Under the pieces are notes generated by a model. That model saw only the letters and a list, made by a program, of their open reading frames with translations. It did not search any database and had not been told where the DNA came from. From Clostridia bacterium (GTDB lineage Bacteria > Bacillota > Clostridia > Christensenellales > CAG-138), in assembly GCA_017395105.1 (NCBI GenBank), contig JAFPWD010000032.1, positions 1 through 59,379 of the forward strand: 59,379 nucleotides of DNA. Reading direction: 5' to 3'. Shown here piece by piece: positions 1 through 59,379 of this stretch (position 1 is its first letter; every line of letters starts with the position of its first letter). A program made the translations under genes and the position numbers.

Positions 1-252
1 CATGAACCGAATGTCGGTCTTACAGGCTTCCTCTATACCTCTGCTTGAATATATCCCCTTCATATTTGCAAAAACGACTATGGAGAACATGATCTCGGGA
101 GAAATGCTTCGCCAACGTCTCTTATACGTTCTCCGGAGCTTACGATAGTCCAATCCCCCCAATATCTCTGCCATTTTGAAAACCGGATCGCCTTCCTCGA
201 TAATACTTGCAACATTAATGGGTAAAACTACTTGATTTCCGCGTGCTTTCAT
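1..252 (-). CDS. IS1182-family transposase, N-terminal part, cut by window edge
   Basis: The first 84 codons of a transposase are visible; the rest lies beyond the left edge. The start is an ATG preceded by a weak purine stretch (GCAGGG). The visible protein runs from MKARGNQVVLP through SISPEIMFSIVVFANMKGIY to SSRGIEEACKTDIRFM. The last segment, with its bulky 'GIYSSR.IEEAC..DIRFM' pattern, is the recognisable N-terminal DUF772-type region of IS1182-like DDE transposases. The catalytic DDE core is outside the window, so activity cannot be judged. The element reads away from nrdR, so its 5' end must lie between about 253 and the terminator at 314-352. I could not identify a terminal inverted repeat with only one end visible. 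Confidence 0.75.
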   Translation of the reverse strand, partial: MKARGNQVVLPINVASIIEEGDPVFKMAEILGGLDYRKLRRTYKRRWRSISPEIMFSIVVFANMKGIYSSRGIEEACKTDIRFM

Positions 253-313
253 TGTACAATATCCCTGCTTTCTGTGTGGTTTTTCTGCTAAATTAATTAT
301 ACATGAAAGCAGC

Positions 314-352
314 AGACCGGGCAACCCTTGCGGATCGCCCGGTCTTGTTTTA
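314..352 (+). terminator. Rho-independent terminator upstream of nrdR
   Basis: A 9-bp perfect inverted repeat (AGACCGGGC / GCCCGGTCT) with a 14-nt loop is followed by TGTTTTATT. It terminates plus-strand transcription, so it probably belonged to a plus-strand gene lying left of, or interrupted by, the transposon. Confidence 0.7.
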
Positions 353-395
353 TTGGGGCTTAATGCAACAGCCCCATTCTTATTCTCACTTGTTG

Positions 396-425
396 TTGAA
401 AGATTGCCCGTTTGTATGATATAAT
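396..425 (+). promoter_or_regulatory. Candidate sigma-A promoter for nrdR-pgeF
   Basis: TTGAAA and TATAAT separated by 18 bp, about 54 bp upstream of the nrdR start. No NrdR-box pair was recognised here. Confidence 0.5.
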
Positions 426-478
426 AAATATAAACCATCAATGCTCATGAGCATTCATTACGATCACGGAGGTTCACT

Positions 479-985
479 ATGAAATGCAGATACTGTTCCT
501 GTCTTGAAAGCAGGGTCGTTGACTCCCGCCCCACCGAGGACGGCACAAGCATCCGCCGAAGAAGGGAGTGCATGAGCTGCGGCAAAAGGTTCACGACCTA
601 TGAAAAGATCGAAGAAATACCGATGATGGTCGTAAAGCGCGATGGAACTCGCGAGGAGTTCAGCCCCGAAAAGGTTCTTTCGGGAATAAGAAAAGCCTGC
701 GAAAAACGTCCCGTTACCACTGCCGAGATGAACGAGCTTGTTGAGAATGTTTCAAAGGAAGTTTATAATTCTCTCGATCAGGAGGTCACCACCATACGTA
801 TCGGTGAGCTTGTGATGCGGTATCTTCGCGATTTGGATGAGGTCGCATACGTGCGTTTCGCTTCCGTCTACCGCTCCTTCAAGGATATAAACACTTTTAT
901 GGAGGAGCTCAAGCTTCTGCTTGGCGATGAGGAAAAGGGCGTTAAGCGCGGCAAAGCCTCGGCTTTGGAGCATAAGGCAGAATGA
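479..985 (+). CDS. nrdR: Transcriptional repressor NrdR
   Basis: NrdR represses ribonucleotide reductase genes when dATP occupies its ATP-cone. The protein is 168 residues, the normal family size being about 150-170. A zinc ribbon is formed by C3, C6, C31 and C34, with the family signature SRPTEDGTSIRRRRECMSC between and around the pairs. An ATP-cone follows at about residues 46-136, beginning VVKRDGTREEFSPEKV. The start has a clear CGGAGG ribosome binding site. The stop overlaps the ATG of pgeF by four bases (ATGA), indicating translational coupling. The C-terminal 20 residues are charged and variable. No ribonucleotide reductase genes are in the window, so its targets lie elsewhere. Assignment is secure. 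Confidence 0.95.
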   Translation: MKCRYCSCLESRVVDSRPTEDGTSIRRRRECMSCGKRFTTYEKIEEIPMMVVKRDGTREEFSPEKVLSGIRKACEKRPVTTAEMNELVENVSKEVYNSLDQEVTTIRIGELVMRYLRDLDEVAYVRFASVYRSFKDINTFMEELKLLLGDEEKGVKRGKASALEHKAE

Positions 986-1824
986 TGAAACAGCAGGCCT
1001 TTGAAATCATCGAGCGCGGATACACGCTGTGCGAAAATAGCGGTGTCGGCATCCTGTATTGCGATGCTTTTTCGCGTATCCCCGATATCGAGCACGGCTT
1101 TTCCACTCGGCTTGGCGGCGTAAGTCCCGCGCCATACGATGCTATGAACCTGAGCTTAACAAGGGATGACAGCAAGGAAAACGTGCTTCGCAATTACCGA
1201 ATCTTCTTCGAGGAAACGGGTATTAACGTTGAAACCGCAGTGCTTGTAAACCACGAGCACGGTTCAAACGTTATTTGCGTTGATAAAGCCGATTGCGGCA
1301 GAGGACTTTTCCGCGAATCGTTACCTTTTTGCGACGGCATCATAACCGACGACCCCGCCGTAACGCTTGTAACGCTCCACGCCGACTGCGGCTGCGTTTA
1401 TCTTTTTGACCCAGTGAATAGGGCGATCGGGCTTGCTCATGCAGGCTGGAAGGGAACCTTCAAACGCATAGCTCAGCGCATGGTTGAGCGAATGAAGGAG
1501 GAGTTTTCGAGCGATCCTGCAAACATTATTGCATCGCTCGGCCCGTGCATCTGCAAAAACTGTTTCGAGGTTGATGAGCGCATAGGCAATGACTTTATCG
1601 CCGAGTTTTCCTGCGAAAGCATTAAAATGAGCGGTAGAAAGGGAAAAGCGTTCGTTGATATCGAGGCGGCGCTCGTAATTCAACTTATCGATGCGGGAAT
1701 TGACCGCAAAAACATATCGTCAATGGGGCTCTGCACCTATGAGCGCAGCGATATCCTCTATTCCTACAGGCGGGATAAGGGCTTGACGGGAGCAATGATC
1801 GGCTATTTAAAGCTTCGCCGCTGA
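982..1824 (+). CDS. pgeF: Peptidoglycan editing factor PgeF (DUF152, laccase-fold)
   Basis: This 280-residue protein belongs to the DUF152/YfiH/YlmD family. In characterised members it removes wrongly incorporated amino acids from peptidoglycan precursors; multicopper-oxidase and purine-nucleoside activities have also been reported for the family. Visible family landmarks are GFSTRLGGVS near residue 39, a VNHEHGSNV segment, HADCGCVYLFDP carrying the conserved Cys, GLAHAGWKGT, and SLGPCICKNCFEVD. These hold the His/Cys cluster that binds metal. It overlaps nrdR by four bases and is probably co-transcribed with it. In many Firmicutes pgeF sits near cell-division genes; the nrdR pairing is a common alternative. 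The substrate in this organism is inferred from the family. Confidence 0.85.
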   Translation: MMKQQAFEIIERGYTLCENSGVGILYCDAFSRIPDIEHGFSTRLGGVSPAPYDAMNLSLTRDDSKENVLRNYRIFFEETGINVETAVLVNHEHGSNVICVDKADCGRGLFRESLPFCDGIITDDPAVTLVTLHADCGCVYLFDPVNRAIGLAHAGWKGTFKRIAQRMVERMKEEFSSDPANIIASLGPCICKNCFEVDERIGNDFIAEFSCESIKMSGRKGKAFVDIEAALVIQLIDAGIDRKNISSMGLCTYERSDILYSYRRDKGLTGAMIGYLKLRR

Positions 1825-1856
1825 TGATCCCATGCAACTGCATACGCATATTTTTG

Positions 1857-1900
1857 CTCCGTTTTTCAAAGGCTAAACTCAAATGCTTTTGTGAACGGAG
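1857..1900 (+). promoter_or_regulatory. Hairpin that could mask the ribosome binding site of the next gene
   Basis: CTCCGTT at 1857-1863 is the exact reverse complement of AACGGAG at 1894-1900. The second arm contains the GGAG Shine-Dalgarno of the gene at 1907. A further CAAAG/CTTTTG pairing is possible inside. When folded, the ribosome binding site would be double-stranded. Confidence 0.4.
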
Positions 1901-1906
1901 TTATTT

Positions 1907-2506
1907 ATGCCGCTTTATGTGATGTCCGCCTTGATGCTGCTTGCCGCTCATGCAAGCGGCCTTATTTGTGATAGAGAACGCTGCGGAAAATCGTGGACGA
2001 TCGGAGCATGCGTATTTCTTGCATCGGTGTTGTTTCTCGGTCGCTTTGAGCTTGTTTTTTCGCCTGAGCTGATACTCTGCGCCTCTTCTGCGCTTTTCGT
2101 ATTTGCAGCTGTATTATCGTATGCAATAAAAAGGAACGGTGCGCATCAAACGCTAAAAACTGTCCTGCTCGGCATGGCGCTTTCAATTCCGTTTCATTTG
2201 CTGGACTCCGTATTGGAGCGGGATGCGAGCATGCTTGCAAGCGGTCTGATCGCGGTCTGCGCCAATATTGTGCTTAGAGGAAAGGGCAGATCGATACTGC
2301 TTGTCTGCGCGCTTTCCGAGTTGATGTTCCAAACCGAGAAAACTCTGCTTTTATATCTGAACACAGGCTATTGCTGCTTCGAGCTTACTTCATATTCGCT
2401 CGATCGGATGATGATCATGGCTTTGTTCACGGGATTCGCTCATGGAATACTGAATTGGAGCAGCGGCGCGATATCTGCAAAGAATAATTACTCATCAACG
2501 GCATGA
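1907..2506 (+). CDS. Polytopic membrane protein of unknown function
   Basis: I do not recognise this 199-residue protein. It has about five or six hydrophobic segments, for example residues 3-18, 28-46, 52-72, 84-98, 114-125 and 128-150, with short basic loops, so it is an integral membrane protein without a soluble domain. The start ATG follows a GGAG ribosome binding site at the right spacing, and that site can pair with an upstream sequence. It ends about 150 bp before spoIIIAA. Its position next to a sporulation operon suggests, but does not show, a role in the mother-cell or forespore membrane. Codon use resembles the neighbours. No frameshift or truncation is seen. Confidence 0.6.
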   Translation: MPLYVMSALMLLAAHASGLICDRERCGKSWTIGACVFLASVLFLGRFELVFSPELILCASSALFVFAAVLSYAIKRNGAHQTLKTVLLGMALSIPFHLLDSVLERDASMLASGLIAVCANIVLRGKGRSILLVCALSELMFQTEKTLLLYLNTGYCCFELTSYSLDRMMIMALFTGFAHGILNWSSGAISAKNNYSSTA

Positions 2507-2564
2507 ACCTTTTTCTTGCGCTCATTTAATGCCGATAGTCAAACTGAATCATCTACATTTTGCA

Positions 2565-2592
2565 CATATTTTCGCAGTTTAGATCATTATTT
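2565..2592 (+). promoter_or_regulatory. Possible sigma-E-type promoter before spoIIIAA
   Basis: CATATT, a -35-like element for sigma-E, is followed after 14 bp by CATTATTT, which matches about half of the sigma-E -10 consensus CATACA-T. spoIIIA operons are mother-cell sigma-E genes in Bacillus and Clostridium. Suggestive only. Confidence 0.3.
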
Positions 2593-2662
2593 TTTCGGTT
2601 ATTATCCTCTTTTGATCTCATATAGTTTATCAGTTGAATCTTTAGAATTCGGAGAGAACGCG

Positions 2663-3691
2663 ATGGAGATGCAAAGAAAAAACAGCAGGATAGACTTCGT
2701 ATCGGGCTATACTCCGCAGCCGAGCGTTATAGAAAAGGAGAATGGGTACGGCGGCTCGGAGCACGGCGAAGGAACGGATGCTTCCGTGAAGCTGATATTG
2801 AGCGCGGCTCCCGCAAGAATGGAGGCAGAGCTTAAAAGATTACTCGATCCTTCGATGAGAATAAACGTTGAGGAGATTCGCTTCAGGGTCGGAAGACCAA
2901 TTCAGCTGATTGCTTCGTGCGGTGAGGTATTTCTGCCGCAGTTCGGAAGGTTTTCAAGAAACGAAGCCGAGAAGATGCTGAACGCGCTATGCGGCAATTC
3001 CATTTACACAAAACTAAACGAATTGGAACTCGGATTCATTTCGCTGCCGGGAGGAGCCCGCGTGGGCGTATGCGGCGCGCCTGTAATTGAGAACGGCAAG
3101 ATCATTCGTTTCACAAGCATCGATTCGTTTAACGTAAGGATCCCGAGAGAGCTGAGGGGCTGCGCGGAAAAAAGCATACATCATCTTGTGAGAAACGGCA
3201 GACCGGCTTCAAGCCTGATATTTTCAGCTCCGGGCATCGGCAAAACCACTTTTTTGAGAGACTGCGCTCGGTGCTTTTCAAATGGAATTGCGGGTGTTGA
3301 TGGCATTAAGGTTGCGATCGCAGATGAAAGATGCGAGCTGAGCGGCGGCGCATTTTCAAGCCTTGATATCGGAATAAGGACGGATGCAATATCGGGTGTG
3401 CCGAAGCTTATCTCCATACCGATGCTGATTCGGAATATGTCGCCGCAGCTCATAGTAACCGATGAGCTTTCCGGCAAAGCCGAGGCGCAGCTTATTGAGG
3501 AAGCATCAAAATGCGGCATTGCCATAATCGCAAGCGCACACGCCGGCAGCATTGAGCAGATAAGGAGCAAAGCCGAGTTTTCCGATATGATCGGCAGAGG
3601 CAGAATCAACGCCTTTCTGCTCGATAGGATAGGAGGCGAGCTTGTTTTAAGCGAGGCTTTCGAGGAGAGGGAGGCCGAATGGAAAAGCTGA
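2663..3691 (+). CDS. spoIIIAA: Stage III sporulation protein AA, ATPase
   Basis: SpoIIIAA is a secretion-type ATPase on the mother-cell face of the SpoIIIA-SpoIIQ channel that joins mother cell and forespore during engulfment. I place the start at the ATG preceded by GGAGAG, which gives 343 residues. Upstream codons in frame exist but have no ribosome binding site. The Walker A motif APGIGKTT is at about residue 189. A VAIADERCELSG segment and IVTDELSGKAEAQ (Walker B region) follow, and SAHAGSIEQI carries the conserved His. The N-terminus is about 35-40 residues longer than the Bacillus protein and is polar. The gene overlaps spoIIIAB by 13 bases. Identification is secure from motifs plus operon context. 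Confidence 0.9.
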   Translation: MEMQRKNSRIDFVSGYTPQPSVIEKENGYGGSEHGEGTDASVKLILSAAPARMEAELKRLLDPSMRINVEEIRFRVGRPIQLIASCGEVFLPQFGRFSRNEAEKMLNALCGNSIYTKLNELELGFISLPGGARVGVCGAPVIENGKIIRFTSIDSFNVRIPRELRGCAEKSIHHLVRNGRPASSLIFSAPGIGKTTFLRDCARCFSNGIAGVDGIKVAIADERCELSGGAFSSLDIGIRTDAISGVPKLISIPMLIRNMSPQLIVTDELSGKAEAQLIEEASKCGIAIIASAHAGSIEQIRSKAEFSDMIGRGRINAFLLDRIGGELVLSEAFEEREAEWKS

Positions 3692-4173
3692 TACCGTCAC
3701 TGATGCTTATATGTACAGCATTGGGCGTTGGAACTCTTATTAGGGAAAGACTGAAGCGCGAGCTTGGCGAACTGAACGATTTGATCTCCGATCTTAAGCT
3801 GATGCTTCCACACATACAATGGGATCGAAAAGCCCTGAAGGAGCTGCTCGTGCATCAATCCGTCTGCGGAAAGCTGAAAGCTTTTTGGAACGAAATGCTT
3901 GAGCTCATAACAAAAAGCGATGGCATCGAAAATGCAGCAGGGGTGATGGAAAACAGGCTTGCGCTGCCGCTAAAATGCCGATCGGAGCTGAGCGCATACT
4001 TCGCTTCATTTGGGAGGGGAAATGCATCGGTGGAGAGTGAAAAACTAAAAGCACTTATTGAAGCATTACGTCAAACTGAAGCCGAATTCAGAGCTGAGCG
4101 TGAAAAGAGAATTAAGCTCGTGCTCCCGCTGAGCGCAATGGCAGGCTCTGCAGCGGCGCTGCTTATGCTTTGA
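3679..4173 (+). CDS. spoIIIAB: Stage III sporulation protein AB
   Basis: A 164-residue protein with an N-terminal membrane segment (about residues 4-20), a long charged helical region, and a second hydrophobic segment at the C-terminus (LVLPLSAMAGSAAALLML). This arrangement resembles the F domain of type II/IV secretion proteins, as expected for SpoIIIAB. The RERLKRELGELNDL and FWNEMLE segments match what is typical of the family. The ribosome binding site GGGAGG lies inside the end of spoIIIAA and the genes overlap, so translation is coupled. It is expected to sit in the mother-cell membrane and to help organise the SpoIIIA channel ring. Confidence 0.85.
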   Translation: MEKLIPSLMLICTALGVGTLIRERLKRELGELNDLISDLKLMLPHIQWDRKALKELLVHQSVCGKLKAFWNEMLELITKSDGIENAAGVMENRLALPLKCRSELSAYFASFGRGNASVESEKLKALIEALRQTEAEFRAEREKRIKLVLPLSAMAGSAAALLML

Positions 4174-4177
4174 TAAG

Positions 4178-4393
4178 TTGTTGAAAAGGAGAAAGCATGG
4201 GGTAGAGGTAGTATTTAAAATTGCGGGTATAGGTGTGCTCGTTGCCGTTGCCTGTCAGCTTCTAAAGCAGTCGGGCAGGGATGATATAGCTATGATCACC
4301 GCAGTTGCGGGGCTCGTGATAGTGCTCTCGATCGTCATAGGGCTAATAGGAACACTATTCAATACGGTCAAAAGCGTTTTCGATCTGTATTAG
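4178..4393 (+). CDS. spoIIIAC: Stage III sporulation protein AC, with start-codon anomaly
   Basis: The conserved body is complete: FKIAGIGVLVAVACQLL, then two transmembrane helices and a C-terminal FNTVKSVFDLY that closely follows the family ending. The start is the problem. A good ribosome binding site (AAAAGGAG) is followed by ATG at 4197, but that frame reads ATG GGG TAG and stops. One extra G in the G4 run would give M-G-V-E-V-V-F-K, exactly the expected SpoIIIAC N-terminus. As written, the open frame begins at TTG codons at 4178 or 4181 that have no ribosome binding site of their own. Either a base is missing from the sequence, or translation uses TTG or frameshifting. The range given is the uninterrupted frame from the first TTG. 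Confidence 0.75.
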   Translation: MLKRRKHGVEVVFKIAGIGVLVAVACQLLKQSGRDDIAMITAVAGLVIVLSIVIGLIGTLFNTVKSVFDLY

Positions 4394-4404
4394 CGAAACA
4401 GATT

Positions 4405-4794
4405 ATGTATTTTCTCATTGGCTTTTGCGCGGTCGCGGCGCTGATAAGCCTTGCCGTGCGCAGCTTGGATCCCGCTATAGGAAGGCAAACGGCTATTGCC
4501 GCATCATCTGCCGCTGCAATAACGCTTATCGGCGCATTGAGCGGTGTTTTTGAAGAGATATCAGCTCTGGCTGCACTCGGTAGCATTGGCAGTGAAACGG
4601 TAAAGCACGTTATGAAGGCCATCGGCATCGCGTATATAACGAGGATCGCTTCATGTATATGCTCCGATTCCGGGGAGACCACCCTTGCAGAGTCGGCAGA
4701 GCTCGCGGGAAGGATCGCTCTTGTTATGATGACTTTGCCAATAGTTCGGCGGATCGCAGAGCTGCTGATCGAGTTGATCAAAGAAACTATCTGA
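4405..4794 (+). CDS. spoIIIAD: Stage III sporulation protein AD
   Basis: A 129-residue, four-helix membrane protein. The C-terminal half carries the recognisable SpoIIIAD pattern: VMKAIGIAYITRIASCIC, then a SGETTLAESAELAGRIAL segment and a final hydrophobic helix. With SpoIIIAC it forms small membrane subunits of the mother cell-forespore channel complex. It begins 11 bases after spoIIIAC stops and has only a weak ribosome binding site, so it probably depends on read-through from spoIIIAC. That makes the anomaly at the spoIIIAC start relevant here too. Length and topology are normal for the family. Confidence 0.88.
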   Translation: MYFLIGFCAVAALISLAVRSLDPAIGRQTAIAASSAAAITLIGALSGVFEEISALAALGSIGSETVKHVMKAIGIAYITRIASCICSDSGETTLAESAELAGRIALVMMTLPIVRRIAELLIELIKETI

Positions 4795-4808
4795 CGGTGG
4801 TGAAACAA

Positions 4809-6095
4809 ATGCGCAGACAGGGAAGCGGATCAAAAAACAAAGCATATCCATTGAAACCGAAGTTATCATCAAACAAAGCTGTGATAGCTGCGGCGGTATT
4901 CATACTTGTCATGCTCGCTTCTTTGAACGGAACTTTTGCGGAAACGATTGGAGAAAATGTCGTGTCCGCGAAAATCCTTCGATCCGAACAGGACGGAAGA
5001 GAAAAAGAAGAGCTTAAGGAGCTGCTCGATGAAACCCTCGACAGGATCGACTTGGGGGCTTGGGACGATTATCTGAACGGTGCAGGCGAAGAACTGCTTC
5101 AATTCGGCGATGCTGACATTTCCAGCGCTGCGGAGCTGATAAGAGAGCTTTCAGATCAAGGCTTTAACACCGAGGCCGACAGCGTGTTTGAAATGACAAT
5201 AGCGGCATTTCTTTCGCAGCTTGCTCAAAACGCCCCTTTTATTGGAGCAATTTTGGCGATTTCTGTTTTCGGCGGAGCTGCAGGGATGCTGTTCAAGGGC
5301 GACGGGATGGATTCACCCGTGAGGTTTGTTCTTTCCTCGTGTGCAGTGCTCTCAACAACAGCGGTTTTTTCGATGCTTGCATCGGAAGCGCGGGCGGCTG
5401 TGGGCGCGATCGGCGGATTCTGCGAGCTATGCGCTCCGCCGCTTTCGATCCTTCTTACAGCTTGCGGTTGCACCGAAGCTTCTGTTTTGCTCACTCCTAA
5501 GCTTTCGCTGCTTGCTTCGGGGATATCGAGCCTTATCTCGGGCGCGGTGATGCCTGCGCTGCTTGTCAGCGGAATACTGTGCATGCTCGCAGGCATAAGT
5601 GAAAAGCTCAAGCTTTTCGGTGCAATCAAGCTTATTCACAAAACCGTGAAATGGGCAATGGGGCTTGCGGCAGTCATTTTCGGTGCGGTGATTCTGATAG
5701 GCGGAGCAAGCGCAGCGGCTATGGACGGCGCTGCCTTCAGAAGCGCGAAATATGCTGTAGACAGGATGCTTCCATTCGGGGGAAGCATGGTAACGGGAAC
5801 GGTCGAAACCGTTGCGTCGGTCGCGCTGATCGCTAAAAACGCCGTTGGCATCGGTGGGATACTGATATCCGTTCTGATCGCATCATCTCCGCTGTTAAAG
5901 CTTGCGGGAGGGGTGTTTGCCTTCAGGATCGGTGCGGCTGTCTGCGAGGCGTTTTCATGCGACGGAAGAGTGGCGGCGATGCTGAGCGGTATCGGCGACA
6001 CGCTCAGCTCCATGTTTGCCGTTTGCGTATGCTCGGCGGCAATGCTCGTTCTGACACTCGGGGCGATAATATCGGCCGGCATGGCATTCTTTTAA
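4809..6095 (+). CDS. spoIIIAE: Stage III sporulation protein AE
   Basis: A 428-residue protein with an N-terminal signal/membrane segment (AVIAAAVFILVMLASLNGTF), a short extracytoplasmic acidic region, then about seven hydrophobic segments from residue 140 to the end. SpoIIIAE is the large polytopic component of the SpoIIIA channel and resembles permeases. I chose the ATG at 4809, preceded by GGTGG at correct spacing; upstream in-frame GTG codons at 4797 and 4800 are alternatives. Segments such as FGAIKLIHKTVKWAMGLA and the C-terminal MLSGIGDTLSSMFAVCVC fit the family. It follows spoIIIAD by 14 bases. Normal length for SpoIIIAE is about 390-420. Confidence 0.9.
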   Translation: MRRQGSGSKNKAYPLKPKLSSNKAVIAAAVFILVMLASLNGTFAETIGENVVSAKILRSEQDGREKEELKELLDETLDRIDLGAWDDYLNGAGEELLQFGDADISSAAELIRELSDQGFNTEADSVFEMTIAAFLSQLAQNAPFIGAILAISVFGGAAGMLFKGDGMDSPVRFVLSSCAVLSTTAVFSMLASEARAAVGAIGGFCELCAPPLSILLTACGCTEASVLLTPKLSLLASGISSLISGAVMPALLVSGILCMLAGISEKLKLFGAIKLIHKTVKWAMGLAAVIFGAVILIGGASAAAMDGAAFRSAKYAVDRMLPFGGSMVTGTVETVASVALIAKNAVGIGGILISVLIASSPLLKLAGGVFAFRIGAAVCEAFSCDGRVAAMLSGIGDTLSSMFAVCVCSAAMLVLTLGAIISAGMAFF

Positions 6096-6111
6096 GAGGT
6101 GTAATTGAAAA

Positions 6112-6276
6112 ATGGATAAACTTAGATCGATCCTTGTGCGGCTGATAGTTTGCGCGATAGCGTACACGATGCTTGAAGCGCTTTTCCGGAGCGAAGGTAA
6201 AAGAAAAGGAATATTTGAAAGCGCATCAAAGGCCGTGACGGCCGCGCTGACGGCGGCCGTTATAGATGTCGGATAG
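6112..6276 (+). CDS. 54-residue ORF in the spoIIIAF position
   Basis: A short ORF starts at an ATG 10 bases after AGAGGTG and ends 34 bases before spoIIIAG. It encodes 54 residues with one hydrophobic helix near the N-terminus (SILVRLIVCAIAYTMLEALF), a basic hinge (RSEGKRKG) and a small Ala-rich helix. In Bacillus and most Clostridia the gene between spoIIIAE and spoIIIAG is spoIIIAF, about 180-210 residues with two helices and a ring-forming domain. This ORF has neither the length nor obvious SpoIIIAF sequence. It may be a drastically reduced SpoIIIAF or an unrelated small membrane protein. It has no internal stop, so it is not a simple decayed copy. Confidence 0.6.
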   Translation: MDKLRSILVRLIVCAIAYTMLEALFRSEGKRKGIFESASKAVTAALTAAVIDVG

Positions 6277-6310
6277 GACTTGGAGGGTGGATCGATGGAA
6301 GGAGGCGACG

Positions 6311-6847
6311 ATGCTTGAAGGAGGCTTGATCGAAAAAATTTTCAAAAAAATCAAGGATGCGAATACGGCAAAAACCGTTCTCTGCTGCATGGTTATTGCA
6401 GCCTCGCTGATCGTGTTCTTGTTTTCGGGCAGCATGAAAAAGCATAAGAACGAAGAAGCTGCAGAACATCCGAAAGCTGAATCGGAGCTCGGCTCCGCCG
6501 CGATGCTCGAGAATAAGCTTGAAGCTATACTCTCATCCATGCGCGGCGCGGGAAGAGTCAGGGTCATGCTTACTCTCGATCGAACGAACGAGCAGGTCGT
6601 TGCTTCGAGTGAAAAGACTGCGAGCGGCGAAAACAGCTCTTCAAGGGAATCAAAACCCGCAACTGTGCAGAGCGGGGGCAGGGAGGAGGCGATAGTGCTC
6701 ACGGAGGTTTTCCCGAGGATAAGGGGGGTGATAGTGATGGCTGAAGGGGCGGGTGATATCGGGGTCAAGTTTGCGCTGATCTCCGCAGTCAGCACCGTGC
6801 TCGGCATCGATGAAAAGAATGTTGAGGTGTTTGTCATGGCAGAATAG
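6311..6847 (+). CDS. spoIIIAG: Stage III sporulation protein AG
   Basis: SpoIIIAG forms a large ring of the channel between mother cell and forespore. The chosen ATG follows a GGAGG ribosome binding site five bases upstream and gives 178 residues. A single membrane anchor (VLCCMVIAASLIVFLF) near residues 23-40 is followed by a variable linker and a ring-building-motif domain. That domain holds LEAILSSMRGAGRVRVMLTL, a Ser/Glu-rich insert, PRIRGVIVMAEGAG and the final ISAVSTVLGIDEKNVEVF, all hallmarks of the family. Normal size is about 180-230 residues. It is separated from spoIIIAH by 46 bases. Confidence 0.9.
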   Translation: MLEGGLIEKIFKKIKDANTAKTVLCCMVIAASLIVFLFSGSMKKHKNEEAAEHPKAESELGSAAMLENKLEAILSSMRGAGRVRVMLTLDRTNEQVVASSEKTASGENSSSRESKPATVQSGGREEAIVLTEVFPRIRGVIVMAEGAGDIGVKFALISAVSTVLGIDEKNVEVFVMAE

Positions 6848-6893
6848 AAAACCGAATAAAATGAAGCACGTGATTCAAAAGGAGGAATCGAAA

Positions 6894-7451
6894 ATGAACA
6901 GGATCAAATTCAAACTGACATCTAAGGGGCTGATTGCCCTCGTTGTTTTGAGCGCTCTTCTTGTTGGCGCAATATTTGTCAACGTTGCGCTCAAAAACAA
7001 GGAAAAGCAAAATGCTCTGAACGAGGAATCAAGAGGGGAAGAGCAAGTTCTTGAAGCATCCGGGGACGGCGATAAAGCTGTCAGCGCACGGGTTTATGAG
7101 GACTATTTCACCGGCTTCAGAAACGAAAGAAGCGAGCTTCGCGCAAAGGAGATCGAGTATCTCAGATTGATAATAAACGACTCGGGCACCGATGCCGAAA
7201 CGCTTCAAAACGCGCAGGTTCGCCTGATCGAGCTTGTTGAAAACATGGAGCGCGAGTTTTCGATAGAGAGCATGATTCGCTCCAAGGGCTTTCTTGATGC
7301 GGCAGTAACATTCAGAAACGATGCTGTATCCGTGGTGATCAACGGCGACAGCCTCACGAATGAGGAGGTTGCAAGGATACTCGATATCGTCCGAACCGAA
7401 ACGGGAGCGCCTGCAAGCAGGATAAGGATATCCCTGAGCGGAACTGTGTAA
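6894..7451 (+). CDS. spoIIIAH: Stage III sporulation protein AH
   Basis: SpoIIIAH is the mother-cell membrane protein that binds forespore SpoIIQ across the intermembrane space. The ATG follows GGAGG. The 185-residue product has an N-terminal anchor (GLIALVVLSALLVGAIFVNVAL), an acidic linker, and a YscJ/FliF-like domain starting near DYFTGFRNERSELRAKEIEYL and ending with LTNEEVARILDIVRTETG, all as in the family. It closes the spoIIIA operon. No terminator is obvious in the following 186 bases, which instead hold the promoter of the asp23 run. Confidence 0.9.
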   Translation: MNRIKFKLTSKGLIALVVLSALLVGAIFVNVALKNKEKQNALNEESRGEEQVLEASGDGDKAVSARVYEDYFTGFRNERSELRAKEIEYLRLIINDSGTDAETLQNAQVRLIELVENMEREFSIESMIRSKGFLDAAVTFRNDAVSVVINGDSLTNEEVARILDIVRTETGAPASRIRISLSGTV

Positions 7452-7575
7452 TGCAATTCAATCTGTTTTTTGCGGTTTTTTGCAAAGCGGACGGTGCTAT
7501 GTGCAGCAAAGCCGATGGAATTGGACAAAATTGTGTATAATTTATATAAAAATCTTGAATTATCCTCAATTATCC

Positions 7576-7604
7576 TTTACAATTCAACGGAAGTTTGGTA
7601 TAAT
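7576..7604 (+). promoter_or_regulatory. Sigma-A promoter for the asp23-nusB run
   Basis: TTTACA and TATAAT separated by 17 bp, 33 bp before the asp23 start. A second -10-like TATAAT lies at about 7535 in an AT-rich stretch without a matching -35. Confidence 0.65.
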
Positions 7605-7637
7605 AAATCAGACTAAATAACGAGGAGGTGTCCATCT

Positions 7638-8066
7638 ATGGATAACGAGAATCAGGTCATTACCGACATTCAGCTCAACGACAGCGGTAAAGTGGTGTTC
7701 GCACCCGATGTTATCGCAACGATCGCAAATCTTGCGGCAGCGGAGGTAGAAGGCGTTTCCGGTCTCGGAGGCGGCTTTGCCGACAGCATTACCGGCATCT
7801 TCGGAGGCAAGAAAAGCTATACCAAGGGCGTTCGCGTAGAAGTTGGCACCGAGGAAGTTGCCGTTGATCTCAGCATCAACGTTAAGTACGGCTGCAAGAT
7901 CCAGGATGTCAGCAACAACGTTCAGACCGAGGTCAAAAACGCCATCGAGATGATGACCGGGCTTCGTGTTGTGGAGGTCAACGTTTTCGTTCAGTCCGTC
8001 ACCTTTGAAGAGGAAAAGGCCGAAAAACCCGAAAAGAAAAAGGTCGAGGAACCGCGCGTTAAGTAA
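7638..8066 (+). CDS. Asp23/Gls24 family envelope stress protein
   Basis: A 142-residue Asp23-domain protein. The family signature VVFAPDVIATIANLAAAEVEGVSGL opens the domain (residues about 18-42), followed by GVRVEVGTEEVAVDLSINVKYG and VKNAIEMMTGLRVVEVNVFV. The last 15 residues are a Glu/Lys-rich tail. In Staphylococcus, Asp23 is a membrane-tethered envelope-stress protein anchored by AmaP. Here the next two genes are an AmaP-like protein and a DUF2273 protein, so the partnership is conserved. It has a strong GAGGAGGTG ribosome binding site. A hairpin separates it from the next gene and could give it higher expression. Confidence 0.9.
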   Translation: MDNENQVITDIQLNDSGKVVFAPDVIATIANLAAAEVEGVSGLGGGFADSITGIFGGKKSYTKGVRVEVGTEEVAVDLSINVKYGCKIQDVSNNVQTEVKNAIEMMTGLRVVEVNVFVQSVTFEEEKAEKPEKKKVEEPRVK

Positions 8067-8079
8067 CTCTTACACCATC

Positions 8080-8109
8080 GGAGCCGGAAGCGCATTTGTT
8101 TCCGGCTCC
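8080..8109 (+). other. Strong hairpin between asp23 and the amaP-like gene
   Basis: GGAGCCGGAA and TTCCGGCTCC form a perfect 10-bp stem with a 10-nt loop. No U-tract follows, so it is more likely an RNA-stabilising or processing element than a terminator. Confidence 0.5.
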
Positions 8110-8152
8110 AAGGCGATTTGATACATACCGCATTTTTTAACGGAGAAATATC

Positions 8153-8722
8153 ATGAAGAACGATAAAGCGAATAAATCAATAGTCTTTGCCGCTTTGGCT
8201 GTGCTTTGCGGCGTGTTCATTCTTTTGATGCTCGCTTCGTGGGGCATCGCTGATCTTGAGAGCTTTTCTCATTATCTCGCCGATGGGCACACGGCAGTGA
8301 GAGTGCTGCTCGGCATGCTTTTCCTTGTCGCGCTCTGCGGCGGAGTGTTCGCCATGATATGCCTGTTCAAGATCGGCAAGGCGCTCGATCCCTCCGAAAT
8401 GAACCTTCTCAAGCAATCGGGCGGAGGCACCTCCTATATCAGCAGCGATGCCGTTGCCGGAATGATCCAGAGGGTGCTCAAGGCCGATAAACGCATCAAG
8501 AGCGCCGCATGCAGGGTCAATCCTGTTGAGGATGGCATAACCGCCGATATCAAACTGACCGCTTTTGCGGGAGGCGACCTTGCGGAGCTTTGCTCCAATG
8601 TTCAGAGCCGTGTTAAAGCGGAGGTCGAGTCTGCCACAGGCATCCCCGTGCGCAACGTTGCCGTTTCGATCGTTCAAACCGTTGAAAGCGGCACTCCCCA
8701 AATTGAAAAGAGGGTGAACTGA
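8153..8722 (+). CDS. AmaP-like alkaline shock response membrane anchor protein
   Basis: The 189-residue product has two N-terminal transmembrane helices (about residues 9-31 and 47-72) and a cytoplasmic domain from about residue 95 to the end with an Asp23-related fold. The architecture and the position directly between asp23 and a DUF2273 gene match AmaP, which tethers Asp23 to the membrane. The SD is GGAG at about 8142. Its stop codon TGA overlaps the ATG of the next gene (ATGA), indicating coupling. Sequence similarity in the cytoplasmic part is only moderate by eye, so the name rests partly on context. Confidence 0.75.
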   Translation: MKNDKANKSIVFAALAVLCGVFILLMLASWGIADLESFSHYLADGHTAVRVLLGMLFLVALCGGVFAMICLFKIGKALDPSEMNLLKQSGGGTSYISSDAVAGMIQRVLKADKRIKSAACRVNPVEDGITADIKLTAFAGGDLAELCSNVQSRVKAEVESATGIPVRNVAVSIVQTVESGTPQIEKRVN

Positions 8723-8952
8723 TGTATCTCAAACGGGTTCTTGCTTTCATAACGCACCATAAGATTCAGATATCTCTGGTTCTTATAGGCCTTGTGAGCG
8801 CAATACTCATGCTTACGATCGGCTTTTTCAGAACTCTTTTGATTCTCCTTTTCACCGTTCCCGGCGGAGCGTACGGCTATCTTGTGGATAAGCTCGGCTT
8901 CTCCAAGGCGAATCAAGCGATCGTTGAATTTTTTAAAGGTCTGAAAAAGTGA
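8722..8952 (+). CDS. DUF2273 small membrane protein
   Basis: A 76-residue protein with two predicted membrane helices, one around IQISLVLIGLVSAILMLTIG and one around FRTLLILLFTVPGGAYGYLV, followed by a short amphipathic tail. The size, the closely spaced helices and the Asp23-AmaP-DUF2273 gene order identify the family. Its biochemical role is unknown; it is assumed to belong to the same envelope-stress membrane complex. It overlaps the preceding stop codon. Confidence 0.8.
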   Translation: MYLKRVLAFITHHKIQISLVLIGLVSAILMLTIGFFRTLLILLFTVPGGAYGYLVDKLGFSKANQAIVEFFKGLKK

Positions 8953-9003
8953 GCTTCGAGCATCGCTAAAACGCTTTATACTTAGGAACAACAAATATTA
9001 ATT

Positions 9004-9408
9004 ATGAGCAGAAAAACAGCAAGGGAAGTTGCAATGAAGCTGACGTATGAAAAAATGTTCGGCTGCGACGACACCTATTACGACGTACTTGAAAAATCCG
9101 GCATCGAGGAGGAACCCACGAGCGCCGATATAGAATTTGCTTCACGCATGGTTTGCGGCGTTCAGGAAAACCTCGAGCAGATCGACGGCCTTCTTTCCGA
9201 AGCTGCCGTCGGTTGGACGGTCGAGCGCATGCCGAAGGTCGATCTCTCCATCCTGCGCAACGCAGTCTATGAAATTTGCTTTGCAAAGGACGTTCCCGCA
9301 GCCGTTGCAGTCAACGAAGCCGTGGAGCTTGCAAAAACCTTTTGCGACGAGAAATCGCCCCGCTTTATAAACGGCGTTCTCGGCAAGGTGGTCCGCTCCG
9401 GGGAATGA
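9004..9408 (+). CDS. nusB: Transcription antitermination factor NusB
   Basis: NusB binds boxA RNA with S10 (NusE) and supports antitermination of rRNA operons. The 134-residue protein begins [19 protein letters not shown]. It contains [43 protein letters not shown] and ends with FINGVLGKV, all diagnostic. The ribosome binding site is weak (AGGA at a distance of about 14), so translation may be modest or coupled. The position after an asp23 cluster and before folD/xseA is a well-known Firmicutes arrangement. Confidence 0.95.
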
Positions 9409-9417
9409 CCCTGTTTT

Positions 9418-10389
9418 ATGAGCGATCCAAATAAAAATCAAATATTCATCGGCATAGATACAAGCTGCTATACTTCATCCGCAGCTTGTGTTTGTATTGA
9501 CGGGATACTTGCGGACAAACGGCGGCTTTTGAGCGTCAAGCTCGGGGATCGCGGCCTTCGCCAGAGCGATGGCGTGTTTCAGCATACACGGAATATGATC
9601 GAGCTCATGCCTGAGCTTTTAAACGGTATCGATGCGGACAGTCTCGGCGGTATAGGAGTTTCAATTCAGCCGAGCGGCAGGGAAAACAGCTATATGCCTG
9701 TTTTTCTTGTGGGAAAGCTTCTTGCTGAAACAGTCGGTGCCTCGTGCGGCATTCCCGTACTTGGCTTCACGCATCAGCAGGGGCATATTCGCGCCGCGCT
9801 GATGGGAAATGAGGAGCTGATCGGAAGGCCGTTCTTTGCGTTTCACCTCAGCGGAGGAACGAGCGATCTTCTTGCTGTGGATGAGGCGCTGAGCATTGAG
9901 CGTATCGGCGGCTCAAGCGATATAAACGCAGGTCAGCTCGTGGATCGCATCGGTGTTAAGCTCGGGCTTCCTTTCCCGGCGGGAAAGCAGCTTGAAAAGC
10001 TGGCGCTCAAGGCCGGCGAGCGCGGCGTTCTGCTGCCCTCAAGCGTGAACGGCCTCGAATTCTCCTTTTCGGGAGCTGAGACCAAAGCTGCGCAGGCTGC
10101 TGAAAACGGAGAGTCTCCTGAAAGGACTGCTTTATCGGTGTTCGATCTTATCGCGCGCACACTTGCAAAGGCTGTTGAAAATGCCGCAGAGCACTCCAAA
10201 GAGCGTGCGAGCTTCCTTTTTGCAGGGGGAGTTGCTTCAAGCAGCCTTTTAAGAAGGCTGCTAAGCGAGCGCCTGCGCAGATCGAATGCAAGACTGTTCT
10301 TCTCAAGACCCGAGCTTTCAAGCGATAATGCCGTTGGCGCTGCGCTGCTGTGCATGGATAAAATGATCGAAAATCACGGACAAAACTAA
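9418..10389 (+). CDS. Kae1/TsaD-like domain protein (paralogue, not canonical TsaD)
   Basis: A 323-residue ASKHA-fold protein related to TsaD, the tRNA threonylcarbamoyladenosine enzyme. It keeps the phosphate-binding opening FIGIDTSCYTSS, the metal-binding HxxxH motif (FTHQQGH), SGGTSDLL and a C-terminal FAGGVASSSLLRR nucleotide loop. The central segment differs from canonical TsaD: where TsaD has a GPGLxxxLLVG stretch this has QPSGRENSYMPVFLVGKLLA. That variant marks a second Kae1-like family found in Clostridia beside nusB, folD and xseA. Its substrate is unknown to me. A true tsaD is expected elsewhere in the genome. No frameshift is seen. Confidence 0.8.
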   Translation: MSDPNKNQIFIGIDTSCYTSSAACVCIDGILADKRRLLSVKLGDRGLRQSDGVFQHTRNMIELMPELLNGIDADSLGGIGVSIQPSGRENSYMPVFLVGKLLAETVGASCGIPVLGFTHQQGHIRAALMGNEELIGRPFFAFHLSGGTSDLLAVDEALSIERIGGSSDINAGQLVDRIGVKLGLPFPAGKQLEKLALKAGERGVLLPSSVNGLEFSFSGAETKAAQAAENGESPERTALSVFDLIARTLAKAVENAAEHSKERASFLFAGGVASSSLLRRLLSERLRRSNARLFFSRPELSSDNAVGAALLCMDKMIENHGQN

Positions 10390-10398
10390 GGAGCTTTT

Positions 10399-11250
10399 AT
10401 GGCAAATATTATTGACGGAAAGAAGCTTTCTCTTAAGCTGCGCGATGAAAGCGCAAAAAGAGTTATAGATTTAAAAAATGCGGGAATTGAGCCGAGGCTC
10501 GACGTGGTCATAGTCGGCGACGATCCCGCTTCCCATCAATACGTGAACAGCCGCTTGAAGGACTGCGAAGACATAGGCCTTTTGAGCATCACGCACGTTC
10601 TTGATGCAGGTATTGAGCAAAGGGAGCTTACCGAGCTTCTTGATAAGCTAAGCTCCGATAGTGAAGTGCACGGCATCCTGCTTCAAATGCCCCTTCCAAA
10701 GCACATGGATCAGGACGAGGTGCTTTCGCATATCTGCCCCGAAAAGGATGTGGACGGTCTAACGGTGCTTAACGCGGGCGCACTTTTCTCGGGCAGAGAG
10801 GGCTTTGCGCCCTGCACTCCGAGCTCCATCATGCACCTTATAAAGAGCACCGGAGTGCCCATCAAGGGCAAAAACGCCGTGGTTGTGGGGCGAAGCATAG
10901 TCGTGGGTAAGCCTGCAGCAATGCTGCTGCTTGCCGAGCACGCAACGGTCACGGTCTGCCACTCAAGAACGGTTGATCTTAAGGCGCATCTTCAAAATGC
11001 GGATATCGTTGTGGCCGCAGTCGGCTCTGCCAACATCATCAAGGGCGATATGCTTAAGCCGGGTGCGATAGTTATAGATGCGGGCATTAACAGGGTCGAT
11101 GGAAAAACCGTTGGCGACGTTGAATTCGATTCCGCCGAAAGGATAGCGGGCTATATTTCACCCGTTCCCGGCGGCGTTGGTCCGGTAACAAGAAAGATAC
11201 TTCTTTCAAACACTCTTACTGCGGCGGAGAGAGCAAATGGCAGGCGCTGA
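10399..11250 (+). CDS. folD: Bifunctional methylenetetrahydrofolate dehydrogenase/cyclohydrolase FolD
   Basis: FolD interconverts 5,10-methylene-, methenyl- and 10-formyl-tetrahydrofolate using NADP. The 283-residue protein carries VGDDPASHQYVNSRLK with the catalytic Lys region, GILLQMPLPKHM, CPEKDVDGL, PCTPSSIMHLI and the nucleotide-binding VVGRSIVVGKPAAMLL. The C-terminus has PVPGGVGPVTRKIL. The start follows AAGGAG. It overlaps xseA by 14 bases. Besides one-carbon metabolism for purines, it would also serve any Wood-Ljungdahl-type flux, but no other gene of that pathway is present here. Confidence 0.97.
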   Translation: MANIIDGKKLSLKLRDESAKRVIDLKNAGIEPRLDVVIVGDDPASHQYVNSRLKDCEDIGLLSITHVLDAGIEQRELTELLDKLSSDSEVHGILLQMPLPKHMDQDEVLSHICPEKDVDGLTVLNAGALFSGREGFAPCTPSSIMHLIKSTGVPIKGKNAVVVGRSIVVGKPAAMLLLAEHATVTVCHSRTVDLKAHLQNADIVVAAVGSANIIKGDMLKPGAIVIDAGINRVDGKTVGDVEFDSAERIAGYISPVPGGVGPVTRKILLSNTLTAAERANGRR

Positions 11251-12448
11251 AACCGTGCTTTCGGTATCGCATCTCAATGAGTACGTTTGCCGATTGCTTG
11301 AAAACGATATACGCCTCAAGTCCATTAAGGTCAGCGGAGAGCTTACCGGCTTCAAAAGGCATTCTTCGGGGCATCTATACTTTTCTCTTAAAGATGAAAA
11401 CGCGCTTATACGCTGCGTGATGTTCAGAAGCAATGCGCAAAGGCTCTCTTTTGAACCGTCGGACGGAATGCAGGTCGTGCTTTCGGGCAGCGTTTCCGTT
11501 TACGTTAAGGACGGGCAGTATCAGTTCTATGCAACAGGAATGCGCCCGTTCGGCGAAGGCGAGTTCTATAAGCAATTCATCGAGCTGCGCGACAAGCTTA
11601 AAGCAGAGGGATTGTTTGAACGCAAGCGTCCCATACCGTTTTTGCCCCGCTGCGTTGGCGTTGCAACGAGCGAAACCGGTGCCGCCTTCCACGATATCCG
11701 CTCCGTGATAGCAAGAAGGTTTCCTACAATGCGCATCCTGCTTGCTCCCGTAGGCGTGCAGGGCGCAGGGGCCGCGCAAACGATAATCAATGGGATCGGC
11801 CTTCTGAATGAGATCGACGAGGTGGACGTTATAATCGTCGGCAGGGGGGGAGGCAGCTATGAGGATCTTTCCTGCTTTAACGACGAGCAGCTTGCAAGGG
11901 CGATTTTTGCGAGCAAAAAACCGATAATCAGCGCCGTTGGGCATGAGATCGATTTCACGATCGCAGATTTTGCCGCCGATCTTCGCGCACCCACTCCTTC
12001 CGCCGCTGCGGAGCTTTGCGTTCCCGAATTGGATGCTCTTCGCTCGGGGATCGCTGAAAGCCTTGATCGTATAGCTTCGGCAGCTATGGCGCAGCTAAAT
12101 GCCGCAAAGCAGCGGATAAGGCTTCTTTCTTCCGATTCGGTGCTGTCCAAGCCTTCGGCGATGCTCGATATGAAGCGAGAGAAGCTCAATGCGGCAAAGA
12201 CCTTGCTTGAGCAGAAAACCGCCGAGGGAATAACTTCCGCCTATATGCGCATTGAAAGCCTTGAAAAACGGCTCGATGCGCTCAGCCCGTTTGCTGTTCT
12301 GAAGCGCGGATATGCGATAATTACCAATCGAAACGGAGAAACGGTGCATAACGCCTCCGCGCTGACCGACGGCATGCCTATCGGGATCAGGTTTTCCGAC
12401 GGCACGGTTGCCGCCACCGTTGAAAAGGTCGATGAAAAGAGCAGCTAA
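11237..12448 (+). CDS. xseA: Exodeoxyribonuclease VII large subunit
   Basis: The 403-residue large subunit of ExoVII degrades single-stranded DNA in both directions. An N-terminal OB fold is visible (LSVSHLNEYVCRLLENDI through YQFYATGMRP). The nuclease core includes VGVATSETGAAFHDIRSV, VIIVGRGGGSYEDLSCFND, and ISAVGHEIDFTIADFAADLR with PTPSAAAE. A coiled-coil region and a C-terminal ALSPFAVLKRGYAI segment follow. The start lies inside the end of folD with a GGAGAG-type site, so the two are coupled. It is followed 23 bases later by xseB. Confidence 0.97.
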   Translation: MAGAETVLSVSHLNEYVCRLLENDIRLKSIKVSGELTGFKRHSSGHLYFSLKDENALIRCVMFRSNAQRLSFEPSDGMQVVLSGSVSVYVKDGQYQFYATGMRPFGEGEFYKQFIELRDKLKAEGLFERKRPIPFLPRCVGVATSETGAAFHDIRSVIARRFPTMRILLAPVGVQGAGAAQTIINGIGLLNEIDEVDVIIVGRGGGSYEDLSCFNDEQLARAIFASKKPIISAVGHEIDFTIADFAADLRAPTPSAAAELCVPELDALRSGIAESLDRIASAAMAQLNAAKQRIRLLSSDSVLSKPSAMLDMKREKLNAAKTLLEQKTAEGITSAYMRIESLEKRLDALSPFAVLKRGYAIITNRNGETVHNASALTDGMPIGIRFSDGTVAATVEKVDEKSS

Positions 12449-12471
12449 CCATACAAGTTTTGGAGAAGAAT

Positions 12472-12729
12472 ATGCCAAAAAAGAATGAAAATATTGATAA
12501 CACCGTAATGAACGAAGGCGATTCAAAGCTCGAGCTTACCTTCGAGCAGGCCGCAGCTGAGCTTGATGCGATCGTAAATAAACTCAGCTCCGGCAGCGTT
12601 CAGCTCGATGAGATGATCACTCTGTTCGAGCGCGGAACAAAGCTCTCGGAGCATTGCAATGCGCTTCTTGCCGAATACGACGGCAGGATCGCGCGCGTGA
12701 TGCAAGAAAAGGATTCGGGCGAGCAGTAA
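12472..12729 (+). CDS. xseB: Exodeoxyribonuclease VII small subunit
   Basis: An 85-residue small subunit that binds the XseA coiled coil in several copies. The conserved part runs LTFEQAAAELDAIVNKLSSG to MITLFERGTKLSEHCNALLA, exactly the XseB pattern. I chose the ATG at 12472 because GGAGAAG lies 6 bases upstream; a TTG four codons earlier overlaps that ribosome binding site. ispA begins one base after the stop. The first 20 residues are polar and variable. Confidence 0.93.
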   Translation: MPKKNENIDNTVMNEGDSKLELTFEQAAAELDAIVNKLSSGSVQLDEMITLFERGTKLSEHCNALLAEYDGRIARVMQEKDSGEQ

Positions 12730-12730
12730 T

Positions 12731-13618
12731 ATGAATATTTCGGAAAGAAACAATGAGTATAAACTGCTGATAGAAGCGGAGCTTTATAATGCGATCGCAT
12801 CATGCGAAGCTCCCGATCCGCTCATGAGCGCGATGAAATACAGCATATCCGCGGGTGGCAAGCGGCTTCGTCCCTGCCTTGCTCTCGGCGTTTGTGATAT
12901 GCTCGGAGGCGAACGCGAAATGGCACTTGCACTCGGCTGCGGAATCGAAATGATCCACACCTATTCGCTCATCCACGATGACCTTCCCTGCATGGACGAC
13001 GACGATATGCGCAGAGGCAGACCGTCGAATCATAAGGTGTTCGGAGAAGGGCAGGCCGTGCTTGCGGGTGACGGGCTCTTGACCTTCGCTTTCGAACTGA
13101 TGCTCAAAAAGGGCTTGGAGTTCAACAGCCTCGCATACTTTAAAGCTGTACACGAGATAGCAAAGCGCGCGGGAGTCTCGGGCATGGTCGCGGGTCAGTC
13201 GAGGGATCTTGAAGCCGAAAACGGCTCTCTTGTTGACGAAAACGAGCTTCGTTATATCCATGTGCATAAAACGGCTGATATGCTTGCTGCAGCCGTGCTC
13301 GCGGGAGCATACAGCGCAGATGCCGACGAAGCTTCGATCAATGCGCTCGAGAAGTATTCCGAAAAGATGGGGCTTCTGTTTCAGATAACCGACGATATTC
13401 TGGACTACGAAGGCGATCAGGCGCTCGTTGGAAAAACGCTCGGAAAGGACGAGGAAAACAGCAAGCTGACATATATAACGCTCTACGGCATCGAAAAAGC
13501 GCGGCAGATAGCCGCTCAAACCGCTGAGGATGCCGAGCGGATAGTGCTTGATGCATTCGGCACAAGCGCCGAATACCTTATAAAAACCGTTCAAGAAATG
13601 GTTTCAAGGAAGTATTGA
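12731..13618 (+). CDS. ispA: Polyprenyl synthetase (farnesyl/geranylgeranyl diphosphate synthase)
   Basis: This trans-prenyltransferase condenses isopentenyl and dimethylallyl diphosphates. The 295-residue protein has the lysine/arginine motif GGKRLRPCL, the first Asp-rich motif DDLPCMDDDDMRRGRP and the second DDILDYEGD. Bulky residues upstream of the first Asp motif (HTYSLIHDD) suggest a C15-C20 product, but chain length cannot be fixed by eye. It sits directly before dxs, joining precursor synthesis with elongation. The start follows GGGCGAGCAG from xseB's last codons. Confidence 0.92.
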   Translation: MNISERNNEYKLLIEAELYNAIASCEAPDPLMSAMKYSISAGGKRLRPCLALGVCDMLGGEREMALALGCGIEMIHTYSLIHDDLPCMDDDDMRRGRPSNHKVFGEGQAVLAGDGLLTFAFELMLKKGLEFNSLAYFKAVHEIAKRAGVSGMVAGQSRDLEAENGSLVDENELRYIHVHKTADMLAAAVLAGAYSADADEASINALEKYSEKMGLLFQITDDILDYEGDQALVGKTLGKDEENSKLTYITLYGIEKARQIAAQTAEDAERIVLDAFGTSAEYLIKTVQEMVSRKY

Positions 13619-13622
13619 TTTT

Positions 13623-15500
13623 ATGGCAACTTATGATGATCTGGAGCTTCTTAAAAGCATAAAGGCTCCTCAGGATCTGAAAAAACTGAACACGCAGCAG
13701 CTCGCAGCACTTGCTGAGGAGATGCGCTCATACATGATCTCCACGGTTTCCAAAAACGGCGGTCATCTTGCGTCCAACCTCGGCATAGTGGAGCTTACGA
13801 TCGCACTGCATCTTTGCTTTGATTTCAAAAAGGACAGGCTTGTTTTCGACGTAGGTCATCAATGCTATCCTCATAAGCTTTTAACGGGCAGAGCCGAGGC
13901 ATTCTCAACTCTTCGCACCAAGGACGGAATCTCGGGCTTCCCCAAAACCTGCGAGAGCGAATACGATGCGTTCAACGTCGGCCATTCCAGCACGGCCATC
14001 TCGGCGGGGCTCGGTATGCTTCGTGCGATGCGCCTTCGCGGTGACACCAAAAGCCGCGTTGTGGCGGTGGTTGGCGACGGCGCTATGACGGGCGGTCTTG
14101 CATACGAGGCGCTCGATGATGCTGGCGAATCGGAGCTTCCGTTTATAGTGATACTCAACGACAACCGCATGAGCATCTCGGGCAACGTCGGCGGTCTCAG
14201 CGCGCATCTTTCCGGTCTTAGAACGAGCAAGGGCTATAAGCGCTTCAAGCTCAGACTCTCCGGCAACCTTAAGAAGGTTCCGCGAGTCGGCAAGGGTCTC
14301 AGCAAAAGGATCGAGCGATTCAAAAACAGAATCAAGTATTTTATACTTCCGAACGTGCTCTTTGAGGAGCTCGGCTACACCTACGTTGGCCCGTTCGACG
14401 GCCACGATATAGGCGAGCTTTGCCCCATACTCGAGCACGCTAAAAACAATATGACGGACAAGCCCGTGCTCATCCATGTTATAACCGAGAAGGGCAAGGG
14501 CTACGCTCCTGCGGAAAATGATCCCGAGCGATTCCACGGCATCGGAGCTTTCAACGAGGAAACGGGCGAAAGTGCATCATCAAACAACAACTCAAAGGTG
14601 TTTGCGGAGGAGCTTTGCCGAATCGCAGAAAAGGATGAGCGCATTGTTGCGATAACCGCCGCTATGCCGTCGGGAACCGGGCTTTCGGAATTTGCCAAGC
14701 GGTTTCCCGAGCGTTTCTTCGATGTAGGCATCGCCGAGCAGCACGCCTCAACTATGGCGGCGGGAATGGCTGCATGCGGCATAAAGCCCGTTTTTGCCGT
14801 TTATTCCACATTTCTTCAGCGCGCCTACGATCAGCTTTTGCACGACGTTTGCCTGCAAAAGCTTCCTGTCGTGTTCGGAATCGACAGAGCGGGTCTTGTT
14901 GGTGCGGACGGCGAAACTCACCAGGGCGTTTACGATATTGCTTATCTGACGACTCTTCCGGGCGGATTCAAGCTGTTTTCGCCTTCTTCTCAGCAGGAGC
15001 TTCGTGCAATGCTGGGTCATGCGCTTAAACTTAACGAGCCCTGCGCCGTTCGTTACTCGCGCGGACTGCTTCCTTCAAGAGTCCTTGAAGATAATGCGGA
15101 TATGGAGTCGTGGCAGATAGTTTCGAAGGTTCGACCGGTGACCGTCGTTGCATCGGGCAGACTTCTCGATAATGCGATAAAAGCCTGCGATGGGCTTGAG
15201 GTCGGACTTGTCAACGCAAGGCTGATCTCGCCGATAACATCGGAACGACTTGATCTTCTTTCGGGTGCCGATACGATAATAACCGTTGAGGACGGCAGCC
15301 GAGACACGGGCTTTGGTGCACAGCTTGCGAGGCTCGCCTGCGAAAATGGCGGTATCCGTGTTAAAACGCTCGGTATTCCGAGCTATCCTATATGTGCGGC
15401 AAGTCCCAAACAGCAGGATGAGGAATGTGGTCTTTTGCCCGAGCAGATACGAAGCACTGTGATAGAATGTATGAACGAACGGGGGAAGAAACTTGGCTGA
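13623..15500 (+). CDS. dxs: 1-deoxy-D-xylulose-5-phosphate synthase
   Basis: Dxs makes DXP from pyruvate and glyceraldehyde-3-phosphate with thiamine diphosphate, the entry step of the MEP pathway. The 625-residue protein shows SKNGGHLASNLG, VFDVGHQCYPHKLLTGR, the TPP motif VVGDGAMTGGLAYEALDDAG with NDNRMSIS, PFDGHDI, IAEQHASTMAAGMA, DRAGLVGADGETHQGV and PCAVRYSRG. Length is normal. The pathway's second enzyme, dxr, lies in the minus-strand envelope block of the same window. The 3' end overlaps the next gene by eight bases. Confidence 0.97.
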   Translation: MATYDDLELLKSIKAPQDLKKLNTQQLAALAEEMRSYMISTVSKNGGHLASNLGIVELTIALHLCFDFKKDRLVFDVGHQCYPHKLLTGRAEAFSTLRTKDGISGFPKTCESEYDAFNVGHSSTAISAGLGMLRAMRLRGDTKSRVVAVVGDGAMTGGLAYEALDDAGESELPFIVILNDNRMSISGNVGGLSAHLSGLRTSKGYKRFKLRLSGNLKKVPRVGKGLSKRIERFKNRIKYFILPNVLFEELGYTYVGPFDGHDIGELCPILEHAKNNMTDKPVLIHVITEKGKGYAPAENDPERFHGIGAFNEETGESASSNNNSKVFAEELCRIAEKDERIVAITAAMPSGTGLSEFAKRFPERFFDVGIAEQHASTMAAGMAACGIKPVFAVYSTFLQRAYDQLLHDVCLQKLPVVFGIDRAGLVGADGETHQGVYDIAYLTTLPGGFKLFSPSSQQELRAMLGHALKLNEPCAVRYSRGLLPSRVLEDNADMESWQIVSKVRPVTVVASGRLLDNAIKACDGLEVGLVNARLISPITSERLDLLSGADTIITVEDGSRDTGFGAQLARLACENGGIRVKTLGIPSYPICAASPKQQDEECGLLPEQIRSTVIECMNERGKKLG

Positions 15501-16314
15501 AAGAGCGGATAATAAGCTTGTTGAGCTCGGGCTTGCAAAGAGCCGGGAACGTGCAAAGGCGCTTATAATGGAGGGTGTCGTATTTCTTGACGGCGTTCGC
15601 GTTATGAAGCCGAGCGACACAGTTAAGAACGGTCAAACTCTAAGCATTAAGGAGGATCCGGTCCCGTTTGTCAGCAGGGGCGGGCTAAAGCTTGAAAAGG
15701 CCGTGAAAAACTATAATATCGACCTTTCGGGAAAGCTTTGCCTGGACGTTGGCGCATCCACGGGAGGCTTCACCGACTGCATGCTGATGCACGGCGCGAG
15801 AAAGGTCTACGCGGTGGATGTTGGCTACGGTCAGCTCGATTGGAAGCTTAGAAGCGATGAGCGCGTTGTCTGCATGGAGCGGCATAACGCAAGGCTGATG
15901 GAGCCATCATGGTTTGACGAGCTGCCGACCTTCGCTTCGTGTGACGTTTCGTTTATTTCAATAAAGCTGATACTTCCGCGAATGCTTGAGGTGCTTGAAG
16001 CCGGAGGCGAAGCGGTTGTGCTCGTCAAGCCCCAGTTTGAAGCGGGGCGCAGCAAGATCGGCAAAAACGGCGTGGTTCGCGAACGCTCGACCCATATCGA
16101 AGTGCTCGATGAGGCAGCGCGATTCGCACTCGAAACGGGCTTTTCTATAAAAGCCCTTGATTATTCACCGATAACGGGGCCAAAGGGCAATATCGAGTTT
16201 CTGCTTTACCTTAAAAAGCCGCCGCTCGGTTCCGTCGAATGCATCGATGAAGCGCAGCTTTCATGTATCGCGGAAAGCATCGTTCAAGCCGCGCATTCCG
16301 AGCTGAATAACTGA
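15493..16314 (+). CDS. TlyA-type rRNA 2'-O-methyltransferase (YqxC family)
   Basis: A 273-residue protein of the TlyA/hemolysin-A family, in which characterised members methylate 2'-O of cytidines in 16S and 23S rRNA. An S4 RNA-binding domain occupies about residues 1-60 (RADNKLVELGLAKSRERAKA). A Rossmann methyltransferase domain follows, with VSRGGLKLEKAVK and the SAM-binding LDVGASTGGFTDCML, DVGYGQLDWKLR and VLVKPQFEAGR. The start is TTG, preceded by GGGGGAAG at good spacing and overlapping dxs. The dxs-tlyA-nadK-recN order is typical of Firmicutes. Confidence 0.88.
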   Translation: MAERADNKLVELGLAKSRERAKALIMEGVVFLDGVRVMKPSDTVKNGQTLSIKEDPVPFVSRGGLKLEKAVKNYNIDLSGKLCLDVGASTGGFTDCMLMHGARKVYAVDVGYGQLDWKLRSDERVVCMERHNARLMEPSWFDELPTFASCDVSFISIKLILPRMLEVLEAGGEAVVLVKPQFEAGRSKIGKNGVVRERSTHIEVLDEAARFALETGFSIKALDYSPITGPKGNIEFLLYLKKPPLGSVECIDEAQLSCIAESIVQAAHSELNN

Positions 16315-16349
16315 CGTATTAATTTTTGAAGCCGAAATTCGGAGGCTTA

Positions 16350-17165
16350 ATGAATAACAGAGTTTACATAATCGCAAATCCAACCAAGCAGGGCGCGGGC
16401 GAGGTACTCAAAAAAGCTTGCTCCATTGTAGAAGCGGAGGGGTGTGAGGCTCGTTCGTTTTACGAACCCGCGGAGCTGTTTTCGCAATGCGGCGAGAATC
16501 CTCCGCGCCTCGTCATCGTTATCGGCGGCGACGGGACGGTTCTAAGGGCCGTTTCTTCCGCTGTGAACAACGGCATCGAGGTCAGCGCACCCATACTCGG
16601 TATAAATTACGGCAAGATCGGCTTTTTCAGCGAAACCGATATCGACGGCTTTAAACAGGCATTTTGCGCCTTCCTTTCGGGCGAACACCGCATAGACCGC
16701 GCCGCAATGCTTCGCGCTCAGGTCGGCGATGGCAAAAGCTTCGTTTGCCTGAACGACTTTATGATAGCCAAGCAGGGCTTTTCGTCGGTCGCGCATCTTG
16801 AGGTGATAATCGACGGCTCAAGCATGGGCATGGTGCATGCGGACGGCGTGATCGTTTCATCAACCACCGGCTCAACCGGCTATTCGATCTCCGCAGGCGG
16901 GCCGATAGTTGCCCCGAATCACGACGTTATCCTTGTAACGCCGATCTGCCCGCATTCGCTGACCGTTCGACCTGTTGTGTCTTCGTTTGATTCAAAGATA
17001 ACCGTAATTGCGCATAGCGACTGTGTTTTGCATTCAGACGGTGCGCAGCTAATGCAGCTTGACAGCGGCTCGGTGATAAGCATAGAAAAATCGGAGCATA
17101 GAATCGGCTTTGTTCGCATCGGCGAAAGAAATATCTTCAAGCTCATCAGAGAAAAGCTCGCCTGA
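16350..17165 (+). CDS. nadK: NAD kinase
   Basis: NadK phosphorylates NAD to NADP. The ATG at 16350 has a GGAGG site five bases upstream and gives 271 residues; an upstream in-frame ATG at 16326 lacks one. The GGDGTVLRA motif, the [10 protein letters not shown] segment, FVCLNDFMI and [14 protein letters not shown] are all present. In many Firmicutes argR lies between nadK and recN; here only 19 bases separate them and argR is absent. The product supports NADPH-dependent biosynthesis. The assignment is secure. Confidence 0.95.
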
Positions 17166-17184
17166 GCTTCGTTTGGGAGGCAAC

Positions 17185-18894
17185 ATGCTTTCAAGACTGA
17201 TAATAAACAATATCGCGCTCATAGATAAGCTCGAGGTGGAGCTGAGCCCCGGCTTCAACGTGCTGACGGGCGAGACGGGCGCGGGTAAATCTATAATTAT
17301 CGACAGCGTGAACCTTATCCTCGGTGAGCGCGGCAGTAAGGAGCTGATCTCCACGGGCAGCCAAAAGGCGCGGGTGGAGGGCTTTTTCGATATTTCGGAT
17401 ATTGAATCAAACTCCGCCGATGAAAACGATCTCTTCTCTCAGCTCGATTCCCTCGGCATAGATATCTCCGAAGGCGAGCTCATCATAGTTCGCGAGATAA
17501 CGGCTGCGGGCAAGAGCCTCTGCCGAGTGAACGGGGAGATAGTAACGCTGAACACGCTTCGCTCCATAACCGACAGGCTGGTGGACGTGCATGGTCAGCA
17601 CGAGCACCAATCCCTGCTCGAACCAAAGCGCCATATCGGCATTTTGGATGCCTTTGGCGGCTCACAGATCGCTTCTGCAATCGCCGACACCGCGAGCATC
17701 TATTCGGAGCACAAGGCTGTGGAAACCAGACTCAATGCGGGATTCGTTTCAGAAGCCGAGCGCGAGCGCCGCATAGACATACTCGGTTATCAGATAAGCG
17801 AGATCGATTCTGCCGATCCGCGTATCGATGAGGAAGCCGCGATTGAGGAAGAATTAAAGCTTCTTTCAAACGCAGAACGCATAAACTCAGCTCTTGCAAG
17901 CGGCAGCGAACTGCTCTCGGGCGATGGGGGAGCGCTTTCTTCGCTTCGCTCCCTGATGCGCTCCGTTTCTTCCATTTCCGACCTTTCCACGCAATACTCG
18001 GAGCTGCATCAGCGCATCGAAAGCGCGTTCTACGAGCTTGAGGATGCATCGTATCAGCTTCGCGATATGCAGCTTTCCTTCGAGTATTCGCCCGAGCGGC
18101 TGAACGAGCTTGAAAACAGGCTCGATCTACTGAACTCGCTAAAAAGAAAATACGGCGGCACGATCGAAGCCGTGCTCCAATTTCGCGAAGAAGCACGGAG
18201 GGAGCTTGATGAGCTTACAGGCGCGGAGGAAATGCGAGCAAAGCTCAGCTTGGAGCGCGAAAAGCTTATCAAAGCATACTCTCAAGCTGCGGTAAAGCTC
18301 TCCGAGCTTCGCCATAAAACCGCCGAGGTGCTGAAAGAAGGCGTAAACTCCGAGCTGCGTGTTCTTGGAATGGAGAAGGCCGTATTTGATATAAAGATCG
18401 AAACAGAGCTTGCCGAGCTTCATCCCATGGGCAGCGATTCGGTCGAATTCCTGCTCTCCGCCAACGCTGGAGAGCCGCTTAAGCCGCTGTCGAAGGTCGC
18501 ATCGGGCGGCGAGCTTTCAAGGATAATGCTTGCCGTGAAAACTGTTTGCGCGGGCATAGACGGAACTTCGACATTGATCTTCGATGAGGTCGATACGGGC
18601 ATCAGCGGACTGACTGCCGTAAAGGTGGGGGAGAGACTGAGCCTCGTTTCCAAGCAAAAACAGGTGCTCTCGGTCACGCATCTTCCGCAGATCGCCGCTT
18701 TTGCGGACTGCCATCTGCTCGTTGAAAAGCATACGGACGGCGAAAGAACGCACACAACTCTGCGCGAGCTCGACTTATCCGAACGCCGCTCCGAGCTTGC
18801 CCGCATCATGGGTGCGGCGGGCTCGCATGAAGGCGCGCTCAGCTATGCTTCCGAGATGCTCGAAAGCGCGGAGAAGTTCAAAAAGAGCGTTTGA
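17185..18894 (+). CDS. recN: DNA repair protein RecN
   Basis: An SMC-like ATPase that tethers DNA ends during double-strand-break repair. The ATG at 17185 follows GGGAGG, giving 569 residues. Walker A is GETGAGKSIIIDSVNLILGE near residue 30. A VDVHGQHEHQSLLEP segment, a long central coiled coil (about residues 160-370), the signature KVASGGELSRIMLAVK and Walker B LIFDEVDTGISGLTA follow. A C-terminal QVLSVTHLPQIAAFADCHL completes the head. It ends the long plus-strand run; a bidirectional terminator follows. Confidence 0.96.
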   Translation: MLSRLIINNIALIDKLEVELSPGFNVLTGETGAGKSIIIDSVNLILGERGSKELISTGSQKARVEGFFDISDIESNSADENDLFSQLDSLGIDISEGELIIVREITAAGKSLCRVNGEIVTLNTLRSITDRLVDVHGQHEHQSLLEPKRHIGILDAFGGSQIASAIADTASIYSEHKAVETRLNAGFVSEAERERRIDILGYQISEIDSADPRIDEEAAIEEELKLLSNAERINSALASGSELLSGDGGALSSLRSLMRSVSSISDLSTQYSELHQRIESAFYELEDASYQLRDMQLSFEYSPERLNELENRLDLLNSLKRKYGGTIEAVLQFREEARRELDELTGAEEMRAKLSLEREKLIKAYSQAAVKLSELRHKTAEVLKEGVNSELRVLGMEKAVFDIKIETELAELHPMGSDSVEFLLSANAGEPLKPLSKVASGGELSRIMLAVKTVCAGIDGTSTLIFDEVDTGISGLTAVKVGERLSLVSKQKQVLSVTHLPQIAAFADCHLLVEKHTDGERTHTTLRELDLSERRSELARIMGAAGSHEGALSYASEMLESAEKFKKSV

Positions 18895-18920
18895 CAATCG
18901 GCTTTCAAATAATACTATAT

Positions 18921-18960
18921 GCATAAAAATGACCGCAGGCACAATGCTGCGGTCATTCTC
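18921..18960. terminator. Bidirectional terminator between recN and rubredoxin
   Basis: AATGACCGCAG / CTGCGGTCATT is a perfect 11-bp stem with an 8-nt loop. On the minus strand it is followed by TTTTTATGC, ending the rubredoxin transcript. On the plus strand it is followed by CTCTCTT, a weaker tract behind recN. Confidence 0.75.
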
Positions 18961-18976
18961 TCTTGCGCAAAAAGTC

Positions 18977-19111
18977 TTATTCGGCGGGGCTGAAATCCTC
19001 TTTGCCAACGCCGCAGAGCTCACATACGAAATCCTCGGGAAGATCCTCCCATTTAGTTCCGGCCTCGTCCTCGTCGTAAACCCAGCCGCAAACGTTGCAA
19101 ACGTACTTCAT
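18977..19111 (-). CDS. Rubredoxin, short form
   Basis: A 44-residue iron protein, [18 protein letters not shown] at the start and [19 protein letters not shown] at the end. Two CxxCG pairs at C5/C8 and C34/C37 bind one iron. It is about eight residues shorter than classical rubredoxin: the usual PDNGIAPGT loop between the pairs is reduced. It has its own promoter (TTGAAT, 17 bp, TATAAT) and a strong AAAGGAG site. Rubredoxins donate electrons to rubrerythrin-type peroxidases, and a reverse rubrerythrin lies 1.6 kb away in the same orientation, so a peroxide-detoxifying pair is likely. Confidence 0.92.
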
Positions 19112-19171
19112 AAAAGCATCTCCTTTCAAAACAATTTTTGAAACACAAACCTACCTGATTTGCTTACCATG

Positions 19172-19200
19172 ATTATACACTTAAACTTGCGGCAATTCAA
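19172..19200 (-). promoter_or_regulatory. Promoter for rubredoxin
   Basis: Reading the minus strand, TTGAAT is followed after 17 bp by TATAAT, about 60 bp before the start codon. Confidence 0.65.
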
Positions 19201-19239
19201 GGGCTGAATGTGACAAAGTTACCGAACACAGCGCATTCT

Positions 19240-19563
19240 CTACGCCTTGCTTTCCGATTCAAACTCGATCTGCCGATCGGGAACGTATATGCAGAACGCG
19301 GGGCGCATTTCGCCAAAATACAGCCAAACGTTCGCTCCCATGACCATATCCGTATCGAAATACATATCGGGAATGAACATCAGCGCGCTCGAACGCCGCG
19401 CCCCCTTGATCGTAACGCCCTCCTTGACGGGCGACTCGCGAAAAAGCTCTATCCGCCTTCCAAGGTCGCTCACCGCAAGCTCCTTTGAAAGCATCGGGAT
19501 AAGCTGCTCGTCCGTCCCGTAAACCACGTTGTCCTCATTTTTAAGCCAATTAAGAGTAAGCAT
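19240..19563 (-). CDS. Hypothetical protein, 107 residues
   Basis: I do not recognise this protein. The ATG at 19563 has a strong GGAGGAAAAG site immediately upstream and a good promoter further up, so the gene is expressed from its own start. The product is soluble, begins MLTLNWLKNEDNVVYGTDEQ, and has alternating beta-strand-like segments (SALMFIPDMYFDTD, ANVWLYFGEM, AFCIYVPDRQIEFE), suggesting a small all-beta or alpha/beta fold. It has no signal peptide or membrane helix. Neighbours are rubredoxin and another orphan gene; no function can be derived from them. Confidence 0.65.
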   Translation of the reverse strand: MLTLNWLKNEDNVVYGTDEQLIPMLSKELAVSDLGRRIELFRESPVKEGVTIKGARRSSALMFIPDMYFDTDMVMGANVWLYFGEMRPAFCIYVPDRQIEFESESKA

Positions 19564-19596
19564 CTTTTCCTCCAAGCAAAGATTTGATCCGAATGA

Positions 19597-19625
19597 AGTA
19601 TAGCATAGCGGCAAGTAAAATTCAA
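19597..19625 (-). promoter_or_regulatory. Promoter for the 107-residue orphan gene
   Basis: On the minus strand TTGAAT, 17 bp, TATACT, with the -10 ending about 34 bp before the start codon. Confidence 0.6.
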
Positions 19626-19659
19626 TCTCCCGCGGCGGGAGCGACACGATGATGAGTTT

Positions 19660-19995
19660 TCAGTCGGACTCGCTATCCGAATGTTGCTGACTTAATCGTT
19701 TCTCAACAAAAAGCTTTGAGCCTTCCCTCCAACCGTGACTGCCGACTGCATCCTGAAATGCTTTGAACCCCGGATTGTCGGATTCTGTTTCAAAAGTTCT
19801 TTTGATCTTAAGCCACCCGTTTATGCAAAGCGCCAAGTCGAGCAGAATCAAACCAAGCGCTATGTAAAGACACGGCTTGAGCCATATTCCGATTATGAGC
19901 AGAATTATTGAAGGAACGCTAAGAAAGAAATTACGAATAAAGAAATCCATTATCAATCCTAAGATGAGCGGAGCGGTGGGATACTTTGTTGCCAT
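19660..19995 (-). CDS. Small membrane protein of unknown function
   Basis: A 111-residue product whose ATG at 19995 follows GGAGATG. Two hydrophobic segments lie near residues 9-38 (LILGLIMDFFIRNFFLSVPS and beyond) and 46-62 (ALGLILLDLALCINGW). A soluble, charged C-terminal half contains GFKAFQDAVGSHGWREGSK. I do not recognise the family. It has its own promoter, and no terminator is obvious between it and the orphan gene downstream on the same strand. Expression is likely low-level constitutive; this is inference from the promoter alone. Confidence 0.6.
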   Translation of the reverse strand: MATKYPTAPLILGLIMDFFIRNFFLSVPSIILLIIGIWLKPCLYIALGLILLDLALCINGWLKIKRTFETESDNPGFKAFQDAVGSHGWREGSKLFVEKRLSQQHSDSESD

Positions 19996-20026
19996 TATTT
20001 CATCTCCAATACAACGGTTTGATTTT

Positions 20027-20055
20027 ATTATAGCACTTCGCATTGCAAAGTGCAA
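20027..20055 (-). promoter_or_regulatory. Promoter for the small membrane protein
   Basis: On the minus strand TTGCAC, 17 bp, TATAAT. The spacer contains an inverted repeat (GCACTT...AAGTGC), which could be a regulator site or chance. Confidence 0.6.
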
Positions 20056-20103
20056 TTCAAATTTGCGAATAACGGCACTTATGAAACTTGATACGGCGGT
20101 AAA

Positions 20104-20136
20104 CAAAAAACGGCACCGACCCGAAAGTCGATGCCG
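20104..20136 (-). terminator. Terminator of the rubrerythrin gene
   Basis: On the minus strand CGGCATCGAC and GTCGGTGCCG pair with one mismatch around a six-base loop and are followed by TTTTTTG. It lies 16 bases after the rubrerythrin stop codon. Confidence 0.8.
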
Positions 20137-20151
20137 CAATTCGTCTATTGA

Positions 20152-20697
20152 TTATTTCCCAAAATACCTCTTAAGCAGACCCTCGAAAGCCTTGCCGTGG
20201 CGAGCCTCATCGCGGGCCATCTCGTGAACGGTGTCATGGATAGCATCGAGGTTCAGCGCCTTTGCGCGCTTTGCGAGGTCGGTCTTGCCTGCGGTCGCGC
20301 CGTTCTCGGCCTCAACGCGCATCTCAAGGTTCTTCTTGGTGCTGGGGGTGACTACCTCGCCGAGGAGCTCCGCGAACTTCGCCGCATGCTCGGCCTCTTC
20401 AAAGGCCGCCTTCTCCCAGTAAAGGCCGATCTCGGGATAGCCTTCACGGTGAGCAACGCGAGCCATAGCAAGATACATGCCGACTTCGGTACATTCGCCC
20501 TGGAAGTTCATGCGAAGATCGTTGATGATATCCTCGGGTGCGCCCTCGGCAACGCCGACAACATGCTCGGCCGCCCAGCTCATCTCGCCGGACTGCTCGG
20601 TGAACTTGGAAGCGGGAGCCTTGCACTGGGGGCAGAACTCGGGAGCGGAATTGCCTTCATGGACGTAGCCGCATACGGAACATACAAACTTTTTCAT
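20152..20697 (-). CDS. Reverse rubrerythrin (N-terminal rubredoxin domain)
   Basis: An NADH peroxidase-type di-iron protein of 181 residues. The rubredoxin domain is at the N-terminus ([15 protein letters not shown]... [11 protein letters not shown]), the reverse of classical rubrerythrin, as in the clostridial RbrA/RbrB type. The four-helix di-iron domain follows, with Glu ligands in [22 protein letters not shown] and [20 protein letters not shown]. The start follows GGAGG at about 10 bases. Such proteins reduce peroxide using NADH through flavoproteins or rubredoxin. It has its own promoter and terminator, and a striking inverted repeat in its leader. Confidence 0.93.
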
Positions 20698-20730
20698 TTT
20701 CTTAAAACCTCCGATTAATAATATTAGCTT

Positions 20731-20757
20731 GGCGGAACACAAGATGTTGTGTTCGCC
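20731..20757 (-). promoter_or_regulatory. Inverted repeat in the rubrerythrin leader
   Basis: GGCGGAACACAA and TTGTGTTCGCC face each other across four bases; the arms match except for one extra G. It lies between the -10 and the ribosome binding site, so it could act as an operator or as an mRNA hairpin. Confidence 0.5.
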
Positions 20758-20775
20758 TTGCTTGGTTTCATGTAT

Positions 20776-20803
20776 ATTTTAGCATAAAGGGAAGAAAAGT
20801 CAA
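20776..20803 (-). promoter_or_regulatory. Promoter for rubrerythrin
   Basis: On the minus strand TTGACT, 16 bp, TAAAAT. Confidence 0.55.
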
Positions 20804-20860
20804 TAACCGTTTTTGGCATAATATCCTAAAATGCGGCTATTTTAGTGACTATATCACATA

Positions 20861-20902
20861 AATAAAAAAACGGGAGCGAGTTTTTAAACTGCACTCCCGT
20901 TT
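20861..20902 (-). terminator. Terminator of the pot operon
   Basis: AAACGGGAGTGCAG pairs at its outer nine bases (AAACGGGAG / CTCCCGTTT); on the minus strand the stem is followed by TTTTTTTATTT. It lies 28 bases past the potD stop. Confidence 0.85.
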
Positions 20903-20929
20903 GGTGAAACGGTTACGGTTTATTCGGGC

Positions 20930-22000
20930 TTATCTCTTTGCAAGCACCATATCCCATGCGGTGTTGTAGAGCTTGATGTCCTCGCCAAGATCCTTGTAGA
21001 TATCGCAGTTCGCAACGTCCTCAGCGGGGATGTTGAACGCGGAGCACTCGGAGAGGAATTCCCCAAGAAGCGCGGGAACCTCGGTGTTCGGGGTGGAGTA
21101 GAAGATGTACTCGGTGTTCTGTGCGGCAACTTCGGGATCGAGCAGGAAGTTGATGAACTGCTCCGCAAGCTCGTTCTTCTTGCTGTTTACGGGGATAACG
21201 AAGTTGTCGAAATAGATATTGCTGCCCTCTTTGGGAACGTAGAACTCAAGGTCGGTATTGCCTTCCTCGGGCTCCATCATCCAAACGGCATCGCCGGAGT
21301 ATACGAGCGCGATCGCTGCGCCGCCGCCGATCATGATCTCCTTAACCTCGTCGGTCACCCATGCCTGATAGAGTGAAGGATCGGCTATAAGGTCGTTTGC
21401 GGCCTCGTTGATCTCGGCTTCGTTGACGGTGTTGAGGCTGTAACCCTTGCGGCAGAGCGCGGCAGCCATAGCGTCGCGGATGCTGTCGTACATAAGGATC
21501 TCGCCCTTATACTTCTCGTTCCAGAGAAGATCCCAGGAGCCGAGGTCGGCCTCGTCGACCATGGTGGTGTTGTAAAGAACGCCAAGCACGCCCCAGGTGT
21601 AGGGAACGGAGTGTTTGTTGCCGGGATCGAAGCCGTTGGTGATGTCGATGTATTTCTTATCGATGTTCTTGATATTGGGGATGTTGTCATAGTTGATCTC
21701 GGCAAGCTTGCCGCCCTTGATGAGTCGCTGAACGGCGTAGTCGGAGGGGATGCAGAGATCGTAGGGGCAATCGTCCGCCTCGAGGAGTTGAAGCATCTCT
21801 TCGTTGCTGGTTACGGGCTTTTCGTTGACGGTGATGCCGGTGCGCTTTTTGAACTCGGTTTTGAGCTCGGGATCGAGATATTCACCCCAGTTGAGCAGAT
21901 TGATCGTCTTGGACGAATCGCAGGCGGTGAGGGCGGGGATGAATGCAGCAAGAGCCATAAGCATTGCTGATGCGAGGATAAGGGAAACGATTTTTTTCAT
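20930..22000 (-). CDS. potD: Spermidine/putrescine ABC transporter substrate-binding lipoprotein
   Basis: A 356-residue binding protein. The signal sequence ends in a lipobox (ALTAC, Cys27), so it is attached to the outer face of the membrane. The mature protein opens with INLLNWGEYLDPELKTEF, the standard PotD start, and contains WGVLGVLYN and a C-terminal FYSTPNTEVPALL. The family binds polyamines; the exact ligand preference cannot be read by eye. The ATG has a GGAGG site. It is the last gene of a five-gene operon behind potR, potA, potB and potC and is followed by a terminator. Confidence 0.92.
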   Translation of the reverse strand: MKKIVSLILASAMLMALAAFIPALTACDSSKTINLLNWGEYLDPELKTEFKKRTGITVNEKPVTSNEEMLQLLEADDCPYDLCIPSDYAVQRLIKGGKLAEINYDNIPNIKNIDKKYIDITNGFDPGNKHSVPYTWGVLGVLYNTTMVDEADLGSWDLLWNEKYKGEILMYDSIRDAMAAALCRKGYSLNTVNEAEINEAANDLIADPSLYQAWVTDEVKEIMIGGGAAIALVYSGDAVWMMEPEEGNTDLEFYVPKEGSNIYFDNFVIPVNSKKNELAEQFINFLLDPEVAAQNTEYIFYSTPNTEVPALLGEFLSECSAFNIPAEDVANCDIYKDLGEDIKLYNTAWDMVLAKR

Positions 22001-22061
22001 TTGGATAGCCTCCGTGATTTTTGTTGTTATAGTGTTGTCGAATCTATGTCAAGCGAGCGGC

Positions 22062-22889
22062 TTATGCCTTTCGCATTACTTTTTTCTTCTGCTCGGCAGC
22101 TTCCTTCTCCTGGCGGATGCTTCTGATGTTAACGATCAGAAGCAGTATGCCGACGATCAGGAACATAAGCGCGGACAGCGCGCAGAATTCGGTGCCAACG
22201 CCGCCCTTCGCGGTTTTGGAAAACAGAAGCATCGAAAGGTTCGTTTTCGTTCCGCCAACGAAGTAGCTGATGGTGAAGTCGTCAAGGCTGAGCGTGAAGG
22301 CGAGTATCAAGCCGGAAACGATGCCGGGCATAATATCGGGTATCACTACCTTTGTGAGCGCCTGAATGGGCGTGCAGCCAAGATCCATCGCCGCCTCATA
22401 GAGCGTGTCGCTGCTCTGACGGAGCTTCGGCATAACCGAGAAGATAACGTAGGGGATGTTGAAGGTAACGTGCGCGATGATCAGCCTTAAAAGTCCGAGC
22501 TGCGGCTTGAGCCCGATGAACGCGAACAGCAGCATCATCGAAACGCCGGTAACAAGATCGGGGTTGACCATTGGAAGCTGCGTTATCGACTCAACAACGG
22601 CGCGAGGCCTCTTTTTCATCGAATGAAGGCCGATGGCGGTCACGGTGCCGATCAGCGTTGCCAAAAGGCTTGAAACTACCGCCACAACAAGCGTTGTTAT
22701 GAGCGGATCAACTATGCCGACTTCGGCCGAAAACAGCTTGCGGTATGCGCCGAAAGAGAAGCCCTGCCAGCGCATCGCGCTTCTTGACTCGGTGAACGAC
22801 ATAAAGATCATAATGGCGATGGGAAGGTACATAAACAGAACGACGATCCCAAGATATGCGCCTTTGATAAAGTTCAGAAACTTTTTCAC
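22062..22889 (-). CDS. potC: Spermidine/putrescine ABC transporter permease PotC
   Basis: A 275-residue permease with six membrane helices. The EAA loop that contacts the ATPase is visible as YEAAMDLGCTPIQALTKVVIP, DIMPGIVSGL following. The region SMMLLFAFIGLKPQL is typical of the second helix pair. It starts with GTG overlapping the potB stop (GTGA), so translation is coupled. It forms the channel with PotB. Downstream there are 61 bases to potD. Confidence 0.92.
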   Translation of the reverse strand: MKKFLNFIKGAYLGIVVLFMYLPIAIMIFMSFTESRSAMRWQGFSFGAYRKLFSAEVGIVDPLITTLVVAVVSSLLATLIGTVTAIGLHSMKKRPRAVVESITQLPMVNPDLVTGVSMMLLFAFIGLKPQLGLLRLIIAHVTFNIPYVIFSVMPKLRQSSDTLYEAAMDLGCTPIQALTKVVIPDIMPGIVSGLILAFTLSLDDFTISYFVGGTKTNLSMLLFSKTAKGGVGTEFCALSALMFLIVGILLLIVNIRSIRQEKEAAEQKKKVMRKA

Positions 22890-23710
22890 CAGAGCGTACC
22901 TCCCGTGCTGCTGTTTTCCTTATCGACCTTGTTCATTATCGCCATAGAGATAAGAACGAGTATGATAAGAAGTATGGAGAGCGTGGAGCCGACAGCGGGA
23001 TCGTTCTGCTCCATTATCTTGCGCTCGATAACCTCGCCGATCATCTTCACCTTGCCGCCGCCGAGCATCCTCGAAACCGCGAAGGTGGACATTGCCGGAA
23101 CGAACACCATCGTGATGCCCGAGATGATTCCGGGAACGGAGAGGGGGAGGATCACCTTGGTGAAGGTTTGAACGCCGGTCGCTCCGAGATCTCGCGCCGC
23201 TTCAACATGGGACTTATCCATCTTCATGAGCGTGGTGTAAAGCGGAAGGATCATGAAGGGAAGGAAGTCGTAGATAGTTGCGATAAGAACTGCGGCGGGC
23301 GTGTAGAGTATCTGTGAGGGCTGACCTGTAAGAAACTCCGTGATGCTTGCAAAAACGCCGCCCTTATCGAGAACTATCTTCCATGCGAAGGTGCGAAGAA
23401 GCATGTTCATCCACATCGGCATTATAAATAGAAGCGATACAAGCGCCGCCGTGCGCTTTTTCATGGTTGAAAGTATGTACGCAACGGGATAGCCGAGGAT
23501 GAGGCAAACCGCTGTGGTAACCAGCGCGATCCAGATCGAGGTCCAGAGCGCGGGAAGGTAGTTTGAGGTAGTGAACACCTGCTTGACGTAATCAAGCGTG
23601 AAGCTGCCGCTCCTGAAGGTGGCGTAGTAGAGCACGAATAGCATCGGTGCCACGATGAAAATAGGCATCCAAACGAAAATGTATGGATAGGACAATCGAA
23701 CGCGCTTCAA
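22886..23710 (-). CDS. potB: Spermidine/putrescine ABC transporter permease PotB
   Basis: A 274-residue permease with six hydrophobic segments. The EAA motif reads [20 protein letters not shown] with SVPGIISGI next. It starts at a TTG that overlaps the last bases of potA (TTGA), with GAGGA upstream, so its synthesis is probably tied to potA. The first helix region [20 protein letters not shown] is followed by a periplasmic-type loop, as in other PotB proteins. Partner of PotC. Confidence 0.92.
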
Positions 23711-24822
23711 TCCTCGATCACCGCCTCTTTATCAGCTTCAAAAGCGCTCGTCACGCTTTCGGTGGTGGGGATGCCGCACTCGGCATCGCGCCACATTATC
23801 TGGATCGCATCGGGCAGAACCTCGATGCCGACCTTTTCGCCGACGGGAACGAAGTCGGTGGACTGAACGCGCCAGTTCTTGCCGCTGCAATCAACGCTGA
23901 ACTCGTAGTGAACACCCATGAAGATAACGTTTGTAACAACGCCGTGCAGAGAGGTTTTGCCGATCGGCACGAAGTCCACGTCCTCGGGTCGAATAACAAC
24001 GTCCACAGGGGTGCTCTCACCGAAGCCCTCGTCCACACATTCGTAGTCGATGCCGTGGATGTTTACGAGGCGATCGCGCACCATCGTGCCCTCGAAAATG
24101 TTGCTTTCGCCGATGAAGCTTGCAACGAAACGGTTCTTTGGCTCATTGTAGATGTCGATCGGGGTGCCGATCTGCTGGATAACGCCCTTGTTCATAACCA
24201 CGATCGTGTCGCTCATGGTGAGGGCTTCCTCCTGATCGTGCGTAACGTAGATGAAGGTGATCCCGAGCTTTTTCTGCATCTTCTTAAGCTCTATCTGCAT
24301 TCCCTTGCGAAGCTTGAGGTCGAGAGCGCCAAGGGGCTCGTCCAGAAGCAGAACCTCGGGCTCGTTGCAGAGGGCGCGGGCGATGGCAACGCGCTGCTGC
24401 TGACCGCCGGAGAGCTGTTCGATCCATCGATCCTCATAGCCCGAAAGATTCACAAGCTCAAGCATTTCGGTAACCTTCTGCTTGGTTTTCGCTTTGGGCA
24501 TCTTTTTAAGATCGGGGCCGAAGGCGATATTGTCGAATACGTTCAGATGCGGGAAGAGTGCATATTTCTGGAAAACCGTATTGACCCTGCGCTTATACGG
24601 CGGGATGGAGGTGAGATCCTTGCCTTCCATAAGTATCTCACCCGAGGTGGGCATGATGAAGCCCGCGATGAGGCGCAGGAGGGTCGTTTTGCCGCAGCCT
24701 GAGGGGCCGAGCAGGGTAAGAAACTCTCCGTCGCGGATGTAGAGGTCGATATCCTTGAGCGCGAGATCGCCGTCATACTCCTTTGAAACGTTCTTTAGCT
24801 CGATAAGTCGTTTGTTTTCCAT
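23707..24822 (-). CDS. potA: Spermidine/putrescine ABC transporter ATPase PotA
   Basis: A 371-residue ABC ATPase. Walker A is [19 protein letters not shown], the signature [19 protein letters not shown], Walker [13 protein letters not shown], and the switch His is in [10 protein letters not shown]. After about residue 235 there is a TOBE-type regulatory domain ([12 protein letters not shown]). The TPP-binding MalK/PotA subfamily architecture is intact. It is the first transporter gene, 53 bases behind potR. The start follows an AGAGG element. Confidence 0.95.
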
Positions 24823-24875
24823 TTCCTGTACCTCTGTTTACTCTGTTCGTTTTAATAAGAAAGTTTATCTTTATA

Positions 24876-25421
24876 TCAGAACGACGGGGGAGTGGCGACC
24901 CATATAAGTGTCGCCTCCCTCTTCGCGGGGTTCATAATATAATGAAGCTCCGTCGGTTTAAAGCAGAAGCTGTCGCCCTTTTTGAGCTTGAGGTTCCTGT
25001 CGCCAAGAACGAGCACGATACTGCCCGAGAGAACGTAGCCGAACTCCTCGCCCTCGTGGGGATCGTCCTCGTATGTGGAGCCGCCGGGCTCGAGTGTCAC
25101 GAGGATAGGCTCAAGCGCGTTCTTTTGAGCGTTCGGAACGAGCCAGCATATCTTGGAATGGAGCTCGTCATCGCTGCTCTCGAACATATCCTCAGGTGTG
25201 AAAACTACCTTCTCGTTGTCGTCGCTTGCCGTGAAAAATGCGGCGGTGTCGGTTCCGAGCGCCTCGAGGATGTCCACGAGCGTGGCGATGGAGGGGGAGG
25301 TAAGGTTTCTTTCAAGCTGCGAGATGAAGCCCTTTGAAAGCTCCGTTCGCGCGGCAAGCTCTTCCTGCGTGAGTCCGAGCTTTAGCCTTGTTTGCTTGAT
25401 TTTTGCTCCAATATCGACCAT
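24876..25421 (-). CDS. XRE-family regulator with C-terminal cupin, probable polyamine-operon regulator
   Basis: A 181-residue regulator. The helix-turn-helix spans about residues 5-60 (IGAKIKQTRLKLGLTQEELA, then SKGFISQLERNLTSPSIATL). A cupin sensor domain lies at about 105-178 (PHEGEEFGYVLSGSIVLVLG, ending FKPTELHYIMNP). This architecture is shared with PuuR-like regulators. Being first in the operon before potA suggests it senses polyamine and controls its own operon. Upstream lie repeated TAAAC-N5-GTTTA palindromes that could be its operators. Ligand and DNA target are inference. Confidence 0.85.
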   Translation of the reverse strand: MVDIGAKIKQTRLKLGLTQEELAARTELSKGFISQLERNLTSPSIATLVDILEALGTDTAAFFTASDDNEKVVFTPEDMFESSDDELHSKICWLVPNAQKNALEPILVTLEPGGSTYEDDPHEGEEFGYVLSGSIVLVLGDRNLKLKKGDSFCFKPTELHYIMNPAKREATLIWVATPPSF

Positions 25422-25521
25422 GATTCCGCCTCCTTTCCGAGAATCGACAGCATTGGCGGCGCAAAAGCTCTTTTCGCGCCAACAGCCGCACCATATCCGA
25501 AGAAACTTGGTAACGGCTGAC

Positions 25522-25536
25522 TAAACATCGGGTTTA
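25522..25536. promoter_or_regulatory. TAAAC-N5-GTTTA palindrome (distal site)
   Basis: TAAAC ATCGG GTTTA, perfect 5-bp arms. It lies in the untranslated leader of potR, 44 bp (centre to centre) from an identical arrangement at 25566-25580. Confidence 0.5.
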
Positions 25537-25565
25537 ACGCCATCAAGGCGCATGTGACAGTTAAA

Positions 25566-25592
25566 TAAACTTTGAGTTTAACTTCACTAAAC
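25566..25592. promoter_or_regulatory. TAAAC-N5-GTTTA palindrome plus third half-site (proximal operator)
   Basis: TAAAC TTTGA GTTTA followed seven bases later by another TAAAC. It begins just inside the predicted transcription start of the potR promoter, a typical repressor position. A further TAAAC overlaps the -10. Confidence 0.55.
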
Positions 25593-25602
25593 AACGAATG
25601 AT

Positions 25603-25631
25603 ATTAAACCATTATTCCGCGCGTTTGTCAA
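25603..25631 (-). promoter_or_regulatory. Promoter of the potRABCD operon
   Basis: On the minus strand a perfect TTGACA is followed after 17 bp by TTTAAT. This is the best consensus promoter on that side of the region. Confidence 0.75.
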
Positions 25632-25915
25632 TACCTCGACAACAATATACATTTGCAAAAAAACACAACGGTTGTTTTAGATTTTTTATGATGATCCAAA
25701 GCAAGCAAAACAGCGGCGGCAAAGTCCGCCAAACGCACTTGCAAAATGCGCTCAAGCTGAGCTTTGAGCGAGAAAGAGAGCATGCGCGATATGCGTGTTT
25801 GAGTCGCTTTGAGTATAAAAAGTTAAGAACAGCCGCTCGTGGACGGCTTCTGTGATAAAATGCGGCGCTTGAAATAGATATTTGCCGAAAATTAAGATAT
25901 ATTTGAAAATTGGCT

Positions 25916-25944
25916 TTGCCAATGCGCCCATATAGTGCTATAAT
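25916..25944 (+). promoter_or_regulatory. Promoter of the vor/kor operon
   Basis: TTGCCA, 17 bp, TATAAT. A small TGCGGC/GCCGCA hairpin lies in the leader at 25958-25973, before a strong AGGAGG site. Confidence 0.75.
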
Positions 25945-25994
25945 ATGTTTGTACTCATGCGGCATGCGCCGCAAATATTAAGGAGGTTCCTTAT

Positions 25995-26204
25995 ATGGTC
26001 AAACTCACCATTGATGAAAGTCGCTGCAAGGGCTGCGGCCTGTGCGTGCGTGCATGTCCGAAGAAGATCCTCGAACTTGCAAAGAACAAGCTCAACGAAA
26101 AGGGATACCATCCCGCTCAGATGATGGATATTGAGGCATGTGTTGCCTGCGCAAGCTGCGCAAGAACCTGCCCTGATGCCGTTATCACCATCGAGAAAGA
26201 ATAG
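25995..26204 (+). CDS. 2-oxoacid:ferredoxin oxidoreductase delta subunit (2x[4Fe-4S])
   Basis: A 69-residue ferredoxin-like subunit with two cluster motifs, CKGCGLCVRACP near residue 12 and CVACASCARTCP near residue 48. Such subunits carry electrons from the thiamine site to external ferredoxin. It is the first of four tightly spaced genes (delta, alpha, beta, gamma) and has a strong AGGAGG site. The lack of other domains rules out a longer polyferredoxin. The operon is probably for branched-chain 2-oxoacids or 2-oxoglutarate; the subunit itself does not decide. Confidence 0.9.
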   Translation: MVKLTIDESRCKGCGLCVRACPKKILELAKNKLNEKGYHPAQMMDIEACVACASCARTCPDAVITIEKE

Positions 26205-26219
26205 TAGGAGGAAACGAAA

Positions 26220-27290
26220 ATGGCAAAGAAATTGATGAAGGGCTGCGAAGCGGTCGCTGAAGCCGCCATTCAGGCCGGCTGCCACTACTTCTTCGGCTAT
26301 CCCATCACCCCTCAGAACGATATTCCCGAGTACATGGCCGCGCGCCTTCCCAAGGTCGGAGGATGCTTCCTTCAGGCCGAGAGCGAGGTTGCCGCTATCA
26401 ATATGGTCTACGGTGCTGCCGCTTCCGGCGCACGAGTCATGACAAGCTCCTCCAGCCCCGGCGTTTCCCTCAAGCAGGAAGGCATGAGCTATCTCGCCGG
26501 TGCCGAGCTTCCCTGTGTTGTTGTGAACATGGTTCGCGGCGGCCCGGGTCTCGGTTCCATCCAGCCTTCGCAGGGCGACTATTTCCAGGCCACCCGCGGC
26601 GGCGGTCACGGCGACTATCACCCCATCGTTCTGGCTCCCTCCTCCGTTCAGGAAGCGGTCGATATGATGCAGGATGCATTCGACCTTGCGGACGTTTACC
26701 GCACCCCCGTCATGATCCTTGCGGACGGCATCATCGGTCAGATGATGGAGCCCGTTGAGTTCCATGAGAGCACCTCAAAGCGCGAGCTTCCCAAGAAGGA
26801 TTGGGCAGCCACCGGCTGGAATCCCGCTTCGGGTCGTCCCCGAGCGATCGTCAACTCCCTCTATATCGAGGTAGACGAGCTTCAGGAGCTGAACGACAGG
26901 CTCCAGGCAAGGTATAAGATCATTCGTGAGACCGAAGCCAAGGCGGAGCTCTACAACACCGACGGCGCGGAGATCATCGTTTGCGCATACGGCACTGTTG
27001 CCCGTATCTGCAAATCCGCCATCGCCATCTGCGAGAAGAAGGGCGTTAAGGTCGGTCTTGTTCGTCCCATCACCGTATGGCCCTTCCCCGAGAAGCAGCT
27101 CAAAGAGGTTATGGATCAGCCCTCCGTCAAGAAGGCGATCACCGTTGAGATCAGCGCAGGTCAGATGGTTGAGGATGTTCGTCTCACCGTAAACGGCGCA
27201 AAGCCCGTTGAATTCTTCGGCAAGCCCGGCAGCTACACGCCCACCGCCGAGGAGATCGCCGAATACATCATGAAATCGAGGGAGGCTTAA
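26220..27290 (+). CDS. vorB: 2-oxoacid:ferredoxin oxidoreductase alpha subunit (VorB/KorA type)
   Basis: A 356-residue subunit starting AKKLMKGCEAVAEAAIQAGC, with FFGYPITPQNDIPEYMA, AESEVAAINMVYGAAASGAR and MTSSSSPGVSLKQEGMSYLA. These are characteristic of the alpha subunit of 2-oxoacid oxidoreductases of the VorB subgroup. It binds CoA and oxoacid at the interface with the beta subunit. The enzyme oxidatively decarboxylates a 2-oxoacid to the acyl-CoA while reducing ferredoxin, which the Rnf complex of this genome could oxidise. The VOR versus KOR distinction is by overall resemblance only. Confidence 0.85.
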   Translation: MAKKLMKGCEAVAEAAIQAGCHYFFGYPITPQNDIPEYMAARLPKVGGCFLQAESEVAAINMVYGAAASGARVMTSSSSPGVSLKQEGMSYLAGAELPCVVVNMVRGGPGLGSIQPSQGDYFQATRGGGHGDYHPIVLAPSSVQEAVDMMQDAFDLADVYRTPVMILADGIIGQMMEPVEFHESTSKRELPKKDWAATGWNPASGRPRAIVNSLYIEVDELQELNDRLQARYKIIRETEAKAELYNTDGAEIIVCAYGTVARICKSAIAICEKKGVKVGLVRPITVWPFPEKQLKEVMDQPSVKKAITVEISAGQMVEDVRLTVNGAKPVEFFGKPGSYTPTAEEIAEYIMKSREA

Positions 27291-27292
27291 TT

Positions 27293-28039
27293 ATGCAGAC
27301 TGTGTTTAAGAAAACCCCTGTTTTGACCGATGCCATCCTGCACTATTGCCCCGGCTGCGGTCACGGAATAGTTCATAGGCTCGTTGCCGAAGTTATCGAG
27401 GAGCTCGGGATCCAGGATCGCACCGTTGCGTACGTTCCCGTTGGCTGCGCGGTATTCGGCTATAAGTACTTTAATGTAGACAGCGTTGAGGCCGCCCACG
27501 GCAGAGCACCCGCCGCCGCTACCGGCACCAAGCGCACCGATCCCAACAGGGTCGTGTTCACCTATCAGGGCGACGGCGACCTTGCCTCCATCGGCGCTGC
27601 TGAGATCGTTCACGCCGCACACCGCGGTGAGAAGATCACCACTATCTTCATCAACAACGCTATCTACGGCATGACCGGCGGTCAGATGGCTCCCACCACC
27701 CTTGTGGGTCAGAAGACCACCACCAGCCCCTACGGCCGCGATGAGAACCACTGCGGCAAGCCCATCCGTATCGCCGAGATGCTCGCCACCATCGAGGGCA
27801 GCGCCTATATCGAGCGCGTTGCGGTAAACACCCCCGCAAACATCGTTAAGGCGAAGAAGGCCATCAAGAACGCTTTCGAGTGCCAGCTCGCGGGCAAGGG
27901 CTTCAGCCTTGTTGAAGTGCTCTCCAACTGCCCCACCAACTGGGGTATGAGCCCTGTCGAGTCCATGGAATGGCTCGAGCAGAACATGATCCCGTACTAT
28001 CCTCTTGGAGTCAAGAAGGATATCACTAAGGAGGTATAA
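27293..28039 (+). CDS. vorA: 2-oxoacid:ferredoxin oxidoreductase beta subunit, thiamine diphosphate-binding
   Basis: A 248-residue subunit with the thiamine-binding motif GDGDLASIG ending in NNAIYGMTGGQMAP. The opening CPGCGHGIVHRLVAEVIEEL is the usual Cys-containing beta N-terminus. FAGVNTP-like segments and LVEVLSNCPTNWGMSPVES close the protein. It follows the alpha gene by two bases and is preceded by GGGAGGCTTAATT. Together with alpha, gamma and delta it makes a complete enzyme. The gene name follows the VOR convention and is tentative. Confidence 0.88.
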   Translation: MQTVFKKTPVLTDAILHYCPGCGHGIVHRLVAEVIEELGIQDRTVAYVPVGCAVFGYKYFNVDSVEAAHGRAPAAATGTKRTDPNRVVFTYQGDGDLASIGAAEIVHAAHRGEKITTIFINNAIYGMTGGQMAPTTLVGQKTTTSPYGRDENHCGKPIRIAEMLATIEGSAYIERVAVNTPANIVKAKKAIKNAFECQLAGKGFSLVEVLSNCPTNWGMSPVESMEWLEQNMIPYYPLGVKKDITKEV

Positions 28040-28041
28040 GT

Positions 28042-28581
28042 ATGCTTTGGACTAACATTTTCGCCGGCTTCGGCGGTCAGGGCGTTCTGCTCATCGGTCA
28101 GCTTCTCGCCTATGCAGGAATGTACGAAGGCAAGAACGTAAGCTGGCTCCCCTCCTACGGCCCCGAGATGCGCGGCGGCACTGCGAACTGCTCCGTCGTC
28201 GTTTCCGACGAGCCCATCGCTTCGCCTGTTCTCTCCATGGCTGATTGCGTTATCGCGATGAACACCCCCTCGCTCGACAAGTTCGAGTCCTGCGTAAACC
28301 CCGGCGGCAAGCTCTTCATCAACAGCTCCATCATTGAGAAGAAGGCCACCCGCACCGATATCGAGGTCTACTACGTTCCCTGCAACGAGGTCGCCGATCA
28401 GCTCGGCAACCCCAAGGTAGCGAACATGGCGATGCTCGGCGCTTATCTTGAGGCCACCAAGGCCGCCAAGACCGAGAGCGTTCTCGATGCGCTGCTCTAT
28501 AAGCTCGGCGAGAAGAAGGCGCACCTCATTCCCCTCAACCGTGAGGCAATAGAAAAGGGTGCCGAGAGCATCAAGAAATAA
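28042..28581 (+). CDS. 2-oxoacid:ferredoxin oxidoreductase gamma subunit
   Basis: A 179-residue gamma subunit. The N-terminus [20 protein letters not shown], then [36 protein letters not shown] and a C-terminal [16 protein letters not shown] are standard for the family. It binds the CoA-side domain of the heterotetramer. An AAGGAGG site precedes it, two bases after the beta stop. A terminator follows, so the operon ends here with four genes. Confidence 0.9.
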
Positions 28582-28597
28582 TCACGCTTTGTTTATC

Positions 28598-28634
28598 AAA
28601 ACCGGCGTCCCCTTTGGGATGCCGGTTTTGAGTA
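28598..28634 (+). terminator. Terminator of the vor operon
   Basis: AAAACCGGC and GCCGGTTTT form a nine-base stem with a 14-nt loop. The U-tract is part of the second arm. It lies 17 bases past the gamma stop. Confidence 0.75.
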
Positions 28635-28664
28635 GCGAATAGCGAATAGTGAATAGTGAATAGC
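28633..28664. repeat. Heptanucleotide tandem repeat TAG[C/T]GAA
   Basis: Two TAGCGAA and two TAGTGAA units follow each other without gaps, then TAGCTGA. Such heptamer strings occur between genes in several Clostridia and are prone to slippage. Confidence 0.75.
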
Positions 28665-28747
28665 TGAGATCGATATCCCCGCGGGATATCTTCGAAAATA
28701 TGTTTTGAGCGAACCTGAAACCGAGTAAGAGCATACGGGGGCCGATC

Positions 28748-29146
28748 ATGGAAAATGAAAACAAAATGAATAGCAATATTATCCCGAGCGCCGAGCATCC
28801 GGCATACTGTGGCTTCGACTGCGGGCGCTGTCCGGTCTACCGCGCCACGGCCGATAACGATGTGCAGCTGAAGCGGGAGCTTATCAAAAAGTACTCCACA
28901 CCCGAAAGGCAGCTCACCGAGGCGGATATAAGCTGCCTTGGCTGCAAGGCGGAGAAGCGGTATCTTCACGCCTACTGTGAGGAGTGCGCTATAAGGCTCT
29001 GCGCCGTGCGGCACGAAGTTTCATATAACTGCGGCGAATGTGAAAGCTATCCTTGCTCCGAGATCAAAAAGAGGATACCGGCTGAAGGGGAGAGCAGGGC
29101 AAATATGGATGCTGTGAACCGCGCAAAGCTTGCAATGGATAATTGA
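28748..29146 (+). CDS. DUF3795-type cysteine-rich protein
   Basis: A 132-residue cytoplasmic protein rich in cysteine pairs: AYCGFDCGRCPVY near residue 18, CLGCKAEK, HAYCEECAIRLCAVR and NCGECESYPCSEI. The spacing (CGxxCxxCP at the start and CxxC pairs later) matches DUF3795 proteins, suspected to bind zinc or an Fe-S cluster. Their function is unknown. The ATG has GGGGG seven bases upstream, a moderate site. The gene stands alone between the vor terminator and the dockerin cluster. Confidence 0.7.
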   Translation: MENENKMNSNIIPSAEHPAYCGFDCGRCPVYRATADNDVQLKRELIKKYSTPERQLTEADISCLGCKAEKRYLHAYCEECAIRLCAVRHEVSYNCGECESYPCSEIKKRIPAEGESRANMDAVNRAKLAMDN

Positions 29147-29226
29147 GCGAAGCTGAGGAATGCCGATACTTTAATATTACTGCGTATCGTAAAGAAATAA
29201 TATACGAAAACGCGGGCGGTAAACCG

Positions 29227-29255
29227 TTGAAAAGTCACTCGTTTTGTTATACAAT
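29227..29255 (+). promoter_or_regulatory. Promoter for the thioredoxin-dockerin cluster
   Basis: TTGAAA, 17 bp, TACAAT, about 44 bp before the first start codon. Confidence 0.65.
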
Positions 29256-29299
29256 ACAATATAGGATAAAATCCTAACCAAATCCAAGGAGGAAAAAAC

Positions 29300-30067
29300 A
29301 TGAAAAGGATCCTTTCGCTGATGCTCGCTGCGGTTCTTGCACTCGGCATCGTATCCCCGGCGCTTGCCAAGACCACGCCCGAGCTACCTACCCGCGGCGA
29401 TGCCATCGGCATGAACATCTCCGACTTCGCTACCGTCGATCTGGAAAACAACCCCGTTGACGGCTCCATCTTCCGTGAAAACACTCTCACCGTTGTAAAT
29501 ATGTGGGCAACCTGGTGCGGTCCGTGCCGCAGCGAGATGCCGCATTTTCAGACCGTTCATGAAACCTACAGCGCAACTCCCGAGGATGATGTTATGATGC
29601 TCGGCGTTCTGCTCATCAATGGCTCGTCAACCGTAACCACCGGAAGGCAGTTTCTCTCTCAGAACGGCATAACCTTCTATAATATTGTCCATTGCAACAC
29701 CTTTATCGACGTCCTTTACACCACTGATGACAACAACACCGGCTCTGTCAGCATACCGCAGACTGTTTTTGTGGACAGAAACGGCGTTATCCGCGATCAT
29801 TTCGTTGGCGCATTCAGCAGCTATGCGCAGCTTGATTATTTCGTTTCCGATTGGCTCGAGACCCTTCTTGACGAAGAAGCAAATGCGATCACTCCGGGCG
29901 ACGTTGACAGCGACGGCAGCGTTGCCATTGGCGATGCCGTGATCGTTATGCGTATGGCTATGGGTCTTGCTGAAGAAAGCAACATCGATGCTGCGGATAT
30001 CAACGGCAACGGCAGCGTGGACATCGGCGATGCCGTTCAGATACTGCGCATGGCGATGGGTCTGTAA
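29300..30067 (+). CDS. Secreted TlpA/ResA-like thioredoxin-fold protein with dockerin-like domain, copy 1
   Basis: A 255-residue exported protein. A Sec signal peptide (cleavage after about residue 23, SPALA) leads into a thioredoxin-fold domain with a CGPC active site at C73/C76 and a cis-proline in SIPQTVFVDRNG. From residue 200 there is a dockerin-like module of two EF-hand-type calcium loops, DVDSDGSVAIGD and DINGNGSVDIGD, each followed by a short amphipathic helix VMRMAMGL or ILRMAMGL. Dockerins bind cohesins in cellulosome-like assemblies. Here the redoxin would be held on a surface scaffold; no cohesin gene is in the window. It has an AAGGAGG site and is the most diverged of three tandem copies. 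Confidence 0.85.
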   Translation: MKRILSLMLAAVLALGIVSPALAKTTPELPTRGDAIGMNISDFATVDLENNPVDGSIFRENTLTVVNMWATWCGPCRSEMPHFQTVHETYSATPEDDVMMLGVLLINGSSTVTTGRQFLSQNGITFYNIVHCNTFIDVLYTTDDNNTGSVSIPQTVFVDRNGVIRDHFVGAFSSYAQLDYFVSDWLETLLDEEANAITPGDVDSDGSVAIGDAVIVMRMAMGLAEESNIDAADINGNGSVDIGDAVQILRMAMGL

Positions 30068-30112
30068 GACTTTTTAACCGAAACCGATAGATTTTCAAGA
30101 AAGGAAAAGCGT

Positions 30113-30853
30113 ATGAAAAAGATTATTGCTATAGCTATGGCGGCGCTTCTCGCTCTTTCGAGCTTTGCCGTTGCTTCCGCTAAGACCGTTGACGGCACGC
30201 GTGAGGCGATCGGCATGAGCATTGCCGGCTTCTCAACCCAGGATCTCTACGGCAACCCTGTAACGAGCGATATCCTTGACGATGTGGTTTGCACCGTTGT
30301 CAACGAATGGGCGACCTGGTGCGGCCCCTGCGTAGCCGAGATGCCGCATATCCAGGCGATGCATGAGTATTACAGCTCCACACACGAGGCGGACGTTCAG
30401 ATCATCGGCTCCGTGTACGTTTCAGGCTCCTGCACCCCCACGAGCGCATTGCAGTTCCTTGAGTCCAACGGCTATACCTGGCTGAACGTGCGTGAGGACA
30501 GCATCCTCGCGAACGCGTTCAACACCACCCAATCCATCCCCTCCACCCTGATCGTGGATCGCCAAGGCGTTATTCGCGACCACTGGGTCGGCAGCTTCTC
30601 AAGCTCCGCTCAGCTTCAGAACTTCATAGACGGCTGGTATCAGACCCTGCTCGAAGAGGAGGGCGGCCCCGAAGTCATCCCCGGCGACATGGATGCCAGC
30701 GGCAGCGTTGAAATGGGCGATGCGGTGCTTGCGCTGCGTATGTCTCTCGGTCTGATTGAGGCAGCCAACCTCGAGGCCGGCGATTTCAACGGCAATGGCA
30801 ATATGGACGTTTCGGATGCCATTCAGATCCTGCGCATGGCGATGGGACTTTGA
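30113..30853 (+). CDS. Secreted TlpA/ResA-like thioredoxin-fold protein with dockerin-like domain, copy 2
   Basis: A 246-residue homologue of copies 1 and 3. Its signal peptide ends near SFAVASA. The active site is CGPC at C70/C73, in a VNEWATWCGPCVAEMPH context. A third cysteine occurs in SGSCTPTSA. The cis-proline segment is SIPSTLIVDRQGVIRDHWVG. The C-terminal dockerin-like loops are DMDASGSVEMGD and DFNGNGNMDVSD, followed by ALRMSLGL and ILRMAMGL helices. It is separated from copy 1 by 45 bases with AAGGAAAAGCG as ribosome binding site. It is closer to copy 3 than to copy 1. Surface disulfide exchange is inferred. Confidence 0.85.
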   Translation: MKKIIAIAMAALLALSSFAVASAKTVDGTREAIGMSIAGFSTQDLYGNPVTSDILDDVVCTVVNEWATWCGPCVAEMPHIQAMHEYYSSTHEADVQIIGSVYVSGSCTPTSALQFLESNGYTWLNVREDSILANAFNTTQSIPSTLIVDRQGVIRDHWVGSFSSSAQLQNFIDGWYQTLLEEEGGPEVIPGDMDASGSVEMGDAVLALRMSLGLIEAANLEAGDFNGNGNMDVSDAIQILRMAMGL

Positions 30854-30866
30854 TAACGGTTTTTCG

Positions 30867-30889
30867 GCCGCAGCTCGGGCTGCGGCCTG
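30867..30889 (+). other. Hairpin between copies 2 and 3
   Basis: GGCCGCAG and CTGCGGCC form a perfect stem around CTCGGG-type loop bases, preceded by a T-run and followed by an A-rich tract. It lacks a downstream U-tract, so it is probably a processing or partial attenuation point between the genes. Confidence 0.45.
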
Positions 30890-30907
30890 AATAAACAAAA
30901 AAATACT

Positions 30908-31669
30908 TTGAAAGGAGATAGACAAATGAAGAAATTCCTCGCTGTTCTTCTGTCTGCATTTCTCACCCTCTCAAGCTTCGGCCTCGTTTTTGCCGAAACG
31001 GTCGATGCTTCCCGCAACGGAGTTGGCATTGATATTTCCGACTTCTCCACACGCGATCTCTATGCCAATACTGTGACCGGAGAGATCTTCGGCGATGCCG
31101 TTTGCACGGTCATCAACGAATGGGCTACATGGTGCGTTCCCTGCGTTGCTGAGCTGCCTCATTTTCAGGAGCTGCATGAGCATTACAGCAGCACCACCGA
31201 GGCTGACGTTCAGGTGCTCGGCGCAGTGTACATTTCCATAAGCTGCACTCCCACGAGTGCAAGAGAGCTCGTTGAAGAGCACGGCTATACCTTCACAAAC
31301 GTTATTTTGGATTCCGTGCTTGACAGCGCGTTCGATACCGAGAATAACGGCGTTCCCGCAACGCTCATCGTGGATCGTCACGGCGTTGTGCGCGCTCATG
31401 TGAACGGCAGCTTTGCAAGCTCCGAACAGCTTCGCGGCTTCGTTGACAGCTGGTATGAGATACTGCTTGCAGAGGAATCCCAGGGCGCAACAGGCGATAT
31501 CAACGGCAACGGCACCGTCGAGATGCTCGATGCGGTGCTCGCATTGCGCATGTCTATGAGCATTATCGAGGCTTACAACGTTTCCGCAGGTGATATCAAC
31601 GGCAACGGAAGCATCGATATGTCCGATGCGGTTGTGATCCTTCGCATGTCGATGGGAATTGCAAACTGA
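30908..31669 (+). CDS. Secreted TlpA/ResA-like thioredoxin-fold protein with dockerin-like domain, copy 3
   Basis: A 253-residue homologue with a signal peptide ending near FGLVFA. The redox motif is CVPC (C76/C79), an altered dipeptide between the cysteines, so its redox potential may differ from the CGPC copies. A conserved Cys in SISCTPTSA is shared with copy 2 only. The cis-proline is in GVPATLIVDRHG. The dockerin-like calcium loops are DINGNGTVEMLD and DINGNGSIDMSD, with ALRMSMSI and ILRMSMGI helices. A strong GAAAGGAG site precedes it and a terminator follows. It is the last member of the tandem array. Confidence 0.85.
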   Translation: MKGDRQMKKFLAVLLSAFLTLSSFGLVFAETVDASRNGVGIDISDFSTRDLYANTVTGEIFGDAVCTVINEWATWCVPCVAELPHFQELHEHYSSTTEADVQVLGAVYISISCTPTSARELVEEHGYTFTNVILDSVLDSAFDTENNGVPATLIVDRHGVVRAHVNGSFASSEQLRGFVDSWYEILLAEESQGATGDINGNGTVEMLDAVLALRMSMSIIEAYNVSAGDINGNGSIDMSDAVVILRMSMGIAN

Positions 31670-31698
31670 TCCGCATCGATATCAACCCTATATCATTC

Positions 31699-31733
31699 GG
31701 CCGGCCGCATGAACTGCGGTCGGTCGTTTATTT
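31699..31733 (+). terminator. Terminator of the thioredoxin-dockerin cluster
   Basis: GGCCGGCCGCA and TGCGGTCGGTC pair with two G-U pairs around TGAAC and are followed by GTTTATTT. Confidence 0.7.
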
Positions 31734-31752
31734 AAAAATTTTGCAGCGGGAG

Positions 31753-31780
31753 TTACAAACTCGCCGATATGTGGTATAAT
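31753..31780 (+). promoter_or_regulatory. Promoter for nadE-dnaX-hisS
   Basis: TTACAA, 16 bp, TATAAT, about 70 bp upstream of nadE. Confidence 0.55.
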
Positions 31781-31850
31781 GATAAATGTTGAAATGGGCG
31801 CTCAACGCGCCATGTGAACCTAAAAACCAATATCAAACCGGAGAACTGCT

Positions 31851-33851
31851 ATGAAGGACGGATTTATAAAAGTTGCGGCATGCTCGCCGAAAATCAAGCT
31901 CGGAGATCCCAAGCACAACGCGGATCTCGTCATCGATGCGATAAAAAGAGCCGCGGCGGAGGGCGTAACGCTGATCGCATTCCCCGAGCTCTGCTTAAGC
32001 GGCTACACGATGGGCGATCTTTTTCAGCACGAGCTGCTGCTCGACTGCGTGGAAAAGGAGCTTCTTCGCATAAAGCGCGAGGTGCAAAAGCTGCATATCA
32101 TAGCGATCGTGGGCGCGCCCGTGCGCTGCAGCGGTGAGCTTTTGAACTGCGCCGCCGTTATTTCGCCGGACAGCTCGATAGCATTCGTTGCAAAGCAGCA
32201 TCTTCCGAACTACGGCGAATTCTACGAGGCGCGCCAGTTTACGCCGATAAAGCCGTGGACGAATGCCGCCGAGAGTCACGGCATCGGCGAGATTGGCACG
32301 CTCATGCCGGTAGGCAGCGTTTTTGCTGTGGAGGATATACCTAATTTCCTTTTCGGCGTTGAGGTCTGCGAGGATCTATGGGTCGTCGAGGCTCCTTCAA
32401 ACCTGATCTCGCTGAACGGCGCGCTGTTTATCGTGAACTGCTCCGCAAGCGATGAGCTGATCGGCAAGGCGGACTATCGGCGAAGCCTTGTTGCCGTACA
32501 GTCTGCGAAAACGAGCTCCGCCTATCTCTACGTCAGCGCGGGCGAGGGCGAATCAACCTCAGATCTCGTGTTCTCGGGTCACAGTATGTGCTTTGAAAAC
32601 GGCTCCTTGCTCTGCGAAAACAAGCCGTTTGATGAGCCGGGCAAGCTGATGATAACCGAGATCGACCTCGGCAAGCTCCTCTATGAGCGCAGGCGATCCA
32701 CCAGCTTCACCGTCAATATCGACTATTCAAACGTGTATGCGCTGAACTGCGGCTACGAGATGCGCGAGACCGAGGATGGATACTTCAACACCATTCCCGA
32801 ATTGCTCCCCGAAACCAAGCTAACAAGGAATTTTGACCGCAACCCGTTCGTTCCGAAGGATTCGCATGAGATAAACGCCCGTGCGAACGATATCCTGATG
32901 ATCCAGGCGATGGGTCTAAAGCGCAGGATGGAGCATATCGGCGCAAAAACCGTCGTTCTCGGCATTTCGGGCGGCCTTGATTCGAGCCTTGCAATACTCG
33001 TTTGCGCCAAGGCCTGCGACCTTATGGGCGCGGACAGAAAGATGATCTATGCGATCACCATGCCCTGCTTCGGCACGACCGCGCGAACCAAGAACAATGC
33101 GATCGAGCTTTGCGAAGCTCTTGGCGTGACCTGCAAAACCGTTGATATAACAGCTTCCGTGCGCCAGCACTTCAAGGATATCGGGCATGATGAAGAAAAT
33201 CATAACGTTGTCTATGAAAACGCGCAGGCAAGGATAAGAACGCTTATCCTTATGGACGAGGCGAACGCCACCAACGGCATGGTCATCGGCACGGGCGATA
33301 TGTCCGAGCTGGCTCTCGGCTGGGCGACCTATAACGGCGACCACATGAGCATGTACGCCGTGAACGCGGGCGTTCCGAAAACGCTTCTTAAATACCTCGT
33401 TCGCTATTATGCCGATACCTGCGGCGATGAGCGTGTGAAGGAGGTTCTTTACGGCATCCTCGATACGCCGATATCGCCGGAGCTTCTGCCCCCCGATGCA
33501 AGCGGCAATATCGCGCAGATAACCGAGGATCTTGTCGGCCCGTATGAGCTGCATGATTTCTTCCTGTATTATGTGCTTCGCTGGGGCTATCCGCCCAAAA
33601 AGCTCTTTAGAGTGGCAAGGGAGGCGTTTAAAGGAAGCGAGTATTCGCCCGAAGTGATACTCAAATGGCTCAAAAATTTCTATAAGCGCTTCTTTACCCA
33701 GCAGTTCAAGCGCAACTGCCTGCCGGATGGGCCGAAGGTCGGCTCGGTATGTCTCTCGCCGCGCGGCGATTGGCGCATGCCGTCCGATGCAAGCTACCGC
33801 ATCTGGATGGATGAGATAGAAGAGATCAAGCCGATAAGCATAATCGAATAA
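31851..33851 (+). CDS. nadE: Glutamine-dependent NAD+ synthetase
   Basis: A 666-residue two-domain enzyme. The N-terminal nitrilase-like glutaminase domain has the Glu in IAFPELCLSGY, the Lys in AKQHLPNYGEFYE and the Cys in FGVEVCEDLW. Ammonia passes to the C-terminal PP-loop synthetase domain with VLGISGGLDSSLAILV, and a TGDMSELALGWATYNGD segment. It makes NAD from deamido-NAD, ATP and glutamine. The length is normal for the long form. It is followed 34 bases later by dnaX and shares a promoter with it. Together with nadK it serves the NAD(P) pool. Confidence 0.95.
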   Translation: MKDGFIKVAACSPKIKLGDPKHNADLVIDAIKRAAAEGVTLIAFPELCLSGYTMGDLFQHELLLDCVEKELLRIKREVQKLHIIAIVGAPVRCSGELLNCAAVISPDSSIAFVAKQHLPNYGEFYEARQFTPIKPWTNAAESHGIGEIGTLMPVGSVFAVEDIPNFLFGVEVCEDLWVVEAPSNLISLNGALFIVNCSASDELIGKADYRRSLVAVQSAKTSSAYLYVSAGEGESTSDLVFSGHSMCFENGSLLCENKPFDEPGKLMITEIDLGKLLYERRRSTSFTVNIDYSNVYALNCGYEMRETEDGYFNTIPELLPETKLTRNFDRNPFVPKDSHEINARANDILMIQAMGLKRRMEHIGAKTVVLGISGGLDSSLAILVCAKACDLMGADRKMIYAITMPCFGTTARTKNNAIELCEALGVTCKTVDITASVRQHFKDIGHDEENHNVVYENAQARIRTLILMDEANATNGMVIGTGDMSELALGWATYNGDHMSMYAVNAGVPKTLLKYLVRYYADTCGDERVKEVLYGILDTPISPELLPPDASGNIAQITEDLVGPYELHDFFLYYVLRWGYPPKKLFRVAREAFKGSEYSPEVILKWLKNFYKRFFTQQFKRNCLPDGPKVGSVCLSPRGDWRMPSDASYRIWMDEIEEIKPISIIE

Positions 33852-33885
33852 GGGCTGAAGGTAAGGGATTGGAAAGCAAAAGCCT

Positions 33886-35493
33886 ATGTCATATAATGCG
33901 CTTTACAGAAAATACAGACCTTCCCGCTTCTGTGAAGTGGTGGGGCAGGAGCATATAACAGAGGTTCTAAAGAATCAGATCCGCTCGGGCAGATTCGCGC
34001 ATGCCTATCTTTTCAGCGGCTCGCGCGGAACGGGTAAAACCAGCACGGCGCGTATCTTAGCACGTGCGATAAACTGCCTCGATCCTGTTGACGGCGAGCC
34101 ATGCCTGAAATGCGAAGCCTGCCTGAAAAACCTTTCGGAGAGCATCGACGTTATCGAGCTGGATGCAGCATCCAATTCTGGCGTGGATCAGATGCGCTCG
34201 ATAATCGAAAAAGCGGAGTTTGCTCCGATAAACCTTAAAACCAAGATATACATAATCGACGAGGCGCACATGCTCTCAAGAAGCGCCGAAAACGCGCTTT
34301 TAAAGACTCTTGAGGAGCCGCCGGAGCACGTTGTTTTCATACTTGCCACTACAGAGCCGCAGGCGCTTGCGGCAACCATACTCTCGCGCTGCCAAAGGTA
34401 TGAATTCAAGCGTCTTTCGGTTGAAAACCTCGCCAATACAACGCGAAAAATACTAAAGGATGCGGGTGCAGAGATCGAGGACGGCGCACTTATGGCGATC
34501 GCCCGAGCCGCCGAGGGCGGTATGCGCGACTGCCTGAGCATCGCCGATCAATGCCTTTCCCTTTGCGGAGAGAATATCACCGAGGCGGATGCACTTTCCG
34601 TGCTCGGAAGCGTAAATTCGGATATCCTTTTTGATTTTGCGGATGCCGTCATTAACGGCGATCAGGCAAGCATCATGGTCGGCATTGATCGCATCGTGTC
34701 CTCGGGGCGCGATCTGGGCGTTTTTATTCAGGATATCTCCACACATTTCCGCTCGCTCCTGTTTGCAAAGGTTCTCGGAAATTGTGCCGATATGATCGAC
34801 TGCACGAGTGAAATGATGCAGCGCTATATCGTTCAGGCGGATACCACGGGCAAGGCGCGGCTCGAGCGCACACTCACGGCGCTTATGAAGCTTCAGCAGG
34901 AGCTTAAATTCGCGATAATGCCGCGCGTTCTGCTTGAAAGCACTCTGCTTGCCGTTTGCCATCCCGAGGAGCGCGCCGAGGCCATAAATCTTACCGACAG
35001 GCTCGAGCAGCTTGAGCAGAAGCTGAAAAACGGCAGCTTCGTTTCAGTCTCTGCCGTTAAGAGGGCTGATGATACCGAAGCTCAAAACGAAAGAATGGGG
35101 GAGAAGCGAGAAGAAATTATCGAGAAGGGCGAGCCCGTGCCGCCCGTAGTTCCAAACAGCTATGAGATCCCCGCCGCTTCATCAAAGGCAAACGAGCTTT
35201 ACAACGGCTTTATGTCCGCTACAATGCAGAACGATATGTTTTTGGGAATGCAGATACAGGCATCCGCTGCGCATTGGTGCGACAACGACACGCTTTATAT
35301 TTGTTTTGACAAATCCAAAGCTTTGGCATATAATACCGTAATAGCCCCGAGCATGAAGTCAAAGCTTCAAAGCATCGCCGCAATGAGCATTGCCCCGTTC
35401 GGCGTTGAAGTGATATTCAGAGAGGGCAGTGTTACGGTAAATCCCGAATTGCCGAGCGAGCTTTTCGGAGTTAAGATAACTGAGGAGGAATGA
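33886..35493 (+). CDS. dnaX: DNA polymerase III subunit gamma/tau
   Basis: The clamp-loader ATPase and organiser. Walker A is GSRGTGKTSTARILARAINC near residue 46. A zinc motif with four cysteines follows (CLDP...CLKCEACLKN), then the Walker B IIDEAHMLSRSAENALLKTL, sensor region ILATTEPQALAATILSRCQR and domain III. The protein is 535 residues; the C-terminal third is variable. No frameshift site producing gamma is evident by eye. Its stop lies two bases before the chosen hisS start, which is unusual company for dnaX; recR and ybaB, the usual partners, are absent here. Confidence 0.95.
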   Translation: MSYNALYRKYRPSRFCEVVGQEHITEVLKNQIRSGRFAHAYLFSGSRGTGKTSTARILARAINCLDPVDGEPCLKCEACLKNLSESIDVIELDAASNSGVDQMRSIIEKAEFAPINLKTKIYIIDEAHMLSRSAENALLKTLEEPPEHVVFILATTEPQALAATILSRCQRYEFKRLSVENLANTTRKILKDAGAEIEDGALMAIARAAEGGMRDCLSIADQCLSLCGENITEADALSVLGSVNSDILFDFADAVINGDQASIMVGIDRIVSSGRDLGVFIQDISTHFRSLLFAKVLGNCADMIDCTSEMMQRYIVQADTTGKARLERTLTALMKLQQELKFAIMPRVLLESTLLAVCHPEERAEAINLTDRLEQLEQKLKNGSFVSVSAVKRADDTEAQNERMGEKREEIIEKGEPVPPVVPNSYEIPAASSKANELYNGFMSATMQNDMFLGMQIQASAAHWCDNDTLYICFDKSKALAYNTVIAPSMKSKLQSIAAMSIAPFGVEVIFREGSVTVNPELPSELFGVKITEEE

Positions 35494-35495
35494 TC

Positions 35496-36752
35496 ATGCA
35501 GATACAGGCGCCGAAAGGAACCAAGGACGTTCTGCCGCAGGACAGCTATAAATGGCAGTACGTTGAATCAACTATTAGAGAGCTTTGCCGTCTTTACGGC
35601 ATAAGCGAGATAAGAACGCCCGTTATCGAGCACACCGAGCTGTTTTTGCGCGGTGTTGGCGACACCACGGATATCGTTCAGAAGGAGATGTATACCTTCA
35701 AGGATAAGGGCGACCGCTCCATCACCCTCAAGCCCGAGGGCACTGCGGGCGTTGTGCGTGCATTTCTTGAAAACCGCCTTTTCAACGAACCGATGCCTCA
35801 GAAGATGTTTTATCTTAATTCGCCGGTTTTCCGCTATGAAAAGCCCCAGGCGGGAAGGCTTCGTGAGCACCACCAGTTTGGCGTGGAGCTTTTCGGCTCG
35901 CCTTCGCACGAGGCGGATGCCGAGATAATGCTTCTTGCGCTCGAGCTTTTGAAGCGGCTTGGCCTTACCGATCTTGAGCTTCGCATAAACTCCATCGGCT
36001 GCGGTAAATGTCGAAAGGACTATAATGCCGCTCTGCGCAGCTATCTTGAAAGCCATATCGATGATATGTGCCAAACCTGCAGATCCCGTCTTGATCGCAA
36101 TCCCATGCGCATCATCGACTGCAAGGAGGAGAAGTGCAGGATCATCTGCAAGGGTGCGCCCCGCACCATAGATTTCCTCTGCGATGACTGCAAGGCGCAT
36201 TTTGATGGTCTAAAACGCGATCTTGATGCCTGCGGAGTGAAGTATACCATCGATACCGATATCGTTCGCGGCCTCGATTACTACACCGGCCCCGTTTTTG
36301 AGATCGTATCAAACAATATCGGCTCGCAGGGTACCGTGTGCGGCGGCGGCAGATACAACGATCTTGTTGGAGAACTCGGCGGTCAGCCCCTTCCTGCTGT
36401 CGGCTTCGGTCTCGGCCTTGAAAGACTCCTGCTTGTTATGGAAAACACAAGTGCGATCTTTCCCGAGCCACCTCGCGTTAAGGTTTATTTTGCAGCCACA
36501 GGCGATGAGGCGCGCCTGCTCGCATTCGATCTTGCAAGGCAGCTTCGCGAAAAGGGCATACCCGCTGAATTCGACCACATGAACAGAAGCATCAAGGCGC
36601 AATTCAAATATGCCAATAAGATAGGTGCTCAGTACACCGTGGTTATCGGCGATGACGAGCTTAATGACGGAGCCGCGAATATCAAAAACATGATGGACGG
36701 CATCGAGAATATGGTGAAGCTCGATGAAATAGTTGATTTCTTTACCGAGTGA
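35496..36752 (+). CDS. hisS: Histidyl-tRNA synthetase
   Basis: A class II aminoacyl-tRNA synthetase. The ATG at 35496 has GGAGG seven bases upstream; an earlier ATG at 35490 overlaps the dnaX stop. The 418-residue protein begins MQIQAPKGTKDVLPQDS. It carries AGRLREHHQFGVELFG, DTDIVRGLDYYTGPVFEIVS (HisA motif), GGGRYNDLVGELGGQPLPAV and a motif 3 segment GFGLGLERLLLVM. A C-terminal anticodon domain begins VYFAATGDEARLLAF. An additional zinc-like Cys-rich loop (CGKCR, CQTC, CKEEKC, CDDC) near residue 170-230 is seen in many clostridial HisS proteins. Confidence 0.95.
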   Translation: MQIQAPKGTKDVLPQDSYKWQYVESTIRELCRLYGISEIRTPVIEHTELFLRGVGDTTDIVQKEMYTFKDKGDRSITLKPEGTAGVVRAFLENRLFNEPMPQKMFYLNSPVFRYEKPQAGRLREHHQFGVELFGSPSHEADAEIMLLALELLKRLGLTDLELRINSIGCGKCRKDYNAALRSYLESHIDDMCQTCRSRLDRNPMRIIDCKEEKCRIICKGAPRTIDFLCDDCKAHFDGLKRDLDACGVKYTIDTDIVRGLDYYTGPVFEIVSNNIGSQGTVCGGGRYNDLVGELGGQPLPAVGFGLGLERLLLVMENTSAIFPEPPRVKVYFAATGDEARLLAFDLARQLREKGIPAEFDHMNRSIKAQFKYANKIGAQYTVVIGDDELNDGAANIKNMMDGIENMVKLDEIVDFFTE

Positions 36753-36758
36753 GCCGTT

Positions 36759-37163
36759 ATGGACGAATCCCTAAGTGCTGTCGGTACCGTTCATGAAATC
36801 AAAGGCGATCAGGCGACGATCGTTTTCAAACGCTCCAAAGCTTGCGGCGATTGCCATGCCTGCGCCTCGTTTGGCGATGGAAACTCAGTTGTCGAGCTTG
36901 AAAACACCCTTGGTGCCAAGGTCGGCGACAGGGTGCGCATAGAGCTTCATTCGGGCGCTGTGTTCAAAGCAAGCCTCATCCTTTACGGCATTCCGCTTAT
37001 CGCGTTACTTTTGGGCGTTGTGCTGGGCAGCAGAATAAGCGATCTTGCCGGTGCTCTGATTGGCATCGGTGCCGCTGCGGCAGCGCTTATTGCTATTCGC
37101 CTGTTTGAGCCGCGTATCAGACGAAAGCACAGCTTCGATCCAAGAATGCTCGAGATACTATAG
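36759..37163 (+). CDS. RseC/MucC-family protein (SoxR reducing system-like)
   Basis: A 134-residue protein. The N-terminal cysteine-rich domain has C29, C32 and C35 in a SKACGDCHACASFG segment, then a small beta region (VVELENTLGAKVGDRVRIEL). Two membrane helices follow (ASLILYGIPLIALLLGVVLG and GALIGIGAAAAALIAIRLF). This architecture identifies the RseC/MucC family, which in Gammaproteobacteria acts on sigma-E and SoxR reduction together with Rnf. In Clostridia such genes often accompany rnf, which is present 14 kb away. Its role here is inferred. It starts six bases after hisS and is followed by a strong terminator. Confidence 0.8.
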   Translation: MDESLSAVGTVHEIKGDQATIVFKRSKACGDCHACASFGDGNSVVELENTLGAKVGDRVRIELHSGAVFKASLILYGIPLIALLLGVVLGSRISDLAGALIGIGAAAAALIAIRLFEPRIRRKHSFDPRMLEIL

Positions 37164-37202
37164 CTTTATTTCGTAACGAACTTCTTAATAATTTGAAATT
37201 TT

Positions 37203-37230
37203 TGCGCGCATAAAAACTGCGCGCATTTTT
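37203..37230 (+). terminator. Terminator after the RseC-family gene
   Basis: TGCGCGC and GCGCGCA form a seven-base stem with a 9-nt loop, followed by TTTTT. Confidence 0.8.
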
Positions 37231-37233
37231 CAG

Positions 37234-37262
37234 TTGCAAAAAATCAATAAGTATAGTAAAAT
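37234..37262 (+). promoter_or_regulatory. Promoter for the lipoprotein cluster
   Basis: TTGCAA, 17 bp, TAAAAT, immediately after the preceding terminator and about 100 bp before the first lipoprotein. Confidence 0.65.
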
Positions 37263-37361
37263 ATATACGGTGTGTTGTTCGCGAATACTATTCGCCGAAC
37301 GGATGTACTTATTAACAGTAATTGTTTTCTGCGCGTTTTAACGCTGAAAGGAGGAGTGAAT

Positions 37362-37805
37362 ATGGCTCCAAGGCTGCGAATGCTTGCCGCTTTCACTGCA
37401 CTGATATTGCTTCTATCCGCTTTCCCGATTGGCTGTGAAACCGCGCCGAAGGAGCTTCATTTCAAGAATGAACTCGAAACCGCTGTAAATATCTATTTCA
37501 GCAGCGCATCTGAGGATGATTGGAGTGAAAAGCCCACGCGGATCGGTGTGCGCAGCGGAAACAGGGTTGGCTTGAGCTTTTCCGATTTCGACGGAGTCTC
37601 GGGCAAGATGGCGGATATCGGTGCGATTGATGAAAACTCTATCAATTACGATATCTACGACATTGTGCTTATCGATGGCGACCTTATCGTGCTGAGCGGG
37701 GATGCTAATGAAGCACGATTCACGATCACGCACAGCGACGGAACGGAGAGCACTTACTTGGCTATAATAAAGCCGACGGGTGACCGATCCATAGCTTTCG
37801 ACTAA
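37362..37805 (+). CDS. Exported protein carrying the NIY-WSE-INYD module (short form)
   Basis: A 147-residue product. The ATG at 37362 has a strong AAAGGAGGAG site. A signal peptide ends with PIGC, so it may be a lipoprotein, though the lipobox is imperfect. The mature part is one domain: INELETA-like NIYFSSASEDDW, SGNRVGLSFSDFDGVSG, then DIGAIDENSINYDIYDIVLI and DGDLIVLSG. The same domain occurs at the N-terminus of the large lipoprotein two genes on. I do not recognise the family; the pattern looks like a small beta-sandwich of Clostridia cell-surface proteins. Function unknown. Confidence 0.7.
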   Translation: MAPRLRMLAAFTALILLLSAFPIGCETAPKELHFKNELETAVNIYFSSASEDDWSEKPTRIGVRSGNRVGLSFSDFDGVSGKMADIGAIDENSINYDIYDIVLIDGDLIVLSGDANEARFTITHSDGTESTYLAIIKPTGDRSIAFD

Positions 37806-37838
37806 TTCCAAACCGAACCATCTTATAGGAGAATCAAC

Positions 37839-38351
37839 ATGAAAAAAGCGTATCGACTATTATCCTTCGCACTTGCTCTATGTTTTGCCGCCGCCTGTAT
37901 CCCGTTTCTTGCCTGCTCGGGCAACAATGATGATGGGGGCGAGCAGCTCAATATTTCCGGCAGCGAAGCCTCTTGGCAGAAACTTACGGTTTTTATTCCC
38001 GATGGCATGGAGCTTGTTGGAGGAAGCGCACTTGATGCATCCGATCCAAACACCGCTTGGGTACAGCGCAAAGGGGATGAGCTCAGCTATTTTCTAATCA
38101 ATATCGTTTCAATGGAAAAGATCGATACCACGATCAAAACCACCAAGGAGCTGAATTCCGGGGATGATATTGAGTTTGATGCGGGAAAGCTCCATTGGAA
38201 GGGTGTTAAGTATAAATATGCCGGAGTTGCGGATTGTTTTCAGGTTTATGCCGATGTGAACGGCAGCTCGGTGCTCGTTTCCGGCTCACGCTTTGCTCAT
38301 GATTCCGCTGAAGCTAATGCGCTGCTGCGCTCGATCAAAATAGCCGATTAG
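37839..38351 (+). CDS. Lipoprotein of unknown function
   Basis: A 170-residue product with a clear type II signal peptide ending in FLAC (Cys26). The mature protein is about 145 residues, with an acidic Gly/Asn/Asp linker and a predicted alpha/beta domain containing ASWQKLTVFIPDGMELVGGS and a final SGSRFAHDSAEANALLRSIK. The pattern resembles small lipoproteins that carry a single ligand-binding or pilus-assembly-like domain, but I cannot name a family. It has a GGAG site and lies 33 bases after the previous gene in the same run. No duplication with neighbours is seen. Confidence 0.65.
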   Translation: MKKAYRLLSFALALCFAAACIPFLACSGNNDDGGEQLNISGSEASWQKLTVFIPDGMELVGGSALDASDPNTAWVQRKGDELSYFLINIVSMEKIDTTIKTTKELNSGDDIEFDAGKLHWKGVKYKYAGVADCFQVYADVNGSSVLVSGSRFAHDSAEANALLRSIKIAD

Positions 38352-38378
38352 TCTTTGCCGTTAAGGAGGCTTTCTTCG

Positions 38379-40325
38379 ATGAAAGTATCGCTAAAAAGTT
38401 TTATAGCTTTGCTGCTCGGTTTAACGATGCTGCTCTTTTGCCTTGCCTGCGACGGCGGCGGTTCGCTTGAACCGTTTACCCGCCCGCCCGCAACAATCGA
38501 TCCGCACCCGAGTTCGACCGCAAGCACCGCTCCGAAGCCAAGCGAAACACAAAACGATGAAGCCGCCTATGTTCAATTCCGAAATGATATTGGCTCGGAG
38601 CTGATCGAGCTTTATATCAGCTCTTCGGAGCTCGGCACATGGGGAGAGCCCGTATATTATGGCATTGCGAGCGGCGAAACGATTCAAATTCGCTTCCTTG
38701 AGTTCGGCGGAGTTCCCGGTGAAAAATACGATATCGGCACGATCGATGAAAAAGGTATCAACTACGATTGCTTCGATGTTGCTTTAATCGATGGCGACAG
38801 CATCACCCTTTCGGGAAACTCCGAAAAGGCGGATTATGTTTTTGAAAGAACGGGCGGCAACGCGCAAACCGTCGCTGCGCAGGTGTATACCGATGGTTTT
38901 GATGACGAGAAACGCTCGGCTTTCATTCAGCCGTATCTATCCACAGCATCCGATTATTCCGAGATAAGCACTAATCGCTATGATATCGGCGTTTCAACGT
39001 CCTTTACTTCCGTTCGCCTAAACGCTCGGGATGCAGAAAAGTTCCCTATGCTCGATCGAGCACTTACAACGCTGAATGAAAGGCGCACCGAAGCCTCGAG
39101 CGAAATTTTTGTCGATTTTGCGGAAAGAGCGGGCGAGGCAAGCTTGTTATCTTCCCTCGCAAGCTTTCCTGTATCCGAATTCAAGGATGATGCGTATGTG
39201 TTCTCATCCGATGAAACCGTTTTGAGTATGCTTTTCGTTCACGGAGAAACGATCAACGGCCAAACCGTGTTAAAATACGATGCTGCAGCGTTCGACCCCG
39301 AGACCGGCGCACAGCTCATGCTGTCCGACGTAGCGGCCGATATCCAAAAGCTCGAGCAAGGTATCTATGCGGAGCTTGAAAAAGCATACGGAGAGATACC
39401 GTTCGATGAGGATGTAGAGCTGATAAGCGAATTCTCAGCGCCTTCCGATAAGCTCGCTTGGACTATAGAGCCATCGGGACTTCGCGTTTTTATCAATGGT
39501 GCTCCGTTCGGTGCCGAGGCAGAGGTTTATTCGGTTTTCCTTTCCTTCTCCGACTACAGCGATATCATATACACGCGTTTCGTTCCCAAATGCGAGAATT
39601 ATGCCTTTGCTTTTCCGCTCGATTTCGAGCTGAGAACTTCTATCGAAGGCAAACTCTCATCTTTGAAAATAACCGCCGAGCTCGACGATGAGCCTGTACT
39701 CAAAATATCTTATAACGCAGTTGAGCAAGCAAGCGAGATCAACAGCGTTTACGAAGTAAAGCCATACTTCGTTCATTCAAACGGCCGCGATCTTCTTTAT
39801 CTCGATATGCTTTCGGATAACGACTATCGTTTCCTTTCGGTCTATTCGCTTGAGGATGATGCGATCGTTCATTTGGGCGAGTTCTACGGCTCATGGGGAT
39901 ACACCTATGAAACCTCGGACGACGCCGCTGTAAGGCTCGTTCAGCCGATGGTCGATCCGGAGAGCTTTGCTCTTTATTCTCGAACAGAGCTTCTTGGCAC
40001 GGCCGACGGAACCAAGATTTATTCCGTAGGTGATGACGGACTGCCGAAAACCGAGGATAAGTACTTCCTTATCATAAGACCGGATATCGAGTTCACTCTC
40101 AAGCAGCCGCTATCGCTTCATTTGGTTACCGAAGCCGGCGATATTGACGTTAGCACCGTGTTGCTCGAAGCGGGAACCGCTCTCAGCTATTTCAGGACGG
40201 ATGGCAGCCGCTTCGCCGATCTTGCCTTGGAAGACGGGAGCTTCGTTCGAGCCATCATCGATGACGGATGCATCGAGTCCGTTCCGATCGAGGAGCTCTT
40301 TGAAGGAATAGTTTTTTCGGGCTGA
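38379..40325 (+). CDS. Large lipoprotein: NIY-WSE-INYD module plus DUF3298-like domain
   Basis: A 648-residue lipoprotein; the ATG at 38379 follows GGAGG. The lipobox is FCLAC, giving Cys24. A Pro/Thr/Ser-rich linker leads to the module also present in the first gene of the cluster: VQFRNDIGSELIELYISSSE, a GEKYDIGTIDEKGINYDCF segment, then VALIDGDSITLSG. The middle (residues about 180-410) has a pattern like the DUF3298/RsiV region (LAWTIEPSGLRVFINGAPFG with FLSFSDYSDII). The last 230 residues are beta-rich and acidic. No catalytic motif is seen. Probable surface sensor or scaffold; the function is unknown. Confidence 0.7.
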   Translation: MKVSLKSFIALLLGLTMLLFCLACDGGGSLEPFTRPPATIDPHPSSTASTAPKPSETQNDEAAYVQFRNDIGSELIELYISSSELGTWGEPVYYGIASGETIQIRFLEFGGVPGEKYDIGTIDEKGINYDCFDVALIDGDSITLSGNSEKADYVFERTGGNAQTVAAQVYTDGFDDEKRSAFIQPYLSTASDYSEISTNRYDIGVSTSFTSVRLNARDAEKFPMLDRALTTLNERRTEASSEIFVDFAERAGEASLLSSLASFPVSEFKDDAYVFSSDETVLSMLFVHGETINGQTVLKYDAAAFDPETGAQLMLSDVAADIQKLEQGIYAELEKAYGEIPFDEDVELISEFSAPSDKLAWTIEPSGLRVFINGAPFGAEAEVYSVFLSFSDYSDIIYTRFVPKCENYAFAFPLDFELRTSIEGKLSSLKITAELDDEPVLKISYNAVEQASEINSVYEVKPYFVHSNGRDLLYLDMLSDNDYRFLSVYSLEDDAIVHLGEFYGSWGYTYETSDDAAVRLVQPMVDPESFALYSRTELLGTADGTKIYSVGDDGLPKTEDKYFLIIRPDIEFTLKQPLSLHLVTEAGDIDVSTVLLEAGTALSYFRTDGSRFADLALEDGSFVRAIIDDGCIESVPIEELFEGIVFSG

Positions 40326-40389
40326 GGCATTGATACCGTCTCTTTCCGAATTCTAAATCAACCGCATTTTATATGCAAAAGGAGGAAAA

Positions 40390-40953
40390 ATGAGTATTTT
40401 TGATGATCTGAAAAACAAGGTGAATGATGCTGTCAAAAAGGCGGCCAAGGATTTCGGCGAGAAGAGATCCGACGTTGTTTTTGATAAACTGCCCGACACC
40501 TACGAGGAGTTTTTGGAGCTTCCGCAGGCGGCGCTTTCCGACCCCTTCGATACCGCTGCTCTGACCGTGCTTGCGTTCTGCTATTACCCCAAGGACAGTG
40601 CACTCAGCCTTAAAATGCTCGACTATCTGCGCGGACCGCGCCCGCTGAGCGGCATGGACAAGCAGTTTATCGCCGATCGCTTCCGCGATAAAGACTATGT
40701 TCCGCGTTCTTACTTCAAGGGATCAACTTATAAGAACGACTACGTCCCTTCGGAGCCGTACACCGTCAGCCCCTTCACCAATCCTCATTCCGATATTCAG
40801 GAGAATATGCTGAGGCTCTGGCTCGAATCCGGCGGTGCGGACAGCCCACGCTACGTGGACGTTCGCCTTGCAAAGGATGGTAAATGGTATCTTTGGGAGC
40901 AGTACATCCTTGCAGGTATCAGGGATCCCGAGAGCAGCAATCCGTGGGCATAA
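40390..40953 (+). CDS. Soluble protein of unknown function (DUF6935-like)
   Basis: A 187-residue cytoplasmic protein with a good AGGAGG site. The N-terminal 25 residues form a charged amphipathic helix (SIFDDLKNKVNDAVKKAAKD), followed by DKLPDTYEEFLELPQAALSD. Then come FDTAALTVLAFCYYPKD and SALSLKMLDYLRGPRPLSGM. The C-terminus has RYVDVRLAKDGKWYLWEQYI. The pattern is like the DUF6935 family of Clostridia by memory, not checked. No signal peptide or membrane helix, which is odd within an envelope cluster. Function unknown. Confidence 0.6.
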   Translation: MSIFDDLKNKVNDAVKKAAKDFGEKRSDVVFDKLPDTYEEFLELPQAALSDPFDTAALTVLAFCYYPKDSALSLKMLDYLRGPRPLSGMDKQFIADRFRDKDYVPRSYFKGSTYKNDYVPSEPYTVSPFTNPHSDIQENMLRLWLESGGADSPRYVDVRLAKDGKWYLWEQYILAGIRDPESSNPWA

Positions 40954-40999
40954 GCCACTTAAGTTTTCATTCCAATCAACAAAAAATGATTAAATTATG

Positions 41000-41041
41000 G
41001 CGGTTTTGCGTTAAACTTGTTTTCAACGGGCGCAAAGCCGC
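41000..41041 (+). terminator. Weak terminator-like hairpin before the protease gene
   Basis: GCGGTTTTGCG and CGCAAAGCCGC pair with a single G-U across a 20-nt loop. It is followed only by TTCGATTTA. Confidence 0.4.
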
Positions 41042-41080
41042 TTCGATTTAGACTATTTGTTGACATTTATCGAAGGTGTA

Positions 41081-41109
41081 TTGCATTTTTCGTATATTGA
41101 GAGTATAAT
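41081..41109 (+). promoter_or_regulatory. Promoter for the clostripain-type protease
   Basis: TTGCAT, 17 bp, TATAAT, about 95 bp before the gene. Confidence 0.65.
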
Positions 41110-41202
41110 TTATCCGTTGAAGTGTGCGCTTAAAACAATAAGCGGCTATGCGCTGAAAACGGCACACTAATTCCAACCAAAGTTTCAAGGAGGTATTTCC
41201 GA

Positions 41203-43725
41203 ATGGAAAACAACAGACCAAGAGGGCGTGAAAAGAACGTTACCGGTCAGGCAAGCAGCGACAGCATGAAAAAACGCGGCGAAGGACTCGGAACGGGTCC
41301 TGTCGGTAGGAAGGAGGGCTATTCGAGCCGTCCCACAAGCCGTCCAACCGGCAACGGCTATCAGAGCTCCGGCGGCACCGGCAATCAGCAGTTCCACAGC
41401 ACCGGCAGCTCCGTGCATCATGGCTCAAGCAACGTCACTCGCGCGGGCGGTATCGGTATCGGCGGTTTGATACTTATCGTTCTTGCCTTCCTGCTCTTCA
41501 CCGGTAAATGCAGCGGCGGCGGTTCCGGCACCGGCACCGGTCTTAATACTGTTACCCAGCCCCCCGCAAATCAGGGCGGCAACGGCGGCAACAGCATGTT
41601 CTCCGGCATCCTCGGCAGCCTCATGGGCGGCGATTTTTCCGGCGGCGGCACCGTTTCCACCGGCTGGGTGCAGAGCGCAAATACCGGCAAGCTCAATACT
41701 TCCGTTGCCGAAGGCTCCCGTGCAAAGCGCACCCAGATCCTCGGGAACGGCAGGGATGTTATAACCATGATGGTCTATATGTGTGGCACCGATCTTGAAT
41801 CCAAGCACGGTATGGGCACCAACGACCTGCAGGAGATGCTCAACGCCAAATTTGGCGACAATATCAACCTTATTGTATTCACCGGCGGCTGCAAGCAGTG
41901 GAAAAACAACGTTGTAAGCAGCAGCGTGAACCAGGTCTATACGGTTGAAAACGGTGGACTCAAGTGCCTCGTTCAGGATGCGGGCAGGGATTCCATGACC
42001 AAGCCCGAGGTGCTCACTTCCTTCATTCAGTTCTGCAAGCAGAACTATCCCGCAAACCGCTATCAGCTTATTCTCTGGGATCACGGCTGCGGCTCCGTCA
42101 GCGGCTACGGCTATGACGAGAAGAACGCGAGCTCCGGCTCCATGTCCCTCAAGGGCATCAACGATGCCATCAGGAACTCCCAGACCACCTTTGATTTCAT
42201 TGGCTTCGATGCCTGCCTTATGGCAACCCTCGAGACAGGCCTCATGCTCGAGCCCTATGCGGACTATATGATCGCATCCGAGGAGACCGAGCCCGGCGTA
42301 GGCTGGTATTACACCAACTGGCTCACCGCTCTTGGAAGCAACACCTCCATGCCCACCGTTGAGCTTGGCAAGATGATCGTAGATGAATTCGTGGCCGAGT
42401 GCGGAAGAAAGTGCGCCGGTCAGTCCACCACGCTTTCCGTGGTTGACCTTGCGGAGCTCGGCAACACCGTTGAAGCGAAGTTCAGCGATTTTGCGGTTGC
42501 CACCACCAATCAGGTGAGCGGCGACTATCAGGCTGTTTCCAACGCTCGCAGCAGCACCCGTGAATTCGCCGCATCGAGCAGGATCGACCAGGTGGACCTC
42601 GTACATCTTGCACACAACCTCAACACCACAGAGAGCAAGGCGCTTGCCGATGCGATCCTCGGCGCTGTTAAGTACAACAAAACCTCGGCCAACATGACCA
42701 ACAGCTACGGCCTCTCGATCTTCTTCCCCTATAGGAAGTCTTCGAAGGTCGACAGCGCGGTTGCCACCTACAACGCAATCGGCGTGGACAGCGCATATTC
42801 CCGCTGCATCCAGCAGTTTGCGAGCATGGGCGTTGCCGGTCAGGCGGTCGGTACCACTGCTTCCGCAGGCGGCGTTTCCTCTCCGCTCTCATCCCTCCTT
42901 GGCGGCAGCAGCGCCGGTAACGGCAGCGCTCAGTCCGTGGGCGGCATCAGCGATCTTCTTGGCGGCCTGCTCGGAGGCGGCGGTGGCGGCGATCTGCTCT
43001 CATCTCTGACCGGCGGCAGCTCCGACTTCTTCGGCAGGAGCATCGGCGATAAGGAAGAGGTTGCGCAGTACATCAGCAATCACTACTTCGATCCCAATAA
43101 CCTTGTTTGGAAAGCCGAGAACGGCAAGAGCGTTATGCAGCTCTCCGAGGATCAGTGGAACCTCGTTCAGAACCTGCAGCTCAACGTATTCTATGACGAC
43201 GGCTCCGGCTACATCGACCTTGGTATGGACAATATCTACGACTTCACCGACGATGGCAAGCTCATCGGCGAATACGACGGCACTTGGCTCGCTATCAACG
43301 ATCAGCCCGTTGCCTACTATGTGATGAACGAGACCTACGAGGGCAGCAACTACACCATCACCGGCAGAGTGCCCGTTCTTCTTAACGGCGACCGCGCCGA
43401 GCTGATCCTCGTGTTCACTAACGATAAGCCCAAGGGCTATATCGCGGGTGCGCGCCCCATCTATATCAACGGCGAGACCGAGACCATCGCAAAGGGCATC
43501 ACCGAGCTTACCGAGGGCGATAAGATCGACCTGGTTTGCGACTACTACAACTACAACGGCGAGTATGTTGACTCCTATAGGTTCGGCGAGCAGCTCACCT
43601 ATTCTGCTGATATGAAGATCAGCGATGTTTATCTGCCCGATTGGCAGAACGCAGCAAGCGCGACCTATCTGTTCACCGATCTGTATGCTCAGGAGTACTG
43701 GACTCCGGTTCTGGCGAACAAGTAA
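41203..43725 (+). CDS. Membrane-anchored clostripain-type (C11) cysteine peptidase
   Basis: An 840-residue protein. The polar N-terminus is followed by one membrane helix (about residues 84-105, IGIGGLILIVLAFLLFTG) and a Gly-rich linker. The C11 protease domain starts at about 185 (VITMMVYMCGTDLESKHG). The catalytic His is H294 in WDHGCGS and the catalytic Cys is C338 in FDACLMATLE. A second low-complexity Gly/Ser linker at about 560-600 precedes a C-terminal beta domain of about 220 residues. C11 peptidases cut after Arg or Lys and are often autoprocessed. With its membrane anchor the protease should face outward. Confidence 0.88.
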   Translation: MENNRPRGREKNVTGQASSDSMKKRGEGLGTGPVGRKEGYSSRPTSRPTGNGYQSSGGTGNQQFHSTGSSVHHGSSNVTRAGGIGIGGLILIVLAFLLFTGKCSGGGSGTGTGLNTVTQPPANQGGNGGNSMFSGILGSLMGGDFSGGGTVSTGWVQSANTGKLNTSVAEGSRAKRTQILGNGRDVITMMVYMCGTDLESKHGMGTNDLQEMLNAKFGDNINLIVFTGGCKQWKNNVVSSSVNQVYTVENGGLKCLVQDAGRDSMTKPEVLTSFIQFCKQNYPANRYQLILWDHGCGSVSGYGYDEKNASSGSMSLKGINDAIRNSQTTFDFIGFDACLMATLETGLMLEPYADYMIASEETEPGVGWYYTNWLTALGSNTSMPTVELGKMIVDEFVAECGRKCAGQSTTLSVVDLAELGNTVEAKFSDFAVATTNQVSGDYQAVSNARSSTREFAASSRIDQVDLVHLAHNLNTTESKALADAILGAVKYNKTSANMTNSYGLSIFFPYRKSSKVDSAVATYNAIGVDSAYSRCIQQFASMGVAGQAVGTTASAGGVSSPLSSLLGGSSAGNGSAQSVGGISDLLGGLLGGGGGGDLLSSLTGGSSDFFGRSIGDKEEVAQYISNHYFDPNNLVWKAENGKSVMQLSEDQWNLVQNLQLNVFYDDGSGYIDLGMDNIYDFTDDGKLIGEYDGTWLAINDQPVAYYVMNETYEGSNYTITGRVPVLLNGDRAELILVFTNDKPKGYIAGARPIYINGETETIAKGITELTEGDKIDLVCDYYNYNGEYVDSYRFGEQLTYSADMKISDVYLPDWQNAASATYLFTDLYAQEYWTPVLANK

Positions 43726-43744
43726 TCGAAGCATTTGATCTGTG

Positions 43745-43774
43745 CGGCGCGGGGTGCAACCCCGCGCCGTTTTT
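43745..43774 (+). terminator. Terminator after the protease gene
   Basis: CGGCGCGGGG and CCCCGCGCCG are a perfect 10-bp stem with a TGCAA loop, followed by TTTTTG. Confidence 0.9.
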
Positions 43775-43817
43775 GTCACCCGAAACCCACGCCACTATAG
43801 CGGAGGTTTCGGGTGAC
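43775..43817. repeat. 13-bp inverted repeat in the convergent region
   Basis: GTCACCCGAAACC and GGTTTCGGGTGAC are exact inverted copies 17 bases apart. It starts at the final G of the preceding terminator's T-tract. Confidence 0.7.
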
Positions 43818-43822
43818 AAGTA

Positions 43823-43854
43823 AAGACGCGGAGATTTTTCCGCGTCTTCTTATA
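43823..43854. terminator. Third hairpin, terminator-like
   Basis: AAGACGCGGA and TCCGCGTCTT form a 10-bp stem with a short loop; CTTAT follows on the plus strand and TTTACTT on the minus strand, so it could serve the minus-strand rseP operon. Confidence 0.55.
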
Positions 43855-43886
43855 ATCGATCGTTATTCAACTAAGTAGAACAGGCA

Positions 43887-44969
43887 TTACTTTCCCAACA
43901 GCCCCATTATATCGCTTGCTGTAACAACTATCATAAGCCCGAACAGAAGCACAAGCCCGATGCCGTTCACAACAGCTTCAACCTTTCTATTCAGCGGCCT
44001 GCCGATTATCGCCTCGATGATGAGGAAGAGCAACCTGCCGCCATCGAGAGCGGGGAAGGGGATAAGGTTGAAAAGACCGAGGCTAAGGGAGAGGATGATC
44101 GCAACATAAACGATATTGACGGTGCTTTCCTGCGCAACGTCCACCATTATGCCGACCGTACCGACAACGCCCGAAACATCGCCGCGCTTGATGCCGTTTT
44201 TGAACATGTTGCCAATGCCTTCTCCCGTGGCTTTAACTATGTTCACAAGGTATTCACCCGAGCCTACGAACGCTTCGCCGATATTGAGATGCTCATAGTG
44301 ATCTATCACCGCGCCCATGCTCACACCGAGCACGGTCTTTTTATAGCCGATGTTGTATGCATCGGTGACATCCAGCGTCTGCTCCGCTCCATCGCGAAGC
44401 ACGGTAACGCTGAAATCATTTCCGGCTGCGCCGATAGCTTTCACAAAAGCATCGAGTATGCTCTCGCCCTTGGAGGGAGCGGGCTTTTCTCCGTTTACAG
44501 CAACGAGCACGTCGCCGGACTTGATGCCCGCGCGATCCGCGGCGCTGCTGACCTCTACGTTTGAAACATAGGCGATATTGTTTCCGGTTTCGGGATCAAC
44601 AGCGGGAACGGGCATAGGCGTTGCGATATGAAGCACGAAGGCTATCAAAAATGCCGTCAGGATATTCATAAACGGACCCGCGAGGATAACGATAAAGCGC
44701 TTCCAAACGGGGTTCGCGTTGAACCTTCGAGGATCATTCTCGGCCTCCTCATCCTCACCGTCGAACTGGCACGCGCCGCCAAAGGGGATGGCTCGAAAAG
44801 CATACTCGGTTTCACCCCTTTTCTTCTTAAAAATAGCAGGACCAAAGCCGAGCGAGAAGCCGAGCACTCTGAAGCCGAGCAGCTTTCCTGCGGCAAAATG
44901 ACCGAGCTCATGGATGAAAATGAGAAACTCAAGCACAAGTATTGCAAGAATTATGTATAAATAAGTCAT
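43887..44969 (-). CDS. rseP: RIP zinc metalloprotease RseP/SpoIVFB-like site-2 protease
   Basis: A 360-residue intramembrane protease. The zinc motif HELGH is at residues 20-24 in the first helix. A PDZ domain lies in the middle (VSSAADRAGIKSGDVLVAVNG). The second metal site is in LFNLIPFPALDGGRLL (NPDG-type). FGPAIFKKKRGETEYAFRAI and IPFGGACQFDGEDE match the family. It probably cleaves anti-sigma factors or signal peptides, as in the rseP/eep family; the target is unknown. It is the last gene of uppS-cdsA-dxr-rseP. Confidence 0.93.
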   Translation of the reverse strand: MTYLYIILAILVLEFLIFIHELGHFAAGKLLGFRVLGFSLGFGPAIFKKKRGETEYAFRAIPFGGACQFDGEDEEAENDPRRFNANPVWKRFIVILAGPFMNILTAFLIAFVLHIATPMPVPAVDPETGNNIAYVSNVEVSSAADRAGIKSGDVLVAVNGEKPAPSKGESILDAFVKAIGAAGNDFSVTVLRDGAEQTLDVTDAYNIGYKKTVLGVSMGAVIDHYEHLNIGEAFVGSGEYLVNIVKATGEGIGNMFKNGIKRGDVSGVVGTVGIMVDVAQESTVNIVYVAIILSLSLGLFNLIPFPALDGGRLLFLIIEAIIGRPLNRKVEAVVNGIGLVLLFGLMIVVTASDIMGLLGK

Positions 44970-44974
44970 ATTAA

Positions 44975-46138
44975 TTACCTCGAAAATTTAATTTTTAGGC
45001 TTCGGACAAACTCGCGCGCAAGCCTCCTCGCTTCGCCGTCAAGATACAAAACGTCCTCAACTGAAGCAGCTTCGATGCGCTCAATGCGCTCCATCGCATA
45101 CATAACGCATTCGGCGATCTCGGTGAAGCCGAATTCACCCTTTATGAAGCGCTCAACAGCGATCTCGTTCGCGGAATTATATGCGATGGGAAGGCTGTTT
45201 CCTTCGCGGAAAGCCTCGTAAGCAAGCCCGATGGCGGGGAAATGCACGGTGTCGGGCTCTTCAAAGGTCAGCCCCGAAAGCAGGGCTGGGGAAACGCCGC
45301 CGAGCTGCGAAGGAAGCCGCGAAGGGTAGGTCAGCGCATACTGTATCGCAAGGCGCATATCGGGCTTTGCAAGCTGCGCTATCACCGAGCCGTCCTTGTA
45401 TTCGACCATCGAATGTACGATGGATTGCGGGTGGATAAATATTTTTATTTCATCGGGCGAAAAGTCGAAAAGCCAGCCCGCCTCCATCAGCTCCAAGCCC
45501 TTATTGAAAAGGGATGATGAGTCGACGGTTATTTTCTTGCCCATGCTCCAGGTTGGGTGATGCAGCGCCATTTCGGGTGTTACATGAGCAAGCTGCTCCG
45601 CCGTAAAGTCGCGAAACATACCGCCCGATGCGGTGAGTATAAGGCTTTTAACATCCTCACGCCTGCCGGCCGCAAGGCATTGAAACAGTGCGCTCTGCTC
45701 GCTGTCCACTGGAAGAATCCTGCCGCCGCAGCTTTCAAGCGCGGCGTTTACTATTTTATGTGCGCAAACGATGCTCTCCTTATTCGCCAAGGCAACAGTC
45801 TTACCCGCCTTGAGCGAACTAAGAAGCGGGAAAAGCCCTGCAAAGCCACTGACACCGTTTACAACAGTGTCGATTTCCGGCAGAGCGCAAAGCTCGTTCA
45901 CCTCATCGCCCGAAACGATCTCACAGTCCGGACGGCGCTTTTTCAGCTCAACGGCCGTCATTTCATCGTAAATGCCGACGTATTCGGGAGAAAATTCTTC
46001 GATCTGCTTTTCAACAAGCTCGATATTTTTGTTTGCGGCGATGACCTTGACTGAGAACTCATCCTTATGAAACGCGGCAACGGAGAGCGCCTGCGTTCCT
46101 ATGGAGCCGGTCGAGCCGAAAACGGCGATATTCTTCAT
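44975..46138 (-). CDS. dxr: 1-deoxy-D-xylulose 5-phosphate reductoisomerase
   Basis: Second enzyme of the MEP pathway, NADPH dependent. The ATG at 46138 (nine bases after AAGGAT) gives 387 residues. The NADPH-binding motif is AVFGSTGSIGTQAL, followed by VAANKNIELV-like text and GVSGFAGL, NKESIVCAH, LPVDSEQSALFQCL, LTASGGMFRDF, HPTWSMGKKITVDS and LMEAGWLFDF. Length and motifs are normal. Together with dxs in the same window it supplies isoprenoid precursors for uppS next to it. Confidence 0.97.
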   Translation of the reverse strand: MKNIAVFGSTGSIGTQALSVAAFHKDEFSVKVIAANKNIELVEKQIEEFSPEYVGIYDEMTAVELKKRRPDCEIVSGDEVNELCALPEIDTVVNGVSGFAGLFPLLSSLKAGKTVALANKESIVCAHKIVNAALESCGGRILPVDSEQSALFQCLAAGRREDVKSLILTASGGMFRDFTAEQLAHVTPEMALHHPTWSMGKKITVDSSSLFNKGLELMEAGWLFDFSPDEIKIFIHPQSIVHSMVEYKDGSVIAQLAKPDMRLAIQYALTYPSRLPSQLGGVSPALLSGLTFEEPDTVHFPAIGLAYEAFREGNSLPIAYNSANEIAVERFIKGEFGFTEIAECVMYAMERIERIEAASVEDVLYLDGEARRLAREFVRSLKIKFSR

Positions 46139-46151
46139 ACGCAGCACATCC

Positions 46152-46991
46152 TTATCTTGCGATCAAGCCGAGCAGCCTGAACACGAAATAAACGAAGGGT
46201 GCGGCAAACATTGCGCTGTCAAGGCGGTCGATTATGCCTCCATGACCGGGGAAAATGCTTCCGAAATCCTTGATATTAGCCCATCTTTTGAAGGTGGAGG
46301 CGAAAAGATCGCCGATTTGACCGAGAGCGCCGCCAACAAAGCATATCAGAATGCAGTACCAAATAGAAAGCTCAAAGCCCCAAAGCTTTTGAAGGAAGAA
46401 GCAGATAATTCCGCCGAGCGCGCCGCCAACAAGACCAGCGATCGCGCCCTCAACGCTCTTTTTCGGGCTGATGGCGGGGCAGAGCTTATGCTTCCCGATG
46501 AGCGATCCCACCATGTATGCGGTGTTGTCCGCCATGACAACGCCCGCGAAGATGCAGATTATCGCAAGGCGGGAATGATCGAGCCAGCCGAAGCCGATGA
46601 GTCCGAGAAAGCTGATAAGAGCAAGCGGATAAAAGAGTATCACGAGCGAGGATATGAGATCGTCGTTCGTGCGCTTTGAATTCATGGCACGCTCGAGTGC
46701 GATAAGGATGAAAGCTGCAAAGAACGCGGCAAAGAGCCAAAATGCAGGGCTCAGCTTATCCGAGCGAGCGGCAAAATACATCAAAGGAAACATTCCGCCG
46801 CCAAGCAGGATATGCGGAATAATGAAAGGCTTATAACCGTTTGCCTTGAAAACGCCGTTCATCTCGAAAACTGCGAGAACGGCGAAAACGCCGAGAACTA
46901 TTGCCTGAAAACCTCCGCCAAGCCAAATGACCAAGCTGAGCAAAACGAGCAGCACAGCGGCAACGGCCGTGCGCAGCGGTAGATCCTTCAT
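46152..46991 (-). CDS. cdsA: Phosphatidate cytidylyltransferase
   Basis: CdsA makes CDP-diacylglycerol from phosphatidic acid and CTP. The start is the ATG after GGGGGAATCT, giving 279 residues. Eight or so membrane helices are visible. The C-terminal family signature, ending FGSIFPGHGGIIDRLDS, lies near residue 250. The gene begins within the uppS-cdsA-dxr-rseP order known from Firmicutes. It is upstream of dxr by 13 bases. No anomalies. Confidence 0.94.
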   Translation of the reverse strand: MKDLPLRTAVAAVLLVLLSLVIWLGGGFQAIVLGVFAVLAVFEMNGVFKANGYKPFIIPHILLGGGMFPLMYFAARSDKLSPAFWLFAAFFAAFILIALERAMNSKRTNDDLISSLVILFYPLALISFLGLIGFGWLDHSRLAIICIFAGVVMADNTAYMVGSLIGKHKLCPAISPKKSVEGAIAGLVGGALGGIICFFLQKLWGFELSIWYCILICFVGGALGQIGDLFASTFKRWANIKDFGSIFPGHGGIIDRLDSAMFAAPFVYFVFRLLGLIAR

Positions 46992-47069
46992 AGATTCCCC
47001 CAAAATAAAAACAGTCTGATTTTAAACTTAACGGCGGTCCAGTCGGGCTGAACCGCCAATCCGATCATA

Positions 47070-47819
47070 TTAAAGCACTTTTCCGAATCTGCGAGTGCGC
47101 CTTGCGAATTCGCAGAGGCAATTCGCATACACTTCGCGCGAAAAATCGGGAAAGAGCGAATCCGTAAAAACGAACTCAGCATACGCCGCCTGCCATAAAA
47201 GGAAGTTCGAAAGCCGCTGTTCTCCCGCCGTTCGTATTATAAGGTCGAGCTCGGGAAGCCCGGAGGTGTATAGCTTTGAATCAAACATTTCCTCGGTAAC
47301 TTCGCCCGATTTAGCGCCGCTTTCGATAAGCGAGTTAACGGCGTGAACTATCTCGGCGCGGCTGCCGTAGTTTAAAGCAATATTGAAGCAAAGTCCGGTA
47401 TTGTTCACCGTGCGCCCCTCGGCAGTTTCGAGTATCTGCTTCAGCTTTCCTTCAAATGCGGTTTTGTCGCCGATTATCCTGATTCGAACGCCGTTTGCAT
47501 CTAACTCGTCGATCTCCTTATGGAAATACTCTTCAAGCAACGCAAAAAGCGCATCGATCTCAGCGCGTGGTCTTTTCCAATTCTCGGTTGAGAATGCGTA
47601 GACCGTCAGCGCCTCGATGCCGGCGGAATGCGAAAAGCGCACGATGCCGCGCAGAGCTTCCATTCCCGCGCGATGCCCCGCGCTTCGCGGAAGAAGACGC
47701 TTCTTTGCCCAGCGACCGTTGCCGTCCATGATAACGCCAACATGGCGGGGAAGCGCCTCTCTTGACAGCGAAAACTCCTTGAGCTCCGCATCGGTGAATT
47801 TCGGATAAATATTCGGCAT
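47070..47819 (-). CDS. uppS: Isoprenyl transferase (undecaprenyl diphosphate synthase)
   Basis: A 249-residue cis-prenyltransferase that builds the C55 carrier lipid for peptidoglycan. The catalytic Asp is D32 in VGVIMDGNGRWAKKR. A LTVYAFSTENWKRP region, FNIALNYGSRAEIVHAV, and a LDLIIRTAGEQRLSNFLLWQ segment are typical. The start ATG has only a weak ribosome binding site. It is followed by cdsA (78 bases further on). Motif set is complete. Confidence 0.96.
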   Translation of the reverse strand: MPNIYPKFTDAELKEFSLSREALPRHVGVIMDGNGRWAKKRLLPRSAGHRAGMEALRGIVRFSHSAGIEALTVYAFSTENWKRPRAEIDALFALLEEYFHKEIDELDANGVRIRIIGDKTAFEGKLKQILETAEGRTVNNTGLCFNIALNYGSRAEIVHAVNSLIESGAKSGEVTEEMFDSKLYTSGLPELDLIIRTAGEQRLSNFLLWQAAYAEFVFTDSLFPDFSREVYANCLCEFARRTRRFGKVL

Positions 47820-47840
47820 AATTATGTTTGGCGGTTTACC

Positions 47841-48059
47841 TTACTCATCGTTCCCGGGATAAACCGAGGTGCGAAACGCGGAATAAACGAGCAGAACGGT
47901 CGGCTTATCGCATTCTTCAAGCTCCGTCTGCCGTATAACGCGCAGCGAATCGGGCGCTTCAACGCCCTTCATAGAGCGCGCTTCGACCGTTTGCACGGCA
48001 AAGCCCGCTCCTTCAAGCCTTGAAACCGCCTCGTCAAGAGGCAGTCCGAGTACGCTCAT
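47841..48059 (-). CDS. Small PASTA-like domain protein
   Basis: A 72-residue protein that starts at an ATG overlapping the frr stop codon by one base. The sequence (VLGLPLDEAVSRLEGAGFAV, then RVIRQTELEECDKPTVLLVYS) reads like one PASTA domain: GLxxxEAxxxLExAGF followed by a V-x-x-Q pattern and a final beta-strand. It has no signal peptide or membrane segment, so unlike most PASTA domains it would be cytoplasmic. It sits between frr and uppS, suggesting a role near cell-wall or translation genes. Family assignment is tentative. Confidence 0.6.
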   Translation of the reverse strand: MSVLGLPLDEAVSRLEGAGFAVQTVEARSMKGVEAPDSLRVIRQTELEECDKPTVLLVYSAFRTSVYPGNDE

Positions 48060-48610
48060 CAAACCGAAAGCAGCTCCTTTTCCTTCTCGGAAGCGATGCG
48101 GTCAATCTCCTTGATGGCGTTGTCGGTCGCCTTCTGAACCTGCTCCTCCATGCGCTTCTGATCGTCCTCGGTGATGGTGCCGTCCTTGCAGTCCTTCTTG
48201 ATGGTTTCATTCGCATCGCGGCGGATGGAGCGGATGGCAACCTTGCTTTCCTCGGCTTTTTTGCGAACGAGCTTAACAAGCTCTTTGCGCCTTTCCTCGG
48301 TCAGCTCGGGGAAAACGAGGCGGATCAGCTTGCCGTCGTTAGAAGGATTGATGCCCAGATCGGACTTCTGAATCGCCTTTTCAACGGCGGGGATCATGCT
48401 TGCATCCCATAGCGAGATAACGAGCAGACGGGGCTCGGGCGAGCTGATGGTGCCCACCTGATTCACGGGCGTGGGCGTGCCGTAATAATCCACCATGATG
48501 CGGTCGAGCAGCTTGGGGTTGGCGCGGCCTGCGCGCAGAGTGCCGAGCTCGCCGTTCAAAACGGAGATGGTTTTATTCATTTTGTCCTGTGCAAGTTCAA
48601 TGGTGTCCAT
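48059..48610 (-). CDS. frr: Ribosome recycling factor
   Basis: A 183-residue RRF that splits post-termination ribosomes with EF-G. It begins [20 protein letters not shown] and carries [60 protein letters not shown] and [20 protein letters not shown]. The ribosome binding site GGAGG is strong. The gene has its own promoter, so it is not only read from pyrH. Normal length. Confidence 0.97.
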
Positions 48611-48643
48611 AATTTACCTCCTCGGTGAAGTTTTAACTGTATT

Positions 48644-48672
48644 ATTTTAATGTAGAAACGCGGTTTTGTCAA
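48644..48672 (-). promoter_or_regulatory. Promoter for frr
   Basis: On the minus strand TTGACA, 17 bp, TAAAAT. The -10 ends 33 bases before the frr start. Confidence 0.7.
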
Positions 48673-48762
48673 TATCGACTATGCGCTCCGACATCATTCC
48701 GCACATATAACGAAAAAATTGCGTTTTCGGTTGATGCGAACGCTTTAAAATCGAGCGCGCGG

Positions 48763-49215
48763 CTATCGGTTTTCATCGCAATGCTCGCAATCATGGTCAC
48801 ATTCATCGTGATGCTCATGTCCGCAGCCGCATCCTTTGCCGTGTTCATGGTCGTGTTCATGGTCATGGTCGTGGTCGTGTCCCGCCTCATACAGCTTGAG
48901 CGAATAGCCGCGTATCTTGCCGACGGCGGATCCGTTTGCGCGCTCGGTGTGGGCGAATTTATACCTTTCGCCAAGCCTTATCTCGGCAAGAAGCGGCGCG
49001 TTTCCGGTAGCGTTCACAAAGCCGGGATCGCAGAGTATCTGCACACCCACGCGCTCGCCGTTCTCCTCGATATAGCCGATGAAAGCCATATCGCCGGTCA
49101 TCTCAATGTTTTCGGGGCTGATGCAGAGATAGTTTTCCTTTAGCTCTCCGAGACCGCCCTCGCCTTGGGATGCGTCATATTCCTTTATACTGATAAATAA
49201 TGCAAATTCGGTCAC
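48763..49215 (-). CDS. Protein with histidine/cysteine-rich C-terminal metal-binding tail
   Basis: A 150-residue product. I chose the GTG at 49215, preceded by AAAGGGG at about 10 bases; the reading frame continues upstream into the previous gene without a better start. The N-terminal domain (VTEFALFISIKEYDASQG, EGGLGELKENYLCISPENIE, AFIGYIEENGERVGVQIL) is beta-rich and I do not recognise it. The last 35 residues are a metal-binding string: repeats of D/E-H (HDHDHDHEHDHEH), GKGCGCGHEHHD, then CDHDCEHCDE. Such tails bind Ni, Zn or Co. It begins eight bases after the ycaQ-like stop. Metal chaperone or storage is possible. Confidence 0.65.
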   Translation of the reverse strand: MTEFALFISIKEYDASQGEGGLGELKENYLCISPENIEMTGDMAFIGYIEENGERVGVQILCDPGFVNATGNAPLLAEIRLGERYKFAHTERANGSAVGKIRGYSLKLYEAGHDHDHDHEHDHEHGKGCGCGHEHHDECDHDCEHCDENR

Positions 49216-49222
49216 TTTACCA

Positions 49223-50479
49223 TTACCCCTTTCCGATCTGTTCAAGCGCTTTTTGAGCCGCTTCGCTGTATGTAGTTTCGCTGCAGCCGTTGAAGTTTGC
49301 CAGCCGTTCGCAGGCAGCATGAAGCGAATCGCTTAAAGCCCTGCTCCATTTAACTTTAGGCTCGAGCCAAAGCCCTTTGATAATAAGCTCACCGGTCGTA
49401 TTGTTTGCAGCGGCTTCAATCCTTCCGATAAATTCTTCACCGTAAACAATGGGAAGCACGTAGTAGCCGAACAGCCTTTTTTCGGCGGAAACATAGATCT
49501 CCCAGCGATATCTGAAGCCGAAAACAGCTTCGATGAGGTTCCGATCCCACATCAGCGGATCGAGCGGCGCAATGAATTCGCAGCGCTTTTTATAGCGTTT
49601 TCTTTCCTTTGCCGCTTCAAGCAAAGGCATATCCTCGGCTTTTATATAGAGAGGAACGGATATTTCGGAAACGCTCAGGGGAATTATTCGCCCCTCCGCC
49701 GCAAGCTCTGAAAAGGCTCTTGTACGCAAGGCGGCATCCATACCCCAAATGCCGAGCAGAGAATCGGAACGGCGGTTCCAAAGTGCGCCAATCGCGCCCA
49801 TGCGCCGCAGAATGCCCCATTTGATATGGTCGATCGGTTCAACGTTCGGATCGGGAGCGTTCAGTATCTCGGCGGGGATATGCCTCTCGGCAAGATCATA
49901 GAATTTCCTTGTTCCTTCCTTGTGGTGGATAACGAGCCTGCCGTCCGAAAACATCTGTTCAAGAACCGAGCGCGCGGCGTTGGTCTTGCCGTGACGGTTG
50001 CCGCTCCAATGTATCGCAGAACCCCAAATTATCTCCCCTTCGATCGGAAGTGTTGCGGAGCTGACAGGGCCATGCTTTGAAATGTATGCAAGGGCATCCT
50101 CTGCAAACTCCTCGATTCCCGGGTAATCCGCGGAGTTTCGCCTTGCCGTCTGCCGCCATCTTTCAAGATAGGGAAGATCCTCCACCGGAAGTATTGAAAG
50201 CTCCTTGTCCGTATAGTCGATCAGCGCACGATCCTTATAGAGCAGCTCGCTGAGGTGCTGCTTTTTAAAGCCCTTGACCCTCGATTGAAGCGTAAGCTCG
50301 GCATTTCTGCCGCAAATATTGATGGGATCGAACTGTATGCAGCCCGCCTGCTTAACGTATTCAAGTGCGCCCTGCTTCCCCGAGAATCTGTAAGCACCCA
50401 AAAGCCCCTGCTTGAGCAGGATATAGCGCCGAAAAGTTTCAATCGAAATATTTAATTCTGTTGCGTTTATCTTACGCAA
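49223..50479 (-). CDS. YcaQ-like winged-helix DNA-binding protein (HTH_42 / DNA glycosylase family)
   Basis: A 418-residue protein of the YcaQ/AlkX-type family, in which E. coli YcaQ unhooks DNA interstrand crosslinks. Features visible: a QAGCIQFDPINICGRNAELT segment, IIWGSAIHWSGNRHGKTNAA, LEQMFSDGRLVIHHKEGTRK with a winged-helix pattern, FIAPLDPLMWDRNLIEAVFG, and VSAEKRLFGYYVLPIVYG. I selected the TTG at 50479, with AGGAAGG eight bases upstream inside pyrH; a TTG at 50503 is less well placed. It overlaps the pyrH end by eight bases, unusual in the pyrH-frr interval. Assignment by family pattern; glycosylase activity is inferred. Confidence 0.75.
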   Translation of the reverse strand: MRKINATELNISIETFRRYILLKQGLLGAYRFSGKQGALEYVKQAGCIQFDPINICGRNAELTLQSRVKGFKKQHLSELLYKDRALIDYTDKELSILPVEDLPYLERWRQTARRNSADYPGIEEFAEDALAYISKHGPVSSATLPIEGEIIWGSAIHWSGNRHGKTNAARSVLEQMFSDGRLVIHHKEGTRKFYDLAERHIPAEILNAPDPNVEPIDHIKWGILRRMGAIGALWNRRSDSLLGIWGMDAALRTRAFSELAAEGRIIPLSVSEISVPLYIKAEDMPLLEAAKERKRYKKRCEFIAPLDPLMWDRNLIEAVFGFRYRWEIYVSAEKRLFGYYVLPIVYGEEFIGRIEAAANNTTGELIIKGLWLEPKVKWSRALSDSLHAACERLANFNGCSETTYSEAAQKALEQIGKG

Positions 50480-51188
50480 GCTCAAAGCCTTCCTGCGCGT
50501 CAACTATCGTTCCCGAATTTTCACCGTTCGCCGCCTTGATGAAGTTTTCACTCTCGCGCATATCGAAGCAAACGATGGGCAGCGAGTATTCGCGGCAGAA
50601 GCTGATCGCGGTAAGGTCGGTCGCCTTGAGGTTGCGAGCGATCACCTCGTCGTAGCTGATGCGAACATAGCGCCTTGCGGAAGGATCCTTGTTCGGATCG
50701 GCGGTGTAGATGCCGTCCACATTCTTTGCAAGAAGAAGTGCGTCCGCATGGATCTGAGCCGCACGAAGTGCAGCCGCAGTGTCGGTCGAGAAGAATGGGC
50801 AGCCGGTGCCGCATGCAAAGACCACGACCGTGCCCTCATCGATGGACTTGTTCGCCTCGCGTGCGGAATAGGTGTCCGCAAACATCTCCATTGATACTGC
50901 GGAAAGCACGCGCACCGGAACGCCGATATCTATAAGCGCCTGCTCAAGCGCGAGTGCGTTTGCGGCGGTCGCGAGCATGCCGATATTATCCGCTCGGTTT
51001 CTTTCCATAGTGCCGCCGGACCTGCCGCGCCAGATATTGCCGCCGCCCACGACCACGCCTATCTTGCACCCGTGATCGCGCAGTGCCTTTATATGCTCTG
51101 CAGCAACGGAAACTTTATCGAAATCTATCGGCGTTTTGCCCGATAGCACTTCACCGCTGACCTTGAGAAGAATTCGTTCGTATTTCAT
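50472..51188 (-). CDS. pyrH: UMP kinase
   Basis: PyrH converts UMP to UDP. The ATG at 51188 follows GGAGGAAAAC, giving 238 residues. Landmarks are LLKVSGEVLSG, IGVVVGGGNIWRGR, NIGMLATAANALALEQAL, AYSAREANKSIDEGTVVVFA, VFACGTGCPFFSTDTAAALR and DGIYTADPNKDPSA. Firmicutes usually have rpsB-tsf-pyrH-frr; here two unrelated genes separate pyrH from frr, and rpsB/tsf are not upstream. It begins its own transcript from a promoter about 55 bp upstream. Confidence 0.96.
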   Translation of the reverse strand: MKYERILLKVSGEVLSGKTPIDFDKVSVAAEHIKALRDHGCKIGVVVGGGNIWRGRSGGTMERNRADNIGMLATAANALALEQALIDIGVPVRVLSAVSMEMFADTYSAREANKSIDEGTVVVFACGTGCPFFSTDTAAALRAAQIHADALLLAKNVDGIYTADPNKDPSARRYVRISYDEVIARNLKATDLTAISFCREYSLPIVCFDMRESENFIKAANGENSGTIVDAQEGFELA

Positions 51189-51239
51189 GTTTTCCTCCAT
51201 AAATGCGGATGGTTTGCGCCCGCTTTGTTACTCGTTCAT

Positions 51240-51268
51240 ATTATAAATGATTTTATTTGAAAATTAAA
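51240..51268 (-). promoter_or_regulatory. Promoter for pyrH
   Basis: On the minus strand TTTAAT, 17 bp, TATAAT. The -10 is good, the -35 poor. Confidence 0.5.
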
Positions 51269-51352
51269 GCGTTTTAAAAAATATTTTCAGGGATCCGCTC
51301 ACTTGGGAAAACTTGCTTTGAATAAAATTATCGGCAATTTTTTGCACAAATA

Positions 51353-51381
51353 TTCAATTTTGCCTCGCAATATGGTATAAT
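51353..51381 (+). promoter_or_regulatory. Promoter for the rnf operon
   Basis: TTCAAT, 17 bp, TATAAT; the -10 ends about 55 bases before the rnfC start. Confidence 0.55.
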
Positions 51382-51435
51382 ATCCAAAGGTAATGAATCC
51401 GTTTACTGAATAATTTTCGGAAGGAAGGCGAAGGT

Positions 51436-52773
51436 TTGTTAAAACGCTCATTTAAAGGCGGAGTTCACCCGCTTTCAAGAACGCACGAAGGCAAGCAGCT
51501 AACGAGAAATAAGGCTTCGCAGGTATTCACGCCCGAATACGTCTGCATCCCAATGAACCTGCATCTCGGCGCACCCTCGGAGCCCTGCGTAAAGAAGGGC
51601 GATATCGTTAAGCTTGGTCAGATCATCGGCGCACCAGTCGGTTTTCTCGGCCTGCCCATCCATGCATCCGTTTCGGGCGAGGTTATCGAGGTTGCCGAAA
51701 AGCAGCAGCTTGGACCAAAGAAGGTCATGTGTGTAACCATTAAAAACGACGGTCTTGACACCCGCGAGGAGCCGATGCCCTCTATAGGCACCTGTGATAC
51801 GGCGGAGCCCAAGGCGATCGTTGAACGCATCAAGCAGGCGGGCATCTGCGGCATGGGCGGCGCAGCGTTCCCGCTGCACGTTAAGCTCACCATACAGGAC
51901 GAAAAGCATGCCGATACCATTATTTTGAACGGTGCGGAGTGCGAAACTCATCTTACAAGCGATTTTCGCGCAATGCTCGAGCGTTCGGATGACATCGTTC
52001 ACGGCCTTGTTGCCATAATGCGCGCAATGAACTCTGAGTGCGGCATAATCGCAATAGAGGATAATAAGCCCGAAGCCATCGAAGCCATGAAGAAGGCAGC
52101 AGAGGGTCACGAGGGCATTTCGGTTCGAGTGCTAAAAACCAAGTACCCTCAGGGCAGCGAAAAACAGCTCATAACCGTTGCAACGGGCAGGGAGGTGCCG
52201 AGAGGCAAGCTTCCGATAGACTGTGGCGTTATAGTTACAAACGTTGCAACCGCCGCGGCGGTAAAGAATGCGATAGAGGACGGACTTCCCCTCACGCACC
52301 GCGTAACCACAGTCACCGGCAGGGTCAAATGTCCCTGCAATCTGCTCGTTCCGATCGGCACCTGCGTTAAGGATCTGATCGAGTTCGCAGGCGGCTACGA
52401 TGGCGATATAGCAAAGCTTGTTGCGGGCGGCATGATGACCGGCCCCGCCGCTCCGAACGATGATTTTTCCATCACCAAGGCCATGGGCGGCATTGTGGCA
52501 CTCAATAAAAAAGAGGCCATTTCCTATGAGGAAAAGCCCTGCATCCGCTGCGCGCGCTGCATCTCGGTATGTCCCATCGGTCTCAATCCCGCGAGGATAA
52601 AGCAATACTGCGATGCAAACGATATGGCGGGCGCTAAGGAAAACAACGTCATGGACTGCATAGTTTGCGGCTGCTGCTCGTTCACATGCCCCGCGAACCG
52701 CTTCCTTACCGCATCATTCAAAAATATGAAGGATAGGATCACCCTTGCTTCAAGACTCGGAGGTAAGAAATGA
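51436..52773 (+). CDS. rnfC: Rnf complex subunit C, NADH-binding
   Basis: RnfC is the peripheral NADH- and FMN-binding subunit of the ferredoxin:NAD+ oxidoreductase pump. The TTG start (SD AAGGCGAAGG) gives 445 residues. The opening FKGGVHPLSRTHEGKQLTR is typical of the family, as are HLGAPSEPCVKKGDIVKLGQ, the GMGGAAFPLHVKL loop, and NGAECETHLTSDFRAMLE. Two [4Fe-4S] motifs follow near the C-terminus, CIRCARCISVCPIGLNP and CIVCGCCSFTCPANR. First gene of rnfCDGEAB. Confidence 0.95.
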   Translation: MLKRSFKGGVHPLSRTHEGKQLTRNKASQVFTPEYVCIPMNLHLGAPSEPCVKKGDIVKLGQIIGAPVGFLGLPIHASVSGEVIEVAEKQQLGPKKVMCVTIKNDGLDTREEPMPSIGTCDTAEPKAIVERIKQAGICGMGGAAFPLHVKLTIQDEKHADTIILNGAECETHLTSDFRAMLERSDDIVHGLVAIMRAMNSECGIIAIEDNKPEAIEAMKKAAEGHEGISVRVLKTKYPQGSEKQLITVATGREVPRGKLPIDCGVIVTNVATAAAVKNAIEDGLPLTHRVTTVTGRVKCPCNLLVPIGTCVKDLIEFAGGYDGDIAKLVAGGMMTGPAAPNDDFSITKAMGGIVALNKKEAISYEEKPCIRCARCISVCPIGLNPARIKQYCDANDMAGAKENNVMDCIVCGCCSFTCPANRFLTASFKNMKDRITLASRLGGKK

Positions 52774-53747
52774 GCGATCTTAATTTCAATGTTTCAACCG
52801 CTCCGCACGTGCGCACACATGAGAGCACGACCTCGATCATGCGCCACGTGTTGATAGCGCTATGTCCCGCGCTTCTTGCGGGAGTCTATTTCTTCGGCTT
52901 CCGCTCGCTTATTCTCGCCGCGATCTGCGTTGTGAGCTGCGTTGTGTTCGAGTTTCTTTATCAAAAGCTGATGAAGCGCCCCGTGACCGTCGGCGATCTT
53001 TCCGCTGCCGTAACCGGTCTGCTTCTTGCTTTGACCCTTCCTGTTACCGCTCCATGGTGGATGTGCGTCATCGGAAGCTCGGTTGCGATCCTGCTTGCAA
53101 AGCAGCTCTTCGGCGGCATTGGCGACAACTTCTTAAATCCCGCGCTGACCGCAAGAGCGGTGCTGCTTGCGAGCTGGCCGGCAAGAATGAGCGGCGCAGC
53201 GTTCGTTAGCCCGAATTTCCTTGGCAGCGTTGACTCCGTTTCATCGGCAACTCCGCTTGCCTATGGCGCAAAATTAGCGGACGGAACGAGCATGCTCGAT
53301 CTATTCATCGGCAAGATCCCGGGAACCATTGGAGAGGTCTGCAAAATTGCGATCCTGCTCGGCTTCGTGTATCTTCTCGTAACGCACGTTATCTCATGGC
53401 ATGTTCCGGTGATAATCGTGCTTTCCACCGGTCTTTTCACATGGCTCTTCTCGGGCGGCGGCATCGACACTCCGCTCGTTGCGATGCTTCAGGGCGGCAT
53501 ACTCTTCGGAGCCGTGTTTATGGCAACCGATTACTCCACCTGCCCGATGACTGCGCCGGGTCAGGTAATATTCGCGCTTGGTATCGGCCTTCTTACTGCA
53601 GTCATACGCTGCTTCGCAGGCTATCCCGAGGGTGTTACCTACGCGATCCTGTTTATGAACATCGTAACGCCTCTTCTTGATAAATACATCAAGCCGAGGA
53701 TCTACGGTGAGGTTAAGGAGAAGAAGGGGGGAGAGAAGGTTGCGTAA
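52770..53747 (+). CDS. rnfD: Rnf complex subunit D
   Basis: A 325-residue integral membrane subunit. It begins LNFNVSTAPHVRTHESTTSI. About nine helices are visible. The conserved Thr expected to bind FMN covalently is in SSATPLAYGAKL. LNPALTARAVLLASWPARMS and FMATDYSTCPMTAPGQVIF with a YPEGVTYAILFMNIVTPLLD terminus match RnfD/NqrB. It overlaps rnfC by four bases (ATGA). With RnfG it forms the flavin relay. The product is a normal length for RnfD. Confidence 0.95.
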   Translation: MSDLNFNVSTAPHVRTHESTTSIMRHVLIALCPALLAGVYFFGFRSLILAAICVVSCVVFEFLYQKLMKRPVTVGDLSAAVTGLLLALTLPVTAPWWMCVIGSSVAILLAKQLFGGIGDNFLNPALTARAVLLASWPARMSGAAFVSPNFLGSVDSVSSATPLAYGAKLADGTSMLDLFIGKIPGTIGEVCKIAILLGFVYLLVTHVISWHVPVIIVLSTGLFTWLFSGGGIDTPLVAMLQGGILFGAVFMATDYSTCPMTAPGQVIFALGIGLLTAVIRCFAGYPEGVTYAILFMNIVTPLLDKYIKPRIYGEVKEKKGGEKVA

Positions 53748-54357
53748 CACTTTAGGTCTTGTTTGGAAGCTTCTGCTCATCTGCCTTGTGGCGGGTCTCG
53801 TTCTCGGCCTTGTAAACGAGGTCACTAAGGGTCCCATCGAGGAGCAGGAAAAGGTTGCGGCGGATAATGCCCGCGCGGCTGCCTTCCCTGGTGCGGTAAA
53901 GTTCGAGCCATTGAAGCACGACACCGAAACCGTACACAGCTTCTATTCCGCGCTCGATGATAAGGGCAATCTGCTCGGTTATGTCGCCTCCTCCCGCGAA
54001 TACGGCTATGGTGGCGATATCGAGGTAGTCGTCGGATTGGACAACAAAGGCAAGGTCGTTGGCACCGTTATCGGCGGCAACGGCGATTTCTCCGAAACTG
54101 CAGGTCTCGGCGCCAAGGTGAAGGACGAAGCCTTTGCAAAGCAGTTCATCGGAATGGACTATTCAGGCTCCGAAGTGAAATACAGCGAGGGCGGCGGCGG
54201 ATACGTGATCCCCGCAGGCTCGATCTTCGTTCAAAAAGCCGACAGCGGCGACGAGGGCGGCATCGATGCTATCAGCGGCGCCACCTATTCCTCCAAAGCC
54301 GTAATCACGGCCTTCAACAACACCTGCTCCGAGCTGTATAAGCTCATCGGCGAATAA
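53740..54357 (+). CDS. rnfG: Rnf complex subunit G
   Basis: A 205-residue subunit with one N-terminal membrane helix (LVWKLLLICLVAGLVLGLVN) and an extracytoplasmic flavin domain. The covalent FMN attachment sequence SGATYSS is near residue 182 in DAISGATYSSKAVITAFN. I place the start at the TTG at 53740, overlapping rnfD, with GGGGGAGAG upstream. FMN binding via the Thr of S-G-A-T is typical for the family. An ETAGLGAKVKDEAFAKQFIG segment is also diagnostic. Confidence 0.93.
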   Translation: MRNTLGLVWKLLLICLVAGLVLGLVNEVTKGPIEEQEKVAADNARAAAFPGAVKFEPLKHDTETVHSFYSALDDKGNLLGYVASSREYGYGGDIEVVVGLDNKGKVVGTVIGGNGDFSETAGLGAKVKDEAFAKQFIGMDYSGSEVKYSEGGGGYVIPAGSIFVQKADSGDEGGIDAISGATYSSKAVITAFNNTCSELYKLIGE

Positions 54358-54370
54358 CGGGGGTGAGAGC

Positions 54371-55012
54371 ATGAGTAAAGCAGGAAAAGTTTTTACCAAC
54401 GGTCTTTTCAACGAGAATCCGACCTTCCGTCTCGTTCTCGGAACATGTCCCACGCTTGCCGTAACCACTCAGGCGATGAACGGCATCGGCATGGGCTTGG
54501 CCGCGACCTTCGTTCTTCTCGGAAGCAATATAGTAATATCGCTTCTTCGCAAGTTCATACCCGATAAGGTTCGCATCCCGGCGTTCATCGTTATCATCTG
54601 TATGTTCGTTACTTCCGTTCAGATGCTGATGCACGCATTTGTGCCGGAGCTTTATAAATCGCTCGGCATCTTCATACCGTTGATCGTTGTCAACTGCATA
54701 ATCCTTGCGCGCGCGGAAGCGTTCGCATCGAAGAACAGCGTTCTGTATTCCGCGATAGACGGTCTCGGCATGGGCATCGGCTTCACCGTTGCGATCACAG
54801 CGATTGGCGCGATACGCGAGCTCATAGGCAACGGTACGATCTTCGGCGCAAGCGTTTTCGGTTCGGGCTTTGAGCCCATGCTGATCGCAGCGCTCGCTCC
54901 CGGCGGCTTCATAGTTTTCGGACTTATGCTCGCGCTTGTTAATGCCGTATCGAATAGAGATAAGAAAGACGTCGAGGCTGAATGTGCGCTTGATGAGAAG
55001 GAGGCAGCATAA
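54371..55012 (+). CDS. rnfE: Rnf complex subunit E
   Basis: A 213-residue membrane protein with six helices. It carries NPTFRLVLGTCPTLAVTTQA and the RnfE-type ILVVNCIILARAEAFAS-like text (here LIVVNCIILARAEAFASKNS), and IGFTVAITAIGAIRELIG. RnfE and RnfA form a pseudo-symmetric pair that holds an Fe-S centre in the membrane. It starts with GGTGAGAGC and directly abuts rnfA: the stop at 55010-55012 is followed by the ATG at 55013. Confidence 0.93.
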   Translation: MSKAGKVFTNGLFNENPTFRLVLGTCPTLAVTTQAMNGIGMGLAATFVLLGSNIVISLLRKFIPDKVRIPAFIVIICMFVTSVQMLMHAFVPELYKSLGIFIPLIVVNCIILARAEAFASKNSVLYSAIDGLGMGIGFTVAITAIGAIRELIGNGTIFGASVFGSGFEPMLIAALAPGGFIVFGLMLALVNAVSNRDKKDVEAECALDEKEAA

Positions 55013-55600
55013 ATGACTGATTTTGCAAAGCTTCTCGTACTGCTCGTAACGAGCATACTTTCAAATAATTTCATCTTTTCGCGCTTCCTTGGCTGCTGTC
55101 CGTTCCTCGGCGTTTCAAACAAGGTCGAAACGGCCGCGGGCATGGGTATGGCGGTAACCTTCGTTATGGCGCTCGCCTCGCTGTTCACTTGGCTTGTGTA
55201 TAATTTTATACTCGTTCCGCTCGGGCTCGAGTATCTGCAGACGATGAGCTTCATCCTCGTTATCGCAAGTCTCGTTCAGTTTGTTGAAATGTTCCTCAAA
55301 AAGAGCAGCCCTTCGCTGTACAAGAGCCTCGGCATCTATCTGCCGCTGATCACCACGAACTGCGCGGTGCTCGGCGCAACGCTCATCAATATCGAGCAGA
55401 GCTACAACCTGCTGTTCGCGGTATCAAACGGCGTTTTCGGTGCTCTCGGCTTTATGCTTGCCATAGTGCTTATGGCGGGTGTTCGTGAAAGGCTCGAGTT
55501 TTCCAAAATGCCGAACGCGCTCAAGGGCTTCTCAAGCTCGCTCATCATCGCGGGTCTTATGAGCATAGCCTTCCTCGGCTTCTCGGGTATCGGCGGCTGA
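55013..55600 (+). CDS. rnfA: Rnf complex subunit A
   Basis: A 195-residue membrane protein with six helices. FIFSRFLGCCPFLGVSNKVE carries the conserved CCPF, and YLPLITTNCAVLGATLINIE and FGALGFMLAIVLMAGVRERL are the characteristic later segments. It forms the membrane core with RnfE. The ribosome binding site GGAGGCAGC lies inside rnfE. Ends 24 bases before rnfB. Confidence 0.95.
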   Translation: MTDFAKLLVLLVTSILSNNFIFSRFLGCCPFLGVSNKVETAAGMGMAVTFVMALASLFTWLVYNFILVPLGLEYLQTMSFILVIASLVQFVEMFLKKSSPSLYKSLGIYLPLITTNCAVLGATLINIEQSYNLLFAVSNGVFGALGFMLAIVLMAGVRERLEFSKMPNALKGFSSSLIIAGLMSIAFLGFSGIGG

Positions 55601-55623
55601 TAGGCTAAAGGAGGTATTTACTT

Positions 55624-56421
55624 ATGAATTGGACTGCAATAATCATCGCGGGAGCCGTAATGGGCGCGCTTGCGATAGTGTTTGCCATCATACTTGGCGT
55701 TGCGGATAAGAAATTTGCCGTCGAGATCGATGCGCGCGTTCCCCAGATCACCGAATGTCTCGGCGGTGCAAACTGCGGTGCCTGCGGCTATGCGGGTTGT
55801 GCCGCGCTTGCGGAGGCCATCGTGCGCGGGGACGTTGCTCCCAACGCCTGCCCGGCCTCCAAGGGCGAGAAGATAAAGCGCATTTCGGAGCTTATGGGTG
55901 TTGAGGCTTCCGCTCAAACTCCCGCAGTTGCAAGGCTTATCTGCTCGGGCGACTGCGATACCGCAGCCGTGCGCTATCAGTACGACGGCGTACCGAACTG
56001 CCGCATAGCAAACGGACTTGCGGGCGGCCCGAAGAAATGCACATGGGCATGCCTCGGCATGGGTGACTGTATCCGCGACTGCAAGTTCGGCGCGATAAAG
56101 ATGGGGGAGAACGGACTTCCTCAGTTCAACAGCGCTAAGTGCACGGGTTGCGGTGCCTGCGCAAAGCAATGTCCGCGCGGCGCGATCGCGCTCGTTCCGA
56201 CCTCGGCCAAGGTGCTGATCCTCTGCCGAAACGACGATGCGGGCAAGGAAGCTAAGGACAACTGCAAGAACGCCTGCATCGGATGCCGCCGCTGCGAAAA
56301 GAGCTGCCCTGCGGAGGCGATCACACTCGTTGGCAAGCATTGCGTTATCGATCAGGATAAATGCATCGGCTGCCTTGAATGCACCAAGCAGTGTCCTATG
56401 GGCTGCATAATTACGCTTTAA
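55624..56421 (+). CDS. rnfB: Rnf complex subunit B, polyferredoxin
   Basis: A 265-residue subunit that takes electrons from reduced ferredoxin. An N-terminal helix (IIIAGAVMGALAIVFAIILG) anchors it. The GANCGACGYAGCAALAEAIV segment and its later C-residues form the first cluster domain. Then come ferredoxin-type motifs CTGCGACAKQCPRGAI, CIGCRRCEKSCPAEAI and CIGCLECTKQCPMGCI. These provide clusters for electron entry. The SD is AAAGGAGG. It closes the operon, before a terminator. Confidence 0.95.
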   Translation: MNWTAIIIAGAVMGALAIVFAIILGVADKKFAVEIDARVPQITECLGGANCGACGYAGCAALAEAIVRGDVAPNACPASKGEKIKRISELMGVEASAQTPAVARLICSGDCDTAAVRYQYDGVPNCRIANGLAGGPKKCTWACLGMGDCIRDCKFGAIKMGENGLPQFNSAKCTGCGACAKQCPRGAIALVPTSAKVLILCRNDDAGKEAKDNCKNACIGCRRCEKSCPAEAITLVGKHCVIDQDKCIGCLECTKQCPMGCIITL

Positions 56422-56434
56422 AAATTGATGCTCA

Positions 56435-56466
56435 AAAGCGGGCGCTCCGTTTGGTGCGCCCGCTTT
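56435..56466. terminator. Terminator after rnfB, usable in both directions
   Basis: AAAGCGGGCGC and GCGCCCGCTTT form an 11-bp stem. On the plus strand the U-run is within the second arm; on the minus strand the stem ends in TTTTG, serving the kinase operon. Confidence 0.8.
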
Positions 56467-56491
56467 GCGTATGGAGTTTATAAGAGCTGAA

Positions 56492-57106
56492 TCAGAGGGT
56501 GATGTCAGCGCATTCTCGAACAGCGCAATGCTCGAAGTAGAGCTCCTCCAACGGTATCCAGCGCTGAATGAATTGGGTCAGCTTTTCTTCGCCGTTTCTT
56601 AAAAGAATGCGCTCGCGCTGCTCCATGGAATCGATATCGAGGAAAACCTTGAGATCGTAATTATCACGAAGCTCGGGATGTAAACAGTACGAGCCCTCGA
56701 CGATCACAACGTGAGAGGGTTCAACGGAAACGGGCTCTAAAAGCTTCATGCTCATGCAGTCGAACGGGCGATACGAGAAAGCTTTATTTGTCAATAGCTT
56801 TTCAAGAACTTCGTCCTTGAATCGCTCGTGATCCACGTTGCCTCCCGGAGTTTTATAGCGATCCTCGGTTCGCTGCTCCGGACGAGGATAAAAATCATCC
56901 ATGTGGATAACCTTTATGATCGGCTTGGGTACCCTGCGTTCGATCGCGTTTTTAAGAGCAGTAGCAAGCGTGGTCTTGCCTGCGCCGCACCGTCCGTCGA
57001 TCGCGATGATAAACGGGCGCTGTGGGAATCCGCCACGAAGCTTCGGCTCGCGTTTTTCGAGCAGCTCGAGTATCCTGCTGACTTTAGACCTGATATCATC
57101 AATCAT
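56492..57106 (-). CDS. Uridine kinase-like P-loop kinase
   Basis: A 204-residue P-loop kinase related to uridine kinase and phosphoribulokinase. The P-loop is IDGRCGAGKTTLATALKNAI near residue 36. IKVIHMDDFYPRPEQRTEDR (the Asp-containing substrate region), GGNVDHERFKDEVLEKLL and VVIVEGSYCLHPELRDNYDL with LFLDID-like FLDIDSMEQRERILLRNG follow. The substrate is unknown. It lies 27 bases after the ECF S component gene, so a phosphorylation-trapping role for an imported nucleoside or vitamin is suggested. No transporter ATPase genes are adjacent. Confidence 0.75.
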   Translation of the reverse strand: MIDDIRSKVSRILELLEKREPKLRGGFPQRPFIIAIDGRCGAGKTTLATALKNAIERRVPKPIIKVIHMDDFYPRPEQRTEDRYKTPGGNVDHERFKDEVLEKLLTNKAFSYRPFDCMSMKLLEPVSVEPSHVVIVEGSYCLHPELRDNYDLKVFLDIDSMEQRERILLRNGEEKLTQFIQRWIPLEELYFEHCAVRECADITL

Positions 57107-57133
57107 AGTTTACCAAAATTCCTTTGTGAATCA

Positions 57134-57691
57134 TTAACTCTTACCGGCAGGCTCCGTTTTTATGCGGCTTTGCTCCATGGAGATCATAATAGTAGGTATC
57201 AGCACTATCTGCATTATGATGCCCGGGATCGCATTGAGTACCGCATCGGCAAGGAACACGTTAAAATCAAATGCGCTTCCGCTCAGTTTGAAAATAACGA
57301 TACGAACTACAAGAAATACGATCCTTCCGAGCACCATCGATGAAATAAGCGCAGCGAGGAGCGAAACGGTTTTATTGACCTTTGCATCCAGCAGCTTTTT
57401 ATAAATGAAGCCTGCAAAGAAGCCGTAAGCCGCAAGCTCAAATGCCATTTCAACGGCGGTGGGGAAGAATGCGGGCATGCCGAAAAGCGGGGAACGAACG
57501 AGCGGCAGAAGGAAGCCTATAGCCAGTCCGTAAGGCCAGCCCACTATCAGCGAGCAGAGGAACACGGGAAGATGCATCGGAAGCAGCATTTTGCCTATCT
57601 GCGGCATCTGTCCTGTAACGAAGGGAAGCACGAGTCCTATTGCGAAAAACATCGCGGCAACAACGAGCTTTTGAGTTGATATTCTGTGCAT
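57134..57691 (-). CDS. ECF transporter S component
   Basis: A 185-residue, six-helix membrane protein of the energy-coupling factor S-component class. The N-terminal KLVVAAMFFAIGLVLPFVTG, then MPQIGKMLLPMHLPVFLCSL and a GWPYGLAIGFLLPLVRSPLF loop are consistent with it. The ligand cannot be read; the HLPVF segment is reminiscent of vitamin-type S components. It has an AAAGGAAAAGC site and is followed by the kinase gene. The EcfA/T module must be elsewhere in the genome. Confidence 0.8.
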   Translation of the reverse strand: MHRISTQKLVVAAMFFAIGLVLPFVTGQMPQIGKMLLPMHLPVFLCSLIVGWPYGLAIGFLLPLVRSPLFGMPAFFPTAVEMAFELAAYGFFAGFIYKKLLDAKVNKTVSLLAALISSMVLGRIVFLVVRIVIFKLSGSAFDFNVFLADAVLNAIPGIIMQIVLIPTIMISMEQSRIKTEPAGKS

Positions 57692-57732
57692 AGCTTTTCC
57701 TTTGTCGGATAGAGATTTTTAAAAATCGAGAA

Positions 57733-58827
57733 TCAGCTCTCGGCGGCAGTCCTGAGCTCATCCATCAGGGTGGGAATGTCGATGCTCTGCGGACATTGCA
57801 CGCTGCAGGCGCCACAGGCGATGCAATCCTTTGCGCTGTGCTCGTGATCGTTGATCGCCCTTGCCGCAAACTTGCCGTTTAGCTTGAATTTATTGTAAAT
57901 ATCCATCATAACGGGAATATCAATCTCCATCGGGCAGCCTTCAACGCAGTAGCGGCAGCCGGTACAGGGAGCGGATATCTGCTTTTTGAATTCCTTGCAA
58001 GCCTTGAAGAGAAGCTCGGCATCCTCATCGCCCAGAGGCTCGGCATCGTTGAAGGTCTTTATATTGTCATCGGCCTGATCCAAAGTGGACATGCCGCTCA
58101 GTATCAGCTTGACGTTATCAAGCCGCATAAGGAACCTGAAAGCCCAAGATGGGATCGACCAATCGGGGTGAGCGGCCAGAAGCTGTGCCTCGGTCTCATC
58201 GGTAAGCTTCGCGAGCCTTCCTCCGCGCACAGGCTCCATAACGATCACGGGCAGTCCCGCTTCGGTCAGCATATCATACTGCGCTTTTGCATCATAAAAC
58301 AGCCAGTCGAGATAGTTAAGCTGTATCTGTGCAAAATCCCAGCCTCCGAAATCGAGCATTTTGCGCATCGTTTCGAGCGAAGCGTGGAAAGAGAAGCCGA
58401 GATGGCGTATCTTGCCAAGCCTTTTTTGCTCGCGGAAGAATTCAACGCAGCCGTTGGTGAGATATGTATCCACCGTGCTGTCGCCGATCGCATGGAGAAG
58501 ATAGTAGTCGATATAGTCCATATCGAGCCGCTTAAGCTGCTCTTCAAACACAGCCTTAAAATCGGGATTCGCGCGGCAATTGTACTTGGTTGCAACGTAA
58601 AAGCTCTCGCGCGGATACTTTTTGAGCGCCGCGCCAACGAAGCCTTCGGATTCGCCGCCGTGGTAAACATAGGCGGTGTCGTAGTAGTTCACGCCGTTGT
58701 TGTAAAGCCTGTCGATTATAGCGGCGGCTCTTTCAAAATCGATTTTGCCGTCCTCTGAAGTGGGAAGGCGCATATTGCCCATACCGAGCAGCGATACTTC
58801 GCTATCGCAAAAAGTTTTCGTTTTCAT
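57733..58827 (-). CDS. Aldo/keto reductase with C-terminal 4Fe-4S ferredoxin domain
   Basis: A 364-residue protein. An aldo/keto reductase barrel occupies about residues 1-270, with NYYDTAYVYHGGESEGFVGA, YVATKYNCRANPDFK, MDYIDYYLLHAIGDSTVDTY and IRHLGFSFHASLE (catalytic Tyr near residue 57 and His region). The C-terminal 90 residues carry two cluster motifs, CTGCRYCVEGCPMEIDIPV and CIACGACSVQCPQSIDIPT. The family occurs widely in anaerobes; its substrate is unknown. It starts its own transcript, with GAGGG before the ATG. Confidence 0.9.
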   Translation of the reverse strand: MKTKTFCDSEVSLLGMGNMRLPTSEDGKIDFERAAAIIDRLYNNGVNYYDTAYVYHGGESEGFVGAALKKYPRESFYVATKYNCRANPDFKAVFEEQLKRLDMDYIDYYLLHAIGDSTVDTYLTNGCVEFFREQKRLGKIRHLGFSFHASLETMRKMLDFGGWDFAQIQLNYLDWLFYDAKAQYDMLTEAGLPVIVMEPVRGGRLAKLTDETEAQLLAAHPDWSIPSWAFRFLMRLDNVKLILSGMSTLDQADDNIKTFNDAEPLGDEDAELLFKACKEFKKQISAPCTGCRYCVEGCPMEIDIPVMMDIYNKFKLNGKFAARAINDHEHSAKDCIACGACSVQCPQSIDIPTLMDELRTAAES

Positions 58828-58873
58828 ATTCTACCCTCGCTTGATTATTGAATTGCTGTTTGGTCGGTGTTGC

Positions 58874-59104
58874 TCATCTTCCGAAATTGCTGCCCGGAAT
58901 ATGGCTCCATTCCTTGTCGGTCTCGTCCTTGATATAAGTTTTGATGATCGCCATGCAGTCAAGGCAGAGGTCGGAGTAAACGGGGGCGATGCCGCTCCAA
59001 AGCGTTCCTCTCGTGAACTTAAGTCCGATAGCGCCGTTTTCGGTGGATTTGCCCCAAGTGACACCTTCTTCGATCCTTTCGCTACCGCAGTACGGACATT
59101 TCAT
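58874..59104 (-). CDS. Zinc-ribbon protein of unknown function
   Basis: A 76-residue protein from the ATG at 59104, preceded by AGGAGG at about 11 bases. The first residues MKCPYCGSERIEEG and the later DLCLDCMAIIKTY give two CxxC pairs, a treble-clef-like zinc ribbon. I do not recognise the family. It ends with HIPGSNFGR. It lies between the aldo/keto reductase and the right edge on the minus strand, with its own promoter. Confidence 0.65.
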   Translation of the reverse strand: MKCPYCGSERIEEGVTWGKSTENGAIGLKFTRGTLWSGIAPVYSDLCLDCMAIIKTYIKDETDKEWSHIPGSNFGR

Positions 59105-59139
59105 TCGATCAAAAGCCTCCTTTTGTTCATTTTGCTTAT

Positions 59140-59168
59140 ATTTTACCACATATTCTTTGATTGTTCAA
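59140..59168 (-). promoter_or_regulatory. Promoter for the zinc-ribbon gene
   Basis: On the minus strand TTGAAC, 17 bp, TAAAAT. The -10 ends about 36 bases before the ATG. Confidence 0.65.
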
Positions 59169-59273
59169 TAATAGAAACAAGAACTAATTTATTACAATTA
59201 TCATTCCGTTTGATGGAACAAAATATTTGGAATTATCGCACGACAAACGCATGAATTAAAAAAATATGAACAT

Positions 59274-59323
59274 CCTCTTCCAAAACGATTAGAATTATGT
59301 TAACCTAAGAAAAAAGGAAGAGG
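59274..59323 (+). promoter_or_regulatory. Inverted repeat overlapping the ribosome binding site of the last ORF
   Basis: CCTCTTCC and GGAAGAGG are perfect inverted copies 34 bases apart; the second copy is directly upstream of, or part of, the GGTGGAG site. Folding would hide the ribosome binding site. Confidence 0.45.
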
Positions 59324-59332
59324 TGGAGAAAA

Positions 59333-59379
59333 GTGGAAGAATTATTAGCGTGGATAGAGTTCATTGAAGAGAATGCGGA
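59333..59379 (+). CDS. Start of an unidentified ORF, cut by the right edge
   Basis: GTG preceded by GGTGGAG at four to five bases, then 15 codons reading MEELLAWIEFIEENA to the edge. The fragment is amphipathic and rich in Glu/Leu. It is too short to identify; no family can be named. The ribosome binding site suggests a genuine start. Confidence 0.4.
   Translation, partial: MEELLAWIEFIEENA

Follow-up and report, generated by a model that had tools for sequence, protein, structure and literature searches.

Cohesin-dockerin systems are best known as carriers of hydrolases. What, then, would three tandem thioredoxin-fold proteins do with dockerin tails? The question is raised by a gene triplet in a stretch of 59,379 nucleotides (the window) that belongs to a metagenome-assembled genome (MAG) of 1.90 Mb in 58 contigs, 68% complete. 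Here, disulfide chemistry is apparently what is carried, with proteases replacing cellulases, in uncultured gut Clostridia. In fact, because the triplet dockerins, cohesins and dockerin-bearing proteases all occur in one genome, this bacterium probably has enzymes that cut disulfides attached to its surface.

The initial annotation described three tandem secreted thioredoxin-fold proteins, each ending in a dockerin, and open reading frames (ORFs), gene order and Pfam matches agree on this (Table 1). For copy 3 we used the ATG at 30926, the ORF listing beginning at a TTG at 30908. All three copies score above the curated Pfam cut-offs for Redoxin and AhpC-TSA (Redoxin 42.8 and AhpC-TSA 42.1 bits in copy 1, Redoxin 35.1 bits in copy 2, AhpC-TSA 37.7 bits in copy 3), and the solved-structure relatives of their N-terminal parts, found by sequence, include ResA, StoA and TlpA. 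The redox motifs CGPC, CGPC and CVPC are in place in copies 1 to 3, and the CxxC is joined in every copy by the cis-Pro and a conserved Glu, so that sequence profiles assign the triplet a ResA/TlpA-type fold with CxxC and cis-Pro. The SCTPTSA segment with its extra Cys is, as annotated, present in copies 2 and 3 and absent from copy 1. By reading, a purine-rich stretch of ribosome-binding type precedes each ATG. The promoter-like site before copy 1 is weak evidence because six such sites lie in 28500-32000 against 2.6 expected; so is the hairpin after copy 3, because five such sites were observed against 4.2 expected. Upstream of the triplet lies a Cys-rich ORF of 132 residues (window 28748-29146), and ORFs resembling it precede thioredoxin-dockerins at two other loci (L120 and L121).

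Table 1. Coordinates of the triplet genes and their features in the window.
Feature	Position	Strand	Description
Promoter, sigma-70-like	29227-29255	+	Before copy 1; TTGAAA-17 nt-TACAAT, consensus 10/12
Copy 1	29300-30067	+	ORF, 255 aa; Sec signal, ResA/TlpA-like thioredoxin domain, type I dockerin
CGPC of copy 1	29516-29527	+	
Dockerin of copy 1	29894-30043	+	Two calcium-loop repeats; Dockerin_1 38.2 bits in genome scan
Copy 2	30113-30853	+	ORF, 246 aa; signal, thioredoxin domain, dockerin
CGPC of copy 2	30320-30331	+	
SCTPTSA of copy 2	30428-30448	+	Extra Cys
Dockerin of copy 2	30680-30826	+	Dockerin_1 24.0 bits in genome scan (cut-off 22.9)
Copy 3	30926-31669	+	ORF, 247 aa from ATG; signal, thioredoxin domain, dockerin
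CVPC of copy 3	31133-31144	+	
SCTPTSA of copy 3	31241-31261	+	Extra Cys
Dockerin of copy 3	31493-31639	+	Dockerin_1 32.0 bits in genome scan
Terminator-like hairpin	31698-31726	+	After copy 3; 12-pair stem, T-rich tail

Are the tails true dockerins, and is there anything for them to bind? In a Pfam protein scan, Dockerin_1 (PF00404, cut-off 22.9 bits) gave 35.6, 21.1 and 30.5 bits for copies 1, 2 and 3, which leaves copy 2 slightly below the cut-off; in the genome scan all three exceed it, copy 2 by a little. Against a dockerin profile of the genome itself the tails reach 81.3, 75.1 and 77.9 bits, scoring like its other dockerins (leave-one-out mean 80.9, sd 8.6, n=41), and their solved-structure relatives by sequence include dockerins, among them the cellulosomal dockerin 4uyp. 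The initial annotation had made its reading depend on a genome-wide search for cohesins and further dockerin proteins, and both are there: 14 cohesin matches (PF00963, over cut-off) and 49 dockerin matches at E ≤ 1e-3 (0.001), 48 of them above the Pfam cut-off. That the repeats lack any cohesin partner and are calcium loops of an EF-hand-like kind, as the slip of copy 2 below the cut-off in one scan might hint, is hardly credible against this content and the fit of the tails to the genome's own profile.

The 14 cohesins sit on three proteins: ten on contig C43 (nine stretches in a later domain scan), three on a C9 protein that also bears four Cleaved_Adhesin stretches (L050:8106-11879), and one on a small protein of C10. 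All three proteins end in a hydrophobic stretch followed by basic residues, which we read as a putative membrane or wall anchor. The predicted attachment of the triplet to a cohesin scaffold is well supported by this gene content, with anchor-like cohesin proteins on one side and dockerins typical of the genome on the other.

What else would such a scaffold carry? A Pfam scan of every one of the 42 non-thioredoxin dockerin ORFs (E ≤ 1e-4 for 41 of them, E ≤ 1e-5 for the other) found five subtilases, six ORFs with Cleaved_Adhesin, six with LRR_4, seven with Big_2, and one each with CHAP, Cthe_2159 (carbohydrate-binding) and DUF2436. Fourteen have only the dockerin or no Pfam match; NCBIfam gave sub-cut-off hits alone for ten of these, one metalloprotease-like and two internalin-like. 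None of the 42 has a Pfam glycoside hydrolase catalytic domain in this 68% complete genome, and a cellulose-degrading cellulosome as the setting is not supported and was rejected. As a counterpoint, one dockerin ORF (L042) exceeds the cut-offs of the ChitinaseA_N and RGI_lyase beta-sheet models within an Ig-like stretch, and weak CBM matches occur among the dockerin ORFs. Because the 42 ORFs combine subtilases and adhesin domains with no such catalytic domain, the assembly looks laden with proteases and adhesins, not like a cellulosome. Two dockerin ORFs at contig ends (L041:2-1327 and L054:9458-10795) share identical first 45 residues and are possibly one repeated gene that interrupted assembly.

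Judged by these predicted domains, the scaffold is of a protease/adhesin type, and the thioredoxin-dockerin family extends beyond the triplet. The genome encodes seven such proteins: the triplet, two on C10 (265 and 331 aa), one on C4 (285 aa) and one on C52 (257 aa). A seven-row profile, run at E ≤ 1e-30 against 396 genomes drawn from the order, found matches in 14, all in the window's own taxonomic family. In the class, 164 of 391 genomes are cohesin-positive, and the 43 tested, picked for many cohesin matches, have no thioredoxin-dockerin fusion at E ≤ 1e-14, a threshold that weaker fusions could escape. Thirteen of them do have matches at that threshold, which correspond to 14 thioredoxin ORFs, all dockerin-less, and two dockerin-only places.

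Synteny, a check proposed in the initial annotation, shows how far the locus is kept. Three copies are kept in G024 and G025 and two in G020, the G024 orthologs of copies 1, 2 and 3 being 88, 96 and 99.6% identical, and in all three genomes the flanks are those of the window, namely 2-oxoacid:ferredoxin-oxidoreductase-like genes on one side and a NAD-synthetase/dnaX-like pair on the other (names by reading). G018 and G019 share the upstream flank and have different downstream genes; at the site itself, a copy-2 ortholog is joined by one or two longer thioredoxin-dockerins and by a lipoprotein thioredoxin. The same set of genes occurs in G017, close to a contig end. Relatives that bear a title are MAGs named Clostridiales, Clostridia, Bacillota or Christensenella sp. 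UBA1214, and one of these MAGs comes from sheep omasum.

The annotation had also held that the second duplication was the younger. This order is correct, because copies 2 and 3 are closest (59% identity, against 51% for copies 1 and 2 and 45% for copies 1 and 3) and copy 1 branches off in the tree before they split. The proof offered, the extra Cys of SCTPTSA, does not stand: 17 of 58 thioredoxin-dockerin rows have a Cys at this position, which rules it out as a dating mark. In fact, the split of copies 2 and 3 is old, since copy 3 and its G024 ortholog are sister to a nine-row clade (99/89) that includes a protein of another genus (G080). The division of labour suggested for the three copies found nothing in its favour beyond the CVPC of copy 3.

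A division is clear elsewhere in the predicted family. In a conserved operon, a single-cohesin anchor protein is accompanied by a thioredoxin-dockerin that lacks the first active-site Cys, and this holds for 24 of 24 copies (20/20 in a first set and 4/4 at the later loci L259 and L263-L265). Motifs standing in for CxxC include SPDC, SADC, QQGC, SFPS and LPVP; within the first 20, the second Cys is retained in 17 and the cis-Pro position in all. The window's own genome has one such pair (L080:9068-11137, on C10), a single-cohesin protein with a membrane-anchor-like tail followed by an SPDC thioredoxin-dockerin, and the arrangement recurs across related genomes of the family. The cohesin-adjacent dockerin reaches 63.2 bits against the common dockerin profile. 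At ten loci (L101, L105, L106, L107, L109, L112, L150, L151, L259 and L265) a dockerin-less CxxC thioredoxin then follows, with a lipobox-like N-terminus in 10/10 (seven by pattern, three by eye). Free-standing thioredoxin-dockerins keep CxxC in 49 of 51 cases (36/38 plus 13/13 further copies, the latter from 14 rows, two being of one locus), the exceptions being L120 8067-9242 and L137, for which the contig ends before the upstream side. Thus, the nucleophilic Cys is missing from cohesin-adjacent copies but present in the lipoprotein partners and in most copies that stand free.

How often was the Cys lost? The 24 cases should not be counted as 24 independent events: a tree of 87 rows with motif columns masked needs just three changes of the first Cys. 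Placing the 21 Cys-less rows, L137 and the 20 cohesin-adjacent ones, in a single clade is disfavoured (AU p 0.0136, for a group partly named after the first tree was known), and an independent-pairs test had only three pairs, which puts significance out of reach; the Fisher value takes no account of relatedness. The three changes and the disfavoured clade together suggest parallel loss in few events, about two within the group and one outside it. It could be asked whether the thioredoxin fold serves mainly as a binding module and not as a redox enzyme. This would suit the cohesin-adjacent group, with its missing Cys and its cis-Pro position kept in the first 20, but for the family at large we think it very unlikely, given the catalytic residues of all three window copies and the CxxC of nearly all free-standing ones.

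Redox enzymes outside the membrane would need a supply of electrons, for which there are candidates. The genome encodes a DsbD_TM/CcdA-type protein (61 bits; L117 8128-8910). Lipoprotein thioredoxin orthologs (E<1e-58) occur in 9 of 11 genomes of the genus, counting the source of the search query; none was found in the window's own, 68% complete genome. In 8/8 neighbourhoods read, of the nine genomes, the lipoprotein thioredoxin gene adjoins a thioredoxin-dockerin, and a lipobox is seen in seven, the eighth (G017) having a run of unknown bases at the place. Because of the CcdA-type gene and these adjoining lipoprotein genes in relatives, a relay from CcdA through the lipoprotein thioredoxin to the docked thioredoxin is plausible. 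Two further redox loci caught our attention. On C13 (L078:2741-9133), an ORF of 2131 residues combines a CGVC thioredoxin domain, two FMN-binding domains and fibronectin-type repeats and is a possible extracellular flavin/thiol redox protein; in the window, 51436-56421 is an operon with an FMN_bind match at 54004-54324, presumably of Rnf type.

The same components could equip a defence against oxidative stress, as in the streptococcal Etrx/CcdA/MsrAB system, with docked copies feeding an extracellular peroxidase or methionine sulfoxide reductase. The CcdA-type gene would fit, as would the solved-structure matches 2yp6, 4hqz and 5um7, which are labelled as thioredoxin family or signature proteins, the first two being Etrx proteins. 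ORFs carrying GCFWG, a motif of MsrA, lie near thioredoxin-dockerin and lipoprotein thioredoxin genes at L238:4022-4519 (G024) and L240:977-1483 (G020). However, these putative MsrA-like ORFs are known by five letters, the window's own genome, at 68% completeness, has no MsrA match (PF01625), and the 42 other dockerin ORFs have no peroxidase-type Pfam match; we regard this defence as quite unlikely.

To explain the triplet we propose instead that secreted ResA/TlpA-type oxidoreductases dock on surface cohesins, are fed by CcdA and aid docked proteases, a tentative reading to which we give slightly less than half of our confidence. The triplet proteins would attach through their type I dockerins to cell-surface cohesin proteins, sharing the assembly with subtilases and with adhesin-domain and leucine-rich-repeat proteins, not cellulases. 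Electrons would cross the membrane via CcdA, reach a lipoprotein thioredoxin that stands on a Pro/Thr-rich stalk and go on from there to the CxxC of the docked thioredoxins. These would break disulfides of captured proteins, or of scaffold neighbours, and so help the docked proteases. We infer here that docking takes place, that the direction is reducing and not oxidising, which route the electrons follow, and that the purpose is to digest protein.

The coupling to proteases is suggestive, its basis being the five subtilases among 42 partners and the gene neighbourhoods. Among 33 thioredoxin-dockerin loci without a cohesin, eight have a second dockerin ORF within 700 bp, a subtilase in three; one of these three is in the window's own genome, with 26 bp between the stop-to-stop ORFs. 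Three loci in 33 are only suggestive because genes for dockerin proteins may tend to lie together anyway. Within 700 bp of the window triplet itself there is no gene for a dockerin protein, a cohesin protein or a lipoprotein.

Among the roles open to ResA-type proteins are cytochrome c functions, spore functions and isomerase activity. The last of these opens another reading, in which the docked thioredoxins would act on the scaffold's own dockerin proteins, isomerising or repairing their disulfides, and not on food proteins; compare HP0377 (PMC5909903). There would be substrates, since 41 of the 42 non-thioredoxin dockerin ORFs have at least one Cys (median 9). But Cys makes up 1.54% of the genome's dockerin proteins against 1.86% of the window background, so that we rejected the idea of unusually Cys-rich dockerin proteins in need of a reductase, and the main scaffold is almost Cys-free (0.11%). 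Four other cohesin-rich genomes have 0.77-1.25% Cys in dockerin ORFs against backgrounds of 0.93-1.26% (19 ORFs from their top-scoring loci, often ended by the locus edge, with 12 further ORFs from other genomes or unlabelled loci left out of the range). The ratio of dockerin to background Cys is no higher here than in these four, which have no thioredoxin-dockerin at E ≤ 1e-14. We hold quality control of this kind to be unlikely, while taking it seriously.

Could the docked reductases be part of a larger device? We envision a surface-anchored machine for reductive proteolysis. A cohesin anchor would hold a catalytically dead thioredoxin-dockerin, whose task would be to dock partners or present them. 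The stalked lipoprotein thioredoxin would give electrons, and free thioredoxin-dockerins with subtilases on multi-cohesin scaffolds would open up proteins stabilised by disulfides ahead of their cleavage. In this view the cohesin-linked copy would have lost its nucleophilic Cys at least twice in parallel. In this full form, pieced together from predicted genes, we judge the idea rather unlikely. If docked disulfide reduction is true, a Gram-positive cell would have a modular means of delivering reducing power to its outside, and it would become testable whether gut microbes are limited by disulfides when they break down protein. The operon of cohesin, dead thioredoxin and lipoprotein thioredoxin is a compact genetic signature by which to find such systems.

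How does this compare with what is known? We rate the pairing of thioredoxin enzymes with dockerins as new, a variant of cohesin-dockerin assemblies of which we found no earlier description in open-licence PMC literature. Thioredoxin is a fusion tag in PMC5301203, the thioredoxin passages available from PMC9012536 concern HdrA, and the outlook of a review (PMC12484212, in part) mentions 'redox enzymes' when it turns to associated enzymes of atypical kinds, without detail. Dockerins and a cohesin are reported for Christensenellales from cockroach gut in parts of PMC10266427. Like ResA, TlpA and StoA, the triplet proteins have a thioredoxin fold with CxxC, conserved Glu and cis-Pro, an export signal and a CcdA-type gene in the genome; unlike these, by reading, they carry a dockerin in the place of a membrane anchor, and they reach 50-54 bits against an NCBIfam cut-off of 170 for ResA, falling below the StoA and TlpA cut-offs too. 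Streptococcal Etrx1 and Etrx2 are surface thioredoxin lipoproteins working with CcdA and MsrAB2 (PMC3914529). They resemble our case in their surface thioredoxin-fold lipoproteins (here putative, from lipobox-like N-termini in relatives of the window genome) in a Gram-positive and in CcdA (here in the window genome itself), but the latter has further thioredoxins on dockerins and, incomplete as it is, no MsrA match. With cellulosomes the system shares a multi-cohesin scaffold, type I dockerins, many dockerin proteins, and dockerin-borne peptidases and leucine-rich-repeat proteins. For R. flavefaciens (PMC2930009) and B. cellulosolvens (PMC5590126), parts of the two papers already describe such peptidases, and the words thioredoxin, redox and disulfide do not occur in the main text of either. 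In contrast to cellulosomes, none of the 42 partners here has a glycoside hydrolase catalytic domain, and seven of the genome's 49 dockerin proteins are thioredoxin-like.
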